DNA from: Lysinibacillus sp. 2017
Lineage (GTDB): Bacteria; Bacillota; Bacilli; Bacillales_A; Planococcaceae
Reading direction: 5' to 3'
DNA length: 64,000 bases
Assembly (NCBI RefSeq): GCF_003073375.1
Contig: NZ_CP029002.1
Coordinates: 482,001-546,000, forward strand
In this document: piece after piece, positions 1-64,000 of the stretch
Layout of the letters: the number at the start of each line of letters is the position of its first letter
Numbering within the stretch: position 1 is the first letter of the stretch
Made by a program: the position numbers and the translations under genes
Notes under the pieces: model-generated
The model's database searches: none
What the model was told of the DNA's origin: nothing
What the model saw: the letters and a program-made list of their open reading frames with translations, nothing else

Positions 1-756
1 GATTTCGGATGGAAAGGTGAAGTATTACACCATACGGAATTATTATACGATTTAATTCAGCAAGGCCGATTAACAATGGATTACCGTGTTGATGAAACGA
101 TCGTATTCCACGATTCATGTTACTTAGGCCGTTACAACGATGTATACGATCCACCACGTGAAATCCTACGAGGCATTCCAGGTGTGAAACTGGTGGAAAT
201 GGAGCGTAACCGCGAAGAAGGTATGTGCTGTGGTGCTGGTGGTGGTTTAATGTGGATGGAAGAGCATGTTGGTAACCGTATTAACGTAGCACGTACAGAA
301 CAAGCATTAGCAACAGAAGCTTCAGTTATTTCTTCTGGCTGTCCTTACTGCTTAACGATGCTTTCAGATGGTACGAAGGCAAAAGAAGTAGAAGATACAG
401 TTGGCACATATGATATCGCAGAGCTATTAGAGCGTGCGGTATTCGGTTCACCAGTAGCGGCTCCAGTTGAAAAAGTGGAAGTTGTGGAAGAGACGGAAGA
501 AGTAGTAGAACCCGTTGTTGTAGTAATCCCAGAAGTAGTAGAGGCGTCAGTTGTAGAATCAGTTCAAGAAGTCGCTGTGGAAGAAGTAAAGCAGGAAGAA
601 GTTCCAGAACCTGCTCAGGCAGAGGTTGTTGAACAAGTAGAAGAAACAATCGTTACACAAGATGAACTTGAACCAGCAATCGAAGAACAGGCTGCTACTG
701 AACTAATAGAAGAAATCGCAATAAAAGATGATTCTGTTAATTCTAATGAAAAATGA
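1..756 (+). CDS. (Fe-S)-binding oxidoreductase, C-terminal part (YwjF-like, CCG domain)
   Basis: The frame is open from base 1, so the N-terminus lies outside the window; 251 codons are visible. The visible part carries a cysteine-rich CCG domain (DSCYLGRYNDVYDPPRE, then MCCGAGGG and SGCPYC), typical of heterodisulfide-reductase/GlcF-like electron-transfer proteins. In B. subtilis the homologue ywjF sits next to acyl-CoA dehydrogenase acdA, and here it precedes a beta-oxidation cluster, so passing electrons from acyl-CoA dehydrogenases is a reasonable inferred role. After the conserved domain the last roughly 95 residues are a low-complexity tail of Val, Glu and Pro with no cysteines, not expected for the family core. 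A terminator follows, so it is separated from the thiolase operon. Confidence 0.88.
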   Translation, partial: DFGWKGEVLHHTELLYDLIQQGRLTMDYRVDETIVFHDSCYLGRYNDVYDPPREILRGIPGVKLVEMERNREEGMCCGAGGGLMWMEEHVGNRINVARTEQALATEASVISSGCPYCLTMLSDGTKAKEVEDTVGTYDIAELLERAVFGSPVAAPVEKVEVVEETEEVVEPVVVVIPEVVEASVVESVQEVAVEEVKQEEVPEPAQAEVVEQVEETIVTQDELEPAIEEQAATELIEEIAIKDDSVNSNEK

Positions 757-848
757 GTTTAATAGAGAAAATAAATTAATTTCAGTATATTCGAATAATT
801 GTATTGCGTAATAATAGTCGTTTTTGTACAATGAAATTAATTAAGAGA

Positions 849-884
849 GGGCGTCCAAAAAAATTTTCGGACGCCCACTTTTCT
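849..884 (+). terminator. Rho-independent terminator after the Fe-S protein
   Basis: An 8-bp perfect GC-rich stem (GGGCGTCC with GGACGCCC, 849-856 and 869-876) is followed by a T-rich stretch (ACTTTTC). It separates the Fe-S protein from the thiolase operon. Confidence 0.85.
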
Positions 885-894
885 ACAATCAGAT

Positions 895-908
895 TGAGCG
901 AGCGTTCA
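895..908 (+). promoter_or_regulatory. candidate TetR-family operator upstream of the thiolase operon
   Basis: TGAGCGAGCGTTCA is an imperfect palindrome (arms TGAGCG and CGTTCA, five of six pairs match, 2-bp centre). It lies in the gap between the preceding terminator and the thiolase start, and the same operon encodes a TetR regulator at 5361. Acyl-CoA-responsive TetR proteins often bind palindromes of this size; the link is inferred. Confidence 0.4.
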
Positions 909-979
909 GTCGAAAGTGATATTTCACAAAAGATGGGGTCAAATAGTTAGTCGATACTTCAAACAAAGGGGTGTATGGA

Positions 980-2188
980 TTGTCGAGAACAGTCATTTTA
1001 GATGGCGCAAGAACACCATTTGGCAAATTTGGTGGCGCATTAAGTTCATTAACAGCAAGTGATTTAGGAAGCATTGCCATTAAAGGGGCATTACAAAAAG
1101 CCAATGTGGACGCAAGTGAAGTGGGAGAGGTTATTATTGGGACAGTTTTACAAGCTGGCCAAGGACAAATCCCTTCAAGACAAGCGGCAACAAAAGCAGG
1201 TATTCCTTGGGAAGTAAAAACAGAAACGATTAATAAAGTATGCGCATCTGGCATGCGAAGTGTGACGCTAGCAGATCAATTGATTCGTTTAGGGGACGAA
1301 GAAGTGATCATTGCAGGCGGGATGGAATCGATGTCAAATGCACCGTATTACATGCCTAAAGGTCGTTTTGGCCTTCGCATGGGCGATGCGAGTTTAGTAG
1401 ATGGCATGATTTACGACGGCCTGTCTTGTGCATTTCATCCAAAGCAAGTACATATGGGCATTTATGGCAACGAAACAGCACAAAAATTTTCAATTTCGCG
1501 TGATGACCAAGATGCTTGGGCTGTGCGTAGTCATGAAAAAGCAATTGCCGCAATCAAATCAGGAAAATTTGCAGAAGAAATCGTAGCAGTGGAAATCCCA
1601 CAGCGTAAAGGGGAATCTCTTCACGTTGAACAGGACGAAGCACCACGAGCAGGCACTACTTTGGAAACGCTTGCAAAGCTAAAGTCTGCATTTAGTAGTG
1701 ATGGCACGATTACAGCGGGGAATGCTCCAGGAGTAAATGACGGCGCATGTGCACTCGTATTAATGAGCGAGGAAAAAGCACAGCAGGAAAACCGACCAGT
1801 GCTCGCAACGATTTTAGCACATGCTGAAGTAGGCGTTGCACCAGAGGATTTTCCACAAACACCAGGCCTTGTCATTGATAAATTACTCGAAAAATCAGGA
1901 AAAACATTAGCAGAGATTGATGTAATCGAAATTAACGAAGCATTCGCAGCAGTTGCCTTAGTAAGCAACCAAATTAGCGGATTGGATGCAGAAAAAGTAA
2001 ATGTTAACGGTGGTGCAGTTGCATTAGGGCATCCAATTGGAGCAAGTGGTGCACGCATTATTTTAACGTTAGCCTATGAATTAAAGCGTCGCGGTGGTGG
2101 ATTAGGCATCGCTGCCATTTGTTCGGGCGGCGGTCAAGGAGACGCAGTATTAATCGAAGTATCGAACCAAGGGGATGAACAAAAATGA
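980..2188 (+). CDS. acetyl-CoA C-acetyltransferase (thiolase, MmgA-like)
   Basis: Thiolase that condenses two acetyl-CoA or cleaves 3-ketoacyl-CoA in the last step of beta-oxidation; cytoplasmic. With the TTG start at 980 the protein has 402 residues, normal for the family. The nucleophile is C88 ([10 protein letters not shown]), with the GHPIGASG histidine at H351 and the acid/base cysteine C381 (CSGGGQG). A GTG at 971 is in frame but overlaps the Shine-Dalgarno AAAGGGG (965-971); that sequence is well placed 8 bases before TTG 980, so TTG is preferred. It overlaps the next gene by 4 bases (ATGA), which points to translational coupling. Confidence 0.93.
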
Positions 2189-3039
2189 CAATCAAAACAG
2201 TAATGGTTATTGGTGCTGGACAAATGGGTTCTGGTATCGCACAAGTATGCGCACAAGCAGGATTTCAAGTCATTTTAAATGATATGAAGGACGAGTTTTT
2301 CGAACGTGGAATCAATATAATTACGAAAAACTTAACACGTGATGTGGAAAAGGGACGTAAAACGGAGCAAGAAAAAGGAGAAGTTTTAGCCCGTATTACA
2401 AAGTCTTTAACATTAGAAGATGCCAAAAATGTAGATATTGTCATAGAAGCAGCAGTTGAAAATATGGAAGTGAAACAGTCTATTTTCAAACAACTAGACA
2501 CTATCGCACCAGAGCATACGATTTTAGCAACGAATACATCAAGCTTACCGATTACTGAAATTGCGGCGGTAACGAACCGTCCAGAAAAAGTAATTGGGAT
2601 GCATTTTATGAATCCAGTGCCCGTTATGAAACTTGTCGAAATTATTCGAGGGCTTGCTACATCAGATGAAGTATATGAATCGGTAGCAGCGATGACAAAG
2701 TGTTTAGGTAAAACAGGTGTTGAAGTAAATGATTTCCCAGGTTTTATATCAAATCGCATTTTACTTCCGATGATTAATGAAGCCATTTATGCGCTTTATG
2801 AAGGGGTAGCAACGAAAGAAGCAATTGATGATGTTATGAAGATGGGCATGAATCATCCGATGGGTCCATTAACACTGGCTGATTTTATCGGTTTAGATAC
2901 ATGCTTATCGATTATGGAAATTTTACATGAAGGACTTGGAGATAGTAAGTATCGTCCTTGCCCATTACTACGAAAATATGTTGCAGCGGGTTGGTTAGGT
3001 AAAAAATCAGGTCGAGGCTTCTATATTTACGAAAGCTGA
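2185..3039 (+). CDS. 3-hydroxybutyryl-CoA dehydrogenase (MmgB-like)
   Basis: NAD-dependent 3-hydroxyacyl-CoA dehydrogenase of short-chain beta-oxidation, 284 residues. The Rossmann motif GAGQMG begins at residue 10, the catalytic histidine is H140 (GMHFMNPVP), and the family signature [19 protein letters not shown] is complete. The start codon overlaps the thiolase stop by 4 bases. It feeds the adjacent thiolase with 3-ketoacyl-CoA. Ten bases separate it from the following acyl-CoA dehydrogenase, so all belong to one transcript. Confidence 0.94.
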
Positions 3040-3049
3040 GGGGATCAAA

Positions 3050-4186
3050 ATGCATTTACACTTTACGGATGAACAATTGATGATGCGCAATATGGTCCGT
3101 GATTTCGCCAATACAGAAATTGAACCATTCATTGAAAAAATGGAACAGGGTCAATTCCCAAGACATATTTTAAAAAAGATGGGCGAACTTGGATTAATGG
3201 GCATTACCACACCAGCAGAATATGGTGGCTCGGAAATGGATTTTACATCGTACATTATTGCGATTCATGAGCTGTCGAAAGTAAGTGCAGTCATGGGGGT
3301 TATTTTATCGGTACATACTTCGGTCGGTACGAACCCAATTTTATATTTTGGAAATGATGAGCAAAAGCAAAAGTATGTGCCAAAGCTAGCAAGCGGCGAG
3401 TATTTAGGTGCTTTTTGTTTAACAGAGCCAGGTGCAGGAAGCGATGCAGGTTCACTAAAAACGCGTGCTATTCGTGAAGGTGATGAATATATTATTGATG
3501 GGGCAAAAGTTTTCATTACAAACGGTGGTGAAGCAGATGTCTACATCGTCTTTGCTTCAACAAATCCAGAAGCAGGTTCGCGCGGGATTTCAGCTTTTAT
3601 CGTTGAAAAGGATACACAGGGTCTGATTATCGGAAAAGATGAACGCAAAATGGGCTTGCATGGTTCTAGAACATTACAGTTAACATTTGAAAAAATGCGC
3701 GTACCCGTAACAAATCGACTAGGTGACGAAGGGGAAGGTTTTAAAATCGCCCTGGCCAATTTAGATGTAGGGCGCATAGGAATTGCCGCGCAAGGCTTAG
3801 GTATTGCCGAGGCCGCACTGGAAGCCGCAACGAATTACGCAAAAGAGCGCGTGCAGTTTGGAAAACCGATTGCCCAGCAGCAAGCAATCGGTTTTAAGTT
3901 AGCAGATATGGCAACAGCTGTTGAAGCAGCAAAACTACTTGTTTACCGTGCTGCTGACTTGCGTACTCAAAACATACCATGTGGAAAAGAAGCATCGATG
4001 GCGAAATTATTCGCCTCACAAACCGCAATGGATACGGCAATTGAAGCTGTCCAAGTTTTCGGAGGCTATGGCTATACCGAGGATTATCCAGTGGAACGCT
4101 ATTTCCGCGATGCGAAGGTAACGCAAATTTATGAGGGCACAAGTGAAATCCAGCGCATCGTTATTAGTAAGCATGTACTTGGATAA
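3050..4186 (+). CDS. acyl-CoA dehydrogenase (first copy)
   Basis: FAD flavoenzyme that introduces the alpha-beta double bond in acyl-CoA; 378 residues, full family length. The FAD/substrate motif CLTEPGAGSDAGS lies near residue 125 and the catalytic base is E362 in QIYEGTSEIQR, as in short/branched-chain acyl-CoA dehydrogenases. A good Shine-Dalgarno (GAGGGGATC) precedes ATG 3050. It is about as close to the second copy (4221) as short-chain family members are to each other, so the two probably differ in chain length or branching preference; which does which cannot be read from sequence. Confidence 0.93.
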   Translation: MHLHFTDEQLMMRNMVRDFANTEIEPFIEKMEQGQFPRHILKKMGELGLMGITTPAEYGGSEMDFTSYIIAIHELSKVSAVMGVILSVHTSVGTNPILYFGNDEQKQKYVPKLASGEYLGAFCLTEPGAGSDAGSLKTRAIREGDEYIIDGAKVFITNGGEADVYIVFASTNPEAGSRGISAFIVEKDTQGLIIGKDERKMGLHGSRTLQLTFEKMRVPVTNRLGDEGEGFKIALANLDVGRIGIAAQGLGIAEAALEAATNYAKERVQFGKPIAQQQAIGFKLADMATAVEAAKLLVYRAADLRTQNIPCGKEASMAKLFASQTAMDTAIEAVQVFGGYGYTEDYPVERYFRDAKVTQIYEGTSEIQRIVISKHVLG

Positions 4187-4220
4187 CGTCTAAAACATAC
4201 ACAAAAGGGGATATGGGAAA

Positions 4221-5357
4221 ATGAACTTTCAATTATCAGAAGAACATCAACAATTACGTGAAATGATTCGTGATTTCGCGATTAACGAAGTGGCACCAAC
4301 AGCCGAACACCGTGATGAGCATGAAGAATTTGACCGCGGTATTTTTGATAAAATGGCCGAACTAGGCTTAACAGGAATTCCATGGCCGGAAGAATACGGT
4401 GGTGCAGGCTTTGACTACCTAGCTTATTGCATCGCAGTAGAAGAATTATCACGCGTATGTGCATCAACAGGGGTAACATTATCAGCGCATACATCGCTTG
4501 CAGGTTGGCCAATTTTTAAATTTGGTAACGAAGAGCAAAAGCAAAAATACCTACGTCCAATGGCAGAAGGTAAAAAAATCGGCGCTTATGGGTTAACTGA
4601 ACCGAATTCAGGATCTGATGCAGGCGGAATGAAAACATACGCTGTAAAAGATGGCGATGATTACATTTTAAATGGGTCAAAAATCTTTATTACAAATGGG
4701 GGCGTTGCGGATATTTATGTCGTATTCGCCGTAACAGATCCAGAATCAAAAAATGGCACGACTGCTTTCATCGTGGAAGCAAGTACACCAGGCTTCTCTG
4801 TAGGAAAGAAAGAAAGAAAACTAGGAATCCGTTCATCACCAACGACAGAAATCATTTTCGATAACTGCCGTGTTCCAAAAGAAAACGTACTGGGTGAAGA
4901 GGGACAAGGCTTCGTTATTGCGATGAAAACATTAGACGGTGGACGTAACGGGATTGCCGCGCAAGCAGTAGGAATCGCACAAGGCGCATTAGATGCTGCG
5001 GTAGATTATGCAAAAGAACGTGTACAATTCGGCAAACCAATTACAGCCAACCAAGGTGTATCATTTAAATTAGCCGATATGGCAACAGAAATTGAAGCAT
5101 CTCGTTTATTGACGTATCAAGCAGCTTGGTTAGAATCAAATGATTTACCATACGGAAAAGCATCTGCAATGGCAAAATTAATGGCTGGTGATACAGCGAT
5201 GAAAGTAACAACAGAAGCTGTACAAGTATTCGGTGGCTATGGCTACACGAAAGACTATCCAGTAGAGCGCTATATGCGTGATGCGAAAATTACGCAAATT
5301 TACGAAGGCACTCAAGAAATTCAACGCCTCGTAATTTCGCGAATGATCACGAAGTAA
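4221..5357 (+). CDS. acyl-CoA dehydrogenase (second copy, AcdA-like)
   Basis: Second acyl-CoA dehydrogenase of the cluster, also 378 residues, with motif [13 protein letters not shown] and catalytic E362 in [28 protein letters not shown] precedes the ATG. B. subtilis acdA occupies this syntenic position beside ywjF and rpoE. The 34-base gap to the first copy has no terminator, so co-transcription is likely. The pair plus the downstream IcmF suggests that branched acyl-CoA such as isobutyryl-CoA is handled here (inference). Confidence 0.93.
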
Positions 5358-5360
5358 TGT

Positions 5361-5996
5361 ATGACAAATGTCGATAAGCTGCATGTAGCATCGTCCATAA
5401 AAGATGAAAATAAAATACTAGAGCGCCGACAGCAAATTGTCGATGCGGGTGTGAAGCTTTTCAAAAAGAAAGGCTTTCACCGCGCAACGACACGTGAATT
5501 AGCAAAAGAAGCAGGCTTTAGTATTGGCACATTATATGAATATATTCGTACGAAAGAAGACGTCTTATTTTTAGTCTGTGACAATATTTTCAATGAAGTA
5601 ACAATATGTCTATCGGAATTTACAACTGGAACAGGTACGATTGAGGGCTTAAAAGATGCGATTCGTCGCTATTTCTTATTAATCGATACGATGCCAGAGG
5701 AATTTACGATTATGTATCAAGAAACGAAGTCCCTTCCAAAAGAAGCGATGCATTATATTCTTGATAAAGAATTAGAAATGGTGGCTATTTTTGAACGTAT
5801 GCTACGGGATTGTATAGAAGCAGGCAATTTGTCGCTATCTGAAGAGGCAATTTTCCTAGCAGCCAATCACATCGTTATTCAAGGGCAAAGCTGGGCATTT
5901 CGTAAATGGGCATTGCAAAAGCGTTACACAATAGAACAATATATTGAATTGCAAACAACGATGTTTTTACAAGGCATACTGCAGTTTGAACAATAA
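5361..5996 (+). CDS. TetR/AcrR-family transcriptional regulator
   Basis: 211 residues. The N-terminal TetR helix-turn-helix reads TTRELAKEAGFSIGTLYEYI near residues 43-62, followed by KEDVLF; the C-terminal ligand domain is variable. It starts 3 bases after the stop of the acyl-CoA dehydrogenase with no clear Shine-Dalgarno of its own, so translation is probably coupled. Position in a fatty-acid operon suggests a FadR-like, acyl-CoA-responsive repressor, possibly acting on the palindrome at 895-908. A terminator follows. Confidence 0.88.
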   Translation: MTNVDKLHVASSIKDENKILERRQQIVDAGVKLFKKKGFHRATTRELAKEAGFSIGTLYEYIRTKEDVLFLVCDNIFNEVTICLSEFTTGTGTIEGLKDAIRRYFLLIDTMPEEFTIMYQETKSLPKEAMHYILDKELEMVAIFERMLRDCIEAGNLSLSEEAIFLAANHIVIQGQSWAFRKWALQKRYTIEQYIELQTTMFLQGILQFEQ

Positions 5997-6004
5997 GAAC
6001 GGAA

Positions 6005-6054
6005 AACATCCTGTAGAGAGCAACTGTAAAAGCTTGCTCGTCAGGGTGTTTTTT
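6005..6054 (+). terminator. Rho-independent terminator after the TetR gene
   Basis: Outer arms AACATCCTG and CAGGGTGTT, inner arms GAGCAA and TTGCTC, followed by TTTT. It ends the thiolase-to-TetR unit and separates it from icmF. Confidence 0.8.
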
Positions 6055-6086
6055 ATTATCTCAATATAACAAAGGGGTTTTTAAAA

Positions 6087-9000
6087 ATGGAAAAAATAGA
6101 GGCATATCGCTCGAAAAATCATGTACGTTTCGTTACAGCATCAAGTCTTTTTGACGGACATGACGCATCGGTTAATATTATGAGACGTATTTTACAATCA
6201 AGTGGCGCGGAAGTCATTCATTTAGGACATAATCGCTCGGTTGAAGAAGTGGTCAATGCGGCGATTCAAGAGGATGCGCAAGGGGTGGCGTTGTCGTCTT
6301 ATCAAGGTGGACATATGGAATACTTTAAATATATGTATGACCTACTTCGTGAAAAAGGAGCACCGCATATCAAAATTTTCGGAGGCGGTGGAGGTGTTAT
6401 ATTACCGCGAGAAATTAAAGAACTGCATGAATACGGCATTGCAGGCATTTTCTCACCAGAGGATGGTCGCCAGTTAGGCTTACAAGGCATGGTGAACAAA
6501 AAGCTAGAAGGGGCCGATTTCTCGACATTAAAAGGGAATTATACGGAGCTATTAGAGAAATGCACAACAAATACACCTGAAATTTTGGCGAATTTAATTA
6601 CGGCAGCTGAAAATGGTGATGACTCGCAAATTAAAGCAATGCTAGAGCAAGCACGTAAAAAAAATAAAAATACGCCGACAATTGGAATAACGGGTACAGG
6701 TGGTGCTGGGAAGTCTTCGTTAACGGATGAACTGATTCGTCGCTTCTTACAGGAGTTCCCAGACAAAAAGCTAGCCATTTTATCGGTTGACCCGACAAAG
6801 CAAAAAACGGGCGGCGCGCTACTTGGCGACCGAATTCGCATGAATGCCATCTTTAATAATCGCGTGTATATGCGTAGTTTAGCAACGCGTGGCTCTCGAA
6901 CAGAGCTATCAAGTTCAATTGGTGATGTGCTAGATGTTGTGCGCGCTGTGGGCTTTGATTTAATTCTTTTGGAAACAAGTGGTATCGGGCAAGGGGATGC
7001 TGAAATTACGAATTACACGGATCTTTCCATGTATGTGATGACAAGTGAATTTGGTGCGCCAACACAGCTTGAAAAAATCGATATGATTGATTACGCCGAT
7101 TTAATCGCCATCAATAAATTCGAACGAAAAGGTTCGGAGGATGCATTACGCCAAGTACAAAAGCAGTACCAACGTTCACGTGAACTATGGGATCAGCCAA
7201 TTGATGCAATGCCGGTATATGGAACGATTGCTTCACAGTTTAACGATTTAGGAACGAACTCTTTATTTGCGGCACTCGTTGCGAAAATTAACGAGAAATT
7301 TGACCTTAATTGGGAATCTTCTTATGAGCAATTTATTAAAACACAAAAGCAAAATGTCATTATTCCAAACGATCGTCGCTATTATTTACGAGAAATCTCG
7401 GAATCGGTACGCAATTATCATAAACAAGCAGAACAACAAGCAACACTTGCAACAAAGCTTTATCAATTAGAAGGTACGAAAGCGCAACTACCTACTTCTG
7501 AACAAGCGCTAATCGCATCGATTGATTCATTAATCGAAGGTGTTCAAAATGAATTATCTGCACAATCTAAGCAAATACTTAAAAATTGGATACAGTTAAA
7601 GGAAGCATACTCAGGGGATGAACTTATTACGAAAGTGCGCGACAAAGAAATTAAAACCATTTTAAAAACAACGTCACTGTCAGGATTAAAAATTCCAAAA
7701 GTGGCCTTGCCGAATTTTAAAGATTATGGTGAGATTTTGCGCTTTGTCTATTCTGAAAACGTACCAGGAGAATTCCCATATACAGCAGGCGTATTCCCGT
7801 TCAAACGTGAAGGTGAAGATCCAAAACGTCAATTTGCTGGAGAAGGCACACCAGAACGCACGAATAAACGCTTCCACTACTTATCGAAGGATGACAATGC
7901 GAAGCGACTTTCAACGGCATTTGATTCGGTAACACTTTACGGAGAAGACCCGCATATTCGTCCAGATATTTACGGTAAGGTCGGTGAATCAGGGGTAAGT
8001 ATTTGTACGTTAGAGGATATGAAAAAACTTTATGCGGGCTTTGACCTTTGCGCACCATCAACATCTGTGTCAATGACCATTAACGGACCAGCACCGATCA
8101 TTTTAGCCATGTTTATGAATACAGCGATTGATCAGCAGGTGAAAAAGCGTGAACAGGAACTAGGTCGCACGTTAACAATGGAAGAATTTACAGAAACGCG
8201 AGAAATGACGCTCCAAGTCGTGCGTGGAACAGTACAAGCGGATATTTTAAAAGAAGACCAAGGGCAAAATACATGTATTTTCTCTACAGAATTTGCGCTG
8301 CGAATGATGGGGGATATTCAGCAATATTTCATCGACCATCAAGTACGCAATTACTATTCGGTATCGATTTCTGGCTATCATATTGCAGAAGCAGGCGCCA
8401 ATCCGATTTCACAGCTAGCGTTTACATTAGCAAATGGCTTTACATATGTGGAATATTATTTGAGCCGCGGCATGCAGATTGATGATTTTGCTCCAAATTT
8501 AAGCTTCTTCTTCTCAAATGGTTTAGACCCAGAATATACAGTGATTGGTCGCGTGGCACGTCGCATTTGGGCAGTGACGATGCGTGACAAATACGGTGCA
8601 AATGAACGCTCGCAAAAGCTGAAATATCACATTCAAACATCAGGACGCAGCTTGCATGCACAAGAAATCGATTTCAATGATATTCGCACGACATTGCAAG
8701 CATTAATGGCATTGCAAGATAACTGTAATTCGCTCCACACAAATGCTTACGATGAAGCCATTACAACACCAACAGAGGAATCGGTACGCCGAGCGATGGC
8801 CATTCAAATGATTATTACAAAAGAGCACGGGCTATCAAAAAATGAAAACCCACTGCAAGGGGCATTCATCGTGGAAGAGTTAACACAATTAGTCGAACGA
8901 GCCGTGTTAGAGGAATTTGATCGCATTAATGATCGCGGTGGGGTGCTTGGTGCGATGGAAACACAGTATCAGCGCGGTAAAATTCAAGAGGAATCCATGT

Positions 9001-9329
9001 ACTATGAACATTTAAAACATTCTGGGGAGCTACCAATTATCGGAGTGAATACGTACTTAAATCCAAATCCTACATCAGATGATGCCATCGACAATATGCA
9101 AATTGCACGTGCATCCAAATTAGAAAAGGATTTGCAAATTGAGAATTTAGAGAAATTTAAACAAGTCCATGAAACAAGTCATGAGCAAGCCATTCAACAG
9201 TTAAAAGAAGTGGCAAAAACTGGTGGTAATATTTTTGAAGCGTTAATGGAAACCGTAAAAGTTGCGAGCCTTGGCCAAATTACACAAGCGCTTTATGAAG
9301 TAGGCGGTCAATATCGTCGAAATATGTAA
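6087..9329 (+). CDS. icmF: fused isobutyryl-CoA mutase IcmF (B12-dependent)
   Basis: 1080-residue fusion enzyme that interconverts isobutyryl-CoA and n-butyryl-CoA using adenosylcobalamin. Domain order is that of IcmF: N-terminal B12-binding domain with the cobalamin motif FDGHDASVN (D23, H25), a central MeaB/ArgK-type G-protein chaperone with P-loop [12 protein letters not shown] near residues 199-211, then the large TIM-barrel mutase domain from about residue 550. AAAGGGG precedes the ATG. The neighbouring acyl-CoA dehydrogenases and thiolase would consume the butyryl-CoA made, joining branched and linear chain degradation. It is an independent unit after a terminator. No B12 riboswitch is visible upstream. 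Confidence 0.95.
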
Positions 9330-9525
9330 CAGGAGTTGGATTCCTAATACCAAAACTTACTACTTCAATAAAAAGAATTTCTTCTAAAATAAGTTTTTTG
9401 CAAAAAATGAAGAATTTGTGTCTGAAAATACCACGGTGCATGAAAATTTCGATATACTAGCAATAGGGATATCTTTAATACAAACCTAATTATTACCAAT
9501 AAAACGCGAAAGAAGGTACGACGAG

Positions 9526-9684
9526 ATGCAACAATATATTCATTATATTTTTATTTTAGCTTGCCTTATCGCAACCTTCTTTTTATACAACAAGCAATTA
9601 GCCGCGATTCCATTACTTATTTTATCGATTGTTTTATTTTATGTGGCGTATAAAAAAGCAACAAATTTAAAAAACAAGAAATGA
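9526..9684 (+). CDS. small two-helix membrane protein, unknown function
   Basis: 52-residue ORF with a good Shine-Dalgarno (AGAAGG, 8-9 bases before ATG 9526). It consists of a hydrophobic segment (residues 5-20), a short charged turn (YNKQLA), a second hydrophobic segment (29-42) and a basic tail ending KKATNLKNKK. The pattern is a helical hairpin with a positive cytoplasmic end. It lies alone between icmF and rpoE. I do not recognise the family. Confidence 0.6.
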   Translation: MQQYIHYIFILACLIATFFLYNKQLAAIPLLILSIVLFYVAYKKATNLKNKK

Positions 9685-9767
9685 AACTAGCATAGTGATA
9701 GGATGTTTGTATATAATGGGTATTATGCTTATGATTAGACATGTAATTAAGAAAGGACGTGCACGAT

Positions 9768-10316
9768 TTGAACTTTCGTGGTATGACAGATGAACAATTA
9801 GCAGAAGAGTCGTTAATCGACTTAGCATATGCAATTTTAGAAGATAGAAAACAAGCAATGCCTTTAAATGAGTTATTAAAGGAAATCCAAACTTTAAATG
9901 GTATTTCTGATGCAAGATTAAAAAGCCGTTTAGTGCAATTTTACACAGACTTAAACGTAGAAGGCCGCTTCTTATTAAACCAAGAAAATGGCTGGGGATT
10001 ACGTGAGTGGTACAAAATCGAGACAATCGAAGAAGAAACTGCTCCAACAATTAAGGCTCGTAAGAAAAAGGCTAAAGTTGTGGAAGATGAAGAAGAATTA
10101 ACTGATCTTGACGAAGAAGATGTTTTATTCGAAGAAGATTATGATGAATTCGTTGAAGAAGAGGAAGAAGAGGAAGAAGAGACTGAAGACATCGATTTTG
10201 TTGAAGAAGTAATCGATCCTGATCTTGATGGAGAAATAATCGAAGAAGATGAAACTTTCATCATTGAAGATGAGGACGAAGACTTAGACGAAGATGAAGA
10301 CGAGTTAGAAAAATAA
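9768..10316 (+). CDS. rpoE: DNA-directed RNA polymerase delta subunit
   Basis: Delta is a Gram-positive RNA polymerase subunit that speeds enzyme recycling. The 182-residue protein has the N-terminal HARE-HTH fold region (residues 1-90, ending GWGLREWYKIE), a basic patch KARKKKAK, and a roughly 80-residue acidic tail of Glu and Asp, as in B. subtilis RpoE. A GTG at 9759 is in frame but lies almost on the Shine-Dalgarno AAAGGA (9752-9757); TTG 9768 has correct spacing and is chosen. pyrG follows, as in Bacillus. Confidence 0.95.
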   Translation: MNFRGMTDEQLAEESLIDLAYAILEDRKQAMPLNELLKEIQTLNGISDARLKSRLVQFYTDLNVEGRFLLNQENGWGLREWYKIETIEEETAPTIKARKKKAKVVEDEEELTDLDEEDVLFEEDYDEFVEEEEEEEEETEDIDFVEEVIDPDLDGEIIEEDETFIIEDEDEDLDEDEDELEK

Positions 10317-10345
10317 GCACTTTTCAATTTCAAAATTGAAAGTAC

Positions 10346-10388
10346 TTGACTTCTATTTCAGTTCCGTATAATCTTTTACTTGGGCTCC
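10346..10388 (+). promoter_or_regulatory. pyrG promoter with CTP-sensing GGGCTCC start
   Basis: TTGACT (10346-10351) and TATAAT (10367-10372) precede an initial transcribed sequence GGGCTCC (10382-10388). B. subtilis pyrG starts with GGGCUCC, where low CTP causes reiterative addition of G residues; the poly-G end then blocks the downstream terminator. The same start sequence and a C-rich terminator arm are present here. Confidence 0.75.
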
Positions 10389-10420
10389 TTTAAAGAGGAG
10401 ATTGACCGTATAACTTATAC

Positions 10421-10457
10421 GCTCCCCCTGCAAGTATATGCAGGAGGAGCGTTTTTT
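10421..10457 (+). terminator. pyrG leader attenuator
   Basis: Stem arms at 10421-10432 and 10439-10450 (11 of 12 pairs) with a 6-base loop, then GTTTTTT. The 5-prime arm contains CTCCCCC, the expected target of a poly-G 5-prime end made when CTP is scarce. It lies about 100 bases before pyrG, so it acts as an attenuator rather than an end-of-gene terminator. Confidence 0.8.
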
Positions 10458-10554
10458 GTTTTTATATAGCAAGACTTTTAGAAAAACATCGACTGGCCGA
10501 GGCTTAAGTAAACGGTGTTTTTCTAATTTGTTTAGTAAAGAGGAGGATATTAAT

Positions 10555-12159
10555 ATGACAAAGTATATTTTCGTAACAGGTGGGGTAGTTTCTTCACTTG
10601 GTAAAGGAATTGTAGCCGCTTCTTTAGGGCGTTTATTAAAAAACCGCGGATTAGAAGTAACAATCCAAAAATTTGACCCATACCTTAACATTGACCCAGG
10701 TACAATGAGCCCATACCAACACGGTGAAGTATTCGTAACAGATGATGGCGCGGAAGCTGACTTAGACTTAGGTCACTACGAACGTTTCATCGACATCAAC
10801 CTTGGTAAACACTCAACAGTAACTTCTGGTAAAGTGTATCAATCTGTTTTAAACAAAGAACGTCGTGGTGATTACAACGGTGGAACAGTACAAGTAATTC
10901 CTCACGTAACAAATGAAATTAAAGACCGTGTACAACGCGCGGGTCGTGAAACTTCAGCAGACGTGGTAATTACAGAAATCGGTGGTACAGTAGGGGATTT
11001 CGAATCACTTGCATTCCTAGAAGCCATCCGTCAAATGCGTCGTGACCTTGGCCACAACAACGTAATGTACATTCACTGTACGTTAATGCCATACATTGCA
11101 GCTGCTGGTGAAATGAAAACAAAACCAACACAACACTCTGTAAAAGAATTACGTTCATTAGGTATCCAACCAAACATCATCGTATTACGTACAGAGCAAC
11201 CTGTACCGCAAGATATGAAAGAAAAAATCGCGTTATTCTGTGACGTACAAGCAAATGACATCGTAGAATCTCGTGATGTAGAACATCTATATGAAGTACC
11301 TTTAAACTTACATGCACAAGGATTTGACCAAATCGTACTTGATCACTTCGGTATTAAAGCGCCACAAGCAGATATGTCTGAGTGGAAAGAGCTTGTAAAT
11401 AAAGTGAAAAACTTAGAGTACAAAACAAAAATCGCTGTAGTTGGTAAATATGTAGATCTTCAAGATGCGTATATTTCAGTTACAGAAGCACTTAAACATG
11501 CTGGTTACGTTTACAACTCAGATATCGAAATTAACTGGGTAAACTCTGAGCATGTTACAGCTGATAACGTAGAAGAATTAATTGGACAAGCGGACGGTAT
11601 TTTAGTACCTGGTGGCTTCGGTGACCGTGGTATTGAAGGTAAAATCGAAGCAATCCGTTATGCGCGTGAAAACGACGTACCATTCTTCGGTATTTGCTTA
11701 GGTATGCAACTAGCAACAGTTGAATTCGCACGTAACGTATTAAAATTAGAAGGCGCGCACTCTACTGAATTAAACAAAGATACGAAGTACCCAATTATCG
11801 ACTTCTTACCAGATCAATCAGAAGACATTGATTTAGGTGGTACATTACGTCTTGGTTTATATCCATGTAAATTAAAAGAAGACTCAGTTGCACGCGCGGC
11901 TTATAACGGCGAAGAGCTTGTATATGAACGTCACCGTCACCGTTACGAGTTCAACAATGAATTCCGTGAAGCAATGGAAGCAGAAGGTTTAGTATTCTCA
12001 GGTGTATCTCCTGACAATAAATTAGTGGAAATTATCGAGTTACCAGAGAAAAAATTCTTCGTAGCTGGTCAATTCCACCCAGAATTAATCTCACGTCCAC
12101 AACGCCCACAACCGTTATTCCGTGAATTTGTAGGCGCGGCGTTTAATAACCGTAAATAA
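10555..12159 (+). CDS. pyrG: CTP synthase
   Basis: Converts UTP to CTP with glutamine as nitrogen donor. 534 residues: N-terminal synthetase domain ([11 protein letters not shown] from residue 8) and C-terminal class-I glutamine amidotransferase with nucleophile Cys in FGICLGMQ (about residue 381) and the GQFHPE histidine/glutamate near the end. AGGAGG sits 8 bases before ATG 10555; upstream in-frame codons lie inside the leader and lack a ribosome site. Expression is probably controlled by the CTP-dependent attenuator in its leader. Confidence 0.97.
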
Positions 12160-12180
12160 TTACTCTTCAAATAGCAATAC

Positions 12181-12222
12181 AAAAAAGTATGGTTCTGATT
12201 TAGCTTCAGAACCATACTTTTT
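12181..12222. terminator. bidirectional terminator between pyrG and ywjG
   Basis: A 14-bp stem (AAGTATGGTTCTGA with its complement) flanked by A and T runs on both sides, between the convergent pyrG and ywjG. Confidence 0.88.
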
Positions 12223-12237
12223 GTGATTTATAATGAA

Positions 12238-12807
12238 TTATGCAAATGGAGAAGGGTGACCTTCGATGATTTCGTCTTCATCATCATCACCGGCAAGCAT
12301 CTCATCAAATTCCATTTTAATCGCTTCATATACATACAAACCACCAATTAAATGAGGCATTACAATACGTTCGCCTAATTTTGTTGGATGTGGTAAAATA
12401 CCGCCACGTATCCTTAACGAAATATACGTATAGGCAAGTTCGCTTAGTTCATTTGCATCGCTCGCAACTTCACTCGCAACAGCAGCAAATGGAATAAACG
12501 CATCATATAATTTTTTCGCTAACGTAAGCGCATTTTGATCGTCACAACTACGCGTAAAAATAATGACACGGTCAGCATCACTTAGTGTAATATTATCTGA
12601 GTAACGTGCGTATTTAATAAATGGATCAGCACCAAGCTCAGCGTTAAGAGCAATGCTTTCCATTTCGCCAAAGCAAGCAAAATAGACCATGCCTTGACCG
12701 ATAGCAGCTTGAGCTAAAAGACGAGCGGTTTCTTCGATTGATTCTTCTTCAGATTGTCCAATGCGTTGAAGAAATCCTGTTAATTGAGTCGTTAAAATTT
12801 TAGACAT
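12238..12807 (-). CDS. ywjG: DUF2529 protein YwjG
   Basis: 189 residues, matching the DUF2529 family member found between pyrG and spo0F in Bacillus, in the same reverse orientation. The N-terminal helix-rich segment is followed by a sugar-isomerase-like alpha/beta region (SDADRVIIFTRSCDD), and the C-terminus ends with an acidic stretch (DDDEDEIIEGHP). Function is unknown; the SIS-like look is suggestive only. A Shine-Dalgarno-like GAGGTGG precedes the ATG. Confidence 0.85.
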   Translation of the reverse strand: MSKILTTQLTGFLQRIGQSEEESIEETARLLAQAAIGQGMVYFACFGEMESIALNAELGADPFIKYARYSDNITLSDADRVIIFTRSCDDQNALTLAKKLYDAFIPFAAVASEVASDANELSELAYTYISLRIRGGILPHPTKLGERIVMPHLIGGLYVYEAIKMEFDEMLAGDDDEDEIIEGHPSPFA

Positions 12808-12939
12808 ATTTCCACCTCAAGCTAATTATAAGAGGGAGTATGTGAAAAAGCAAAATCACAAATTACGAGATTAAAAGAAGGAAACAATGAATACACAATA
12901 GAAGTATATTACTAGATAATAACTTGAAGGAGGATGAAG

Positions 12940-13317
12940 TTGAATTCAAAGGAAATTTTAATTGTTGATGATCAGCAGGGGATACGACTCTTATTGAATG
13001 AAGTATTTCAAAAAGAGGGCTTTATCACACACCTTGCAGCCAATGGACTTGATGCGTTAAAAATAGCTCAAACTACCAACCTTGATTGTGTTTTATTGGA
13101 TATGAAAATTCCTGGGATGGATGGGCTTGAGATTTTAACACGTCTAAAAAAAGAGAATGAAAATTTACCAGTTTGTATGATGACAGCTTACGTTGAACAA
13201 GATATTATGGATGAAGCAAAGGCACTCGGTGTCGCGCGGTATTTCACAAAACCTTTTAATATATTTGAAGTTCGTGATGAAGTGAAAAATATATTAGCTG
13301 TTCATGAAAAAATATAG
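12940..13317 (+). CDS. spo0F: sporulation response regulator Spo0F
   Basis: Single-domain response regulator of the sporulation phosphorelay; takes phosphate from KinA-type kinases and passes it to Spo0B. 125 residues with no output domain. Acidic pocket D10/D11, phosphoacceptor D54 in VLLDMKIPGMDG, and the conserved TKPF lysine are present; the sequence is very close to B. subtilis Spo0F. The Shine-Dalgarno AAGGAGG ends directly before an ATG at 12934, so the in-frame TTG at 12940, six bases downstream, is the better start. Confidence 0.96.
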   Translation: MNSKEILIVDDQQGIRLLLNEVFQKEGFITHLAANGLDALKIAQTTNLDCVLLDMKIPGMDGLEILTRLKKENENLPVCMMTAYVEQDIMDEAKALGVARYFTKPFNIFEVRDEVKNILAVHEKI

Positions 13318-13330
13318 CAGAACAGGTTGG

Positions 13331-13358
13331 CAGGCAGTAGCTTATGCTGTCTGTTTTT
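13331..13358 (+). terminator. terminator after spo0F
   Basis: CAGGCAG pairs with CTGTCTG (one G-T pair), followed by TTTTT. Confidence 0.8.
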
Positions 13359-13504
13359 GTTATGATAAATTTGAATGTATATTGTTCATTGAAAGGAACA
13401 AAACCTTTTAATTAACTATAGAAATAACACTATTTCAAAAGCATAAACACAAACTATGTTTTTCTAGTAGCGAATTATTAATGTATCTTCGAGGAGGATT
13501 TATA

Positions 13505-14359
13505 ATGGCATTAGTTTCAATGAAAGAAATGTTAATTACAGCAAAAGCTGAAGGTTATGCAGTTGGTCAATTTAACATCAACAACTTAGAATGGACACAA
13601 GCAATTTTACAAGCAGCTGAAGAAGAAAAATCTCCAGTTATTTTAGGCGTATCTGAAGGCGCTGGAAAATATATGGGCGGATTTATCGCAGTTGTAAAAA
13701 TGGTTGAAGGCTTAATGGAAAGCTATAAAGTTTCAGTGCCAGTTGCCATTCATTTAGATCATGGTTCAAGCTTTGAAAAATGTAAAGAAGCAATCGATGC
13801 TGGATTTACGTCTGTAATGATTGATGCTTCTCACTATCCATACGAAGAGAACGTAGCTATTACAAAAAACGTTGTAGACTATGCACATGCACGTAACATA
13901 TCAGTAGAAGCAGAACTTGGTACAGTTGGTGGCGAAGAAGATGGCGTAATCGGTGGTATTATGTATGCAAACCCACAGGAATGTAAAGCATTAGTGGAAG
14001 CAACAGGTATCGATTGCCTAGCACCAGCATTAGGTTCAGTACACGGACCATATAAAGGTGAGCCAAACTTAGGCTTCGCTGAAATGGAAGAAATTTCTAC
14101 GTTAACAGATTTACCATTAGTACTACACGGTGGTACTGGTATCCCAACAAAAGATATCCAACGTTCAGTTTCATTAGGTACTGCGAAAATTAACGTCAAC
14201 ACAGAAAACCAAATCGCGGCAACAAAAGTGATCCGTGAATTTTTAAATAGCGATTCAAAAGCATATGACCCACGTAAATATTTAGGCCCAGCTCGTGAAG
14301 CGATTAAAGCAACTGTAATCGGTAAAATGCGCGAATTTGGTAGCTCTCAAAAAGCATAA
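13505..14359 (+). CDS. fbaA: class II fructose-bisphosphate aldolase
   Basis: Zinc-dependent aldolase of glycolysis and gluconeogenesis, 284 residues. Catalytic D85 and zinc ligand H86 (HLDHGSS), further histidines in VHGPYKGEP and LHGGTGIP, and the phosphate-binding NVNTENQ segment are intact. The Shine-Dalgarno GAGGAGG supports ATG 13505; an upstream in-frame ATG at 13481 lies before that site. Order spo0F-fbaA-fsa-murA-glpX matches Bacillus. Confidence 0.96.
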
Positions 14360-14374
14360 TAAGATAAAGCTCCA

Positions 14375-14410
14375 AACATCTCGTCCGTTAAATGGGCGGG
14401 ATGTGTTTTT
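14375..14410 (+). terminator. terminator after fbaA
   Basis: ACATCTCGTCC pairs with GGGCGGGATGT (with G-T pairs), followed by GTTTTT. Confidence 0.82.
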
Positions 14411-14483
14411 CTACATACGTGTAGAAATATTAGCAGTGATTGAATAATTTGTAATAAAAATTAACGACCTTATTAAAAAAAAT

Positions 14484-14507
14484 CAATAAAGTATATACAC
14501 TTTATTG
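14484..14507 (+). promoter_or_regulatory. palindrome in the fsa upstream region, possible operator
   Basis: Perfect 8-bp arms CAATAAAG and CTTTATTG around an 8-base AT centre, 26 bases before the fsa ATG. Not followed by a T run, so an operator or 5-prime UTR hairpin is more likely than a terminator. The binding protein is unknown. Confidence 0.35.
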
Positions 14508-14532
14508 ACCAAACCCACGGAGGAAAAAAACA

Positions 14533-15183
14533 ATGAAATTTTTTATCGATACAGCAAACTTTGACGAAATTAAAGAAGCCTATTCATGGGGGATTCTTTC
14601 AGGTGTAACAACAAATCCATCATTAGTAGCAAAAGAAGAAGGCGTAAACTTCCATGACCGCTTACGTGAAATCGCAGAACTAGTAAACGGTTCAGTTTCA
14701 GGTGAAGTAATTTCTTTAGAAGCAGAAGGAATGATTCGTGAAGGGGAAGAATTAGCAGCAATTCACCCAAACATTACAGTGAAACTTCCAATGACTCCAG
14801 AAGGCTTAAAAGCTTGTAAACACTTCTCAGAAAAAGGTATTAAAACAAATATCACATTAATCTTCTCAGCAAACCAAGCATTAATGGCTGCTCGTGCAGG
14901 TGCATCATATGTATCACCATTTTTAGGACGCTTAGATGATATCGGTCAAGACGGCGTTGAATTAATTCGTGAAATTGCAGAAATCTTTGCGATTCATGAA
15001 ATCCCATCAGAAATTATTGCTGCATCTATTCGTCATCCACAACATATTACGCAAGCAGCCTTAGCAGGTGCACATATTGCGACAACACCATATAAAGTTT
15101 TACAACAATTATTCAAACATCCATTAACAGACAAAGGAATTGAAGGATTTTTAGCGGATTGGGCAAAGCGTGAAGGGAAATAA
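14533..15183 (+). CDS. fsa: transaldolase / fructose-6-phosphate aldolase-like (YwjH)
   Basis: Small transaldolase of the TalC/FSA type, 216 residues, single TIM barrel. The Schiff-base lysine is K84 in [11 protein letters not shown]. Family members act in the non-oxidative pentose phosphate pathway or as fructose-6-phosphate aldolases; the Bacillus neighbour ywjH is usually called transaldolase. CGGAGGAAAA precedes the ATG. It sits between fbaA and murA. Confidence 0.92.
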
Positions 15184-15260
15184 TAAGAAGAAATAAAACT
15201 TCAGCTTTAAAAAACCAATAAACACGTTAAAAATTTGTCCAATCGTAAGGAGAACGCAAA

Positions 15261-16541
15261 ATGGATGTATATAAAATTAGAGGCGAACGCCGACTACAAG
15301 GTCAAGTAACCGTCAGTGGTGCAAAAAATAGTGCAGTAGCTTTAATTCCTGCATCAATTTTAGCGGGTTCTACCGTTACTATTGGAGGAATTCCTGAAAT
15401 TTCAGATGCATGGACATTAAAAGCTTTACTAGAAGAAATCGGCGGAGAAGTGTCATTTGAAAATGGTCAAATGACAATTGATCCGACAAAAATGGTAGCC
15501 ATGCCTTTACCAAATGGTAACGTGAAAAAGCTCCGTGCCTCTTACTATATGATGGGCGCGATGCTAGGTCGTTTTAAACAAGCAGTTATTGGATTACCAG
15601 GCGGCTGTTTTTTAGGGCCACGTCCAATTGATCAACATATTAAAGGATTCGAAGCATTAGGGGCGAAAGTTACGAATGAGCATGGTGCGATTTATTTACG
15701 CGCAGATGAACTAATCGGTGCAAAAATTTATTTAGACGTTGCCAGTGTAGGAGCGACGATTAATATTATGCTCGCTGCAGTACGTGCAACAGGTAAAACT
15801 GTTATCGAAAATGCAGCAAAAGAGCCAGAAATTATTGACGTAGCAACACTTTTAACGAATATGGGTGCCAATATTAAAGGTGCAGGTACAAATGTTATTC
15901 GTATTGAAGGTGTTGACGAACTACGAGGTACGAACCATACGATTATTCCGGACCGTATTGAAGCAGCCACATTTATGATTATGGCTGCAGCAATGGGAGA
16001 TGGTGTAGAAATCGACAATGTCATTCCACTCCATTTAGAAGCAGTAACGGCGAAGCTACGTGAAATGGGCGTCAAAGTAGAAGAAAAAGAAGAAAGTATC
16101 TTTATTCCAAAACAAGAGACTCCATTTAAAGCAGTAGATGTAAAAACACTTGTATATCCTGGATTCCCAACAGATGTCCAACAGCCATTATCTGTATTAA
16201 TGACACAGGCAGAAGGTACATCAAAAATAACGGACACAATTTATTCTGCCCGCTTTAAACATATTGATGAGCTCCGTCGTATGACCGCGAAAGCCCGTGT
16301 TGAAGGTAGTACTTCCATCATTCAAGGACCAACTGCATTGGAAGGTTCAACGGTGACAGCTTCGGATTTACGAGCTGGTGCGGCACTGGTATTAGCAGGT
16401 TTACTTGCAAAAGGCGAGACGGAAATTCACGATATTTATCATATTGAGCGCGGTTATAGCCATTTAATCGATAAATTATGTGCAATTGGTGCGGATATCC
16501 GTAAAGAATCGATTGTCATTAATGCCAATAAAAAGGCATAA
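15261..16541 (+). CDS. murA: UDP-N-acetylglucosamine 1-carboxyvinyltransferase (MurA paralogue, MurAB/MurZ-like)
   Basis: Transfers enolpyruvate from PEP to UDP-GlcNAc, first committed step of peptidoglycan synthesis. 426 residues with two inverse alpha-beta domains; the catalytic, fosfomycin-reactive cysteine is C116 ([13 protein letters not shown]) and K22-N23 are conserved. This locus (between fsa and glpX) is that of B. subtilis murAB (murZ). A second murA lies at 44824, the usual arrangement in Firmicutes. Confidence 0.95.
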
Positions 16542-16579
16542 ATTATAATGAGCAAAGTTTAGTGAAAAATTATTAGGAA

Positions 16580-16616
16580 AAACATCATTTCACTTACTTT
16601 AGTGAAATGTGTTTTT
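16580..16616 (+). terminator. terminator after murA
   Basis: Stem ATTTCACT/AGTGAAAT extended by ACA/TGT, followed by TTTTT. Confidence 0.82.
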
Positions 16617-16754
16617 CATAATGAATGTGATACAATAAAACAGATTTACGAATTCATTAAAATAAATTAGATTGATTATATAGTTTATTACAGCATTGGT
16701 CTCGTGAAATGTTGTAAGTTTTGGCTTTAACCGATCACAGGAGGCAAACACAAA

Positions 16755-17720
16755 ATGGAACGTAGTTTATCAATGGAAGTAGTACGTGTAACAGAAGCGG
16801 CAGCGATTGCATCTGCAAAATGGATGGGACGCGGTCAAAAAATCGAAGCAGATGACGCAGCAACAACAGCAATGCGTGTTATGTTCGATACAATCCCAAT
16901 GCATGCAACAGTTGTAATTGGTGAAGGTGAAATGGATGAAGCACCGATGCTTTATATTGGTGAAGAACTAGGACTTCGTAACGGCGGACCAGAAGTTGAT
17001 ATTGCTGTAGATCCATTAGAAGGTACGAATATCGTAGCGAAGGGTACAAATGGGGCAATGACAGTTCTTGCAATTGCAGACCGTGGTAACCTTTTAAATG
17101 CTCCAGATATGTACATGGAAAAAATTGCTGTAGGTCCAGAAGCAGCAGGTAAAGTAGACATTAATGCCTCTGTAACTTATAACTTATTACAAGTTGCAAA
17201 AGCAAAAAATAAAGACATTTCAGATGTCGTAGCGATTCTTTTAGACCGCCCACGTCACCAAGCAATCGTAGATGAAATTCGCGAAGCTGGTGCATGTATT
17301 AAATTCATCCAAGACGGTGATGTTGGAGCAGCAATTGACACAGCATTTGATGAAACGGGTATCGATATTATGTTCGGTATGGGTGGTGCTCCTGAAGGTG
17401 TTATTTCAGCTGTAGCGTTAAAATGTTTAGGTGGCGATTTCCAAGCTAAATTAGTACCTGAAAATGATGAACAATTAGAGCGATGCAAAAAAATGGGCAT
17501 TGATGTTGACAAAGTATTAATGATGGATGATTTAGTAAAAGGTGATGATGCAATTTTTGCAGCAACAGCCGTTACAGATACAGGATTATTACGTGGCGTT
17601 AAATACAAAGGCTCATATGCACTAACACACTCAGTGGTTATGCGTGCAAAAACAGGCACAGTTCGTTTCATCGAAGGCCGTCACAGCATTGCAAAAAAAC
17701 CAAACTATAAACAAAAATAA
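16755..17720 (+). CDS. glpX: class II fructose-1,6-bisphosphatase
   Basis: GlpX-type gluconeogenic phosphatase, 321 residues. Metal and substrate residues are visible in [11 protein letters not shown] (E57, E59, D61) and DPLEGTN (D86, E89), with GMGGAPEGV further on. Shine-Dalgarno ACAGGAGG before the ATG. It corresponds to ywjI of B. subtilis, between murAB and rho. Confidence 0.95.
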
Positions 17721-17779
17721 AGTGAATCTTTGATCAATAAGGGTGACACTTACCCGTTATTGCTAGATAAATTCTTCTT

Positions 17780-17872
17780 TATAATGAGAGCTCGTGTTGT
17801 GCTATGGAATCCCTTTAACCTCAGTAGAACTCATTATAACTAATGCCCGGTTATTACTACCGGGCATCTTTC
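17780..17872 (+). promoter_or_regulatory. structured region between glpX and rho
   Basis: Two nested structures are visible. ATAATGAG (about 17780) can pair with CTCATTAT (about 17831) around a roughly 40-base loop, and ATGCCCGG/CCGGGCAT (17843-17850 and 17860-17867) forms a strong stem followed by only CTTTC. The second could be a weak terminator of glpX or part of a rho leader; B. subtilis rho is autoregulated in its leader. Confidence 0.45.
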
Positions 17873-17981
17873 AAATAAAGTACCTCAATTTAATAAATTC
17901 CTAAAATATAAATAAGTAAGTTTCAAAACCTCGTGTATCCAAAGCGCGATGGAAAAATTTAAGGTAGACTGGAGAACAAAT

Positions 17982-19268
17982 ATGTCAGCATTAACCATTG
18001 CTCAATTAGAAAGCATGACATTAAAAGAACTATATGCTTTAGCGAAGCAATATAAATTAACAAATGCCAGCAAATTAAACAAAAAGGAACTGATTTTTGC
18101 TATTTTAAAATCACGTTCAGAACAAGAAGGCTTCTTCTTTATGGAAGGTGTACTTGAAATTATTCCTACTGATGGATTTGGCTTCTTACGCCCAATCAAC
18201 TATTCTCCGTCTAAAGAAGACATTTACATTTCGGCATCACAAATTCGCCGATTCGATTTACGTAATGGGGATAAAGTATCAGGGAAAGTACGTCCGCCAA
18301 AAGAAAACGAACGTTATTACGGTTTGTTACAAGTAGATGCAGTAAATGGAGAAGATCCAGAAATCGCAAAAGAACGTGTGCATTTCCCTGGATTAACGCC
18401 ACTTTACCCAGATCGTCACATCAAACTAGAAACAACTTCATCAAGCATTTCAACACGTATTATGGATTTAGTTGCGCCAGTTGGTTTTGGTCAGCGTGGT
18501 TTAATCGTTGCACCACCAAAAGCGGGTAAAACGTCATTATTAAAAGAAATTGCGAATTCCATTACAACGAATCACCCAGAAGCTGAATTAATCGTGTTAT
18601 TAATCGATGAACGTCCTGAAGAGGTAACGGATATTGAACGTTCGGTAAATGCAGATGTTGTATCATCTACATTCGATCAAGTACCAGAAAACCATGTAAA
18701 AGTGGCAGAAATGGTATTAGAGCGTGCGCGTCGTTTAGTAGAACATAAGCGCGATGTTATCATTTTAATGGACTCGATTACTCGACTAGCACGTGCATAT
18801 AACTTAGTAATTCCTCCAAGTGGTCGTACACTTTCAGGTGGTATTGATCCAGCTGCATTCCACCGTCCAAAACGCTTCTTCGGTTCAGCACGTAATATTG
18901 AGGATGGCGGTAGCTTAACGATTTTAGCAACTGCACTTGTTGATACAGGTAGCCGAATGGATGAAGTAATTTACGAGGAATTCAAAGGGACAGGTAACTT
19001 AGAATTGCACTTAGATCGCAATTTAGCAGAACGTCGTATTTTCCCAGCAATCGACATTCGTCGTTCAGGTACACGAAAAGAAGAGTTACTTATTCCAAAA
19101 GATCAGTTAGATAAACTATGGGCAATTCGTAAAACATTTAGTGATTCGTTTGATTTTACAGAGAAGTTTTTACGTAAGCTTCGCACAACAAAATCCAATG
19201 AAGAGTTTTTTGAAAAGCTAGATACAGATATGAAAAAAGCAACTAAAGGTACAAAAGGGTTATTATAA
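17982..19268 (+). CDS. rho: transcription termination factor Rho
   Basis: Hexameric RNA helicase that terminates transcription. 428 residues: N-terminal Rho N and cold-shock-like RNA-binding domains ([17 protein letters not shown] near residue 50), then RecA-type ATPase with P-loop APPKAGKT around residues 177-184, Walker [11 protein letters not shown] and the conserved Q/R loops. The sequence is near-identical to B. subtilis Rho through the core. GGAGA at 17971 supports ATG 17982 rather than an in-frame ATG at 17949. Confidence 0.97.
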
Positions 19269-19292
19269 TTAAGTTTAATAAAAATAAAATAG

Positions 19293-19321
19293 TTGCATCA
19301 CCAAAAAAATACTGCTATAAT
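19293..19321 (+). promoter_or_regulatory. sigma-A promoter of rpmE
   Basis: TTGCAT and TATAAT with an exact 17-base spacer, 134 bases before the rpmE start and just after rho. It gives rpmE its own transcript with a leader of about 125 bases. Confidence 0.75.
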
Positions 19322-19327
19322 TTTTGA

Positions 19328-19450
19328 AGTATGAAACGTGCACATATATAGCTGACCTCGAAACATTGTGTAAACAATGCCATATTCGGGCTATGTAAGG
19401 TGCAGTTCGAAATACTCTGTTCCAGATGGTTCAGGGCGAGAGGAGAAAAC
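19328..19450 (+). ncRNA. candidate ribosomal-protein L31 leader RNA
   Basis: A GC-richer, structured 5-prime UTR between the promoter and rpmE. CATTG-TGTAAA-CAATG forms a small hairpin (about 19363-19380), and TTCG-containing segments and GGTTCAGGGCGAGAGG follow directly up to the ribosome site. L31 leaders thought to be autoregulatory are known in Firmicutes; I infer membership from position and structure, not from a covariance match. Confidence 0.5.
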
Positions 19451-19454
19451 GAAT

Positions 19455-19655
19455 ATGAAACAAGGTATCCATCCAGAATACAAAACTGCAACAGTAGTAT
19501 GCTCTTGCGGTAACACTTTCGAAACTGGTTCAGTTAAAGAAAAAATTTCTGTCGAGTTCTGTAACGAATGTCACCCATTCTACACAGGTCGTCAAAAATT
19601 CGCTTCTGCTGACGGTCGTGTTGATAAATTCAACAAAAAATACGGTATCAAGTAA
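19455..19655 (+). CDS. rpmE: 50S ribosomal protein L31, zinc form
   Basis: 66-residue L31 with all four zinc ligands (C16, C18, C36, C39), so it is the zinc-containing RpmE and not the zinc-free paralogue YtiA. GAGAGGAG lies before ATG 19455; the longer frame upstream runs through the leader. Follows rho as in Bacillus. Confidence 0.97.
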
Positions 19656-19662
19656 TATCGTT

Positions 19663-19700
19663 GCCCATTTCCACACTAGTGGAAATGGGCTTTTTATTTT
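19663..19700 (+). terminator. terminator after rpmE
   Basis: Perfect 12-bp stem GCCCATTTCCAC with a 4-base loop, followed by TTTTTATTTTTT. Confidence 0.92.
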
Positions 19701-19724
19701 TTAAGGAAATTATAAATCCATCGT
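19701..19724 (+). repeat. 24-bp interspersed repeat, copy 1
   Basis: Begins TTAAGGAAATTATAAAT and matches 57395-57418 in the same orientation at 23 of 24 positions. The two copies are 37 kb apart, both in intergenic DNA. Just downstream is a single perfect DnaA-box sequence (TGTGGATAA, 19727-19735). Confidence 0.65.
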
Positions 19725-19756
19725 AGTGTGGATAACTTTTAAATAAAGCATATCTC

Positions 19757-19883
19757 ACGTCTAGGCTAAAGCGCCAACCCCTCGAGCTTTTCGTTCCCTC
19801 TATTGATGCGTGATAGAACGTACTTTCTTGTCGGGTCCTCCAAAGCTGTTCGGGGCTAAACGGACGCTTTAGCACTTTTGTTC
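19757..19883 (+). repeat. interspersed hairpin repeat, copy 1 (with 66-base insert)
   Basis: Left arm 19757-19784 (starts ACGTCTAGGCTAAAGCGCC) and right arm 19851-19883 (includes CGCTTTAGC then ACTTTTGTTC) match the element at 59912-59974 almost base for base. The arms pair (GCTAAAGCGCC with GGACGCTTTAGC). This copy carries 66 extra bases between the arms where copy 2 has 2. It fills most of the 375-base gap between rpmE and tdk. Confidence 0.7.
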
Positions 19884-20030
19884 TTATATAAAACTTTACG
19901 ACAACTAAGAATAGACGAATCACAAAAAACTAGCTAAGATAAAAGAAGTAAATAAAATAGTTAACCTTGGGGAAATTGCTCAAGGTTTTTTTCTTGTCGA
20001 TAAGAAACCGTTGGAAAAGGGGTAGAAAGA

Positions 20031-20603
20031 ATGGCGCAATTATTTTTTAAGCATGGTGCGATGAATAGTGGAAAATCAATTGAAATTTTAAAAGTAGCGC
20101 ATAACTATGAAGAACAAAACAAACCCGTATTAATTTTTACATCGAGTATTGATACACGAGATGAAGTGGGCGTTGTTTCAAGTCGTATTGGATTACGTCG
20201 AAATGCAACGGCAGTCTTTAAAGATACAAACCTTTTTGAAATCGTAAAAAACCATGATGAACAATTATATTGTGTATTAGTAGATGAAGTGCAATTTTTA
20301 ACAAAGGAGCATGTTCTTCAACTAACGCAAATTGTGGATGAACTGAATATACCTGTTATGGGCTTTGGGTTAAAAAATGACTTTCAAAACGAATTATTTG
20401 AAGGTAGCCGCTACATGTTGATTTATGCAGACAAAATCGAGGAAATGAAAACAATTTGCTGGTTCTGTCATAAGAAAGCGACGATGAATATACGCGTCGA
20501 TGAAAATAAAAAACCCGTACGTGCAGGTGATCAAATTCAAATTGGGGGTAATGATAGTTATTACCCCGTTTGCCGCAAATGTCACAGCAACCCACCACTT
20601 TAA
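20031..20603 (+). CDS. tdk: thymidine kinase
   Basis: Phosphorylates thymidine for salvage. 190 residues, TK1 type: P-loop G9-AMNSGKS, Walker B LVDEVQFL (D85, E86), and a structural zinc site C143/C146 and C181/C184 in the lasso region. GGAAAAGGGG precedes the ATG. Sits between rpmE and prfA as in Bacillus. Confidence 0.95.
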
Positions 20604-20753
20604 AATTTGCGAATAAGCATTATTTTACGAAAGTTTTACGCATATAGGTAGCAACACGAGCATAATTTCTTTATACTTATGTAGGTAGATTTTTTAAGGA
20701 AAACTGAGCGCAAAATAAACAAATCGTTGAAAATAAATTTTGAGGTGAAATAG

Positions 20754-21830
20754 ATGTTTGATCGTTTACAGGCGGTTGAAGACCGTTACGAAAGACTAAA
20801 TGAATTATTAAGTGACCCGGATATCGTAAGTGATACAAAGAAATTACGTGAATATTCAAAGGAGCAATCAGACATTCAAGATATGGTTGCGGTTTACCGT
20901 GAATACAAATTAGTTAAAGAACAACTTGCCGATGCACGTGAAATGTTGGAGATGGAAAAAGATCCAGAAATGTTCGAAATGGTAAAAGAAGAGTTTAACG
21001 AATTAAATAAGCAACTTCCTGAGTTTGAGGAACGTTTACGTGTTTTATTAATTCCAAAAGACCCGAATGATTCGAAAAACGTAATTATGGAAATTCGTGG
21101 TGCAGCAGGTGGCGATGAGGCCAATATTTTCGCAGGCGACTTATTCCGTATGTATACACGTTATGCAGAAACACAAAACTGGAAAATTGATATTATGGAA
21201 GCTACACCAAACCCAGCTGGTGGTTATAAAGAAGTTATCTTTATGATTAATGGGCAAGGAGCTTACTCTAAATTCAAATATGAAAACGGAGCACACCGTG
21301 TACAACGTGTCCCAGCAACTGAATCACAAGGCCGTATTCACACATCTACTGCAACAGTAGCATGTCTTCCAGAAATGCATGTAGAAGATGTTGAAATTCA
21401 TGATAAAGATATCCGTGTTGATACATTCGCCTCTTCTGGTGCTGGTGGTCAGTCGGTAAATACAACGATGTCTGCTGTACGTATGATCCATTTACCTACA
21501 GGGGTTGTTGTATCGATGCAAGATGAGCGTTCTCAAATTAAGAACCGTGAAAAAGCGATGAAAATTTTAGTGGCACGTGTAGCAGAAAAACACCGTGCAG
21601 AAGCACAAGCTGAAATCGATTCTACTCGTAAGTCAGCAGTCGGAACAGGCGACCGTTCTGAACGTATCCGTACTTACAACTATCCGCAAAACCGTGTAAC
21701 AGATCACCGTATTGGTTTAACGATTCAAAAATTAGACCAAATCGTTGAAGGAAAACTGGATGAAATCATCGATGCACTAATTTTAGATGAACAAGCAGAA
21801 CGCTTAGCGAACTTAAATGAAAATGTATAA
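20754..21830 (+). CDS. prfA: peptide chain release factor 1
   Basis: Recognises UAA and UAG stop codons. 358 residues; stop-codon reading motif P187-A188-T189 and the peptidyl-tRNA hydrolysis motif GGQ at 231-233 ([12 protein letters not shown]) are intact. TTGAGGTGA precedes ATG 20754. It overlaps prmC, whose product methylates the GGQ glutamine, by 14 bases. Confidence 0.97.
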
Positions 21831-22680
21831 AACAATTTTTGAGGCCCTGAATGGGGCTTCTTCTTTTTTAGAGGAAAATGGTCGCGAAGGAAATGCTGCA
21901 CGCCTATTACTGCAGCATATTTTACAGACGAATTATTCAGGGCTTATGATGAAAATGCATGATGCGATGACCGATGAACAAGCCACACTTTTCCAGTCCT
22001 ATATCGAACTTCATGTTAAAGGACAACCTGTGCAATATATTATGGGTGTAGAGGAATTTTACGGTCGTACATTTTCAGTCGACGAATCAGTATTAATCCC
22101 GAGACCAGAAACAGAGGAATTAATCGTCGGATCGTTAGCGCGTATGCAAAAGCTTTTTGGGGAAACTAAAAACCTCAAGCTAGCTGATATTGGAACAGGT
22201 AGTGGTGCGATTGCGATTACGATGAAGAAAGAGCAGCCAACGCTTGATGTAACAGCAACGGATCTTTCAGAAGCAGCACTAATTACCGCTCAAAAAAATG
22301 CAAATCAGCTAGGTGCAGCTATTACGTTTAAATTAGGCGACCTTACAACCCCGATTTCAGAAGAAAAGTGGGATATTGTCTTGTCAAATCCCCCGTATAT
22401 TGCATTTGATGATATGAAGGACATGTCAGATGTTGTTGTCGAGCATGAACCACATAGTGCCTTATTTGCAGATGAAGACGGGTTAATCTTATACCGGAAA
22501 TTAGCGGAAAATTTACCTGCATTAATGAATAAGCCAGCATTAATCGGACTTGAAATTGGTTATACACAAGGACAAGCAGTAGCAGAATTATTTAAAAATA
22601 GTTTTCCACAAGCACAAGTTTCAATCGTAAAAGATATTAATAAAAAAGATCGAATGGTTTTTTGCGAGATTTATGAATAA
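21817..22680 (+). CDS. prmC: release factor glutamine methyltransferase PrmC (HemK)
   Basis: Methylates the GGQ glutamine of release factors with S-adenosylmethionine. 287 residues; the SAM site DIGTGSGAI and the substrate motif N191-PPY194 (SNPPYIAF) are complete. It starts inside the end of prfA (ATG 21817, alternative ATG 21823), so enzyme and substrate are translationally coupled. Confidence 0.95.
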
Positions 22681-22725
22681 ATTCTTTCTTCTTTGCTAAC
22701 AATTGCTAGCAAGGGAGGAATTGAT

Positions 22726-23292
22726 ATGTTAAATGATTACGAGATTCAAAAAAAGAATACAGCGCTATTAGGAAAAATACTGCAATTCGTTGCTAGTTTA
22801 TTAATATTATATGGGGTTGCTAGTTTTGTACCGGGCTTTGTAGAGGATGTGCAAGCAATTCAGCTTAAAGAGTCGGAAAGCTTAAAAATAAGGGTTATTG
22901 CCAATAGCTCTTCAAAAAGTGATCAACAGCAAAAACAATTAATTGTGGATAATATTCAGACATTTATACGCGAAAATGAGGTTAATCCCGAACATATCCA
23001 CAGTTTCGAACGAATTTATCAAGAAATTCAGAAAACTTATCCAGATATACATGTGGAAATGTTAATTGGGGATAACTTAATTCCAGCAAAAATTCAAAAT
23101 GCGCAATTTTATCCACAAAACAGGTATCATTCAGTCGTTTATAAAATTGGTAGTGGGCGGGGAGAAAACTGGTTCTGTGCAGTGTTTCCAACGCTTTGTA
23201 TACCACAACAACAACAATCTGAAAAAGAAAGACCACCATCATATTTTTATGAATGGTTTCAAAAAAAGAAACAAAAAGTTAATCACAGTTAA
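22726..23292 (+). CDS. spoIIR: stage II sporulation protein R
   Basis: Forespore-made signalling protein that activates the protease SpoIIGA, which in turn matures sigma-E. 188 residues with an N-terminal membrane/signal segment (residues 18-38) and the SpoIIR core (LKIRVIANSSSKSDQQQK ... GENWFCAVFPTLC). AAGGGAGGA supports ATG 22726 over an upstream frame extension. The 3-prime half carries three DnaA-box matches (22994, 23037, 23109) of a cluster that continues into ywlC. Confidence 0.93.
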   Translation: MLNDYEIQKKNTALLGKILQFVASLLILYGVASFVPGFVEDVQAIQLKESESLKIRVIANSSSKSDQQQKQLIVDNIQTFIRENEVNPEHIHSFERIYQEIQKTYPDIHVEMLIGDNLIPAKIQNAQFYPQNRYHSVVYKIGSGRGENWFCAVFPTLCIPQQQQSEKERPPSYFYEWFQKKKQKVNHS

Positions 23293-23435
23293 TGGAAACT
23301 TATGCACAATCGGTTGTTAATTATTAACAAATTGTGGATAGAAATTTAAAAAACGCATTAGAAAGGGGGTTATCCCATGGAGACAATTCAATTACATGTG
23401 GATAAGAATGTGGATAATTCTGAAAATTATGCACA
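22994..23435. promoter_or_regulatory. DnaA-box cluster spanning spoIIR and ywlC
   Basis: Eight 9-mers within one mismatch of TTATCCACA in 442 bp: 22994 (ATATCCACA), 23037 (TTATCCAGA), 23109 (perfect), 23300 (TTATGCACA), 23333 (reverse, CTATCCACA), 23397 and 23409 (reverse, both perfect, 12 bp apart) and 23427 (TTATGCACA). Uniform-composition expectation is about 0.1. Oriented boxes lie on both strands. As I recall, B. subtilis ywlC is also a known DnaA-binding cluster outside oriC, which titrates DnaA. Confidence 0.75.
23314..23330. promoter_or_regulatory. 17-bp perfect palindrome within the DnaA-box cluster
   Basis: TTGTTAAT-T-ATTAACAA, further flanked by CACAAT and ATTGTG, in the spoIIR-ywlC gap. 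It is AT-rich with no T run after it, so a protein site or cruciform fits better than a terminator. Confidence 0.5.
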
Positions 23436-24423
23436 AGCTGTGAATTTCTTAAATAATCGAGAAGTAGTCGCATTTCCAACAGAAACAGTTTATGGGTTAG
23501 GTGCAGTTGCGACGGATGACGTGGCAGTGAAGAAAATCTTTGCAGCAAAAGGTCGCCCTTCTGATAACCCACTTATTGTACATATCGGTACATTTGAAGA
23601 AGTCGAGCTTTACACAGAGCAAATACCCGATGTTGCGAAAAAATGTATGGCTGCATTTTGGCCAGGACCATTAACGCTCATATTGCAAGCGAAGCCGAAT
23701 GTTTTAGCACCAAGTGTGATGGCTGGATTACAATCAGTCGGTATTCGTATGCCGAATCATCCAGTGGCATTACAGCTATTACAAACGATTAAAAAACCAC
23801 TGGCTGCTCCGAGTGCGAACCGTAGCGGCAAACCAAGTCCTACAAAAGCCAGTCATGTATTTGAAGATTTATCGGGGTTAATTCCATGTATTCTAGATGG
23901 AGGTATGACAGGTATCGGTGTGGAATCGACCGTTTTGGATGTCACTTTAGAGCAACCTGTTATTTTACGTCCAGGTGGCGTGACGAAGGAAATGTTGGAA
24001 CAAGTAATTGGTCCTGTACTAGAACCAAACTTTGAACAACAAAAAATCGAATCAACACCAAAAGCGCCCGGTATGAAATATACACATTATGCACCGAATG
24101 CACCTGTTTATTTAATTGAGCCTGATGAACAACTCGTACAGCAAGCCCTTCAACAATTGAAACAGGCCAATCATCAAGTGGCATTATTAGCACCTCAAAG
24201 CTTCGAAACATTTGAAGCGGATCACTATTTCTCTTTAGGGGATAAAGAGGATATGCAACAAATGAGTGCACGATTGTATGATGCTTTACGTGCATGCGAT
24301 AAAACAGAAGCGACGATTATTTTGGCAACAGCAACGACTAAAAAAGGTGTCGGAACCGCCATTATGAACCGTCTCGAAAAAGCTGCTGGTGGTAAATGGT
24401 ATACAACGACTGAATTTAAATAA
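23377..24423 (+). CDS. ywlC: threonylcarbamoyl-AMP synthase (YwlC, Sua5 type)
   Basis: Makes threonylcarbamoyl-AMP from Thr, bicarbonate and ATP for tRNA t6A37 modification. 348 residues: YrdC/Sua5 catalytic domain (residues about 18-215, with FPTETVYGLG, KGRPSDNPLIVHI and the SANRSGKPSPT segment) followed by the C-terminal Sua5 domain. AAAGGGGG precedes ATG 23377. The first 25 codons contain three DnaA-box sequences (HVDKNVDN is encoded by two perfect ones), an overlap of coding and DNA-site function. Confidence 0.94.
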   Translation: METIQLHVDKNVDNSENYAQAVNFLNNREVVAFPTETVYGLGAVATDDVAVKKIFAAKGRPSDNPLIVHIGTFEEVELYTEQIPDVAKKCMAAFWPGPLTLILQAKPNVLAPSVMAGLQSVGIRMPNHPVALQLLQTIKKPLAAPSANRSGKPSPTKASHVFEDLSGLIPCILDGGMTGIGVESTVLDVTLEQPVILRPGGVTKEMLEQVIGPVLEPNFEQQKIESTPKAPGMKYTHYAPNAPVYLIEPDEQLVQQALQQLKQANHQVALLAPQSFETFEADHYFSLGDKEDMQQMSARLYDALRACDKTEATIILATATTKKGVGTAIMNRLEKAAGGKWYTTTEFK

Positions 24424-24434
24424 ATATAGATATG

Positions 24435-24483
24435 AATAAGGGAGATACCGTAAGTTTAGTTGACGGTATCTCCCTTATTTCAT
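24435..24483 (+). terminator. terminator after ywlC
   Basis: Perfect 17-bp stem, AATAAGGGAGATACCGT with its complement around an 11-base loop, followed by TCATT. The T run is short, but the stem is very strong. Confidence 0.75.
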
Positions 24484-24502
24484 TCTAGATGGATAATGGG
24501 CA

Positions 24503-24523
24503 CTGTAAATGCATAAATTACAG
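24503..24523 (+). promoter_or_regulatory. small inverted repeat before ywlD
   Basis: CTGTAA and TTACAG around 9 bases, 27 bases before the ywlD start. Possible operator or UTR hairpin; no yybP-ykoY manganese riboswitch is visible. Confidence 0.25.
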
Positions 24524-24549
24524 CAGAACTTTAATGAAAGGAGAGCTGC

Positions 24550-25047
24550 GTGCAAGAAATTATCGCAGGTATTTTAATGTCATTTGATGTTGTTGCCCTC
24601 TATTTAATCTCATCAAAAGTACGTGCTAAATTTTTACTAGCACTGTGGACAGCCTTTCTTCACATGCTTTTTCCATTTTTAGGATTCCGATTTGGTGAGT
24701 GGGCATCAAACTTTTTAGCAAGTTGGACAATGCCACTTTCTTCTTTATTATTATTTTTTGTTGGATTGCAATTATTATTATCATCTAAAAACGTAGACGT
24801 ACCCTTAATTCCATTACCAATAATCGCTATATTCGCAAGTTTAGATACCTTTTCAGTTAGCCTTTCTTTTGGTATGCTAAATTTAGAAAAATCTGTTTTT
24901 ATTATTAGTGCAGGGGTAGCTACATTTATATTATCCTATATTTCACTATTAATCGCACAAAGATCTGAGTTGTTAAAAAGCTATATATTTAAAAGGGTTG
25001 CAGGATTAATATTAATTGTAATGAGTATATTGCTAATAAAATGGTAA
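24550..25047 (+). CDS. ywlD: MntP/YwlD-like membrane protein, putative manganese efflux
   Basis: 165 residues, GTG start after GAAAGGAG. About six hydrophobic segments. Two aspartates in symmetric positions (MSFDVVALYL near residue 13 and ASLDTFSVSLSFG near 99) match the repeated ion-binding motifs of MntP-type manganese exporters. The position between ywlC and ywlE equals B. subtilis ywlD. Manganese specificity is inferred. Confidence 0.8.
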   Translation: MQEIIAGILMSFDVVALYLISSKVRAKFLLALWTAFLHMLFPFLGFRFGEWASNFLASWTMPLSSLLLFFVGLQLLLSSKNVDVPLIPLPIIAIFASLDTFSVSLSFGMLNLEKSVFIISAGVATFILSYISLLIAQRSELLKSYIFKRVAGLILIVMSILLIKW

Positions 25048-25066
25048 GATAAGGGAAGTGGTCACG

Positions 25067-25516
25067 ATGAATATTTACTTTGTTTGCACGGGAAATACTT
25101 GTAGAAGTCCAATGGCAGAAGCAATTTTAAAAAGCAAATCTATAAAAGGGGTTGAAGTGCGTTCGGCCGGAATCTATGCCTATGAAGGAAGTCCGATATC
25201 TGAACATGCAAATGCTGTACTGAATCAAGAAAATATAAAAACTAATCACAAGTCTTCGTTATTTAACGAGCAAGATGCTGAGTGGGCAGATTTAATATTA
25301 ACGATGACGACCGCACATAAAGCAAAAATTTTATATTCATTTGAAGAAGCACATGGAAAAACATATACACTAAAGGAATTTGCGATGCCTGGGGATGCTC
25401 ATGATATTCAAGATCCATTTGGCGGAGATTTCTTTGTGTACAAGCAAACATTTGAACAGTTAAACGAAGCTATTAACAAACTAGAAATTAAATTAAAGAT
25501 GGAGGAGGAAATCTAG
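25067..25516 (+). CDS. ywlE: protein-arginine phosphatase YwlE
   Basis: Low-molecular-weight phosphatase, 149 residues, that removes phosphate from phosphoarginine and opposes the kinase McsB. P-loop C7-TGNTC-R13-S14 and general acid D116 (DPFGG) are present. T11 in the loop is the residue that favours phosphoarginine in B. subtilis YwlE. ATG 25067 fits AAGGGA at 25051 better than the upstream GTG. The stop codon abuts the next gene's ATG. Confidence 0.93.
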   Translation: MNIYFVCTGNTCRSPMAEAILKSKSIKGVEVRSAGIYAYEGSPISEHANAVLNQENIKTNHKSSLFNEQDAEWADLILTMTTAHKAKILYSFEEAHGKTYTLKEFAMPGDAHDIQDPFGGDFFVYKQTFEQLNEAINKLEIKLKMEEEI

Positions 25517-26809
25517 ATGAAATCAGAAAAAAAATTATTTAGTTTACGCAGAAAACTGGTTCTGTTCGTTGGGATATTAGCATTAGTAACGTATACATGT
25601 AGTTTCGTATTTATTGAATATTTACGTCCTACGTTCTTTGAGTCAACAAGCAGTAGCCTATTTCAAATTATTACATACGTGCTAGGAATTTTTTGGTCAT
25701 GTGCGCTAGCAGCTGTTTTTAGTTTGGTCATTGTTCGACCGTTACAACGATTAGAACATTCAGCAAATGAAGTGGCAGAAGGTAAAATTGGCAAAGATGT
25801 TGAAATGCCCAAAACAAATGATGAAATTCGTTCGGTTGGAGAAGCGTTTCAAGCAATGGTGGAAAATTTACGCAAAATGGTGGATGGAATTGAAGGAAAT
25901 TACAAAACGACCGATGAAACAATTCGGGAGTTATCGGATCAAAGTTCATCGGTCACAAGAAATGCTGAACAAATTACGATGAATATTTCACAAATCTCAT
26001 CAGGTGCTGAATCTTCAGCCATCGCCATTCAAGAAACAGCAGAGGCTATCGAGGAAGTGCGTGAGCTAGCATCAGGAGTAAATGATAAGGCTATGCATTC
26101 AGCCGAGCGTTCAAAACATCTATTAGAAAATTTAACAACGACAACAGAAGCAATCAATGGTGTCGTAAATAGCATTCAAAAAATCGCTACGAATAATGAA
26201 AATGCATTAGTAAGCATTCGCGAGCTCGAAAAAAATGCCGAACAAATAGAGCGTATTATTGGTCTAGTAGGCGATATTGCAGGACAAACGAATTTATTAG
26301 CATTAAATGCATCGATCGAAGCTGCACGTGCAGGCGAACATGGGAAAGGTTTTGCCGTTGTAGCAGAAGAAGTGCGGGGCCTTGCCGATGAAAGTGCCAA
26401 CGCCGTACATGGTATTACAACACTTATTCAAACCATGCAGCAAAACGTGAGCATTGTCGTGAAACAAATGAATGAACAAGTAGCGTTCGCGGTAAATGAG
26501 TCATCACGCGTTTCAGAAACGACAGCAGCTGTTGATAGTGTATCGGTTGCAATTCATGAAATGACAGACAACGTAATGAACATTTCAAACTTAGTCGATC
26601 AACAAATGAAAAATATTGAGCGTACGTCACGCCAATCCCAAGAAGTTGCGGCAATCGCACAGGAAACGTCAGCAAGTGCTCAAGAAGTAAGCGCCGCATC
26701 AGCTGAACAAGCCTATGCAATCAAACAAGTCGAAGCATTGGCTAACAATCTTCAACAACAATCAGCCGAGCTCTATAAAATGATTCAACAATTCGATCGT
26801 TCGAATTAA
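25517..26809 (+). CDS. methyl-accepting chemotaxis protein without a ligand domain
   Basis: 430 residues. Two membrane helices (about 14-33 and 49-71) enclose an external loop of only about 15 residues, so no Cache or four-helix sensor domain exists. A HAMP domain (about 72-125) and a full cytoplasmic signalling domain follow, with the hairpin tip [23 protein letters not shown]. It probably senses within the membrane or cytoplasm, or pairs with another protein. It starts 0 bases after ywlE in a position where B. subtilis has rpiB, so it is an insertion in the operon. Confidence 0.92.
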
Positions 26810-26814
26810 GACGC

Positions 26815-26850
26815 AACCAGTACTCGCCTAAAAGTGAGTGCTGGTTTTTT
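26815..26850 (+). terminator. terminator after the chemotaxis receptor
   Basis: AACCAGTACTCGC pairs with GTGAGTGCTGGTT (G-T pairs included), followed by a T run. It isolates the repeat island from upstream transcription. Confidence 0.88.
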
Positions 26851-26867
26851 AATTCATTAAATATCGG

Positions 26868-28355
26868 GGCAAAGGGGATAGTCCTAGCTAGTTTTCTTCT
26901 AATTAAGAGTTTATGAAAGTGTATCGGGTATGGCAGGCTGGGCGCCCAGAGTCGCAAAGATATGTTGCACATATCTGTACGACTCTTCTTTGCGCCTTGT
27001 GCTAGGCCTGCCAAATCAAAGTGTAATCCATTCTACTTTTGCATGTATTCAGGGGCGGCGCTGTTGACGAGCAAAGGCGCCGTTTACTTTTAAAGTGAGT
27101 CCGTTGAATTTTGTGAGTTGAAGGGATTGTCAAGCTAGTCATATTCTAATAGAGATGTTATGAAAGTGTATCGGGTTTTGGCAGGCTGGGCGCCCAGAGT
27201 CGCAAAGATATGTTGCACATATCTGTACGACTCTTCTTTGCGCCTTGGGCTAGGCCTGCCAAATCAAAGGATTGTCCATTCTATTTTTGCATGTATTCAG
27301 GGGCGGCGCTGTTGGCGAGCAAAGGCGCCGTTTTTCTTTGAAGCGAGTCCGTTGAATTTGGTGGGTTGAAGGGATTGTCAGAGCTAGTCATCTTCTAATA
27401 GAGAGGTTATGAAAGTGTATCGGGTTTTGGCAGGCTGGCGCCCAGAGTCGTACAGATATGTTGCACATATCTGTACGACTCTTCTTTGCGCCTTGTGCTA
27501 GGCCTGCCAAATCAAAGTGTAATCCATTCTGCTTTTGCATGTATTCACGGGCGGCGCTGTTGACGAGCAAAGGCGCCGTTTACTTTTAAAGTGAGTCCGT
27601 TGAATTTGGTGGGTTGAAGGGATTGTCAGAGCTAGTCATCTTCTAATAGAGAGGTTATGAAAGTGTATCGTTTTTTTGGCAGGCTGGGCGCCCAGAGTCG
27701 CAAAGATATGTTGCACATATCTGTACGACTCTTCTTTGCGCCTTGTGCTAGGCCTGCCAAATCAAAGTGTAGTCCATTATGCTCTTACATGTATTCAGGG
27801 GCGGCGCTGTTGGCGAGCAAAGGCGCCGTTTTTCTTTAAGGCGAGTCCGTTGAATTTGGTGGGTTGAAGGGATTGTCAGAGCTAGTCATCTTCTAATAGA
27901 GAGGTTATGAAAGTGTATCGTTTTTTTGGCAGGCTACCGCATATCAGCAGCAGGGTCACGTGGTACGTGTCCCTACTACTGATACTGTTGCGGTATGCTA
28001 GGCCTGCCAAATCAAAGTTTAATCCATTCTACTTTTGCATGTATTCAGGGGCGGCGCTGTTGACGAGCAAAGGCGCCGTTTTTCTTTGAAGCGAGTCCTT
28101 TGAATTTGGTAGATCAAAGGGATTGTCAGAGCTAATTATTTTCTAATAAAGATGTTATAAAAGTGTATTGGGTTTTGGCAGGCGACCGCATATCAACAGC
28201 AGGGTCACGTGGTACGTGTCCCTACTACTGATACTGTTGCGGTATGCTAGGCCTGCCAAATCAAAGGATAGTCCATTCTACTTTTACATGTATTCAGGGG
28301 CGGCGCTGTTGGCGAGCAAAGGCGCCGTTTTTCTTTTAAAGTGAGTCCTTTGAAT
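26868..28355 (+). repeat. repeat array A: six forward copies of a hairpin-plus-terminator unit
   Basis: Six tandem units with a 248-250 bp period. Each has (1) a leader, TTCTAATagaGAGGTTAT type; (2) an 80-81 base long hairpin closed by GGCAGGC and GCCTGCC, at 26932-27012, 27180-27260, 27429-27508, 27678-27758, 27928-28008 and 28177-28257; (3) a linker of about 45 bases with CCATTCTA and CATGTATTCA; (4) a second hairpin, CGGCGC with GCGCCG, then a T-rich stretch (T-run 5-6 in four copies), at about 27056, 27304, 27552, 27802, 28052 and 28301. Copies 1-4 share one inner stem, copies 5-6 another of equal length. Short ORFs starting ATGAAAGTG change frame between copies, so the array is judged non-coding. 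No clear sigma-A promoter is seen. Confidence 0.9.
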
Positions 28356-28500
28356 TAAGTGTGAAAGGGACTGTCCCAGATTCTCTTTTTGTAAGGGGGT
28401 GAATATATGGATAGATAAGGTTCAATAGTTGTCGAAGCCTTCATATTCTATAATGGTAGGATAAATACATTGTGATTTTACCTACTTTATAAAAAGATTC
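28356..28500. other. junction between the two convergent arrays
   Basis: About 145 bases of unique sequence. It has a strong ribosome-site-like GTAAGGGGGTGAATATATGG, but the ATG is followed by only two codons before a stop. TATAAT occurs at 28449-28454 without a good -35. No gene is supported. Confidence 0.5.
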
Positions 28501-28504
28501 ACCC

Positions 28505-29800
28505 AATAAAAAGACTGGCGCCTACCACTGTAAGCGCCAGCACGTGAATATAAGTAAAAGGAAAATGGATACACCTTATATTGGCAGGTCTTTCACGAAG
28601 CACAAAGGCGAGTCGTACAGACATGTGCAACATGGCTGTGCGGCTTGCGTGCGAAGAACCTGCCAAAAATGACTACACCTGAATAACCTTTTCATTAGAA
28701 GACTGAAAGAGGCTTTGTGAATGTGCTACGCCCGCCCAAACGAAACACCCGAATACCACTTTAATAAAAGGCAGATTCACTGAACTGTATCTTTCTCTAC
28801 TTTATAAGGAAGATTCGATAAATTTAGAAGACTGGCGCCTACCACTGTAAGCGCCAGCACGTGAATATAAGCAAAAGGAAAATGGATACACCAAGTATTG
28901 GCAGGTCTTTCACGAAGCACAAAGGCGAGTCGTACAGACATGTGCAACATGACTGTGCGGCTTGCGTGCGAAGAACCTGCCAAAAATGACTACACCTGAA
29001 TAACCCTTTCATTAGAAGACCGAAAGAGGCTTTGTGAATGTGTGCTACGCCCGCCCAAACGAAACACCCGAATCACCCCTATAACAAAGGATGAATTCAC
29101 TATGATAAACCCTACTGTATAAAAAGATTCACCCAATAAAAAGACTGGCGCCTACCACTGTAAGCGCCAGCACGTGAATACGAGCAAAAGGAAAATGGAT
29201 ACACTAAATATTGGCGGATCTTTCACGAAGCACAAAGGCGAGTCGTACAGACATGTGCAACATGGCTGTGCGGCTTGCGTGCGAAGAACCCGCCAAATGA
29301 CTATGCTTGAATAACCACTTTAATAAAAGGCAGATCCATTTGAACTTTCTCTACTTTATAAGGAAGATTCGATAAATTTAGAAGACTGGCGCCTACCACT
29401 GTAAGCGCCAGCACGTGAATACAAGCAAAAGGAAAATGGATACACCAAGTATTGGCAGGTCTTTCACGAAGCACAAAGGCGAGTCGTACAGACATGTGCA
29501 ACATGACTGTGCGGCTTGCGTGCGAAGAACCTGCCAAATGGACTATGCTTGAATAACCACTTTAATAAAAGGCAGATTCACTGAACTGTATCTTTCTCAA
29601 CTTTATAAGGAAGATTCGATGAATTTAGAAGACTGGCGCCTACCACTGTAAGCGCCAGCACGTGAATATAAGCAAAAGGAAAATGGATAACACCATGTAT
29701 TGGCAGGTCTTTCACGAAGCACAAAGGCGAGTTGTACAGACATGTGCAACATGGCTGTGCGGCTTGCGTGCGAAGAACCTGCCAAATGACTATGCTTGAA
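28505..29800 (-). repeat. repeat array B: five reverse copies of a related hairpin-plus-terminator unit
   Basis: Read on the minus strand each unit has the same module order as array A: leader, an 82-base hairpin closed by GGCAGGT and ACCTGCC, a linker with ATCCATTTTCC, then a terminator-like stem GCTGGCGC/GGCGCCAG. Hairpins are at 28583-28664, 28900-28981, 29213-29294, 29454-29535 and 29702-29783; terminator stems at about 28515-28540, 28832-28857, 29145-29170, 29386-29411 and 29633-29658. Two copies end in TCTTTTTATT, three in TCTTCTAAAT. Spacing is 317, 313, 241 and 248 bp because two spacers carry about 70 extra bases. The apical TGTTGCACA and CTGTACGACTC are shared with array A, so the families are homologous. 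Confidence 0.88.
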
Positions 29801-29866
29801 TAACCACTTTAATAAAGGATGAATTCACTATGATTTCCCCGATTTTACAAAAAGACAGATTGTGAC

Positions 29867-29908
29867 ATTATCTTGGCTGTGCGGCTTGCGTGCGAAGAAC
29901 CCGCCAAA
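29867..29908 (-). repeat. truncated sixth copy of array B
   Basis: Only the GGCTGTGCGGCTTGCGTGCG to CCCGCC half of the hairpin remains; the pairing half, linker and terminator are missing. It marks the outer edge of the array. Confidence 0.75.
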
Positions 29909-30182
29909 TGACTATGCCCGAATCACCACTTCATTAATATCCCCCTATACATAAAACACCCCCACCCTTATTAAATCCAGAAACAAAATAATTAATGCGA
30001 TTTCCGTATGTTACTGACAACCAAATCGTCAAATATACGCAAAAAACTAACGATTATGTATTTGTAAGCTAGAATATTCGGATTTTATGCGAAAATCAGA
30101 AAACTTCTCACTAAAATACGTGTTAATCTAAAGCAATAAATGGTACACTGTTGTTGAATATAATTGAAAGAGGGAACTTCAC

Positions 30183-30629
30183 ATGAAAATTGCGATTTCT
30201 TCCGATCATGGTGGCAATAATTTACGCAAAGAAATTATGTCGCTATTAGACGAACTATCAATCAGCTATGAAGATTTTGGTCCACAATCAAATGATTCAG
30301 TCGATTATCCAGACTATGCACGCCCAGTTGCTGAGAAAGTTGCAGCAGGTGAGTTTGACCGCGGTATTTTAATTTGTGGTACAGGAATTGGTATTTCGAT
30401 TGCTGCGAACAAATTTAAAGGGATCCGTTGTGCATTAGTGCATGATGTATTTTCAGCAAAAGCAACACGTTGTCACAACGACTCAAACGTATTAGCAATG
30501 GGTGAACGTGTTATCGGCCCAGGACTTGCACGTGAAATCGTTACTACTTGGTTAAATACAGAATTTGAAGGTGGACGTCATACTCGCCGCGTAGAAAAAA
30601 TTTCTGAAATTGAACAAGAGCAATTGTAG
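30183..30629 (+). CDS. rpiB: ribose-5-phosphate isomerase B
   Basis: RpiB/LacAB family, 148 residues; interconverts ribose- and ribulose-5-phosphate. SDHGG near the N-terminus (D8, H9), catalytic C65 in LICGTGIGIS, and the phosphate-binding arginines near the C-terminus are present. AAAGAGGGA precedes the ATG. A TGGTACACT extended -10-like sequence lies about 40 bases upstream, so the gene likely has its own promoter because the repeat island separates it from ywlE. Confidence 0.95.
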   Translation: MKIAISSDHGGNNLRKEIMSLLDELSISYEDFGPQSNDSVDYPDYARPVAEKVAAGEFDRGILICGTGIGISIAANKFKGIRCALVHDVFSAKATRCHNDSNVLAMGERVIGPGLAREIVTTWLNTEFEGGRHTRRVEKISEIEQEQL

Positions 30630-30638
30630 GTGACGCAG

Positions 30639-31193
30639 ATGACAAACTTACACGATTTGCAAAAGAGTTTAGCGAAAGCTTTACAAGAATTTGAGCAACA
30701 AGTGAAGTTTAATGAAAATCAGTTATTTGTAGTTGGCTGTTCTACTTCTGAAGTCATTGGTGAAAGAATTGGAACTGCTGGAGCACTCGATGTTGCGCAA
30801 GCTCTTTATGAGGAATTCTCGAAATTTGCGCAAAAACATAAGCTTTATTTAGTTTTTCAAGGCTGCGAGCATATCAATCGAGCATTAACGCTTGAAGAGG
30901 ATGCCGCCAATCTATACCATTTAGAACCCGTCTCCGTTGTGCCAGTACGTACAGCTGGAGGTTCTATGTCCGCGTATGCCTATACACAGATGAAGTCACC
31001 TGTAGTTGTTGAAACAATTCAAGCACATGCAGGAATCGATATTGGACAAACATTAATCGGTATGCAGTTAAAAGCTGTAGCCGTCCCAATTCGAACATCT
31101 GTAAAACAAATAGGAAACGCAGTGATTACATTAGCTACAACACGTCCAAAACTAATTGGTGGCGAACGTGCGCAATATAAAGTAAACCTTTAA
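30639..31193 (+). CDS. ywlG: YwlG family protein (UPF0340/DUF436)
   Basis: 184 residues of the TIGR01440/UPF0340 family found between rpiB and glyA in Bacillales. Conserved segments VVGCSTSEVIGERIGTAG, FQGCEHINRAL and the GGSMSAYAY region are visible. ATG 30639 has AGGTG at normal distance; an upstream GTG at 30630 overlaps that site. The biochemical role is unknown. It starts 9 bases after rpiB. Confidence 0.9.
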   Translation: MTNLHDLQKSLAKALQEFEQQVKFNENQLFVVGCSTSEVIGERIGTAGALDVAQALYEEFSKFAQKHKLYLVFQGCEHINRALTLEEDAANLYHLEPVSVVPVRTAGGSMSAYAYTQMKSPVVVETIQAHAGIDIGQTLIGMQLKAVAVPIRTSVKQIGNAVITLATTRPKLIGGERAQYKVNL

Positions 31194-31269
31194 AGGCACA
31201 CTTAATTAATCATTTTGAATTGGAAACTCCGAAAATTTTTCGGAACAATATTTAGGGGGATAATATAAA

Positions 31270-32511
31270 ATGGCATTTGAAAAAGCAGGACAAGACAAAG
31301 CAATCTTAGACGCAATTCTTTTAGAGAAAAAGCGTCAAAATACAAACATCGAGTTGATCGCATCAGAGAACTTCGTATCAGAAGCGGTTATGGAAGCTCA
31401 AGGTTCTTACCTTACAAATAAATATGCAGAAGGTTACCCAGGTAAACGTTACTACGGTGGCTGTGAATTCGTTGACATAGTAGAAGATATCGCTCGTGAC
31501 CGTGCAAAAGAATTATTCGGTGCCGCGTATGCAAACGTACAACCTCACTCGGGTGCACAAGCAAATATGGCGGTTTACCATACCATCTTACAACCAGGTG
31601 ACACTGTCTTAGGGATGAACTTATCTCATGGTGGTCACTTAACACATGGTTCACCAGTTAACTTCTCTGGTATTCTTTACAACTTCGTAGAGTACGGTGT
31701 AACAGAAGACACAAATGTCATCGATTATGAAGATGTACGCCAAAAAGCATTAGAATCTAAACCAAAATTAATCGTTGCGGGTGCTTCAGCTTATCCGCGT
31801 GCAATTGATTTTAAAAAATTCCGTGAAATTGCGGATGAAGTGGGCGCTTACTTCATGGTAGACATGGCCCACATCGCAGGTTTAGTAGCTGCTGGTGAGC
31901 ATATGAACCCAGTACCATACGCTGATTTCGTTACAACAACAACACACAAAACATTACGTGGCCCACGTGGTGGTATGATTTTAGCTCGTGATGCAAAATG
32001 GGAAAAAGAATTAAACAAATCAGTATTCCCAGGAATTCAAGGCGGTCCATTAATGCATGTCATCGCTGCGAAGGCAGTGGCGTTCGGTGAAGCATTACAA
32101 CCAGAATTCAAAGACTACGCAAAACAAATTAAATTAAACGCAGCAGCATTAGCGGATTCATTAATCAAAGAAGGCGTTGAAATCGTTTCAGGTGGTACAG
32201 ATAATCACCTATTACTATTAAACGTAAAATCTTTAGGGTTAACGGGTAAAGTGGCTGAGCATGTGTTAGATGAAGTAGCGATTACAACAAATAAAAACAC
32301 AATTCCTTACGATACAGCATCACCATTCGTCACTTCAGGTGTTCGTGTAGGTACAGCAGCGATTACGACTCGCGGATTTAATGAAGAGGATGCAATCGAA
32401 GTAGGTAAAATCATTGCATTAGTTCTTAAAAATCCAGAAGATGCAGCAACAAAAGTTGAAGCACGTAAACGCGTAGATGCATTAACTGCAAAATATCCTT
32501 TATATGCATAA
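31270..32511 (+). CDS. glyA: serine hydroxymethyltransferase
   Basis: PLP enzyme converting serine and tetrahydrofolate to glycine and methylene-THF. 413 residues; Schiff-base lysine K227 in [14 protein letters not shown]. The Shine-Dalgarno TAGGGGGA precedes the ATG. A small hairpin (TCCGAAAATTTTTCGGA, about 31232-31248) sits in the 76-base gap after ywlG. A strong terminator follows. Confidence 0.97.
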
Positions 32512-32521
32512 TCAATGAATT

Positions 32522-32568
32522 AAAGCCTTTTTATCTATTTAAGGTAGATAAAAGGGCTTTTTTTGTTT
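32522..32568 (+). terminator. terminator after glyA
   Basis: AAAGCCTTTTTATCTA pairs with TAGATAAAAGGGCTTT around a short loop, followed by a run of seven T. Confidence 0.9.
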
Positions 32569-32693
32569 CTATGAGGACGAATTAACGAAATATTCAAATG
32601 TGCCATATTGTATTACTACTGTCAATTAGATTATGATAATTATAACTGTAAATGATAGATACTATTGTAATAATTTGTGGGGGAGGTAAATAG

Positions 32694-34505
32694 GTGAAAG
32701 AATTAACATCGTATATATCAGAAGAGAAAATGATCCGATTATTAGATTTTACAAATGAGTTAATTATTCACGAAGGGTCTTTTAGTAGTAAATTAAAAAA
32801 TTTATGTATAGAACTAGATGCGATACATCAAACACATACAACTTTTACGGTCGTATACGAAAAAGAAATTCAACATTTACCTTCTCTACGATTTAATGAG
32901 GAATTTCAAATACAAGAAGATAGACAATTATATAAGTTGTTGTTACAAGATCCAATCCCAATTGGGTGGCAAGATTTAGAACATTTAGCGCTACATCGGG
33001 ATACACATTATTATGTGACAAATCAGGGATTTAACGCGCATTATTACATACCGGTATATACAAAGAAAAATAATCCAATTGGTTATTTTATTTGTTATTA
33101 TGACCAACATAAAGACGAACATATGAATATCGCACAGTTTACTGATAAAATAACAAAGATTGTTCAGCTCATCCATAAGATGCAACGTTATCAAACTCAA
33201 ATTGCACAGCTCACATTAGTTGATGCACATACGAATTTACCAAGTTATAAGCAGTTTTTGAGAATTATTAAACAACACAAGGCAAAAAATAAAACAGGTG
33301 TTATTAAAATTGTTGAACCTGGGGAATTTTCAAAAGTGGTAGAGCTTTTTGGCCGTCCAGCGGGGGATGTCATGTTGAAAGAGCTTGGTAAGAGGCTGAA
33401 ACACTTATCAGCTAGTGAAAATAGTGAAGTGGCGCGATTTACGAGTTCTTCGCTCATCATGTTTACTCCAATAGATTTTCATACGATAGAAAAAACAAGA
33501 AATGCACCGATTACGGATGCGGCAAACAGCCCCTTCATTATTGCCGGGCAACAAATTTATACGACATTAAAAATAGGGATTGCCCCATTTGAACAAGGTC
33601 ATACTGAATATGATGCCATACGCTTTGCCGAAAGTGCTTTAACTGATTCTAAATTGGTTCCTGGTACGCAAATAAATTATTATATAGAACAATCTAATCG
33701 AAACGTAAAGCGTGAATTATTGTTATTGAATCATTTAAAACAAGCGATACAACAAAAACAAATTACAGCACACTTTCAACCGAAATTTGAAGTGCGAAGA
33801 GAGCGTATTGCGAGTATGGAGGCTTTAGCTCGCTGGATTTCACCGGAGCTCGGCTTTATTTCACCGGGGGAGTTTATTCCTATGGCTGAAAGTTCGGGGT
33901 TAATCCGTGAAATCGAGCTACAAATTATCGAACAAGTACTGCAGTGGCAACAGCAGCGTCAATATGATGGGAAACGCATTGTTCCGATTGCGATTAATAT
34001 ATCACCAGAACATTTTTATCATCCGTTGTTTATCCCAAAATTAAAAAGCTTAATAGGACAATACTATGCGGACCCTCACTTTCTAATTATTGAAATTACC
34101 GAATCGATGAGTTTGTTTGATTTTGAACGGGCGAAAATCATTTTAACAAAGCTTCGATTGCTTGGAATATCAACAAGTGTAGATGATTTTGGAATCGGTT
34201 ATTCGTCGCTTAGCTATTTACAAAAGTTTTCATTTGACGAATTAAAAATAGACCAAAGTTTTTCGCGGAAAATTGATGAGCTCGCAACGCAAACAATCGT
34301 CAAATCGATTATCCAAATTGCGCATATGCTCGACATGACCGTTATTGCAGAAGGGGTCGAAACATTAGAGCAGTCGACTATTTTAAAAGAACTAGAATGT
34401 GATGTCATACAGGGCTTTTATTATTCACGACCACTATCGATCGAGGATGCTTCAAAGTTGTTAGACGAACAAATACATTCTAAAAAAATCCAGTTTAACC
34501 ATTAA
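32694..34505 (+). CDS. cyclic-di-GMP phosphodiesterase with degenerate GGDEF domain (GAF-like/GGDEF/EAL)
   Basis: 603 residues, GTG start after GGGGGAGG. Residues about 1-165 look like a GAF-type sensor region. The GGDEF domain (about 175-330) is inactive by sequence: the active-site loop reads RFTSSSLIMF instead of RxGGDEF. The EAL domain (about 345-595) keeps the catalytic set: MEALAR, NIS, IEITES, DDFGIGYSSL, LKIDQSF, AEGVET and QGFYYSRP. So it should hydrolyse c-di-GMP, with the GGDEF half probably regulatory. No membrane segment. It stands alone between glyA and upp. Confidence 0.92.
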   Translation: MKELTSYISEEKMIRLLDFTNELIIHEGSFSSKLKNLCIELDAIHQTHTTFTVVYEKEIQHLPSLRFNEEFQIQEDRQLYKLLLQDPIPIGWQDLEHLALHRDTHYYVTNQGFNAHYYIPVYTKKNNPIGYFICYYDQHKDEHMNIAQFTDKITKIVQLIHKMQRYQTQIAQLTLVDAHTNLPSYKQFLRIIKQHKAKNKTGVIKIVEPGEFSKVVELFGRPAGDVMLKELGKRLKHLSASENSEVARFTSSSLIMFTPIDFHTIEKTRNAPITDAANSPFIIAGQQIYTTLKIGIAPFEQGHTEYDAIRFAESALTDSKLVPGTQINYYIEQSNRNVKRELLLLNHLKQAIQQKQITAHFQPKFEVRRERIASMEALARWISPELGFISPGEFIPMAESSGLIREIELQIIEQVLQWQQQRQYDGKRIVPIAINISPEHFYHPLFIPKLKSLIGQYYADPHFLIIEITESMSLFDFERAKIILTKLRLLGISTSVDDFGIGYSSLSYLQKFSFDELKIDQSFSRKIDELATQTIVKSIIQIAHMLDMTVIAEGVETLEQSTILKELECDVIQGFYYSRPLSIEDASKLLDEQIHSKKIQFNH

Positions 34506-34549
34506 TGGTATTAGAAAAAACGAACATTTTGAAAACATCATAACGATGG

Positions 34550-34578
34550 TTTTCGCATACGCTCTTTTCTGTTATACT
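34550..34578 (+). promoter_or_regulatory. upp promoter
   Basis: TATACT (34573-34578) with a 17-base spacer from a weak TTTTCG -35. It implies a leader of about 75 bases. Confidence 0.5.
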
Positions 34579-34599
34579 AATTTAGATAAAGTGAAACTT

Positions 34600-34627
34600 C
34601 AATCAGGGTGGAAGCCCATACTGATTG
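34600..34627 (+). promoter_or_regulatory. hairpin in the upp leader
   Basis: CAATCAG and CTGATTG arms enclose an inner GGG/CCC stem. The hairpin lies in the 5-prime UTR, 34 bases before the start codon, and is not followed by a T run. It may modulate stability or translation. Confidence 0.5.
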
Positions 34628-34631
34628 TTAG

Positions 34632-35291
<660 letters not shown>

Positions 35292-35300
35292 TATTATTTA

Positions 35301-35333
35301 AAACGTCCGTACAAGTTTGTTGCGGGCGTTTTT
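35301..35333 (+). terminator. terminator after upp
   Basis: AAACGTCCG pairs with CGGGCGTTT (one G-T pair), ending in TTTTT. The stem overlaps the start of the T run. Confidence 0.78.
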
Positions 35334-35366
35334 CATAGTAAAAGACTAAATGGAAGGAACTTTAAC

Positions 35367-36482
35367 ATGACGAAAAAATTTAAAGTAATGACGATTTTTG
35401 GTACACGCCCTGAAGCGATTAAAATGGCGCCACTTGTATTAGAACTACAAAAGCATCCGGAGCAAATTGAATCCATCGTGACTGTAACTGCACAACACCG
35501 TCAAATGCTTGATCAAGTGTTAGAAACATTCAAAATCACACCAGATTATGACCTTAATATTATGAAGGATCGCCAAACATTAGTCGATGTAGCAACGAAT
35601 GCCTTAACTGGTTTAGACCGTGTTATGAAAGAAGCGAAGCCAGACATCGTATTAGTACACGGTGACACAGCGACAACTTTTGTTGGAAGCTTAGCTGCTT
35701 TTTACAATCAAATTGCAATTGGACATGTAGAGGCAGGGTTACGTACAGGCCAAAAATATTCACCATATCCAGAAGAAATGAACCGTCAATTAACAGGTGT
35801 GATGGCAGATTTACACTTCGCACCAACAGAACAATCACGTCAAAATTTATTGAAAGAAAATAAAGTAGACGAAGCAATTTTTGTAACAGGAAATACTGCA
35901 ATCGATGCATTAAAAACAACAGTTAGTGAACACTACTCACATCCAGTACTTTCAAAAATGGGAACAGATCGCATGATTCTATTAACAGCGCACCGTCGTG
36001 AAAACTTAGGTGATCCAATGCGCAATATGTTCCACGCGATTATGCGTTTACTGGCTGAACATGATGACATTCAAGTAGTGTATCCTGTGCATATGAACCC
36101 AGCTGTACGTGAAGTAGCCAACGAAGTACTAGGTGACAACCCACGCGTACATTTAATCGAACCATTGGAAGTATTTGATTTCCATAACTTTGCAGCACGT
36201 TCGTTCATGATTTTAACGGATTCTGGTGGTGTGCAAGAAGAAGCGCCGTCACTTGGTAAACCGGTATTAGTACTGCGTGACACAACAGAACGTCCTGAAG
36301 GAATTGCAGCAGGAACATTAAAACTTGCTGGAACAAATGAAGAAGTCATTTATACAATGGCGAAAGAATTATTAACAAATAAAGAAGCATATGATGCGAT
36401 GGCACATGCATCGAATCCATATGGTGATGGGTTTGCCTCACAACGAATTGTTGAATCATTGTTAAAATTTTTGAATAAGTAA
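35367..36482 (+). CDS. wecB: UDP-N-acetylglucosamine 2-epimerase (non-hydrolysing)
   Basis: Makes UDP-ManNAc for teichoic acid or secondary cell-wall polymer linkage units; called mnaA in Bacillus. 371 residues; FGTRPEAIK at the N-terminus, VEAGLRTGQKYSPYPEEMNR, TAHRRENLG and DSGGVQEEAPSLG with the conserved catalytic residues are present. GGAAGGAAC precedes the ATG. Confidence 0.94.
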   Translation: MTKKFKVMTIFGTRPEAIKMAPLVLELQKHPEQIESIVTVTAQHRQMLDQVLETFKITPDYDLNIMKDRQTLVDVATNALTGLDRVMKEAKPDIVLVHGDTATTFVGSLAAFYNQIAIGHVEAGLRTGQKYSPYPEEMNRQLTGVMADLHFAPTEQSRQNLLKENKVDEAIFVTGNTAIDALKTTVSEHYSHPVLSKMGTDRMILLTAHRRENLGDPMRNMFHAIMRLLAEHDDIQVVYPVHMNPAVREVANEVLGDNPRVHLIEPLEVFDFHNFAARSFMILTDSGGVQEEAPSLGKPVLVLRDTTERPEGIAAGTLKLAGTNEEVIYTMAKELLTNKEAYDAMAHASNPYGDGFASQRIVESLLKFLNK

Positions 36483-36746
36483 TAAAAATTTCTTCAACAG
36501 AAAATTCAGACATCAAATTTGATAGAAATTATTCTCTTTTTTTCTTTTCTACAGCTAAAATTGCTATCAATGCATAAAAATTTTTTTCTAAACGCTTCCA
36601 TTAATATAGAAAACGAAAAAGGTGTGCAAAATAGCTAATTTATACGTATACGAAAAAAATAGAGTTTATATTATGTATATCTATACATAAATTTGTCAAC
36701 AATTTGACAAGGAATTACACTGTGTTAAGTTTTTCACCATTACCAA

Positions 36747-36775
36747 TTGACATCAAAAACCCCCTATTGTATGCT
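36747..36775 (+). promoter_or_regulatory. candidate sigma-A promoter of the atp leader or a small RNA
   Basis: TTGACA (36747-36752) and TATGCT (36770-36775) with an exact 17-base spacer. A second TTGACA at 36704 has only a poor -10. Transcription from here would give a leader of about 310 bases before atpI. Confidence 0.5.
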
Positions 36776-36781
36776 TACAAA

Positions 36782-37014
36782 GGGTAAGAATGATAGGGGT
36801 TTCGTCTGGTCAAATGACGTTGAAACACTTGTTATATCAAGTTTCTACTAGATTGGCAGTTGAAATTCAGCTCGTCAATTTGCAACGTTTTATGCGTCTG
36901 GATTAAAGTCCGTGGGAATTTAGAGTCATTTAGAGGTATGGAATGAATGATAACTATGGAAAAAATTGTAGTTAAAATTATTTAGTACTTGTAACGGCCT
37001 CTAATTTTTTGTAG
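36782..37014 (+). ncRNA. structured region upstream of atpI: possible leader attenuator or small RNA
   Basis: The 609-base gap between the epimerase and atpI holds no supported ORF. Visible are a long stem at about 36757-36802 (CCCCTAT...ATAGGGG), a hairpin GAAACACTTG/CAAGTTTC (36821-36845) and a pair TTAGAGG (36929-36935) with CCTCTAA (36998-37004) directly followed by TTTTTT. The last looks like an intrinsic terminator with a large internal loop. Identity is open. Confidence 0.4.
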
Positions 37015-37091
37015 TGCATTTATTACTATTTAAATTCACTTAATGGTCGATGAACGCTTTCTTTACTCGAAAAAATGTTTCAGGAGATTAA

Positions 37092-37469
37092 ATGCCAATG
37101 CTAGATTTGCATCACATTTTTGCAATGCAGAAGAAAGCGTTATTTTTTTTGCTTGCTGTTTGTGCGTTAGGCTGGGGATTTTCACCATATGAATCCGTAT
37201 TTGCTGGTATTGCCCTGGGTGCGTTCTTTGGTACGTATAACTTTTGGATATTGGTTCGACGTATGGAGAAATTTGACCGCTCCATAAGTGAGGGGAAAAA
37301 AGTAGCATCTATAGGTACGGTACTACGTTTTGGATCAGGTGTTGCCGCAGTCGCAATCGCAATATCGTTGCCACAATATTTTCACTTAATAAGCACGGTC
37401 ATTGGACTAATGATTCCGTACATCTTTTTAGTAGTAGAAAGAATCGTACATCATTCTAAAAGCCATTAG
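37092..37469 (+). CDS. atpI: ATP synthase subunit I
   Basis: 125 residues with four hydrophobic segments, the accessory protein encoded first in Bacillales atp operons and linked to c-ring assembly or magnesium uptake. AGGAGA precedes ATG 37092 (ATG 37098 is an alternative). Sequence conservation is low, as usual; the call rests on position, size and topology. Confidence 0.88.
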   Translation: MPMLDLHHIFAMQKKALFFLLAVCALGWGFSPYESVFAGIALGAFFGTYNFWILVRRMEKFDRSISEGKKVASIGTVLRFGSGVAAVAIAISLPQYFHLISTVIGLMIPYIFLVVERIVHHSKSH

Positions 37470-38225
<756 letters not shown>

Positions 38226-38263
38226 TTATAAAATTCCACATTCATCGTAATGAGGCAATTTGA

Positions 38264-38527
<264 letters not shown>

Positions 38528-38700
38528 TCTGTAAAAGATTATTCTTAGTGGCGGAGTAGACTTCTTAATAAAAGCCTTCGCCATTCCTTTTGTATTAACA
38601 AGGGTTTCTCCCTTTTATTACGACTTTTCAACTTGAAATTAAAGTAATACACATTATAGATTCATTAGATCTCAAAGTTCTTGAAGGGAGTGAAACAATC
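38528..38700 (+). other. structured spacer between atpE and atpF
   Basis: 173 bases, long for this operon. TGGCGGAG...CTTCGCCA (about 38549-38583) forms a stem, and AAGGG-TTTCT-CCCTT (about 38608-38624) a second with a short T-rich tail. Such spacers may help set the atpE to atpF expression ratio (inference). Confidence 0.5.
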
Positions 38701-39222
38701 GTGTTTTTAGATTATCTTGTACTTGGTTCAGGTGCTGAAAAGCTTAACGGTGGTGATATCATTGCAACTTTATTTATCTTCTTAGTTTTAATGGTACTTC
38801 TTAAAAAGTTCGCTTGGGGTCCATTAATGGGCATCATGCGTGAACGTGAAGAATTAGTAGCAACTGGTATCGATGCAGCTGAAAAAGCAAAAAAAGAAAC
38901 ACAAGCACTATTAGAAGAACAAAAAAGTCTTCTAAAAGAAGCTCGCACGGAAGCACAATCGATTATCGAAGGTGCTAAAAAGCAAGGCGAAGCATCTCGC
39001 GAGGAAATCGTTTCTGTTGCCCGCGCTGAAGCAAACCGCTTAAAAGAGTCTGCTGTTCGTGATATCGAAGCAGAAAAAGAAAAAGCAATTATGGCTGTTC
39101 GTGAAGAAGTCGTTTCATTATCAGTACTTGCTGCGTCTAAAGTTCTTGGGAAAGAAATTTCTGAAGCAGACAATAGCGCATTAATTAAAGAAACGATTGC
39201 GAAGGCAGGCGAAGCGAAATGA
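38701..39222 (+). CDS. atpF: ATP synthase F0 subunit b
   Basis: 173 residues, GTG start after GAAGGGAG. One N-terminal membrane helix (about residues 19-38) followed by the long charged dimeric stalk helix, rich in Ala, Lys and Glu. It overlaps atpH by 4 bases (ATGA). Confidence 0.95.
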
Positions 39223-39755
39223 GTCAAACGACTGTAGCTAATCGCTATGCACAAGCAATTTTCGAATTAGCTTTAAAACAAAATGTTCTTACTGAAGTAG
39301 GTGCAGATTTCCAAGAGCTTAAAAAAGTATTAGCTTCAAACGATGAGTTTATGGCATTACTAAACGCTCCAAAAATCTCTGCTGACCGTAAGAAAGAGCT
39401 TGTAGCGCAACTTTTAACTGGTGCACAACCGATTTTAATAAATGCGGTTCAATTCTTAATTGAAAAGAAACGTTTAAACGAATTATCGGCTGTAGTTGAA
39501 CAGTTCCAAGCATTAGCAGCAGCTTCTCAAGGTTCTGCAGATGCAAAAGTATACTCTACGCGTGAATTAACTGCTGAAGAGCGTGCAGAAATTTCTGCTG
39601 CTTTCAGTAAATTAGTTGGCAAAAAGCAACTTAACATTACAAACATTATCGATGCGTCATTAATTGGTGGCGTACGCGTTCAAATCGGCAACTACATCTT
39701 CGACAGCACTGTAGCTTCTAAGCTAGAGGACTTAAAACGAGTATTAGTTGGCTAA
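39219..39755 (+). CDS. atpH: ATP synthase F1 subunit delta
   Basis: 178 residues, OSCP/delta family, linking the b stalk to the alpha3beta3 head. N-terminal helical domain begins [13 protein letters not shown]; the C-terminus contains [23 protein letters not shown], the family signature. Translationally coupled to atpF. Confidence 0.95.
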
Positions 39756-39778
39756 ATCTTAAGAAATGTGAGAGGTGA

Positions 39779-41293
<1,515 letters not shown>

Positions 41294-41303
41294 GAATTGA
41301 TTG

Positions 41304-41342
41304 GCTTTTCATGCACGTTTATAAAACGGCGCGTGAAAAGCT
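41304..41342 (+). other. intercistronic hairpin between atpA and atpG
   Basis: GCTTTTCATGCACG pairs with CGCGTGAAAAGC (one mismatch). A T run occurs, but only 7-8 bases after the stem, so it may be a weak terminator or an mRNA stability hairpin. Confidence 0.5.
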
Positions 41343-41371
41343 GAACAACTCTTTTTTTTAGAACTTGATAA

Positions 41372-43721
<2,350 letters not shown>

Positions 43722-43729
43722 TTAGCTGA

Positions 43730-44152
<423 letters not shown>

Positions 44153-44162
44153 GTTTCATCTT

Positions 44163-44192
44163 AAGCGGGCAGAGCAATCTGCTCGCTTTTTT
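44163..44192 (+). terminator. terminator of the atp operon
   Basis: AAGCGGGCAGA pairs with TCTGCTCGCTT (one G-T pair) around a 4-base loop, then TTTT. Confidence 0.9.
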
Positions 44193-44219
44193 AAATAGAA
44201 AAAGAAAGGAAGAAGTTTA

Positions 44220-44462
44220 ATGGATCTTTTTGTTCAAGCAGGTCAACAAGCAATTACAAATGTATTAGCTTATATTATTTTTATAGGTATTTCATTCTAT
44301 GCGCTACAAGGTCTTCGGATCGAGCAGTTATTTAAAAAGGGGAGAACCTTTCAAATCCAGTTGTTCTTTGTTTTAATAAGTATCGTTATTGGTTCAGCTG
44401 TGGCTGATTTCTTTATTAACTTCCTAACTTGGTCTCAAACGATTCCCTACATCTTTAACTAG
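44220..44462 (+). CDS. DUF1146 membrane protein (YwzB-like)
   Basis: 80 residues with two hydrophobic segments (about 14-30 and 46-66). DUF1146 proteins lie directly after atpC in Bacillus (ywzB). GGAAGAAG precedes the ATG. Function unknown. Confidence 0.85.
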   Translation: MDLFVQAGQQAITNVLAYIIFIGISFYALQGLRIEQLFKKGRTFQIQLFFVLISIVIGSAVADFFINFLTWSQTIPYIFN

Positions 44463-44823
44463 ATAGGAAAATATACAAATTATTTATTTTTTGTAGGGGG
44501 AGAACAAAGTCTTGTTTATCGCTACAAGAAATGAAAATTTCCTAGGAAATTATATACGTTTACAGTTTTTCCTAATGTGGGTAGTTATTTAGGAATGACA
44601 CTTTTTGAGGATTTTTGTTTATTCACATTAAATACTTGTGCTGCGTAATATAAAATTATAGCAATTCCAACAAATTTAGCTTAAAATAATGTTTTTGGTG
44701 CTTGTATTAAAGCTCTAGACGATGTAACATGGTCTTTGTGTGTGAAAATCGAAGTCAAATGAAATTTAAAATAAATTGAACTAATTAATTAGGATAGATG
44801 AATCGAATTCGGAGGGACGAATT
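44463..44823 (+). other. 361-base gap with possible gene remnants
   Basis: In Bacillus this position holds ywmA and ywmB, which are absent here. Two traces are visible: a 26-codon frame at 44512-44592 (TTG start, good AGGGGGAG site, product ends QFFLMWVVI), and a minus-strand open stretch near 44600-44690 reading KFVGIAIILYYAAQVFNV without a start. A 16-bp palindrome AATTTCCTAGGAAATT lies at 44536-44551. None supports an intact gene. Confidence 0.4.
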
Positions 44824-46125
44824 GTGGAGAGAATTATTGTTACTGGGGGCCAAAAGCTTAAAGGTACTGTACGTGTTGAAGGTGCCAAAAATGCTGTGTT
44901 ACCTATTTTAGCTGCATCTCTATTAGCTTCAAAAGATAAAAATATTATTAAAGATGTGCCCAATTTAGCAGATGTAAAAACAATTAGTGAAGTATTGAAA
45001 AGCTTAAATGCAATTATTGAATATAATGTCGAAAAAAATGAAATGATCATTGATACGTCAATGGAACTTTCAAGTGAAGCTCAATTTGAGTTCGTAAGTA
45101 AAATGCGTGCGTCAATTTTAGTTATGGGTTCATTGTTAGCACGAAATGGTTTTGCTCGTGTTGCTTTACCAGGTGGTTGTGCAATTGGTTCACGTCCAAT
45201 TGAATTACACTTAAAAGGTTTTGAAGCTATGGGTGCAGAAATCTCATTTGGTCATGGTTATGTTGAAGCAAAAGTAAAAGAAGAGCTTAAAGGCGCTGAA
45301 ATTTACTTAGATTTCCCAAGTGTGGGCGCAACAGAAAATATTATGACAGCAGCCGCTCTTGCAAAAGGTACGACAGTTATTGAAAACGCAGCAAAAGAAC
45401 CTGAAATTGTGGATTTAGCAAACTTCATCAATGCAATGGGTGGCCGAGTAATCGGTGCTGGTACAGATACGATTCGTATTGAAGGTGTAAAAGAGTTAAA
45501 AGGTTGCGAACATTATATTATTCCAGACCGTATTGAAGCAGGTACATTTATGGTAGCTGCAGCAATTACACGTGGGGATGTATTCATCGAAAATGCAGTA
45601 CCTGAACATATGACGGCATTAATCGCTAAAATGCGTGAAATGGGCGTTGAAGTGATTGAAGAAGGCGAAGGCGTTCGTGTGCGTGCAAACGACCCATTAA
45701 AAGCGGTGGATATTAAAACGATGCCACACCCTGGTTTCCCGACAGATATGCAATCTCAAATGATGGCGTTAATGTTAACAGCAGAAGGCACAAGTATCAT
45801 CACAGAAACAGTATTTGAAAATCGTTTTATGCATGTTGAAGAATTCCGTCGTATGAATGCCGATGCAAAAATCGAAGGACGTTCTGTTTTCATTGAAGGC
45901 CGTAAAGCGTTACAAGGGGCAGAAGTATCTGCAACGGACTTACGCGCAGCAGCAGCACTTATTCTTACTGGTTTAGTATCAAATGGAATAACGCGTGTAA
46001 CGAAACTTCATCACTTAGATCGTGGCTATGTCGATTTCCATAAAAAATTAGCTTCTCTCGGTGCAACGATTGAACGTATTGATTCAGAAAAAACAGTAGT
46101 TCAAGAAAGTACTGTTACAGCTTAA
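44824..46125 (+). CDS. murA: UDP-N-acetylglucosamine 1-carboxyvinyltransferase (MurAA-like)
   Basis: Second MurA in the window, 433 residues, GTG start after GGAGGGACG. Catalytic C119 in [13 protein letters not shown] and conserved K22-N23. The locus upstream of spoIID is that of B. subtilis murAA, normally the major, essential copy. It differs clearly from the 15261 copy. Confidence 0.95.
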
Positions 46126-46140
46126 TAGATTTGTCTACTA

Positions 46141-46177
46141 GCATCCGAGAAGAGTTTATCTTTTCGGATGTTTTTTT
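46141..46177 (+). terminator. terminator after murA
   Basis: GCATCCGA pairs with TTCGGATG (with an end mismatch), followed by seven T. Confidence 0.88.
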
Positions 46178-46185
46178 GTTTTCTA

Positions 46186-46213
46186 GAATTTTTTTGAATT
46201 GCTATCATACAAT
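46186..46213 (+). promoter_or_regulatory. candidate sigma-E promoter of spoIID
   Basis: CATACAAT (46206-46213) fits the sigma-E -10 consensus CATACAnT exactly; GAATTTT (46186-46192) is a plausible -35 with a 13-base spacer. B. subtilis spoIID is a sigma-E gene. The -10 ends only 5 bases before the spoIID ATG. Confidence 0.55.
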
Positions 46214-46218
46214 GTGCT

Positions 46219-47136
46219 ATGAAAAAAATTCTATTATGCATTGTTTGTATCCTCTTATTTTTGCTGCCACTCTATTTTGTGAAAAAAGGGAAAACAGAGA
46301 AAACAGAACCACAGGTACTTAAAGAAAGTTGTACATTATTAATAACGGTAAACGGACAACAAATTAAGTTAGATGACTATTTAATAGGGGTCCTTGCAGG
46401 GGAAATGCCTGTAAGTTTTCATGAGGAAGCATTAAAAGCACAGGCGATTGCTGCAAGGACGTATGCGTTAAAACAGACGGAATATGGTACGAAAGAAATT
46501 AAAGCGACGACTGCACATCAAGTGTTTCAAACGACGGAAGAACGTCAACAAAAATGGCAAACCGCTTTTAAAACAAATGAAGGTAAATTAGCACAAGCCG
46601 TTCAAGAATCTGCAAATCTCGTAGTAACGTATAACGATCAACTTATTACAGCAATGTTTCATTCCGCTTCACAAACGATGACAGAATCTGCTGAAAATTA
46701 TAGCGGAAATGGCATTCCTTATCTTCAAACTGTCTCCTCACCAGAAGCGCAGCCAAAGCAACCCACACTCTTTTCATTTCAACAATTAAACAACCTTTTA
46801 AAGCAATCTTTCAAAGCAAATAGTTATAAAAAAATAGAGTTACTGCGAAATAGTACAGGTAGAGTTGCTAAGGTACGTTTAAACGGGAAAACGTGGACTG
46901 GTAGAGAATTTCGAGAGCTACTCAGTTTGCGTTCAACAAATTTTGACTGGCAATGGTCAGCAAATGGTGTGACGATTACAACCTATGGCTATGGACATGG
47001 GGTAGGTATGAGTCAGCACGGTGCGAATACGATGGGGCAAAGTGGTCAAACAGCCGAGCAAATTTTAGCGCATTATTATCCAGGAACCGTACTGGAAGAG
47101 GTAGATTTTTGTGAGCGACAAGAAATTTCTGACTAA
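46219..47136 (+). CDS. spoIID: stage II sporulation protein D
   Basis: Lytic transglycosylase of the mother-cell engulfment complex DMP. 305 residues: N-terminal membrane anchor (about 4-20), then the SpoIID domain with catalytic E62 (VLAGEMP) and KAQAIAARTYALK, ending in GYGHGVGMSQHGANTMG. No convincing Shine-Dalgarno precedes the ATG (ATACAATGTGCT), and the sigma-E -10 is only 5 bases upstream, so the mRNA may be leaderless. Confidence 0.93.
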   Translation: MKKILLCIVCILLFLLPLYFVKKGKTEKTEPQVLKESCTLLITVNGQQIKLDDYLIGVLAGEMPVSFHEEALKAQAIAARTYALKQTEYGTKEIKATTAHQVFQTTEERQQKWQTAFKTNEGKLAQAVQESANLVVTYNDQLITAMFHSASQTMTESAENYSGNGIPYLQTVSSPEAQPKQPTLFSFQQLNNLLKQSFKANSYKKIELLRNSTGRVAKVRLNGKTWTGREFRELLSLRSTNFDWQWSANGVTITTYGYGHGVGMSQHGANTMGQSGQTAEQILAHYYPGTVLEEVDFCERQEISD

Positions 47137-47188
47137 CGATGTTTATTTTCACTAAAAAGGGTACAGACTTCCTTTTGAGGTGATGAAG

Positions 47189-47836
47189 ATGAGAGAAGAT
47201 AAACAAAGTCCTTCTCAAAAACCATTTATGCAAAGACCATGGTTTTGGCCGGTCATTTATAGCAGTATGGTTGTCATGATTGTAGCTGTTATTTTTAGTT
47301 TCAATGAATTGTACAAGAACCAGCAAGAAGAAAGTGTATTAGAACAAGCACCTGTGCAAGAGCAAAATTTAATATCAACATCGACAAAGCAAGAATCGTT
47401 AAAGTATCCATTCAAAGAGGAATATTTAAGCGAAGTGACGCTGTTACAAAATTTCTATGACGTGAGTGCGGATGAAGCGACACGCGAAAACTCATTACTT
47501 GTTTTCAATCAAGTGTTTACGACGTCTACAGGTGTTACCATCGCGATGAATAGCGAGCCCTTTGAAGTAGTAGCCGCCATGAGTGGAACCGTTTCTAAAG
47601 TGAAAATGGATGTTTTCACGGGGAATACAATTACGATTGACCACCCGAATGGCATGCAAACGCGTTACAGCTCTGTTGCAGATGTCCTTATTAAAGAAGG
47701 GGATCAAGTATCACAAGGCGAGCAAATTGCCACATCACAGGAAAATGAATCGAATCCATCAGCAGGCGTTCATTTACACTTTGAATTACTTGACCAAGGA
47801 GTCCTTGTGAATCCAGCGAAATATTTATCATTCTAA
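47189..47836 (+). CDS. spoIIQ: stage II sporulation protein Q (M23-family, degenerate)
   Basis: Forespore membrane protein that binds SpoIIIAH across the intermembrane space. 215 residues; one membrane helix (about 20-41) then a LytM/M23 domain. HLHFELL at the C-terminus is kept, but the first metal ligand motif HxxxD is absent (region reads NSEPFEVVAAMSG), as expected for non-enzymatic SpoIIQ. TGAGGTG fits ATG 47189 best; GTG 47180 and ATG 47183 overlap it. Confidence 0.9.
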   Translation: MREDKQSPSQKPFMQRPWFWPVIYSSMVVMIVAVIFSFNELYKNQQEESVLEQAPVQEQNLISTSTKQESLKYPFKEEYLSEVTLLQNFYDVSADEATRENSLLVFNQVFTTSTGVTIAMNSEPFEVVAAMSGTVSKVKMDVFTGNTITIDHPNGMQTRYSSVADVLIKEGDQVSQGEQIATSQENESNPSAGVHLHFELLDQGVLVNPAKYLSF

Positions 47837-47863
47837 CGACTCTTCATTTCATTCGAATAAAAG

Positions 47864-47908
47864 GAGCGCTTCAATCATAAGGTGAAGCATAACAAGAAGC
47901 TCTTTTTA
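47864..47908 (+). terminator. terminator after spoIIQ
   Basis: GAGC/GCTC outer and GCTTCA/TGAAGC inner stems, followed by TTTTT. Confidence 0.7.
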
Positions 47909-47931
47909 TATCGGGTAGAGAGGGAGAGAAC

Positions 47932-48207
47932 GTGCACGAACATATTCGGCAGCGCTGCGTTCGATTGGGAGAACAGTTGATTGAGACCGGAGAAACGGTG
48001 CGTGCACTTGCTGTTAGAACTGGATTTTCAAAAAGTACCGTACACAAAGACTTAACAGAACGCTTAAAACAAGTAAATGAACCACTCGCAAATCAAGTTC
48101 AGCAAGTGTTAGCGTACAATAAATCAATTCGTCATTTACGAGGAGGGGAAGCCACTCGTAAAAAATGGATGACCAAGCAATTTCAAAAAAAGCATTTAGA
48201 TGTCTAA
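47932..48207 (+). CDS. spoIIID: sporulation transcriptional regulator SpoIIID
   Basis: Mother-cell DNA-binding regulator of sigma-E genes. 91 residues; helix-turn-helix (ETVRALAVRTGFSKSTVHKDLTERL, about residues 21-45) and a basic C-terminal region. GTG start after GAGAGGGAG. Order spoIIQ-spoIIID-mbl matches Bacillus. Confidence 0.95.
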   Translation: MHEHIRQRCVRLGEQLIETGETVRALAVRTGFSKSTVHKDLTERLKQVNEPLANQVQQVLAYNKSIRHLRGGEATRKKWMTKQFQKKHLDV

Positions 48208-48229
48208 TCTTAGCATCTGAATGCTTTTT
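48190..48229 (+). terminator. terminator overlapping the end of spoIIID
   Basis: AGCATTTAGATG pairs with CATCTGAATGCT (one mismatch), followed by TTTTT. The left arm is within the last codons of spoIIID. Confidence 0.85.
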
Positions 48230-48392
48230 CGACTAAATGCACAAAAAATTGCTCTGATTAGAAAACGATGATAAAGGAAAATCCTTTCCATAAATATAGA
48301 TGTAATTAACTATCCTTTATGATAAAATAAATTAGATTAAGATAGACTAGGATACGTATACATGTTGGAATCGGTGGAAGGAGAATATAAAC

Positions 48393-49388
48393 ATGTTTTC
48401 GAAAGATATTGGAATTGACTTAGGTACTGCAAACGTGCTCATTCATGTAAAGGGTAAAGGCATTGTTTTAAATGAGCCATCTGTTGTGGCAATTGATAAA
48501 AAGTCAGGAAGAGTGCTTGCTGTAGGTGAAGAGGCACGTCAAATGGTGGGACGTACACCAGGAAATATCGTTGCAATTCGTCCATTAAAAGATGGTGTAA
48601 TTGCCGACTTTGAAGTGACTGAGGCGATGCTAAAGCATTTCATTAATAAATTAGATGTCAAAGGCTTTTTATCAAAGCCACGTATATTAATTTGCTGTCC
48701 AACAAATATTACAAGCGTGGAGCAAAAGGCGATTCGTGAAGCGGCTGAAAAATCAGGCGGCAAAAAAGTGTATTTAGAAGAAGAACCAAAAGTAGCGGCA
48801 ATCGGGGCTGGGATGGACATTTTCCAACCGAGCGGCAACATGGTTGTAGATATTGGTGGCGGTACAACAGACGTAGCGGTTTTATCAATGGGTGATATCG
48901 TAACAAGTGAATCGATTAAAGTCGCAGGGGACGTATTCGACAATGACATCTTGCAATACATAAAAAAAGAATACAAGCTATTAATCGGTGAGCGTACTTC
49001 TGAAAATATTAAAATAACAATCGGTACGGTATTCCCAGGTGGACGTAAAGAATCAATGGAGATTCGTGGTCGTGATATGGTGACTGGCTTGCCACGCACA
49101 ATCGAAATTCACTCTGAGGAAATTGAACTGGCTTTACGAGAATCCGTTAGCATGATTGTAGAAGCGGCGAAAACAGTATTAGAAAAAACACCACCAGAAT
49201 TATCAGCGGACATTATTGATCGCGGGGTTATTATTACAGGTGGCGGTGCGCTATTACACGGTATGGACCAGTTATTAATTGAAGAGCTAAAAGTACCGGT
49301 ATTCATCGCAGAAAATCCGATGGACTGTGTCGCTATTGGAACAGGGATTATGTTAGATAATATCGATCGCGCTGTGAGTATGAAGTAG
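48393..49388 (+). CDS. mbl: rod-shape determining protein Mbl (MreB family)
   Basis: Actin-like protein guiding lateral cell-wall synthesis. 331 residues, closely matching B. subtilis Mbl: phosphate-1 loop DIGIDLGTANVLIH, phosphate-2 VDIGGGTTDVAVLS, adenosine motif GGGALLHGMDQLL. GGAAGGAG precedes the ATG. Located between spoIIID and flhO as in Bacillus. Confidence 0.95.
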   Translation: MFSKDIGIDLGTANVLIHVKGKGIVLNEPSVVAIDKKSGRVLAVGEEARQMVGRTPGNIVAIRPLKDGVIADFEVTEAMLKHFINKLDVKGFLSKPRILICCPTNITSVEQKAIREAAEKSGGKKVYLEEEPKVAAIGAGMDIFQPSGNMVVDIGGGTTDVAVLSMGDIVTSESIKVAGDVFDNDILQYIKKEYKLLIGERTSENIKITIGTVFPGGRKESMEIRGRDMVTGLPRTIEIHSEEIELALRESVSMIVEAAKTVLEKTPPELSADIIDRGVIITGGGALLHGMDQLLIEELKVPVFIAENPMDCVAIGTGIMLDNIDRAVSMK

Positions 49389-49425
49389 TTTGTGTTTATC
49401 TCGCAATATCACTTTAGTAACTTTC

Positions 49426-49452
49426 TAACATTTAAGTCATTTCTACCGATAT
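49426..49452 (+). promoter_or_regulatory. candidate sigma-D (motility) promoter of flhO
   Basis: TAAC (49426-49429), 15-base spacer, ACCGATAT (49445-49452); consensus TAAA-N15-GCCGATAT, so 10 of 12 positions fit. It lies 34 bases before the flagellar rod gene. Confidence 0.6.
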
Positions 49453-49485
49453 TATATAAATATAAAGTAATTCGAGGTGAAGCAA

Positions 49486-50328
49486 ATGTTTAAAGGATTT
49501 TATACGGTTGCTACAGGAATGGTCGCTCAGCAACGTAAAACTGAAATTTTAACAAATAACATGGCAAATGCCAATACACCAGGCTTTAAATCAGATCAAA
49601 CAACAATTCGTTCATTTCCAGATATGTTAATGTCAGCGGTAAATTCAACAACAATCCCAACTGAAAATGGCTTTGCACTGAAGAAGTTATCACCAGTCGG
49701 CGCGTTAAATGCAGGTGTCTATTTACAAGAAACGATGCCAGATCAAACGCAAGGGACAATTTACTCAACAGGCTTAACAACAGACGTGGCATTAATTAAT
49801 AATTCAATGCCAACAGATGCAACATCAGGCAATGCAGGCACGACTTTCTTCCGTTTACAAAATGAAAACGGTACAGAAAGCTATACACGAAACGGGAACT
49901 TTACAATGGATGGACAAGGCAACTTAGTCAATTCACAAGGTCTCTATGTATTAGGTGCGAACGGGGAACGTCTACAACTTAACAACGACAACATTCGCAT
50001 TAGTTCAGAAGGTGCGATTTTTGATGAAAATAATGTACAAGTTGGTTCATTAGGCGTTGCGTTCTCTACAAACCCAGATGTACTTGTAAAGCAAGACAAC
50101 GGACTTTACAACACAATTGATGGCGCTGCATTACCAAGCGCTTATGGACAAGCAGGCGTTCAATTTTCGATGCAACAGCAATACTTAGAAGGCTCTAACG
50201 TTGATGCTTCAAAAGCAATGACAGAACTTTTAACAGCTTACCGTGCATTTGAAGCAAATCAAAAAGTGTTACAAACATATGATAAGAGCATGGACAAAGC
50301 AGTTAACGAAATTGGCCGAGTTAACTAA
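49486..50328 (+). CDS. flhO: flagellar basal-body rod protein FlhO (FlgF/FlgG family)
   Basis: Distal-rod type flagellar protein, 280 residues. N-terminal motif NNMANANTPGFKSDQ and C-terminal NVDASKAMTELLTAYRAFEANQKVLQTYDKSM are the terminal rod/hook signatures that assemble as coiled coils. ATG 49486 is favoured because GTG 49477 overlaps the Shine-Dalgarno GAGGTG. Probably expressed with flhP from a sigma-D promoter. Confidence 0.93.
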   Translation: MFKGFYTVATGMVAQQRKTEILTNNMANANTPGFKSDQTTIRSFPDMLMSAVNSTTIPTENGFALKKLSPVGALNAGVYLQETMPDQTQGTIYSTGLTTDVALINNSMPTDATSGNAGTTFFRLQNENGTESYTRNGNFTMDGQGNLVNSQGLYVLGANGERLQLNNDNIRISSEGAIFDENNVQVGSLGVAFSTNPDVLVKQDNGLYNTIDGAALPSAYGQAGVQFSMQQQYLEGSNVDASKAMTELLTAYRAFEANQKVLQTYDKSMDKAVNEIGRVN

Positions 50329-50407
50329 TTAATTTTGCTCCCTATTAAGCAGGGGCATAATTAGTTAGTTTTCATCTTCTTACACCAGATAATAAGGAGG
50401 TACGCGC

Positions 50408-51247
50408 ATGCTACGTACAATGATTACGGCGACGAATACGCTGTCGGAAGTTCAAAAGCAATTAGACAATATTAGTACGAATATCGCAAACAGCAATACT
50501 CACGGGTATAAAGCACAACAAGCAAATTTTAATGAAATGCTGTATCAACAGTTCAACAACGATAAATACGATAAAACTGTCCGTCAAACACCAGTCGGTA
50601 TTCGCTATGGCGTGGGTGCACAGATTGGTCAAATTCAATCGAATCAAGCACAAGGCTCTATTCAAATGACAGAACGTGATTTAGACTTTGCGTTAACGAC
50701 AAAAAATCAGTATTTCAATGTATTAATGACGGATGAATCTGGCCAAACAAAGACAGCCTATACGCGTAACGGTGCTTTCTACGTAACGCCAACAGAGCCA
50801 GGGATCGTTTCACTTGTGAATAGTGACGGCTATCCAGTAGCAGATGCAAACGGTCAAGCCATTACATTCCCAGACAATGTAAAAGAGTTTACGATGAATT
50901 CAGATGGTACATTAGTTGCTAATTATCCAAATGGTCAACAACAAAACTTCCAATTAGGGATTACATCATTGCAAAAGCCGCAAGTAATGGAAAGTCTTAA
51001 TGGTGGTACATATATTGGGTTACCACAAAACCTTGACGAATTAGGCTACACAGAGGCAGAAATTTTAACGAATTTACAAGGGGCAAATCGTCAAGTGGGT
51101 ATCCAAAAAGGCGCTCTAGAAATGTCAAATGTTGATTTATCACAAGAAATGACAAACTTAATTCAAGCACAGCGTTCTTATCAATTTAACGCACGCGCGG
51201 TTACAATTGCTGACCAAATGCTTGGATTAATCAACGGCATTCGCTAA
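50408..51247 (+). CDS. flhP: flagellar basal-body rod protein FlhP (FlgG-like)
   Basis: 279 residues; paralogue of FlhO with NISTNIANSNTHGYKAQQ at the N-terminus and NVDLSQEMTNLIQAQRSYQFNARAVTIADQM at the C-terminus. AAGGAGGT precedes the ATG. Eighty bases separate it from flhO without a clear terminator. Confidence 0.93.
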   Translation: MLRTMITATNTLSEVQKQLDNISTNIANSNTHGYKAQQANFNEMLYQQFNNDKYDKTVRQTPVGIRYGVGAQIGQIQSNQAQGSIQMTERDLDFALTTKNQYFNVLMTDESGQTKTAYTRNGAFYVTPTEPGIVSLVNSDGYPVADANGQAITFPDNVKEFTMNSDGTLVANYPNGQQQNFQLGITSLQKPQVMESLNGGTYIGLPQNLDELGYTEAEILTNLQGANRQVGIQKGALEMSNVDLSQEMTNLIQAQRSYQFNARAVTIADQMLGLINGIR

Positions 51248-51275
51248 CAGGCTTTTTGATAAGGGAGAAAAGTTT

Positions 51276-51566
51276 ATGACAAATGAGTTTGAACGAGCTG
51301 TACCAGAAACACCAGCTAAAAAAACGAGACGTAGATTAAGGGACCCCAAGGACTCTGAACCTAAAACGGATCAGCCAATTCGCTGGGTTCAGCTCCGTAT
51401 CATTCCCATTTGGCTCCGTGTTATTCTCGTTATTATTTTATGGATTGTTATCGCAGCAGTGGGATTAACAATAGGCTATAGTTCTCTCGGAGATGGACAA
51501 GCTAAAGACGCACTAAAATGGGGCACTTGGCAGCATCTACTAGATATTATGAACGGCAAAAAGTAA
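51276..51566 (+). CDS. EpuA-type small membrane protein (annotated as RNA polymerase beta-like in the family)
   Basis: 96 residues: a charged N-terminal half (KKTRRRLRDPKDSEPK), one membrane helix (about 50-70) after the motif IRWVQLRIIPIWLR, and a short tail with SLGDGQAKDALKWGTWQHLLDI. This is the PF11772/EpuA pattern, found near mbl and flhP in Bacillales and often mislabelled as RNA polymerase subunit beta. Function unknown. Confidence 0.82.
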   Translation: MTNEFERAVPETPAKKTRRRLRDPKDSEPKTDQPIRWVQLRIIPIWLRVILVIILWIVIAAVGLTIGYSSLGDGQAKDALKWGTWQHLLDIMNGKK

Positions 51567-51592
51567 AAGCGTCTTTTTTCAAGGCGCTTTTT
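51565..51592 (+). terminator. terminator after the EpuA-type gene
   Basis: AAAAGCG pairs with CGCTTTT, followed by TTT. The stop codon lies at its edge. Confidence 0.65.
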
Positions 51593-51659
51593 ACGCACTT
51601 AGTATAGTAAATTAAACGAGTACATACGGATCAAACAGTTGTAACAAAGGGGGAGTTTT

Positions 51660-52097
51660 ATGTTAAACGCTGAACAAATTCAAGGGATTTTACCACATCG
51701 TTATCCATTTCTATTAGTCGATCGAATTTTAGAACTAGATGAAGGAAAGCGAGCGGTTGGTTTAAAAAATGTTTCGATTAACGAGCCGTTTTTCAATGGA
51801 CATTTTCCAGGATATCCAGTGATGCCAGGTGTTTTAATTGTGGAAGCACTTGCACAAGTTGGTGGGGTAGCCTTACTGAAGGCACCAGAATATAAAGGGC
51901 GTCTCGTATTTTTAACGGGCATTGATAATTGCCGATTTAAACGTCAAGTTGTACCAGGGGATCAATTGACGCTAGAAGTAGAATTTTTGAAACTGCGCGG
52001 TCAAATGGGTAAAGGGCGCGGCACGGCAACTGTGGATGGCGAGTTAGTATGTAGTTGTGAAATTCTATTTGCGGTCGGTCCAGAACAGCCAAAATGA
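51660..52097 (+). CDS. fabZ: 3-hydroxyacyl-[acyl-carrier-protein] dehydratase FabZ
   Basis: Hot-dog-fold dehydratase of fatty acid synthesis, 145 residues. Catalytic H48 ([12 protein letters not shown]) and E62 (VEALAQVG). AAAGGGGGAG precedes the ATG. Equals ywpB of B. subtilis, downstream of flhP. Confidence 0.96.
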
Positions 52098-52201
52098 CGG
52101 AATTTGCAATTAAGTGTTAAAGATTATAAAATATAAAGGTTGAATAGAATCAAGAAACAATGAGCGAAGTTTGGCTTTAAACGTAGGAGGTTTTAAAATA
52201 G

Positions 52202-52585
52202 ATGTATAAGCAACTGTCTTCAGGCGTAAAAATTAGTATTACACGATCAATCTCAACATCGTTTGAAGCGTATTTAGCGAGCATTGGTTGGAATGAAGAT
52301 AAATTTTCAATGGAAGACTTTATGGCATTCTGGCAAAATTATTTTAAAGATAATGCTGCTTGGATCGATAAAGTACCACAAGAGATTTTATTGAGCACAG
52401 AATTTCATGAAGAAATTGCAAAAAAAATTGATGAAGTAATTGCAAAAATTTTAAATGAAGAACCAACAGAAAAACAGGTTAAAGAAATTGCGCAATTACA
52501 AAAACAACTTGGCACAGACTACAACTTTGATTGCAAAGCAGAAGCAGCTTATGTAGAGCAGCTTTTAAAAGATAAATTAAAATAG
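52202..52585 (+). CDS. hypothetical protein
   Basis: 127 residues, acidic and helical, no membrane segment and no signal peptide. The N-terminal half is aromatic-rich (FEAYLASIGWNEDKFSMEDFMAFWQNYF), the C-terminal half Lys/Glu-rich and probably coiled (EEIAKKIDEVIAKILNEEPTEKQVKEI). AGGAGG lies 11 bases before the ATG, slightly far. Codon use resembles neighbouring genes. I do not recognise the family. Confidence 0.75.
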   Translation: MYKQLSSGVKISITRSISTSFEAYLASIGWNEDKFSMEDFMAFWQNYFKDNAAWIDKVPQEILLSTEFHEEIAKKIDEVIAKILNEEPTEKQVKEIAQLQKQLGTDYNFDCKAEAAYVEQLLKDKLK

Positions 52586-52774
52586 CAAAATTTTTAGTGG
52601 ATAGAAATCATTGGTTTTTAATGAAATCCACATGAAAGAAAGGCATTATTTCGCACTTTTTTGGTGCAAATATGTTTTTCTAAATCAGGATAGATCCTTC
52701 CTTTCTCGGGCAATCTATGTACGATCACTTAGGTGGTTGAACATATTTCACAAAAGAAAAGGAGGGATTTTTTT
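52586..52774 (+). other. gap before the lipoprotein gene with hairpins
   Basis: GTGGAT...ATCCAC (about 52597-52632) and ATTTCGCAC/GTGCAAAT (about 52648-52671) can form hairpins; the second could be a weak terminator, with TTTTTC 3 bases after. No ORF is supported. Confidence 0.4.
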
Positions 52775-53176
52775 ATGTGGAAATCAGTGCTTTTCGTAAC
52801 AAGTATGTCTCTGATGTTTTTAGCTGGGTGTAATAACGATGATGATAACGCCAACAACGACAATACACCGATGGGAGACGTAGAAAACGGGGTCAAAGAT
52901 GCCGCGGACAATACACGAGATGCCATTGACGATACAGTGGATACCGTTGATCCAAATGGAACAAATGGAACAAATGGGACAAATGGTACAAATGGGACAA
53001 ATGGTATGAATAATGGCGAAATACCAAGTCAGCCCGGTACAGTAAATGACGGGACTGTAGATAATGGGGTGAACACGCCAAATGGTACAAGTGGTCAGAA
53101 CGGTGAAAACGGCGTCACTTCACCTGGCACACCAAGCAGCAACCAGGACGGCATCATTGACGACAATGATCGTTAG
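52775..53176 (+). CDS. putative lipoprotein with Asn-Gly-Thr repeat
   Basis: 133 residues. Signal peptide with lipobox FLAGC, cleaved before C18. The mature chain is low-complexity: DNDN-rich, DAADNTRDAIDDTVDTVDP, then five consecutive NGT triplets, then Gly/Asn/Pro/Thr-rich sequence ending DDNDR. AGGAGGG precedes ATG 52775; an upstream in-frame ATG would bury the signal peptide. Probably a surface or spore-associated lipoprotein (inference). Confidence 0.82.
   Translation: MWKSVLFVTSMSLMFLAGCNNDDDNANNDNTPMGDVENGVKDAADNTRDAIDDTVDTVDPNGTNGTNGTNGTNGTNGMNNGEIPSQPGTVNDGTVDNGVNTPNGTSGQNGENGVTSPGTPSSNQDGIIDDNDR
52958..53006 (+). repeat. 9-bp tandem repeat coding for Asn-Gly-Thr
   Basis: About five imperfect copies of AATGGNACA, in frame, inside the lipoprotein gene. 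Slippage would change length by whole NGT triplets. Confidence 0.8.
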
Positions 53177-53207
53177 ACAATGATAATGTAGACAATCATT
53201 AAAAAAG

Positions 53208-53243
53208 AACTCAGCTGAGTAGCACTACTCAGCTGAGTTTTTA
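53208..53243. terminator. bidirectional terminator between the lipoprotein and ywpF
   Basis: 15-bp perfect stem AACTCAGCTGAGTAG with its complement, A run before and T run after, between convergent genes. Confidence 0.92.
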
Positions 53244-53702
53244 TTATTTCGTTATTTGGTGATTTTCTAATTTTTCATTGCGTTGCTCGAGCGTTGGACG
53301 TTCACGCATCCCTTGTTCGAAAGCCTCGAGCAGTTCGTCGTTACGTAAGCCTTTTTCGAGTAGCTGTGAAAGTAATTGCTCAGCATACTTTTTGCGCTGA
53401 GCCATTAAGCGACCTTTTAATAGCACCGAAATATTGCCATCGACGTCTGTAATCGAATGGGCGACGACCGAAAAAGGCGCGGGCTCATTGTCTGGTAATG
53501 AAATAACGGCCCGGGCATCGACCACTTCACCAGAGACAATCAGTTTATTGAAGAAATCGCGGTATTGTACGGATATATAAAGTTCTAAAATCCACATTTT
53601 ATGGCTATTTTCTTGGTTAATGATGATGCCATCGATTAGAGGGAAATTCTGTATTTTCCCTTCGTAAAACAAGTCAAAAGAAAGCATTTTAAAGGTTTTC
53701 AA
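53244..53702 (-). CDS. ywpF: YwpF-like protein
   Basis: 152 residues of the YwpF family, located near fabZ and ssbB as in B. subtilis. Starts KTFKMLSFDLFYEGKIQNFPLIDGIIINQEN; no membrane segment; Arg/Glu-rich C-terminus. The start is TTG 53702 or the internal ATG at residue 6; neither has a strong ribosome site. An extended -10 (TGG-TATACT, minus strand, 53742-53747) lies about 40 bases upstream. Role unknown. Confidence 0.8.
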   Translation of the reverse strand: MKTFKMLSFDLFYEGKIQNFPLIDGIIINQENSHKMWILELYISVQYRDFFNKLIVSGEVVDARAVISLPDNEPAPFSVVAHSITDVDGNISVLLKGRLMAQRKKYAEQLLSQLLEKGLRNDELLEAFEQGMRERPTLEQRNEKLENHQITK

Positions 53703-53741
53703 CGTAACTTGGCCCCCAATTCATCAATTGTAAGTGATTTT

Positions 53742-53750
53742 AGTATACCA
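53742..53750 (-). promoter_or_regulatory. extended -10 promoter element for ywpF
   Basis: On the minus strand the sequence reads TGGTATACT, a full extended -10. No good -35 is seen. It implies a 5-prime UTR of about 30 bases. Confidence 0.45.
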
Positions 53751-53998
53751 TATAAAAATAGCGAAATCGGTAATATTGCAGCTGATTTTAGTGAGTAAGT
53801 AAGAATAACTTTCTGAGAAAATTCACATGAGACACAGCCTTTACGTCCATCATCTGTCCGCAAATACTTAAAAATAATGGACTTAAAATTCATTTTTTCA
53901 ATCGCTAAAAGGGTTCAAATTGTCTCTTTTCTAGTTTTGCACTAAAAGCCAGCTTCCTATTACGATAAAAGCATCTTAAAGGAAGGGAGGTCATGAGA

Positions 53999-54403
53999 AT
54001 GAATCAAGTCGGACTTGTCGGTAGAATCACAAAAGATCCCGCACTTCGACAGCTGTCTGAGGAGCGAAATCAAACGAGCTTTACGATTGCTATTAACCGA
54101 GGATTTAAAAATAGCCAGGGTATGGTGGATACAGACTTTATCTATTGTGTAATGCATGGAAAGTTAGCAGAGCATATCGTGAAATATTGCGGGAAAGGCT
54201 CATTAATTGGCGTAAATGGTCGAATTCAAACTGGTTCCTACATCAATCGTGAAAATCAAAAAGTGTATACAACAGAAGTCGTTGTTGAAGCTGTCCGATT
54301 TTATGCATTAAAATCCCCAAATCAAACAACGAGCACAGAACCTCTAGAAAACCCTATGCAAACCATTCCCGCAGATTTTGTATTACCTGAACAAATGACT
54401 TAA
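53999..54403 (+). CDS. ssbB: single-stranded DNA-binding protein SsbB (YwpH)
   Basis: 134-residue OB-fold protein, shorter than the main SSB because it lacks the acidic tail (ends PADFVLPEQMT). N-terminus MNQVGLVGRITKDPALRQL and VTEVVVEAVRFY strand are typical. In B. subtilis ssbB is competence-induced (ComK); no ComK box is obvious here. ATG 53999 has GGGAGG 8 bases before it; ATG 53993 is too close. Confidence 0.93.
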   Translation: MNQVGLVGRITKDPALRQLSEERNQTSFTIAINRGFKNSQGMVDTDFIYCVMHGKLAEHIVKYCGKGSLIGVNGRIQTGSYINRENQKVYTTEVVVEAVRFYALKSPNQTTSTEPLENPMQTIPADFVLPEQMT

Positions 54404-54540
54404 AAAGTTCTCAGCCACTCGAGCGACGTTTTTTAGCTACTGCAGACCGCATAGTAGGAAAAATAATTTCCGTTTGCTTTATGAATCGAGCACATGAAGC
54501 AAACAACAATCCTAAATCATTGAATAAAGGTGAAGTAAGC

Positions 54541-54580
54541 AAAAGAGTCTACTTCATGGCGTAAAAGTAGACTCTTTCCT
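54541..54580. terminator. bidirectional terminator between ssbB and ywqA
   Basis: 13-bp stem AAAGAGTCTACTT with its complement around a 10-base loop, between convergent genes. Confidence 0.85.
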
Positions 54581-54581
54581 C

Positions 54582-57338
54582 TTATTTTAAATTCGATGTA
54601 TCTAGTAGCATTAAGTCCATTAATTCCATATCGTCAAGCTCTGTTAACCACTTACTTGATTGGATTAGTTCTTCTGATAATGCCGATTTCATCGTAATCA
54701 TTTTATCGATTTTTTCTTCAACTGTCCCAATGGTCACGAACTTATGCACTTGAACGAATTGCGTTTGTCCGATACGGTAAGCACGGTCTGTTGCTTGGTT
54801 TTCAACTGCAGGATTCCACCAACGATCGGCATGCAACACATGATTGGCCGCTGTTAAGTTTAACCCTGTACCACCTGCTTTAAGCGATAATAAAAATACA
54901 GGGAATTCACCAGCCTGGAAGCTATCAACTAATCGGTCACGTTGATGCTTAGGCATGCTACCTGTTAAAAACGGCACATCAATATCATAAAGTTCCGATA
55001 AGCAATGCTGAATTAAATTCCCCATCCCAATGTACTGAGTGAAGATTAAACATTGCTCCTTGCTATCAATGATTTCCTTTGAAATTTCAATAATGCGTTT
55101 TAATTTCACGGAACGATTTACCATGGAAGAGGCATCCTCAAATGGCTCTTTTAAATACAGTGCGGGATGATTACATAACTGCTTTAATTTATTGAGCATT
55201 TTTAAAATGCGTCCTTTTTTCTCAAAGCCTGATAGCTCTTCAAGCTGCGCTAATGTATCTTGAATATAGCCTTCATAAAGCGCGGCTTGCTCGGTAGTAA
55301 GGGCACAAAACTCATGTGACTCCTGCTTATCAGGTAAGTTCAGTTGTAGCTCTGGATCACGCTTCGAACGACGTAGCAAGAACGGCTGAATTTTCGCACG
55401 TAAAACCTGCTTATGGGACTCCGATTCATCGCGCTCAATTGGAGTGATATACTGCTCTGAGAACTTCCCAAAGCTACCTAAATAGCCTTTATGAATAAAA
55501 TCAAAGATCGCCCACAGCTCCGATAAACGGTTTTCTACAGGTGTCCCTGTTAACGCGATATGATGGAGACCCTTTAACTTACGAATGGAACGCGATTGCT
55601 GTGTATGCATATTTTTTATATTTTGCGCCTCATCAAGGGCGATGGTAGACCAGTTGATTTGCTGGAGTTCATCCGCATCCTGTGTGACCATGCCGTACGT
55701 CGTCAAAATGATGTGAGGCTGTTCATTTGCTAAATAGCTTGTTAACTCCTCACCCTTATAACGGCGTGAACCGTAATGTGTATAGACGTTTAAATCAGGA
55801 GCAAAACGCTCTAACTCTTTTTGCCAGTTGCCGACTACAGAAGTCGGACAAACGATGATTGAAGGCTTCGTTTCCTGTAAGGCATAGGCTGTATAGAGTA
55901 AGTACGTAATCAGCTGTACCGTTTTACCAAGTCCCATATCATCGGCTAAACAAGCACCGAACTTTTGCTCACGCATAAAGACGAGCCATTCAAAGCCCTC
56001 TTGTTGATACGGACGAAGCTCGGCATGTAATTTAGGCGGTACCGTTACAGCAGGTAAGCCTTTTTTGTTTTGTAACTGTTCGATATATACTTTAAGTGAT
56101 TGCTGCATTTCAAATGCAAATAACGGATCGTCGCGCTCGGCATCATTAAAGTCATCTTCCTCTATAGGTGCTGTCAATGTCTCAGGCAGCTCACGGAACA
56201 GTAGATCCTTCACCGTCCAATTTTCCTCTTCGGCTTGCTCCATTAATTCCTTCATGTCATGTAACCAGTCAGCATCAATGCGGAACCATTCTGTGCCAAT
56301 GCGGACAAACTCACGCTTTTCCTCCACGAGTTTTTTAAATGCTTCTGCAGAAATACTTTCACCATTCATAGAAAACTGCCATTTGAACGTCAGTATGTCA
56401 TCAAGCCCCGCCACACTACGTGCTGATTGGCTATTCGCACTCACACGGACTTTCATTTTCGATTGCTTTAATTCCTTTAACCAAGCAGGTAAAATGACTT
56501 CAAAGCCCATCGCTTGGAGCTTCACTAAATCATGACGTAAAAATGAACGCACCTCATCATCTGAAAATTCCACACGAATAAATTGCGCGCCATTTGCATC
56601 TAATTGAATTAAATCGACAATTTGAAGTTGTGCTTGCTCGATTTCACTCGCTGCAGATAACCATTTTTTCGGTAATGCCTCTGCAATCCCGAATTTTCGT
56701 TTCCCAACAGCAGGGGTCCAGTGTTTAACAGAGCCTGCCCCTGTTAAGACCGTTTCTAAAATCCAATTTTGTTGCTTCTCTTCTGGCTCGCTTAAACGAA
56801 GGGCCATTTTCACGCCGTCAAAGGAACGTGACGTTTGCATCGGCCAGCCGCCATTTTGGAAAAACGGAATGAGCGACAGTGCCTCTACTTTAGAGAGCCC
56901 TGCATTTGCGAGTTTCTGTTCTGCGGCTTGTTGTAAAAGCGGATGACCTAATGAGAAGCTGTCTTCGGTAAGTGTTGCTCGTTGCCATAACGTCGGCGCA
57001 TTCCATAAAGGTAATGCCTCACGAAGCTCATCAAATCGCTGTGTCGTTTCGTCATTCACCGCTTCGAAATCTAAAAATGGATGCTTAAACGAAGGGGACA
57101 GCACATCCAGTAAATCCGAACTTGAAATGATTAAATCGCGTTCTTCCAGATTGGTCATTAGCCCATAAAAATTCGGTTCAAAGTTAAAGAACAGCGTAGG
57201 CGCCCAAGCAGCAGGGGGAACGATTAAATCTTGCTGATTGTACGCAGTTAGACGGTAAAGTCCAGCTCGATGCTCTGAAATTTGAACGCGAATTACTTTT
57301 AGAAAAGGGGATTTCGTTTGAAATAATGTTTGCATCAT
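54582..57338 (-). CDS. ywqA: SNF2-family helicase YwqA
   Basis: 918-residue Swi2/Snf2 ATPase (RapA-like). The N-terminal half (about 1-430) contains a SNF2-associated bacterial domain; the motor core follows, with motif I DMGLGKT near 467, motif II DEAQNIKN near 567, SALTGTPVENRL-type motif III, and the C-terminal RecA lobe with LSLKAGGTGLNLTAA and DRAYRIGQ. It pairs with the SWIM protein YwqB upstream. AGGAGGTGA is 21 bases from the ATG; a 7-bp hairpin in between may bring them together. Confidence 0.93.
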   Translation of the reverse strand: MMQTLFQTKSPFLKVIRVQISEHRAGLYRLTAYNQQDLIVPPAAWAPTLFFNFEPNFYGLMTNLEERDLIISSSDLLDVLSPSFKHPFLDFEAVNDETTQRFDELREALPLWNAPTLWQRATLTEDSFSLGHPLLQQAAEQKLANAGLSKVEALSLIPFFQNGGWPMQTSRSFDGVKMALRLSEPEEKQQNWILETVLTGAGSVKHWTPAVGKRKFGIAEALPKKWLSAASEIEQAQLQIVDLIQLDANGAQFIRVEFSDDEVRSFLRHDLVKLQAMGFEVILPAWLKELKQSKMKVRVSANSQSARSVAGLDDILTFKWQFSMNGESISAEAFKKLVEEKREFVRIGTEWFRIDADWLHDMKELMEQAEEENWTVKDLLFRELPETLTAPIEEDDFNDAERDDPLFAFEMQQSLKVYIEQLQNKKGLPAVTVPPKLHAELRPYQQEGFEWLVFMREQKFGACLADDMGLGKTVQLITYLLYTAYALQETKPSIIVCPTSVVGNWQKELERFAPDLNVYTHYGSRRYKGEELTSYLANEQPHIILTTYGMVTQDADELQQINWSTIALDEAQNIKNMHTQQSRSIRKLKGLHHIALTGTPVENRLSELWAIFDFIHKGYLGSFGKFSEQYITPIERDESESHKQVLRAKIQPFLLRRSKRDPELQLNLPDKQESHEFCALTTEQAALYEGYIQDTLAQLEELSGFEKKGRILKMLNKLKQLCNHPALYLKEPFEDASSMVNRSVKLKRIIEISKEIIDSKEQCLIFTQYIGMGNLIQHCLSELYDIDVPFLTGSMPKHQRDRLVDSFQAGEFPVFLLSLKAGGTGLNLTAANHVLHADRWWNPAVENQATDRAYRIGQTQFVQVHKFVTIGTVEEKIDKMITMKSALSEELIQSSKWLTELDDMELMDLMLLDTSNLK

Positions 57339-57368
57339 CTTTTGCGTAAAAACGCAAATTCACCTCCT
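57339..57368 (-). promoter_or_regulatory. hairpin between Shine-Dalgarno and start codon of ywqA
   Basis: On the minus strand AGGAGGTG (57361-57368) is followed by TTTGCGT-TTTT-ACGCAAA (57341-57358) and then AG and ATG. Without folding the spacing is about 21 bases, too long; with the stem formed the ribosome site is effectively next to the AUG. Confidence 0.6.
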
Positions 57369-57394
57369 ACTTTGTTTTTTCATATTTTTTATGG

Positions 57395-57418
57395 TTAAGG
57401 AAATTATAAATTCATCGT
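57395..57418 (+). repeat. 24-bp interspersed repeat, copy 2
   Basis: Same orientation as 19701-19724, 23 of 24 bases identical (starts TTAAGGAAATTATAAAT). Located in the 100-base gap between ywqB and ywqA. Confidence 0.65.
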
Positions 57419-57439
57419 GAACGGGCACTTTAGCTTTAG

Positions 57440-59017
57440 TTATATGAGTAAATTACTTTTATTAATTTCTTCTTGTAATGCGCGAAGACGTTTGTATTGC
57501 TGCTGCACGGCTTCCATATACGCTGCGAAATAATCGAGCTTACCAGATTTTTTTGCAGCAGATTTCATCGAACGCCAAATGCGCACCGCTTGTTTATAAT
57601 TTTGACGAGATTTTTGCTTAATCTCATCAACCGCATAAAAATGATATAACGGTAAAGCGGCTTCTGGAGCGCTCGCTATGACATCCTTTAGTCCACACTG
57701 GTCTAAGTAGGAAATTGAAGAAGGGTAGAGCTGGTGCAGTGCCACCCAATCATAGTAGCGTTCGTTTCTTAGTAAATAATCTGAAAACGAATCAATGCCG
57801 TATTTTCCAAAAGCGGCATATAAGGTCATTTCGTCCGTTTCCGATAACGGTACTTGTGCATATAATGTATGAAGCAGACGTGTAAATTTTTGACGACGAA
57901 CAGGGGAAAGATTTTCCTGTATAAATAGCGGAAGTAATGGCAATGCTTTTTTCAAAATGTCTTCCGCATACAGTGCGTACCCATGTATCAATGCAAACTG
58001 AGCAATTTCAATATAGGCCTCTATATTAAGAAGTGTCATTTCTTCAAGCGCCTGCTCAAATGCAGTTTTTGCATCTAATAACAGGTAATGCACAATTTTA
58101 ACCGTCGTCAAATCAATATCCGACTGCAGATCACTCATCGATTCTAAAAGGGCTAACTCTTTTGTCGCACGCTTTGGATCATTCAACAACTCCATCCAAA
58201 ATTTCACGTAAAACGTTAGACGGTGATGGGGCGAACCTTTTTCCATAAGTGCAATTGCCCGTATATTTTCCTGCAAGGCATCGATAAATGGCTCCGCTGC
58301 AAATAATCGTTTCGTATTGCTTAACTCATTCATTGCCTGCCACATACGGGTGAAGGTATTGTCCAAATAGTAGCCGAAGTAGTTGCCTTCAAGCGGCATT
58401 TTCGTCTGAATCGAATGCGTGTATAAACGCTTGAGCATCGCCACTTCGATAAATAAATCAAACAGATCTTGCCATTCACGCTCAAATGGTCGCTGGCGCT
58501 GTAATTTTAATCTTGAATTGTCCATGAACGAAGCGATTAAAAATCCTTCGATGGGACGATTATCTTTAAATGTATAGTTCATCACTTCATCCACCATACG
58601 CTGCCAATTTTCGGGACTGCGATTAGCGGCTAATGATTGAAGTGGAATTGTTTTTTTCGAACGCCATTTCGTTGCCCAATCCTGTAGGGAAAGAAAGTAC
58701 TGTGAAAGCTTAAAGATGACCGCTAGTTGATGACGGCACATTTTTGCTTGCGGACAGCTACAGCTAATTTGTTTGCGCGGGAAGTTGATCGTCACTTCCG
58801 CAAGGCGAACGTCTTGTATTTGGCAAGTTAAAATCTGGTTGAACGGTGAATAATTTCGCATTCTAACCGCTTGATTGCGTACCGAAAACATCGCACGTGT
58901 TACAAGCTCGGCATCTTCCTTTGAAGAAGGATGCAGTTGTTGTTCAAATGCATTCAACGTATTTTGTATAAATTCCTGATGGGGGCGGCTTACTTCCGCA
59001 AACGTTAAACTCACCAT
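57440..59017 (-). CDS. ywqB: SWIM zinc-finger protein YwqB
   Basis: 525 residues with a SWIM zinc finger (CSCPQAKMCRH, about residues 86-98, CxCxnCxH), followed by a long helical region. SWIM proteins often partner SNF2 helicases, and ywqB-ywqA is a conserved pair. An in-frame ATG at 59047 would add 10 residues, but AGGAGGG lies between it and ATG 59017, so 59017 is chosen (spacing about 4). Confidence 0.9.
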   Translation of the reverse strand: MVSLTFAEVSRPHQEFIQNTLNAFEQQLHPSSKEDAELVTRAMFSVRNQAVRMRNYSPFNQILTCQIQDVRLAEVTINFPRKQISCSCPQAKMCRHQLAVIFKLSQYFLSLQDWATKWRSKKTIPLQSLAANRSPENWQRMVDEVMNYTFKDNRPIEGFLIASFMDNSRLKLQRQRPFEREWQDLFDLFIEVAMLKRLYTHSIQTKMPLEGNYFGYYLDNTFTRMWQAMNELSNTKRLFAAEPFIDALQENIRAIALMEKGSPHHRLTFYVKFWMELLNDPKRATKELALLESMSDLQSDIDLTTVKIVHYLLLDAKTAFEQALEEMTLLNIEAYIEIAQFALIHGYALYAEDILKKALPLLPLFIQENLSPVRRQKFTRLLHTLYAQVPLSETDEMTLYAAFGKYGIDSFSDYLLRNERYYDWVALHQLYPSSISYLDQCGLKDVIASAPEAALPLYHFYAVDEIKQKSRQNYKQAVRIWRSMKSAAKKSGKLDYFAAYMEAVQQQYKRLRALQEEINKSNLLI

Positions 59018-59323
59018 GATCCCTCCTAAAAAAGTCGTTCTCTCCATTATAATATGAAAACGGTTAAATGAAACGTATTATGTAACGCTATTTATTTCCT
59101 TACACATTTTAAGGATGGATTTCCAATCGATAAAGGATGCATTTGGAAGTTTGAAATGTTGAAAGTATGGGGAAACTATTATTAAATATTAATTTGATGT
59201 GATTGGCACAAATAGCGCGCGTGATTGGAGAAAAATGATTTCCGATTAGCTATATAATAGGGACTTTTGGCATAAAGTAAAAATAGAGCGAAAGAATTAA
59301 AAGCTTATAAAGGAGGAATTCAC

Positions 59324-59803
59324 ATGATTCAAGTTCAATTTATGAAACCCTTTTACACAAAAATTTCAGGGACGAAATTACGTTTAGTCTTTGCGTATCA
59401 ATATTTTTCAATTACGAAGGATGAAGAAATTTTCCATTTCATTCCGATTGAAGGTAAGGAAATGATTGTGGATTTAAATACGATGCAGGTCGAAAATTTA
59501 TCTGAGGTGTTTGTATTCCAACGCGGCAATCGTTTCGTGCGTTTACCATTGTACCAATTACTATTAGTATCGAACGTACATGAACATTTAATGCCACTTA
59601 TCGAAAATGTTTCAACACATGTGAAGCCAGCAGTGCAAAAAGAAGTGTATGAGTTCAATGAGGAAGTGGAAGGCATTGTTCGTGAGCTCGAGGAAACCAA
59701 CTTGGCGCATCTCATTGATGAGGCATTAGCTAGCCGCAATGAGGAATTATTCCAACACTTAATGATTGCGAAGGCGAAACTCACGGGAGGATACGCATCG
59801 TGA
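59324..59803 (+). CDS. IDEAL-domain protein
   Basis: 159 residues, no membrane segment. The N-terminal 90 residues form a beta-rich region; near the C-terminus LIDEALASRNEELFQHL matches the IDEAL domain (named for I-D-E-A-L), known from Bacillales proteins such as YpiB and ComK-related regulators. AGGAGG precedes the ATG. Preceded by a 276-base gap with no supported gene; TATAAT at 59253-59258 lacks a good -35. Function unknown. Confidence 0.75.
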   Translation: MIQVQFMKPFYTKISGTKLRLVFAYQYFSITKDEEIFHFIPIEGKEMIVDLNTMQVENLSEVFVFQRGNRFVRLPLYQLLLVSNVHEHLMPLIENVSTHVKPAVQKEVYEFNEEVEGIVRELEETNLAHLIDEALASRNEELFQHLMIAKAKLTGGYAS

Positions 59804-59860
59804 TTGTTGCTCATATGACACTTAGTCGGTGGAATTATAGAAGGATGTTCAGCACAACAA

Positions 59861-59908
59861 AAAAATAGCCTACAACGAAGTGAAATTCGTTGTGGCTATT
59901 TTTTTTAT
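59861..59908. terminator. strong bidirectional terminator after the IDEAL gene
   Basis: AAAAAATAGCC and CAACGAA arms pair with TTCGTTG and GGCTATTTTTT around a short loop, with long A and T runs. It serves the IDEAL gene on plus and csaB on minus. Confidence 0.9.
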
Positions 59909-59911
59909 TTT

Positions 59912-59974
59912 ACGTCTAGGCTAAAGCGCCAGCCCCTCGGTCAGGGCTGAACAGGCGCTTTAGCGCTTTTGTCC
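59912..59974 (+). repeat. interspersed hairpin repeat, copy 2, overlapping the csaB 3-prime end
   Basis: Left arm 59912-59939 and right arm 59942-59974 match copy 1 (19757-19883) but with 2 bases instead of 68-66 between them. GCTAAAGCGCC pairs perfectly with GGCGCTTTAGC. The last codons of csaB and its stop (59960-59962) lie inside the right arm. Confidence 0.75.
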
Positions 59975-61045
59975 TTTAAATGTCTCTAATGCAAGTAGCG
60001 CTGTATTTTGAGCTTCTACTTGTAACTGTGCGACTTGAACGCGGAGTGCTTGTTCAATGATAGCGTGGTCACGTAGCATATCAACAGCCTTTTCAAATAG
60101 CTGCACGCCGTTCCAATCATCTTTTTCAACATGCCCCATATTCGGCTGGTTCGCAATAGCAGCAAACGCATCGATTTTTGGATCATAAGAAAGCGCGATG
60201 AACGGAGTGGCTTGAATCGCTGAGAAAATAAGAGAGTGCAATCGCATACCAATAAGTAAATCCGATTGTCCAATAATCGTTACCTTTTCCTCAATCGATA
60301 AATTCCCAGGAGCAACGACGCTTTTTTCTTTCATCATATGCACAAGCTCAAACGACGTTTTCTCGTCATGCTCATCATGCATGGGGATGAAGACAATTTG
60401 GTGTCCTTCTGCTGCTAGTAAATCTAAGCTATCGACAATTTTCTGCTTGAAGTTCACTTCAGATGGCCAATCACGTACACTGACTGTAATATAGCTACCT
60501 TCAAACGCTTGACGCGTTAGCCAATCACTACGGAACGAAGAAGCATCTAGCCCGATAACAGGGTCAGGTACAATGCTCATTTGTTTTTTCACGCCGATTT
60601 GTTCAAGCAGCTGCTTAGATGCCTCATCTCGAAGCGTAATATGCGCAACCTTATTTAATGTGCCTTTCGTAATGAAACGACTCATCGGATGATTAATCGG
60701 CCCCATTCCTTGTGCGTACACAAAGACCGGTGTATGCACAAACTTCGCCATACGCATAATGATGCAGTAGTACGGAATGGTTTTCATGCCTGTTTGGTCT
60801 TGCAGTAAGCTACCGCCACCACTAATCAGTCCATCTGCTTTTTTTAACGCACGCGCAATTTCTTTTAGCTGCCAGCGATCAATAGCCTTCACATCGTACG
60901 TTTTCGCCGTTTTTTCAGGATTGTTTGAAAGTACGGTTAATTCGACAGCAGGCTGTTGTTTGCGAAGCGCGGTGATGATCGACAGTAAAATCGCCTCATC
61001 ACCCACATTATCAAAGCCGTAATAGCCAGAAAGTACGATATGCAT
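59960..61045 (-). CDS. csaB: polysaccharide pyruvyl transferase CsaB
   Basis: 361 residues; adds pyruvate ketals to secondary cell-wall polymer, which SLH-domain S-layer proteins bind. N-terminus LSGYYGFDNVGDEAILLSII, DGLISGGGSLLQD, and GMRLHSLIFSAIQATPFIALSYDPK are the family signatures. Start ATG 61045 follows AGGTGG; its A overlaps the upstream stop (TAATG), so it is coupled to the DUF5693 gene. The C-terminus (GQKR-stop) is encoded by a copy of an interspersed repeat, so the native end may have been changed. Confidence 0.94.
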   Translation of the reverse strand: MHIVLSGYYGFDNVGDEAILLSIITALRKQQPAVELTVLSNNPEKTAKTYDVKAIDRWQLKEIARALKKADGLISGGGSLLQDQTGMKTIPYYCIIMRMAKFVHTPVFVYAQGMGPINHPMSRFITKGTLNKVAHITLRDEASKQLLEQIGVKKQMSIVPDPVIGLDASSFRSDWLTRQAFEGSYITVSVRDWPSEVNFKQKIVDSLDLLAAEGHQIVFIPMHDEHDEKTSFELVHMMKEKSVVAPGNLSIEEKVTIIGQSDLLIGMRLHSLIFSAIQATPFIALSYDPKIDAFAAIANQPNMGHVEKDDWNGVQLFEKAVDMLRDHAIIEQALRVQVAQLQVEAQNTALLALETFKGQKR

Positions 61046-64000
61046 TATGACCACCTCGCGATAAATTTCTTCACGTATTTATAAAGAATCTTAAAGATCA
61101 CGATAAACACTAATCCAACGACAAAGCCAAGCACAACACTATACGCTGAACGTAAAATCGATACGCCTACAGGGATGTGTAAGTGTGTGAATGTATTCAT
61201 CATCGATAGGAAGCCGATAACCCCAGGGATTAATAAAATGCTACCTAATTTACGGTTAATACCCATTGCATATAAAGCCGTTACAAAGATCGGGAAACCG
61301 ATTAAAAATTCCTTCGTACGTGGGCGTATATACAGTGTATCCTCTAACAATTGGCGAAGCGCTAACTCAGTTGCCGTCGTTGTACCGGAGTTACCAGTAC
61401 GGCCAATGTAAAATAAACCAATCGCTGCGATAATCACGAACAGAATTAAATGCCAGTAACGTACTTCTTTATTCGAAATTTTTACTGTACGAGTCAGGGC
61501 ATTTTTGTAGCCATTATCGAAAATGCGATAAATAGACATAATGACCATGACAATCACACCAGCAATCGGCACAACATACACAAGCTTAACGCCGCGGAAT
61601 GTTTCAAAACCTGTTAAGAAACCATTGCCGTTTAGTAAACCAATGACAATGAAAATCCCAATAAAGCTAATTGCTACAGCCTTCAAGTACTGCAACGCGA
61701 TTTGCACAATATTTTTAGTCCCTTTCGCAGAAGACATGACCGCATAAATTGGTGTTAACACGGCGATAATTAATGCAAACGCTTGAATGAATAAAATGCG
61801 ATCAAGTAAGAAGTAAGCTGCTGCTAATACAAGCATACCTGCTGATGCCACATATTGAATTGGCTTGCATTTTAGTAAACCGAACATGATGTAAGTGAAT
61901 AGGACACCCGCTATTAAAATCAGTAACTTCGCCCATGCAGGTACGTCGATGTTATCAAATGGTGTAGGAATACCTGCATTAAATGAAGCTGGCATACGAT
62001 TTGGTACATCATTTAAGTAATCAACGGCTAGCTCTAAGTTTTCAGCAGAATCGCCAGTTGTTTTAATATGATAGAAAATCGATTTGATGTTGCGTTCTTT
62101 TACAGCACGAACGGAAGCATCAAGCATCATTTGTTTTGATGTATACTTTGAATTTTTGTTAATGTCGATACTTATTAAACGAACGAAATTATAGCTGTTT
62201 TGACGAGCAATCGCCTGTTCGCCTTTTAACTTGCTGCCTTCAATTAAGTAGAAGAAGTAGCCAGCATCATCAAGCTCTTGAATAAATTTCGGTTGAGATA
62301 CTTGACCAAAGCCAAGCGCTTCCATACCAGATCCTAAAAGACCCGCTGTCGTATCTGATTTTAAAGTAACTAACTGATCAACTAATTTCCCGTTTACTTC
62401 ATCTGTCATTGCATTTGTCACGCGGAACACATGGGATAAATTATGGCTCTCAACAGCAGCTAATGCATGTTCATCGTAGCCAATCGCTGTCGAAGTATCA
62501 TAAAATTCATCTGAACTTGCTAGGAAGTAGAACGGCTCGTCACCAATCATAACATCCTCAACATCCATTGCTTCAGTGATGAAGCGTTGGTAATAGTCGT
62601 CCTCAGGAACAGAAATATAGTAACCTGTTTTCTTCACATCAATAGCATCACGATACTCTGTAAAGTGTAGAAGTGCGGCTAAATCACTTTCTTCATAAAT
62701 CGTAACGATATTTTGAGTTTCTAAATCCGTCAATGTTACTGGACTTAGACTGACCGTTGTTAAACCAGCATCCTCTAATTGTGTCAGTACCTCATCCACA
62801 GATAAGCCACTTTCTTGTGAAGTCGTTAAAATTTCTTCATACGGAATAATGACCTCGTATGTTTTGTTGTCTTGCTCAACCTTCCATCGATTGATGATGC
62901 CAATAGAAGAGGCGAGTAGTAGTACAACAATTACTGCCCATAGCCATGATCGGTTCTTTTTCATAGATTGTCTCGTCTCCCTTTCTCTCTCTTTAAGTTG
63001 TAGTTTCTTCCCGATAACCGGGATACGTTTTAAATCTTCTGGATAAATAGCATGTGTGAACCATAGTAACGCGAAGTACACAACCGCACCAATCGCAATG
63101 GCCACAATTGAATAGCCAAGAGCTACTAGTCGACCCCAGCTTGCTACTTCAAACAGTAGGGTAGGGGCTCCGACAAAAATCGCCATTATAATAGAAGAAA
63201 CTATGATTTTTACAGTTGTAGCATTAAATGCTGAGAAGCGAATTGAACGTAAGATGAAGAGCGTATTGACGATAAAGACAACCGCATATACGATCAATGT
63301 CGACCAAGCAGCACCCTCTAATCCGTATTGCTGGATAAGGATAATGTTCAGTACAATTTTTAGAAGTACACCACCAACAATGATGTACGCGCTTAATCGT
63401 GCTAAGTTCATCCCTTGCAATACGCCGGTACTTACTAATGTTAACGAAGTGAACACAGCACTCGCATTAATAATCGCTAGCATCATACTACCTTCTAAGT
63501 TTGTATAAAGTGCTAAGTTTAATGGTAATGTCAGTGCAAGTAACCCCATTGCAGCGGGCCATGTAATTAAATGCGTCATGCGGTACGTTTGCTCAATAAC
63601 CGAGCGCGTACCTTTTTCGTCTTTTTGCGCAAGTTTCGATGTAATCAGCGGAACAAGCGGCAAAATAATCGAAGACGCGAATACGGTCGTAATTTGTACG
63701 AGTGTGACACCACGTCCGTAGAGTCCGTATAAATAGTTGATTTCTTTTTGCGCGGTTACACCCGCTTCTTTTAGGGAATAGGTTGCAGTGAACGAATCGA
63801 CAAAGTTGAACAGTGCCATCGTGACCGAACCAATCGCAATTGGAATCGAAATTTTTAAAATCGTGCTACTCCATTTAGAGAAATCACTTTTCGTATAAGG
63901 CTCAGCGGATACAACCTTGAGTGGTGAACGGCGGTATTTTAAACGTAAGAATATTAATGAAGCAAATGCTCCTAATACCGAACCAATCATCACACCACCT
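61045..64000 (-). CDS. polysaccharide flippase (partial) read in one frame with a DUF5693 membrane protein
   Basis: The frame is open from the window edge to TAA 61045-61047, at least 984 codons. The first part (64000 to about 62965) is the C-terminal region of a MATE/MVF-type lipid-linked polysaccharide flippase (about nine membrane helices, ending IPVIGKKL). The second part from M at 62964 (639 residues: signal-anchor, external domain with VDEVLTQLEDAGL, then seven or more helices) is DUF5693, normally a separate gene before csaB. The join KERERETRQS is encoded by an AG-rich tract. Either a true fusion, or two genes whose frames were joined by an indel. Acts with csaB in cell-wall polymer export (inference). 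Confidence 0.8.
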   Translation of the reverse strand, partial: GGVMIGSVLGAFASLIFLRLKYRRSPLKVVSAEPYTKSDFSKWSSTILKISIPIAIGSVTMALFNFVDSFTATYSLKEAGVTAQKEINYLYGLYGRGVTLVQITTVFASSIILPLVPLITSKLAQKDEKGTRSVIEQTYRMTHLITWPAAMGLLALTLPLNLALYTNLEGSMMLAIINASAVFTSLTLVSTGVLQGMNLARLSAYIIVGGVLLKIVLNIILIQQYGLEGAAWSTLIVYAVVFIVNTLFILRSIRFSAFNATTVKIIVSSIIMAIFVGAPTLLFEVASWGRLVALGYSIVAIAIGAVVYFALLWFTHAIYPEDLKRIPVIGKKLQLKERERETRQSMKKNRSWLWAVIVVLLLASSIGIINRWKVEQDNKTYEVIIPYEEILTTSQESGLSVDEVLTQLEDAGLTTVSLSPVTLTDLETQNIVTIYEESDLAALLHFTEYRDAIDVKKTGYYISVPEDDYYQRFITEAMDVEDVMIGDEPFYFLASSDEFYDTSTAIGYDEHALAAVESHNLSHVFRVTNAMTDEVNGKLVDQLVTLKSDTTAGLLGSGMEALGFGQVSQPKFIQELDDAGYFFYLIEGSKLKGEQAIARQNSYNFVRLISIDINKNSKYTSKQMMLDASVRAVKERNIKSIFYHIKTTGDSAENLELAVDYLNDVPNRMPASFNAGIPTPFDNIDVPAWAKLLILIAGVLFTYIMFGLLKCKPIQYVASAGMLVLAAAYFLLDRILFIQAFALIIAVLTPIYAVMSSAKGTKNIVQIALQYLKAVAISFIGIFIVIGLLNGNGFLTGFETFRGVKLVYVVPIAGVIVMVIMSIYRIFDNGYKNALTRTVKISNKEVRYWHLILFVIIAAIGLFYIGRTGNSGTTTATELALRQLLEDTLYIRPRTKEFLIGFPIFVTALYAMGINRKLGSILLIPGVIGFLSMMNTFTHLHIPVGVSILRSAYSVVLGFVVGLVFIVIFKILYKYVKKFIARWS
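62955..63000 (-). other. flippase/DUF5693 junction with internal ATG and AG-rich tract
   Basis: On the minus strand AAAGAGAGAGAAAGGGAG precedes ATG 62964. In the neighbouring frame the sequence ends in TGA overlapping this ATG (ATGA), the usual 4-base overlap of adjacent genes. GGGAG lies 13 bases before the ATG as a weak ribosome site. Confidence 0.6.

Follow-up and report, generated by a model that had tools for sequence, protein, structure and literature searches.

Among the closest known systems to the repeat family reported here are the REP, BIME and REPIN elements associated with RAYT, in which a REP is a palindrome of 20-40 bp that bears a GTAG or CGTC tag on one side (PMC3733652). Like the present family, these are non-autonomous, many-copy intergenic palindromes that include inverted pairs and some ordered tandem arrays with flanks (PMC3733652, PMC3116915). 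In contrast to them, the family at this locus has a bulged hairpin of about 80 bases followed by a second hairpin, lies in a host genome with no Y1 match, and forms regular two-armed convergent arrays. BrickBuilt of Porphyromonas gingivalis is a MITE with internal tandem repeats, but its repeat is a tandem 23-nucleotide sequence with a leader and a tail, whereas the units here form two facing arms at a spacing of 241-317 bp (PMC4596501). Galileo of Drosophila is fold-back-like, with long inverted ends of variable-number tandem direct repeats and many copies that lack the transposase segment; it differs in being eukaryotic and in having a P superfamily transposase, whereas the repeated unit here is a hairpin with a terminator-like hairpin (PMC4168063). 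The bcr1 repeat of the Bacillus cereus group, set beside the family by description, is a structured intergenic repeat of 147-167 bp from a Firmicute lineage with reported mobile-element features (PMC2267715). Among MITEs in general, the likeness lies in short length, the lack of a transposase, inverted-repeat ends in one species (genome G003), sites with and without the element, and short direct repeats at some junctions. The bcr1 repeat is not known to form two-armed arrays.

The window analyzed here is the whole stretch of 64,000 nucleotides presented above. Between an MCP gene (25517-26809) and rpiB (30183-30629), it contains a 3-kb island in which one hairpin-forming DNA repeat is arranged in two rows that face each other (two convergent tandem arrays). 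The original prediction had placed 11 full units and one partial unit between the chemotaxis receptor and rpiB, with a period of 240-317 bp. Both statements hold: the 11 full units score 140-171 bits each with the covariance model R1 (window 26897-29817), the partial unit lies at 29872-29937, and the measured spacings are 241-317 bp. The same order of modules had been proposed for every unit; a long hairpin, a linker and a second GC-rich hairpin are indeed shared by the full units, but only units 1-6 are on the + strand, whereas units 7-11 and the partial twelfth are on the - strand. Tandem Repeats Finder recovers both arrays (26875-28356 and 28481-29816). The features are as follows; all units, including the partial one, are nhmmer matches, and all full units are also R1 matches, with the alignment as a further basis from p5 onward among full units.

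26815..26856, + strand: terminator-like hairpin that follows the MCP gene and lies immediately outside the left arm (stem 26815-26846 plus tail; terminator scan)
26895..27095, + strand: unit p1 (module A)
26932..27012, + strand: long bulged hairpin (HP1) of unit p1, as an example (sequence)
27056..27089, + strand: second GC-rich hairpin (HP2) of unit p1 with the T residues that follow (position read from sequence; HP2 of p3 folded)
27143..27343, + strand: unit p2 (module A)
27391..27591, + strand: unit p3 (module A), folded with flanks
27639..27842, + strand: unit p4 (module A)
27889..28092, + strand: unit p5 (module B, whose long hairpin has another stem sequence)
28139..28341, + strand: unit p6 (module B), innermost of the left arm
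28342..28506, no strand: center between the arms, no listed ORF of at least 80 aa
28507..28702, - strand: unit m1 (module C), innermost of the right arm, folded with flanks
28824..29019, - strand: unit m2 (module C)
29137..29329, - strand: unit m3 (module C)
29378..29571, - strand: unit m4 (module C)
29625..29817, - strand: unit m5 (module C)
29872..29937, - strand: partial unit, limited to the leader and the 5' portion of HP1

The island is probably a single copy of a mobile element that has two arms and is non-autonomous, and the family as a whole is best read as new non-autonomous mobile palindromic repeats that occur here in fold-back-like islands. The building block would be a unit of 190-200 bp made up of an AT-rich leader, the long bulged HP1, a linker and the GC-rich HP2. 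A coding reading was rejected: in the p units a frame starts at an ATG close to the leader (GGTTATGAAAGTG), but the frames vary between units when compared by eye.

Folding of one unit of each type with its flanks gives z-scores of -4.6 and -4.2. The foot of HP1, predicted as GGCAGG/CCTGCC throughout, has that sequence in 10 of the 11 island units; m3 (29138-29328) has GGCGGG/TCCGCC instead, the interior is variable (units 5 and 6 have a different stem sequence), and the feet vary among species. A plan of two bulges on the 3' side recurs in six of seven typed hairpins with differing stems, and in eight of nine group consensus folds, again with differing stems and as judged by eye; the module C hairpin departs from this common plan. 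The shared bulges point to selection on the folded strand, possibly as RNA, and in that respect count against the mobile-element reading. Integron attC sites are recombination sites that fold as single strands and keep their bulges while their stems vary. That the repeat represents integron-like attC sites is hardly credible: a hairpin plan conserved over variable stem sequence and the arrangement in arrays are common to both, but the island has no cassette gene of at least 80 aa in its ORF list, whole units are conserved, and the feet differ among species.

The original prediction favored multicopy small RNAs, with every unit a gene of its own and an RNA product that would fold into HP1 and terminate at HP2. 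The recurrent bulge plan fits that reading, as do the changes at HP1 pairs, where double changes restore pairing 58 times and fail to restore it 22 times. (The distinct-change counts began with 208 units; groups of fewer than four and short units were dropped, leaving 195 in the final pairing count.) Single changes that break HP1 pairs are common (44 GT, 62 AC and 154 other), a point against the mobile-element reading. Many double changes preserve the long hairpin, but the G-U preference expected of pairing in RNA is absent, with distinct changes at folded HP1 pairs giving GT:AC 44:62. Mismatches in HP1 are strand-symmetric, with a GT:AC ratio of 103:100 in 57 representatives, the units left after an 88% identity cut of a hand-picked set (115 of 241 matches, with duplicate loci and near-identical array units omitted). 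A control of 265 terminator-like hairpins, counted at gap costs slightly unlike those used for HP1, gives 220:121 (Fisher p 0.002 versus HP1). A caution follows from this: on covariation alone the repeat would have passed for a structured RNA, whereas counting G-T versus A-C mismatches separates the two cases. Template-switch correction of quasi-palindromes (PMC8794818) could yield double changes without selection. It is probably not the whole story, because it should also erase mismatches and bulges, yet the bulges recur. The R1 model pairs HP1 only (20 pairs), since RNAalifold no longer recovered HP2 once the species were aligned together.

The resemblance of the second hairpin to an intrinsic terminator, also part of the original prediction, is borne out in the host genome: at least five T residues in the nine bases after HP2 are found in 115 of 147 scored units, and a terminator scan of 26800-30180 finds six sites where shuffled sequences average 3.0 (sd 1.7), roughly a doubling. 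Five of these six sites lie within units, and one is the MCP gene's own. Static mismatches in HP2 are strongly skewed (GT:AC 52:2), as small RNAs would lead one to expect, but distinct changes are not (20:17). Further points speak against the small-RNA claim. A scan of the island for promoters of the sigma-70 type finds three sites, none of them at a recurring position, where shuffled sequences average 6.8 (sd 3.0); the unit strand out-folds its complement by an average of 3.5 kcal/mol in the hand-picked set, below the 6.0 seen for shuffles; only 21 of 52 scored units of relatives have the T run; and seven of nine sites compared between sister species lack the unit in one of them (see below). 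Small RNAs with their own transcripts were set aside on the promoter scan, the strand bias and the T runs, and are an unlikely explanation of the family.

Across the host genome, which belongs to the genus Solibacillus, at least 25 clusters were found and 152 full units typed; shorter matches are marked as parts in the typing, and overlapping antisense palindrome self-matches, together with one 32-base match at 2,668,222, were removed. All 22 clusters with units on two strands are strictly convergent, and all 22 have the fold-back trait of long inverted arms of variable-number tandem direct repeats. The arms comprise 1 to 10 units, with partial ones counted. With units typed by the linker, modules A, B and E are found on 92 of 97 p-type units, and C, D and F on 54 of 55 m-type units; an inner-outer order of modules is common to several, though not all, clusters. 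No terminal inverted repeats were found at the ends of the host-genome clusters.

The 28 entries found lie 273-949 kb to the right or 476-804 kb to the left of the contig start, where dnaA is located, and none of these 28 is in the terminus half of the chromosome. Such a pattern would suit sites that are selected by the host (e.g., insulators, or markers of chromosome folding or replication) and that happen to repeat, as would the strict convergence and a terminator-like HP2 that faces both ways. The naive p value of the origin-side bias is about 6e-10, but the clusters are not independent, and the searches scored 40 of 46-50 and 150 of 1,028 candidates, so that further clusters are possible and some may be missed. 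In addition, BLAST copies in G003 and G010 are spread round the whole chromosome, unit number is strongly uneven among species, and one cluster has an IS21-type element inside it. Host-selected sites are considered improbable as an account of these islands.

The covariance-model search proposed with the original prediction finds the family in 25 of 261 genomes of the host's bacterial family, representing 4 of 19 genera; an order-level search covered the same number of genomes (261) and returned the same matches. The two richest genomes are the host (G000, 150 matches) and G010 (46), and G015 has 15. By BLAST, 7 of 16 genomes of the genus match, compared to none of nine other genomes of the bacterial family and none of 16 genomes of the class outside that family. 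Genome-contig and viral-contig collections (searched with one pattern) and plasmids and phages (searched with blastn) yield no match. The original prediction had called the repeat undescribed, and its units have no match in Rfam at gathering cut-offs, the best hit below the cut-off having an E value of 0.22. Judged by titles and the openings of abstracts, literature searches on repeats and insertion sequences of Solibacillus, noncoding RNA motifs of Planococcaceae, MITEs of Lysinibacillus and bacterial MITEs with tandem arrays list no account of the family. The repeats are numerous in Solibacillus genomes and extend to some relatives; Solibacillus and Ureibacillus are the genera named for the family, and a single genome carries no fewer than 25 clusters with 152 full units.

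In other Solibacillus species, the unit is found within short, intergenic, transposon-like elements of about 280-610 bp. Nine elements of G015, taken from its 15 matches, were compared to the sister genome G002: two (L203 and L205) are at the same site in G002 and were left out of the site comparison, and seven are at sites that have no unit there. The flanks at these seven sites are 93-99% identical, and short direct repeats of about 6-10 bp and of unequal length are present at three of the seven junctions. In G003, eight inverted pairs of the 14-bp sequence TATATANGTTNAAC, 278-289 bp apart, all coincide with BLAST copies of the unit, and the sequence has 31 matches versus 3 for a control pattern. 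G010 has 11 matches to the G003 end versus 1 for the control, with no inverted pair. The ends of the G015 and G002 elements are CTCATAATGAG-like, short and nearly palindromic, unlike the 14-bp inverted repeat of G003. Because element ends differ between species and G010 lacks the inverted pair, short elements unrelated to one another may carry the unit as a passenger. Copy number also varies between species at one orthologous locus, and at an orthologous locus where close species carry a pair, G004 has none, which could reflect loss rather than original absence.

REP-like mobile palindromes had been named as an alternative to small RNAs. Mobile palindromes lie nearer to the evidence than small RNAs do, but regular convergent arrays do not resemble simple dispersed REPs. 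Movement of REP or REPIN-type elements by a RAYT (Y1) transposase would explain intergenic palindromes that are dispersed and also form arrays and inverted pairs, and ordered REPIN arrays that include flanks are on record (PMC3116915). However, a search of nine genomes for Y1 (PF01797) gives no match in the host genome or in G010, the two richest in model matches, and the loci round nine Y1 matches in G001, G003, G011 and G254 contain no unit. The hairpin is about 80 bases long rather than the 20-40 of the definition cited above (PMC3733652). A distribution typical of REPs near a RAYT transposase, which the original prediction had set against its own proposal, is not observed in the host genome, where Y1 has no match and the arrays are regular and convergent. 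RAYT-driven elements were rejected for the host genome on the Y1 result and are very improbable.

For the two-armed mobile element, the form that moves in the host species would be a convergent pair, with arms grown by tandem duplication, and the fold-back-like island would have spread whole to about 25 places. Movement would probably depend on a trans-acting protein that recognizes either the folded HP1 by its shape or the ends of the element. The islands may also act as two-way terminators, and probably do so given their geometry and T runs, because both arms point inward and a transcript from either side would meet HP2 in terminator orientation. A fuller proposal, offered tentatively and rather doubtful as a whole, is a bacterial fold-back-type element whose inverted arms of tandem hairpins move as one island, whose HP1 is recognized by bulged shape rather than sequence by a non-RAYT recombinase, whose inward terminators form a two-way transcription barrier, and which is origin-proximal in the host species. 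Strict convergence, together with an HP1 plan that is kept while stems change, makes the family suitable for testing whether mobile DNA is recognized by shape in the absence of a RAYT. The islands are likewise a test case for how tandem arrays grow within mobile elements and for the part of terminators in the intergenic life of such elements.

The frequent T runs after HP2 in the host genome are what would be expected if transcripts end there, an observation that weighs against the mobile-element reading. In the m units of the window, a GTAG lies some bases before the HP1 foot; the p units have none at that place (alignment, by eye).

The contig of Lysinibacillus sp. 2017 that carries the window (bases 482,001-546,000) is single, 3,737,915 bases long, and has dnaA as its first gene. 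In the interval between the MCP gene and rpiB, two arms of repeat units face each other:

26895-28341, + strand: six full units, between the MCP gene and rpiB
28507-29937, - strand: five full units and one partial unit, facing the + strand units in the same interval

Each full unit consists, in order, of an AT-rich leader with a TTCTAATAAAG-like sequence, a long bulged hairpin (HP1), a linker, and a GC-rich hairpin (HP2). Units 5 and 6 retain the GGCAGG/CCTGCC foot with a different inner HP1 stem sequence. The original prediction counted the 11 full copies and one partial copy correctly, but took for one array what are really two opposed arms on opposite strands. The sole Rfam match in the window at the gathering cut-off is an L31-Firmicutes ribosomal protein leader at 19415-19445.

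The same genome (G000) holds at least 179 BLAST matches to one unit, whose fetched surroundings contain at least 25 clusters with 152 full units; the two BLAST searches took in the best 40 of 50 and the best 40 of 46 first candidates. A covariance model of the unit (R1), built from 28 units, matched all of the best 150 of 1,028 candidates scored in this genome, and R1 together with the second BLAST indicates three further places at 293, 317, and 603 kb. In all 22 two-strand clusters the + units precede all the - units; three of the 25 clusters occupy a single strand. When units are typed by HP1 stem sequence, modules A, B, and E make up 92 of the 97 units having the p-type linker, and modules C, D, and F make up 54 of the 55 having the m-type linker. 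An inner-outer order, with B and D innermost, is common to several, not all, clusters, and on this basis we infer movement of the whole island. Mean identity is 87% for same-arm units within one cluster (93 pairs), 70% for opposite-arm units (76 pairs), and 73% for units from different clusters (3,831 sampled pairs). Entries 611,750 and 615,924 probably belong to one cluster that is split by a transposase pair of IS21 type, with rve and IstB domains. The pair (rve/Mu-C, IstB) lies at 4791-6838 of fetched locus L036 (about 613.8-615.8 kb), between two unit groups, and by eye the same IstB-end sequence is present in the right flank of the cluster whose end is at 775.5 kb.

Pairing that matters in RNA tolerates G-U pairs more than A-C pairs. 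HP1 mismatches in 57 representative units comprise 103 GT, 100 AC, and 317 other, whereas 265 terminator-like hairpins of the same loci, counted nearly but not exactly as HP1, have 220 GT, 121 AC, and 473 other (Fisher p 0.002). Distinct single changes at folded group-consensus HP1 pairs number 44 GT, 62 AC, and 154 other (333 pairs, 195 units); an earlier tally based on aligned arms found 39, 52, and 144, respectively. For HP2 the GT:AC ratio is 52:2 in the static count, perhaps reflecting shared ancestral pairs, and 20:17 in distinct changes. Double changes in HP1 restore a pair in 58 cases versus 22 in which they do not. Of seven typed hairpins, some of them composite, six share one fold plan: a foot, a 3' bulge of about 7 bases, a short stem, a 3' bulge of 4-5 bases, and a stem with small internal mismatches next to a 3-base loop. 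By eye, this plan is present with small variations in eight of nine group consensus sequences, and module C, in the window's right arm, folds differently. Since a common plan and pair-restoring changes occur without a G-U bias, the shape of HP1 is largely kept, yet not in the manner of a unit-strand RNA. On average, the unit strand has a folding advantage of 3.5 kcal/mol over its complement, smaller than in shuffled versions of these sequences (6.0).

At E 1e-3, R1 has matches in 15 of the genus's 16 genomes. The covariance-model search of Planococcaceae that had been proposed found matches in 25 of 261 family genomes and 4 of 19 genera (1e-4, stricter filters than the genus search, best nine candidates per genome). 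Two relatives, G003 and G010, have 39 and 46 matches, mostly single. In G003, inverted pairs of TATATANGTTNAAC with a spacing of 278-289 bp occur eight times, always at a BLAST copy of the unit. The TATATANGTTNAAC pattern has 11 matches in G010 (control 1), yet no inverted pair at such spacing. G002 and G015 carry a ~610-bp repeat bounded by CTCATAATGAG-like ends, and the unit is found at one of these ends. Because the elements holding the unit have different ends, it could be a passenger of other elements. The unit forms pairs or short arrays in G001, G006, G008, and G012, and also in G252 and G256 (the genus of Ureibacillus). The 610-bp elements (loci L199-L216) have a second GC-rich, partly palindromic stretch in their middle, and by eye a similar stretch comes after the unit in loci L157 and L178.

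Nine G015 elements (of 15 matches) were compared with nine G002 elements. Two have a G002 orthologue; for the remaining seven, matching flanks 93-99% identical were located in G002, with no R1 match at the equivalent loci. Flanks at these sites overlap slightly or lie up to 76 bases apart. Direct repeats adjoin both element ends at three of the seven junctions (TAGAAA; TTWATTA; TTAACATATA), and the other four have no clear direct repeat. At an orthologous locus between the AMP-binding enzyme and prolyl oligopeptidase genes, one + unit faces 1, 1, 2, and 3 - units in G012, G008, G006, and G001, respectively; in G009 the + side is degraded and one - unit is present, and G007 and G011 have a single unit. 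Most of HP1 in this + unit differs, by eye, between G012/G008/G006 and G009/G001. By the model the locus is unit-free in nine of 16 genomes, including G004, close to the five, which possibly lost its unit. In G005 (L173) another GC-rich repeat-like stretch (ACTCCTGCGGGAACAGC) lies where relatives have the unit; its 12-base core is absent from the window. The rpiB surroundings (1.5 kb per side) contain a unit in two of 16 genomes, G000 and G010. Within HP1 of the G010 unit, which lies upstream of rpiB (L186:1083-1273), a further hairpin appears, by eye, to be nested, so the repeats may insert into each other.

The multicopy small RNAs preferred in the original prediction are an improbable explanation, given that sigma-70-like promoters are not in excess, HP1 lacks an RNA-type bias, and sites differ between sister species. 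A non-autonomous mobile element accounts for the facts more readily than RNA genes do, on these same grounds and because terminal inverted repeats occur in one species and amplification in some species only. The proposed alternative of REP-like mobile palindromes comes nearer, but a profile search found no match to PF01797 (Y1, RAYT-type transposases) in G000 or G010, and the units form two facing tandem arms. These opposed arms distinguish the G000 islands from ordinary MITEs and REPs, and resemble those of Galileo, a eukaryotic fold-back-like element (PMC4168063). The tandem-repeat MITE BrickBuilt (PMC4596501) and ordered REPIN arrays (PMC3116915) are among the nearest bacterial cases.

A T run accompanies HP2 in 115 of 147 units scored in G000. 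Because the arms converge, HP2 lies in sense orientation for a transcript entering from either flank, and together with the T runs this suggests that the island acts as a two-way terminator. Many G000 islands, by eye, start directly beyond a terminator-like sequence belonging to the adjacent gene. Genes flanking 25 G000 clusters (simple ORF call) are co-oriented in 16 cases, convergent in seven, and divergent in two; those flanking 34 single elements of other species are co-oriented in 20, convergent in six, and divergent in eight.

All 28 G000 entries found lie 273-949 kb right or 476-804 kb left of the contig start (naive p about 6e-10 for origin-proximal placement), and among the matches listed the terminus half has no entry, bar one dropped 32-base match. 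In contrast, copies in G003 and G010 are scattered all round the chromosome.
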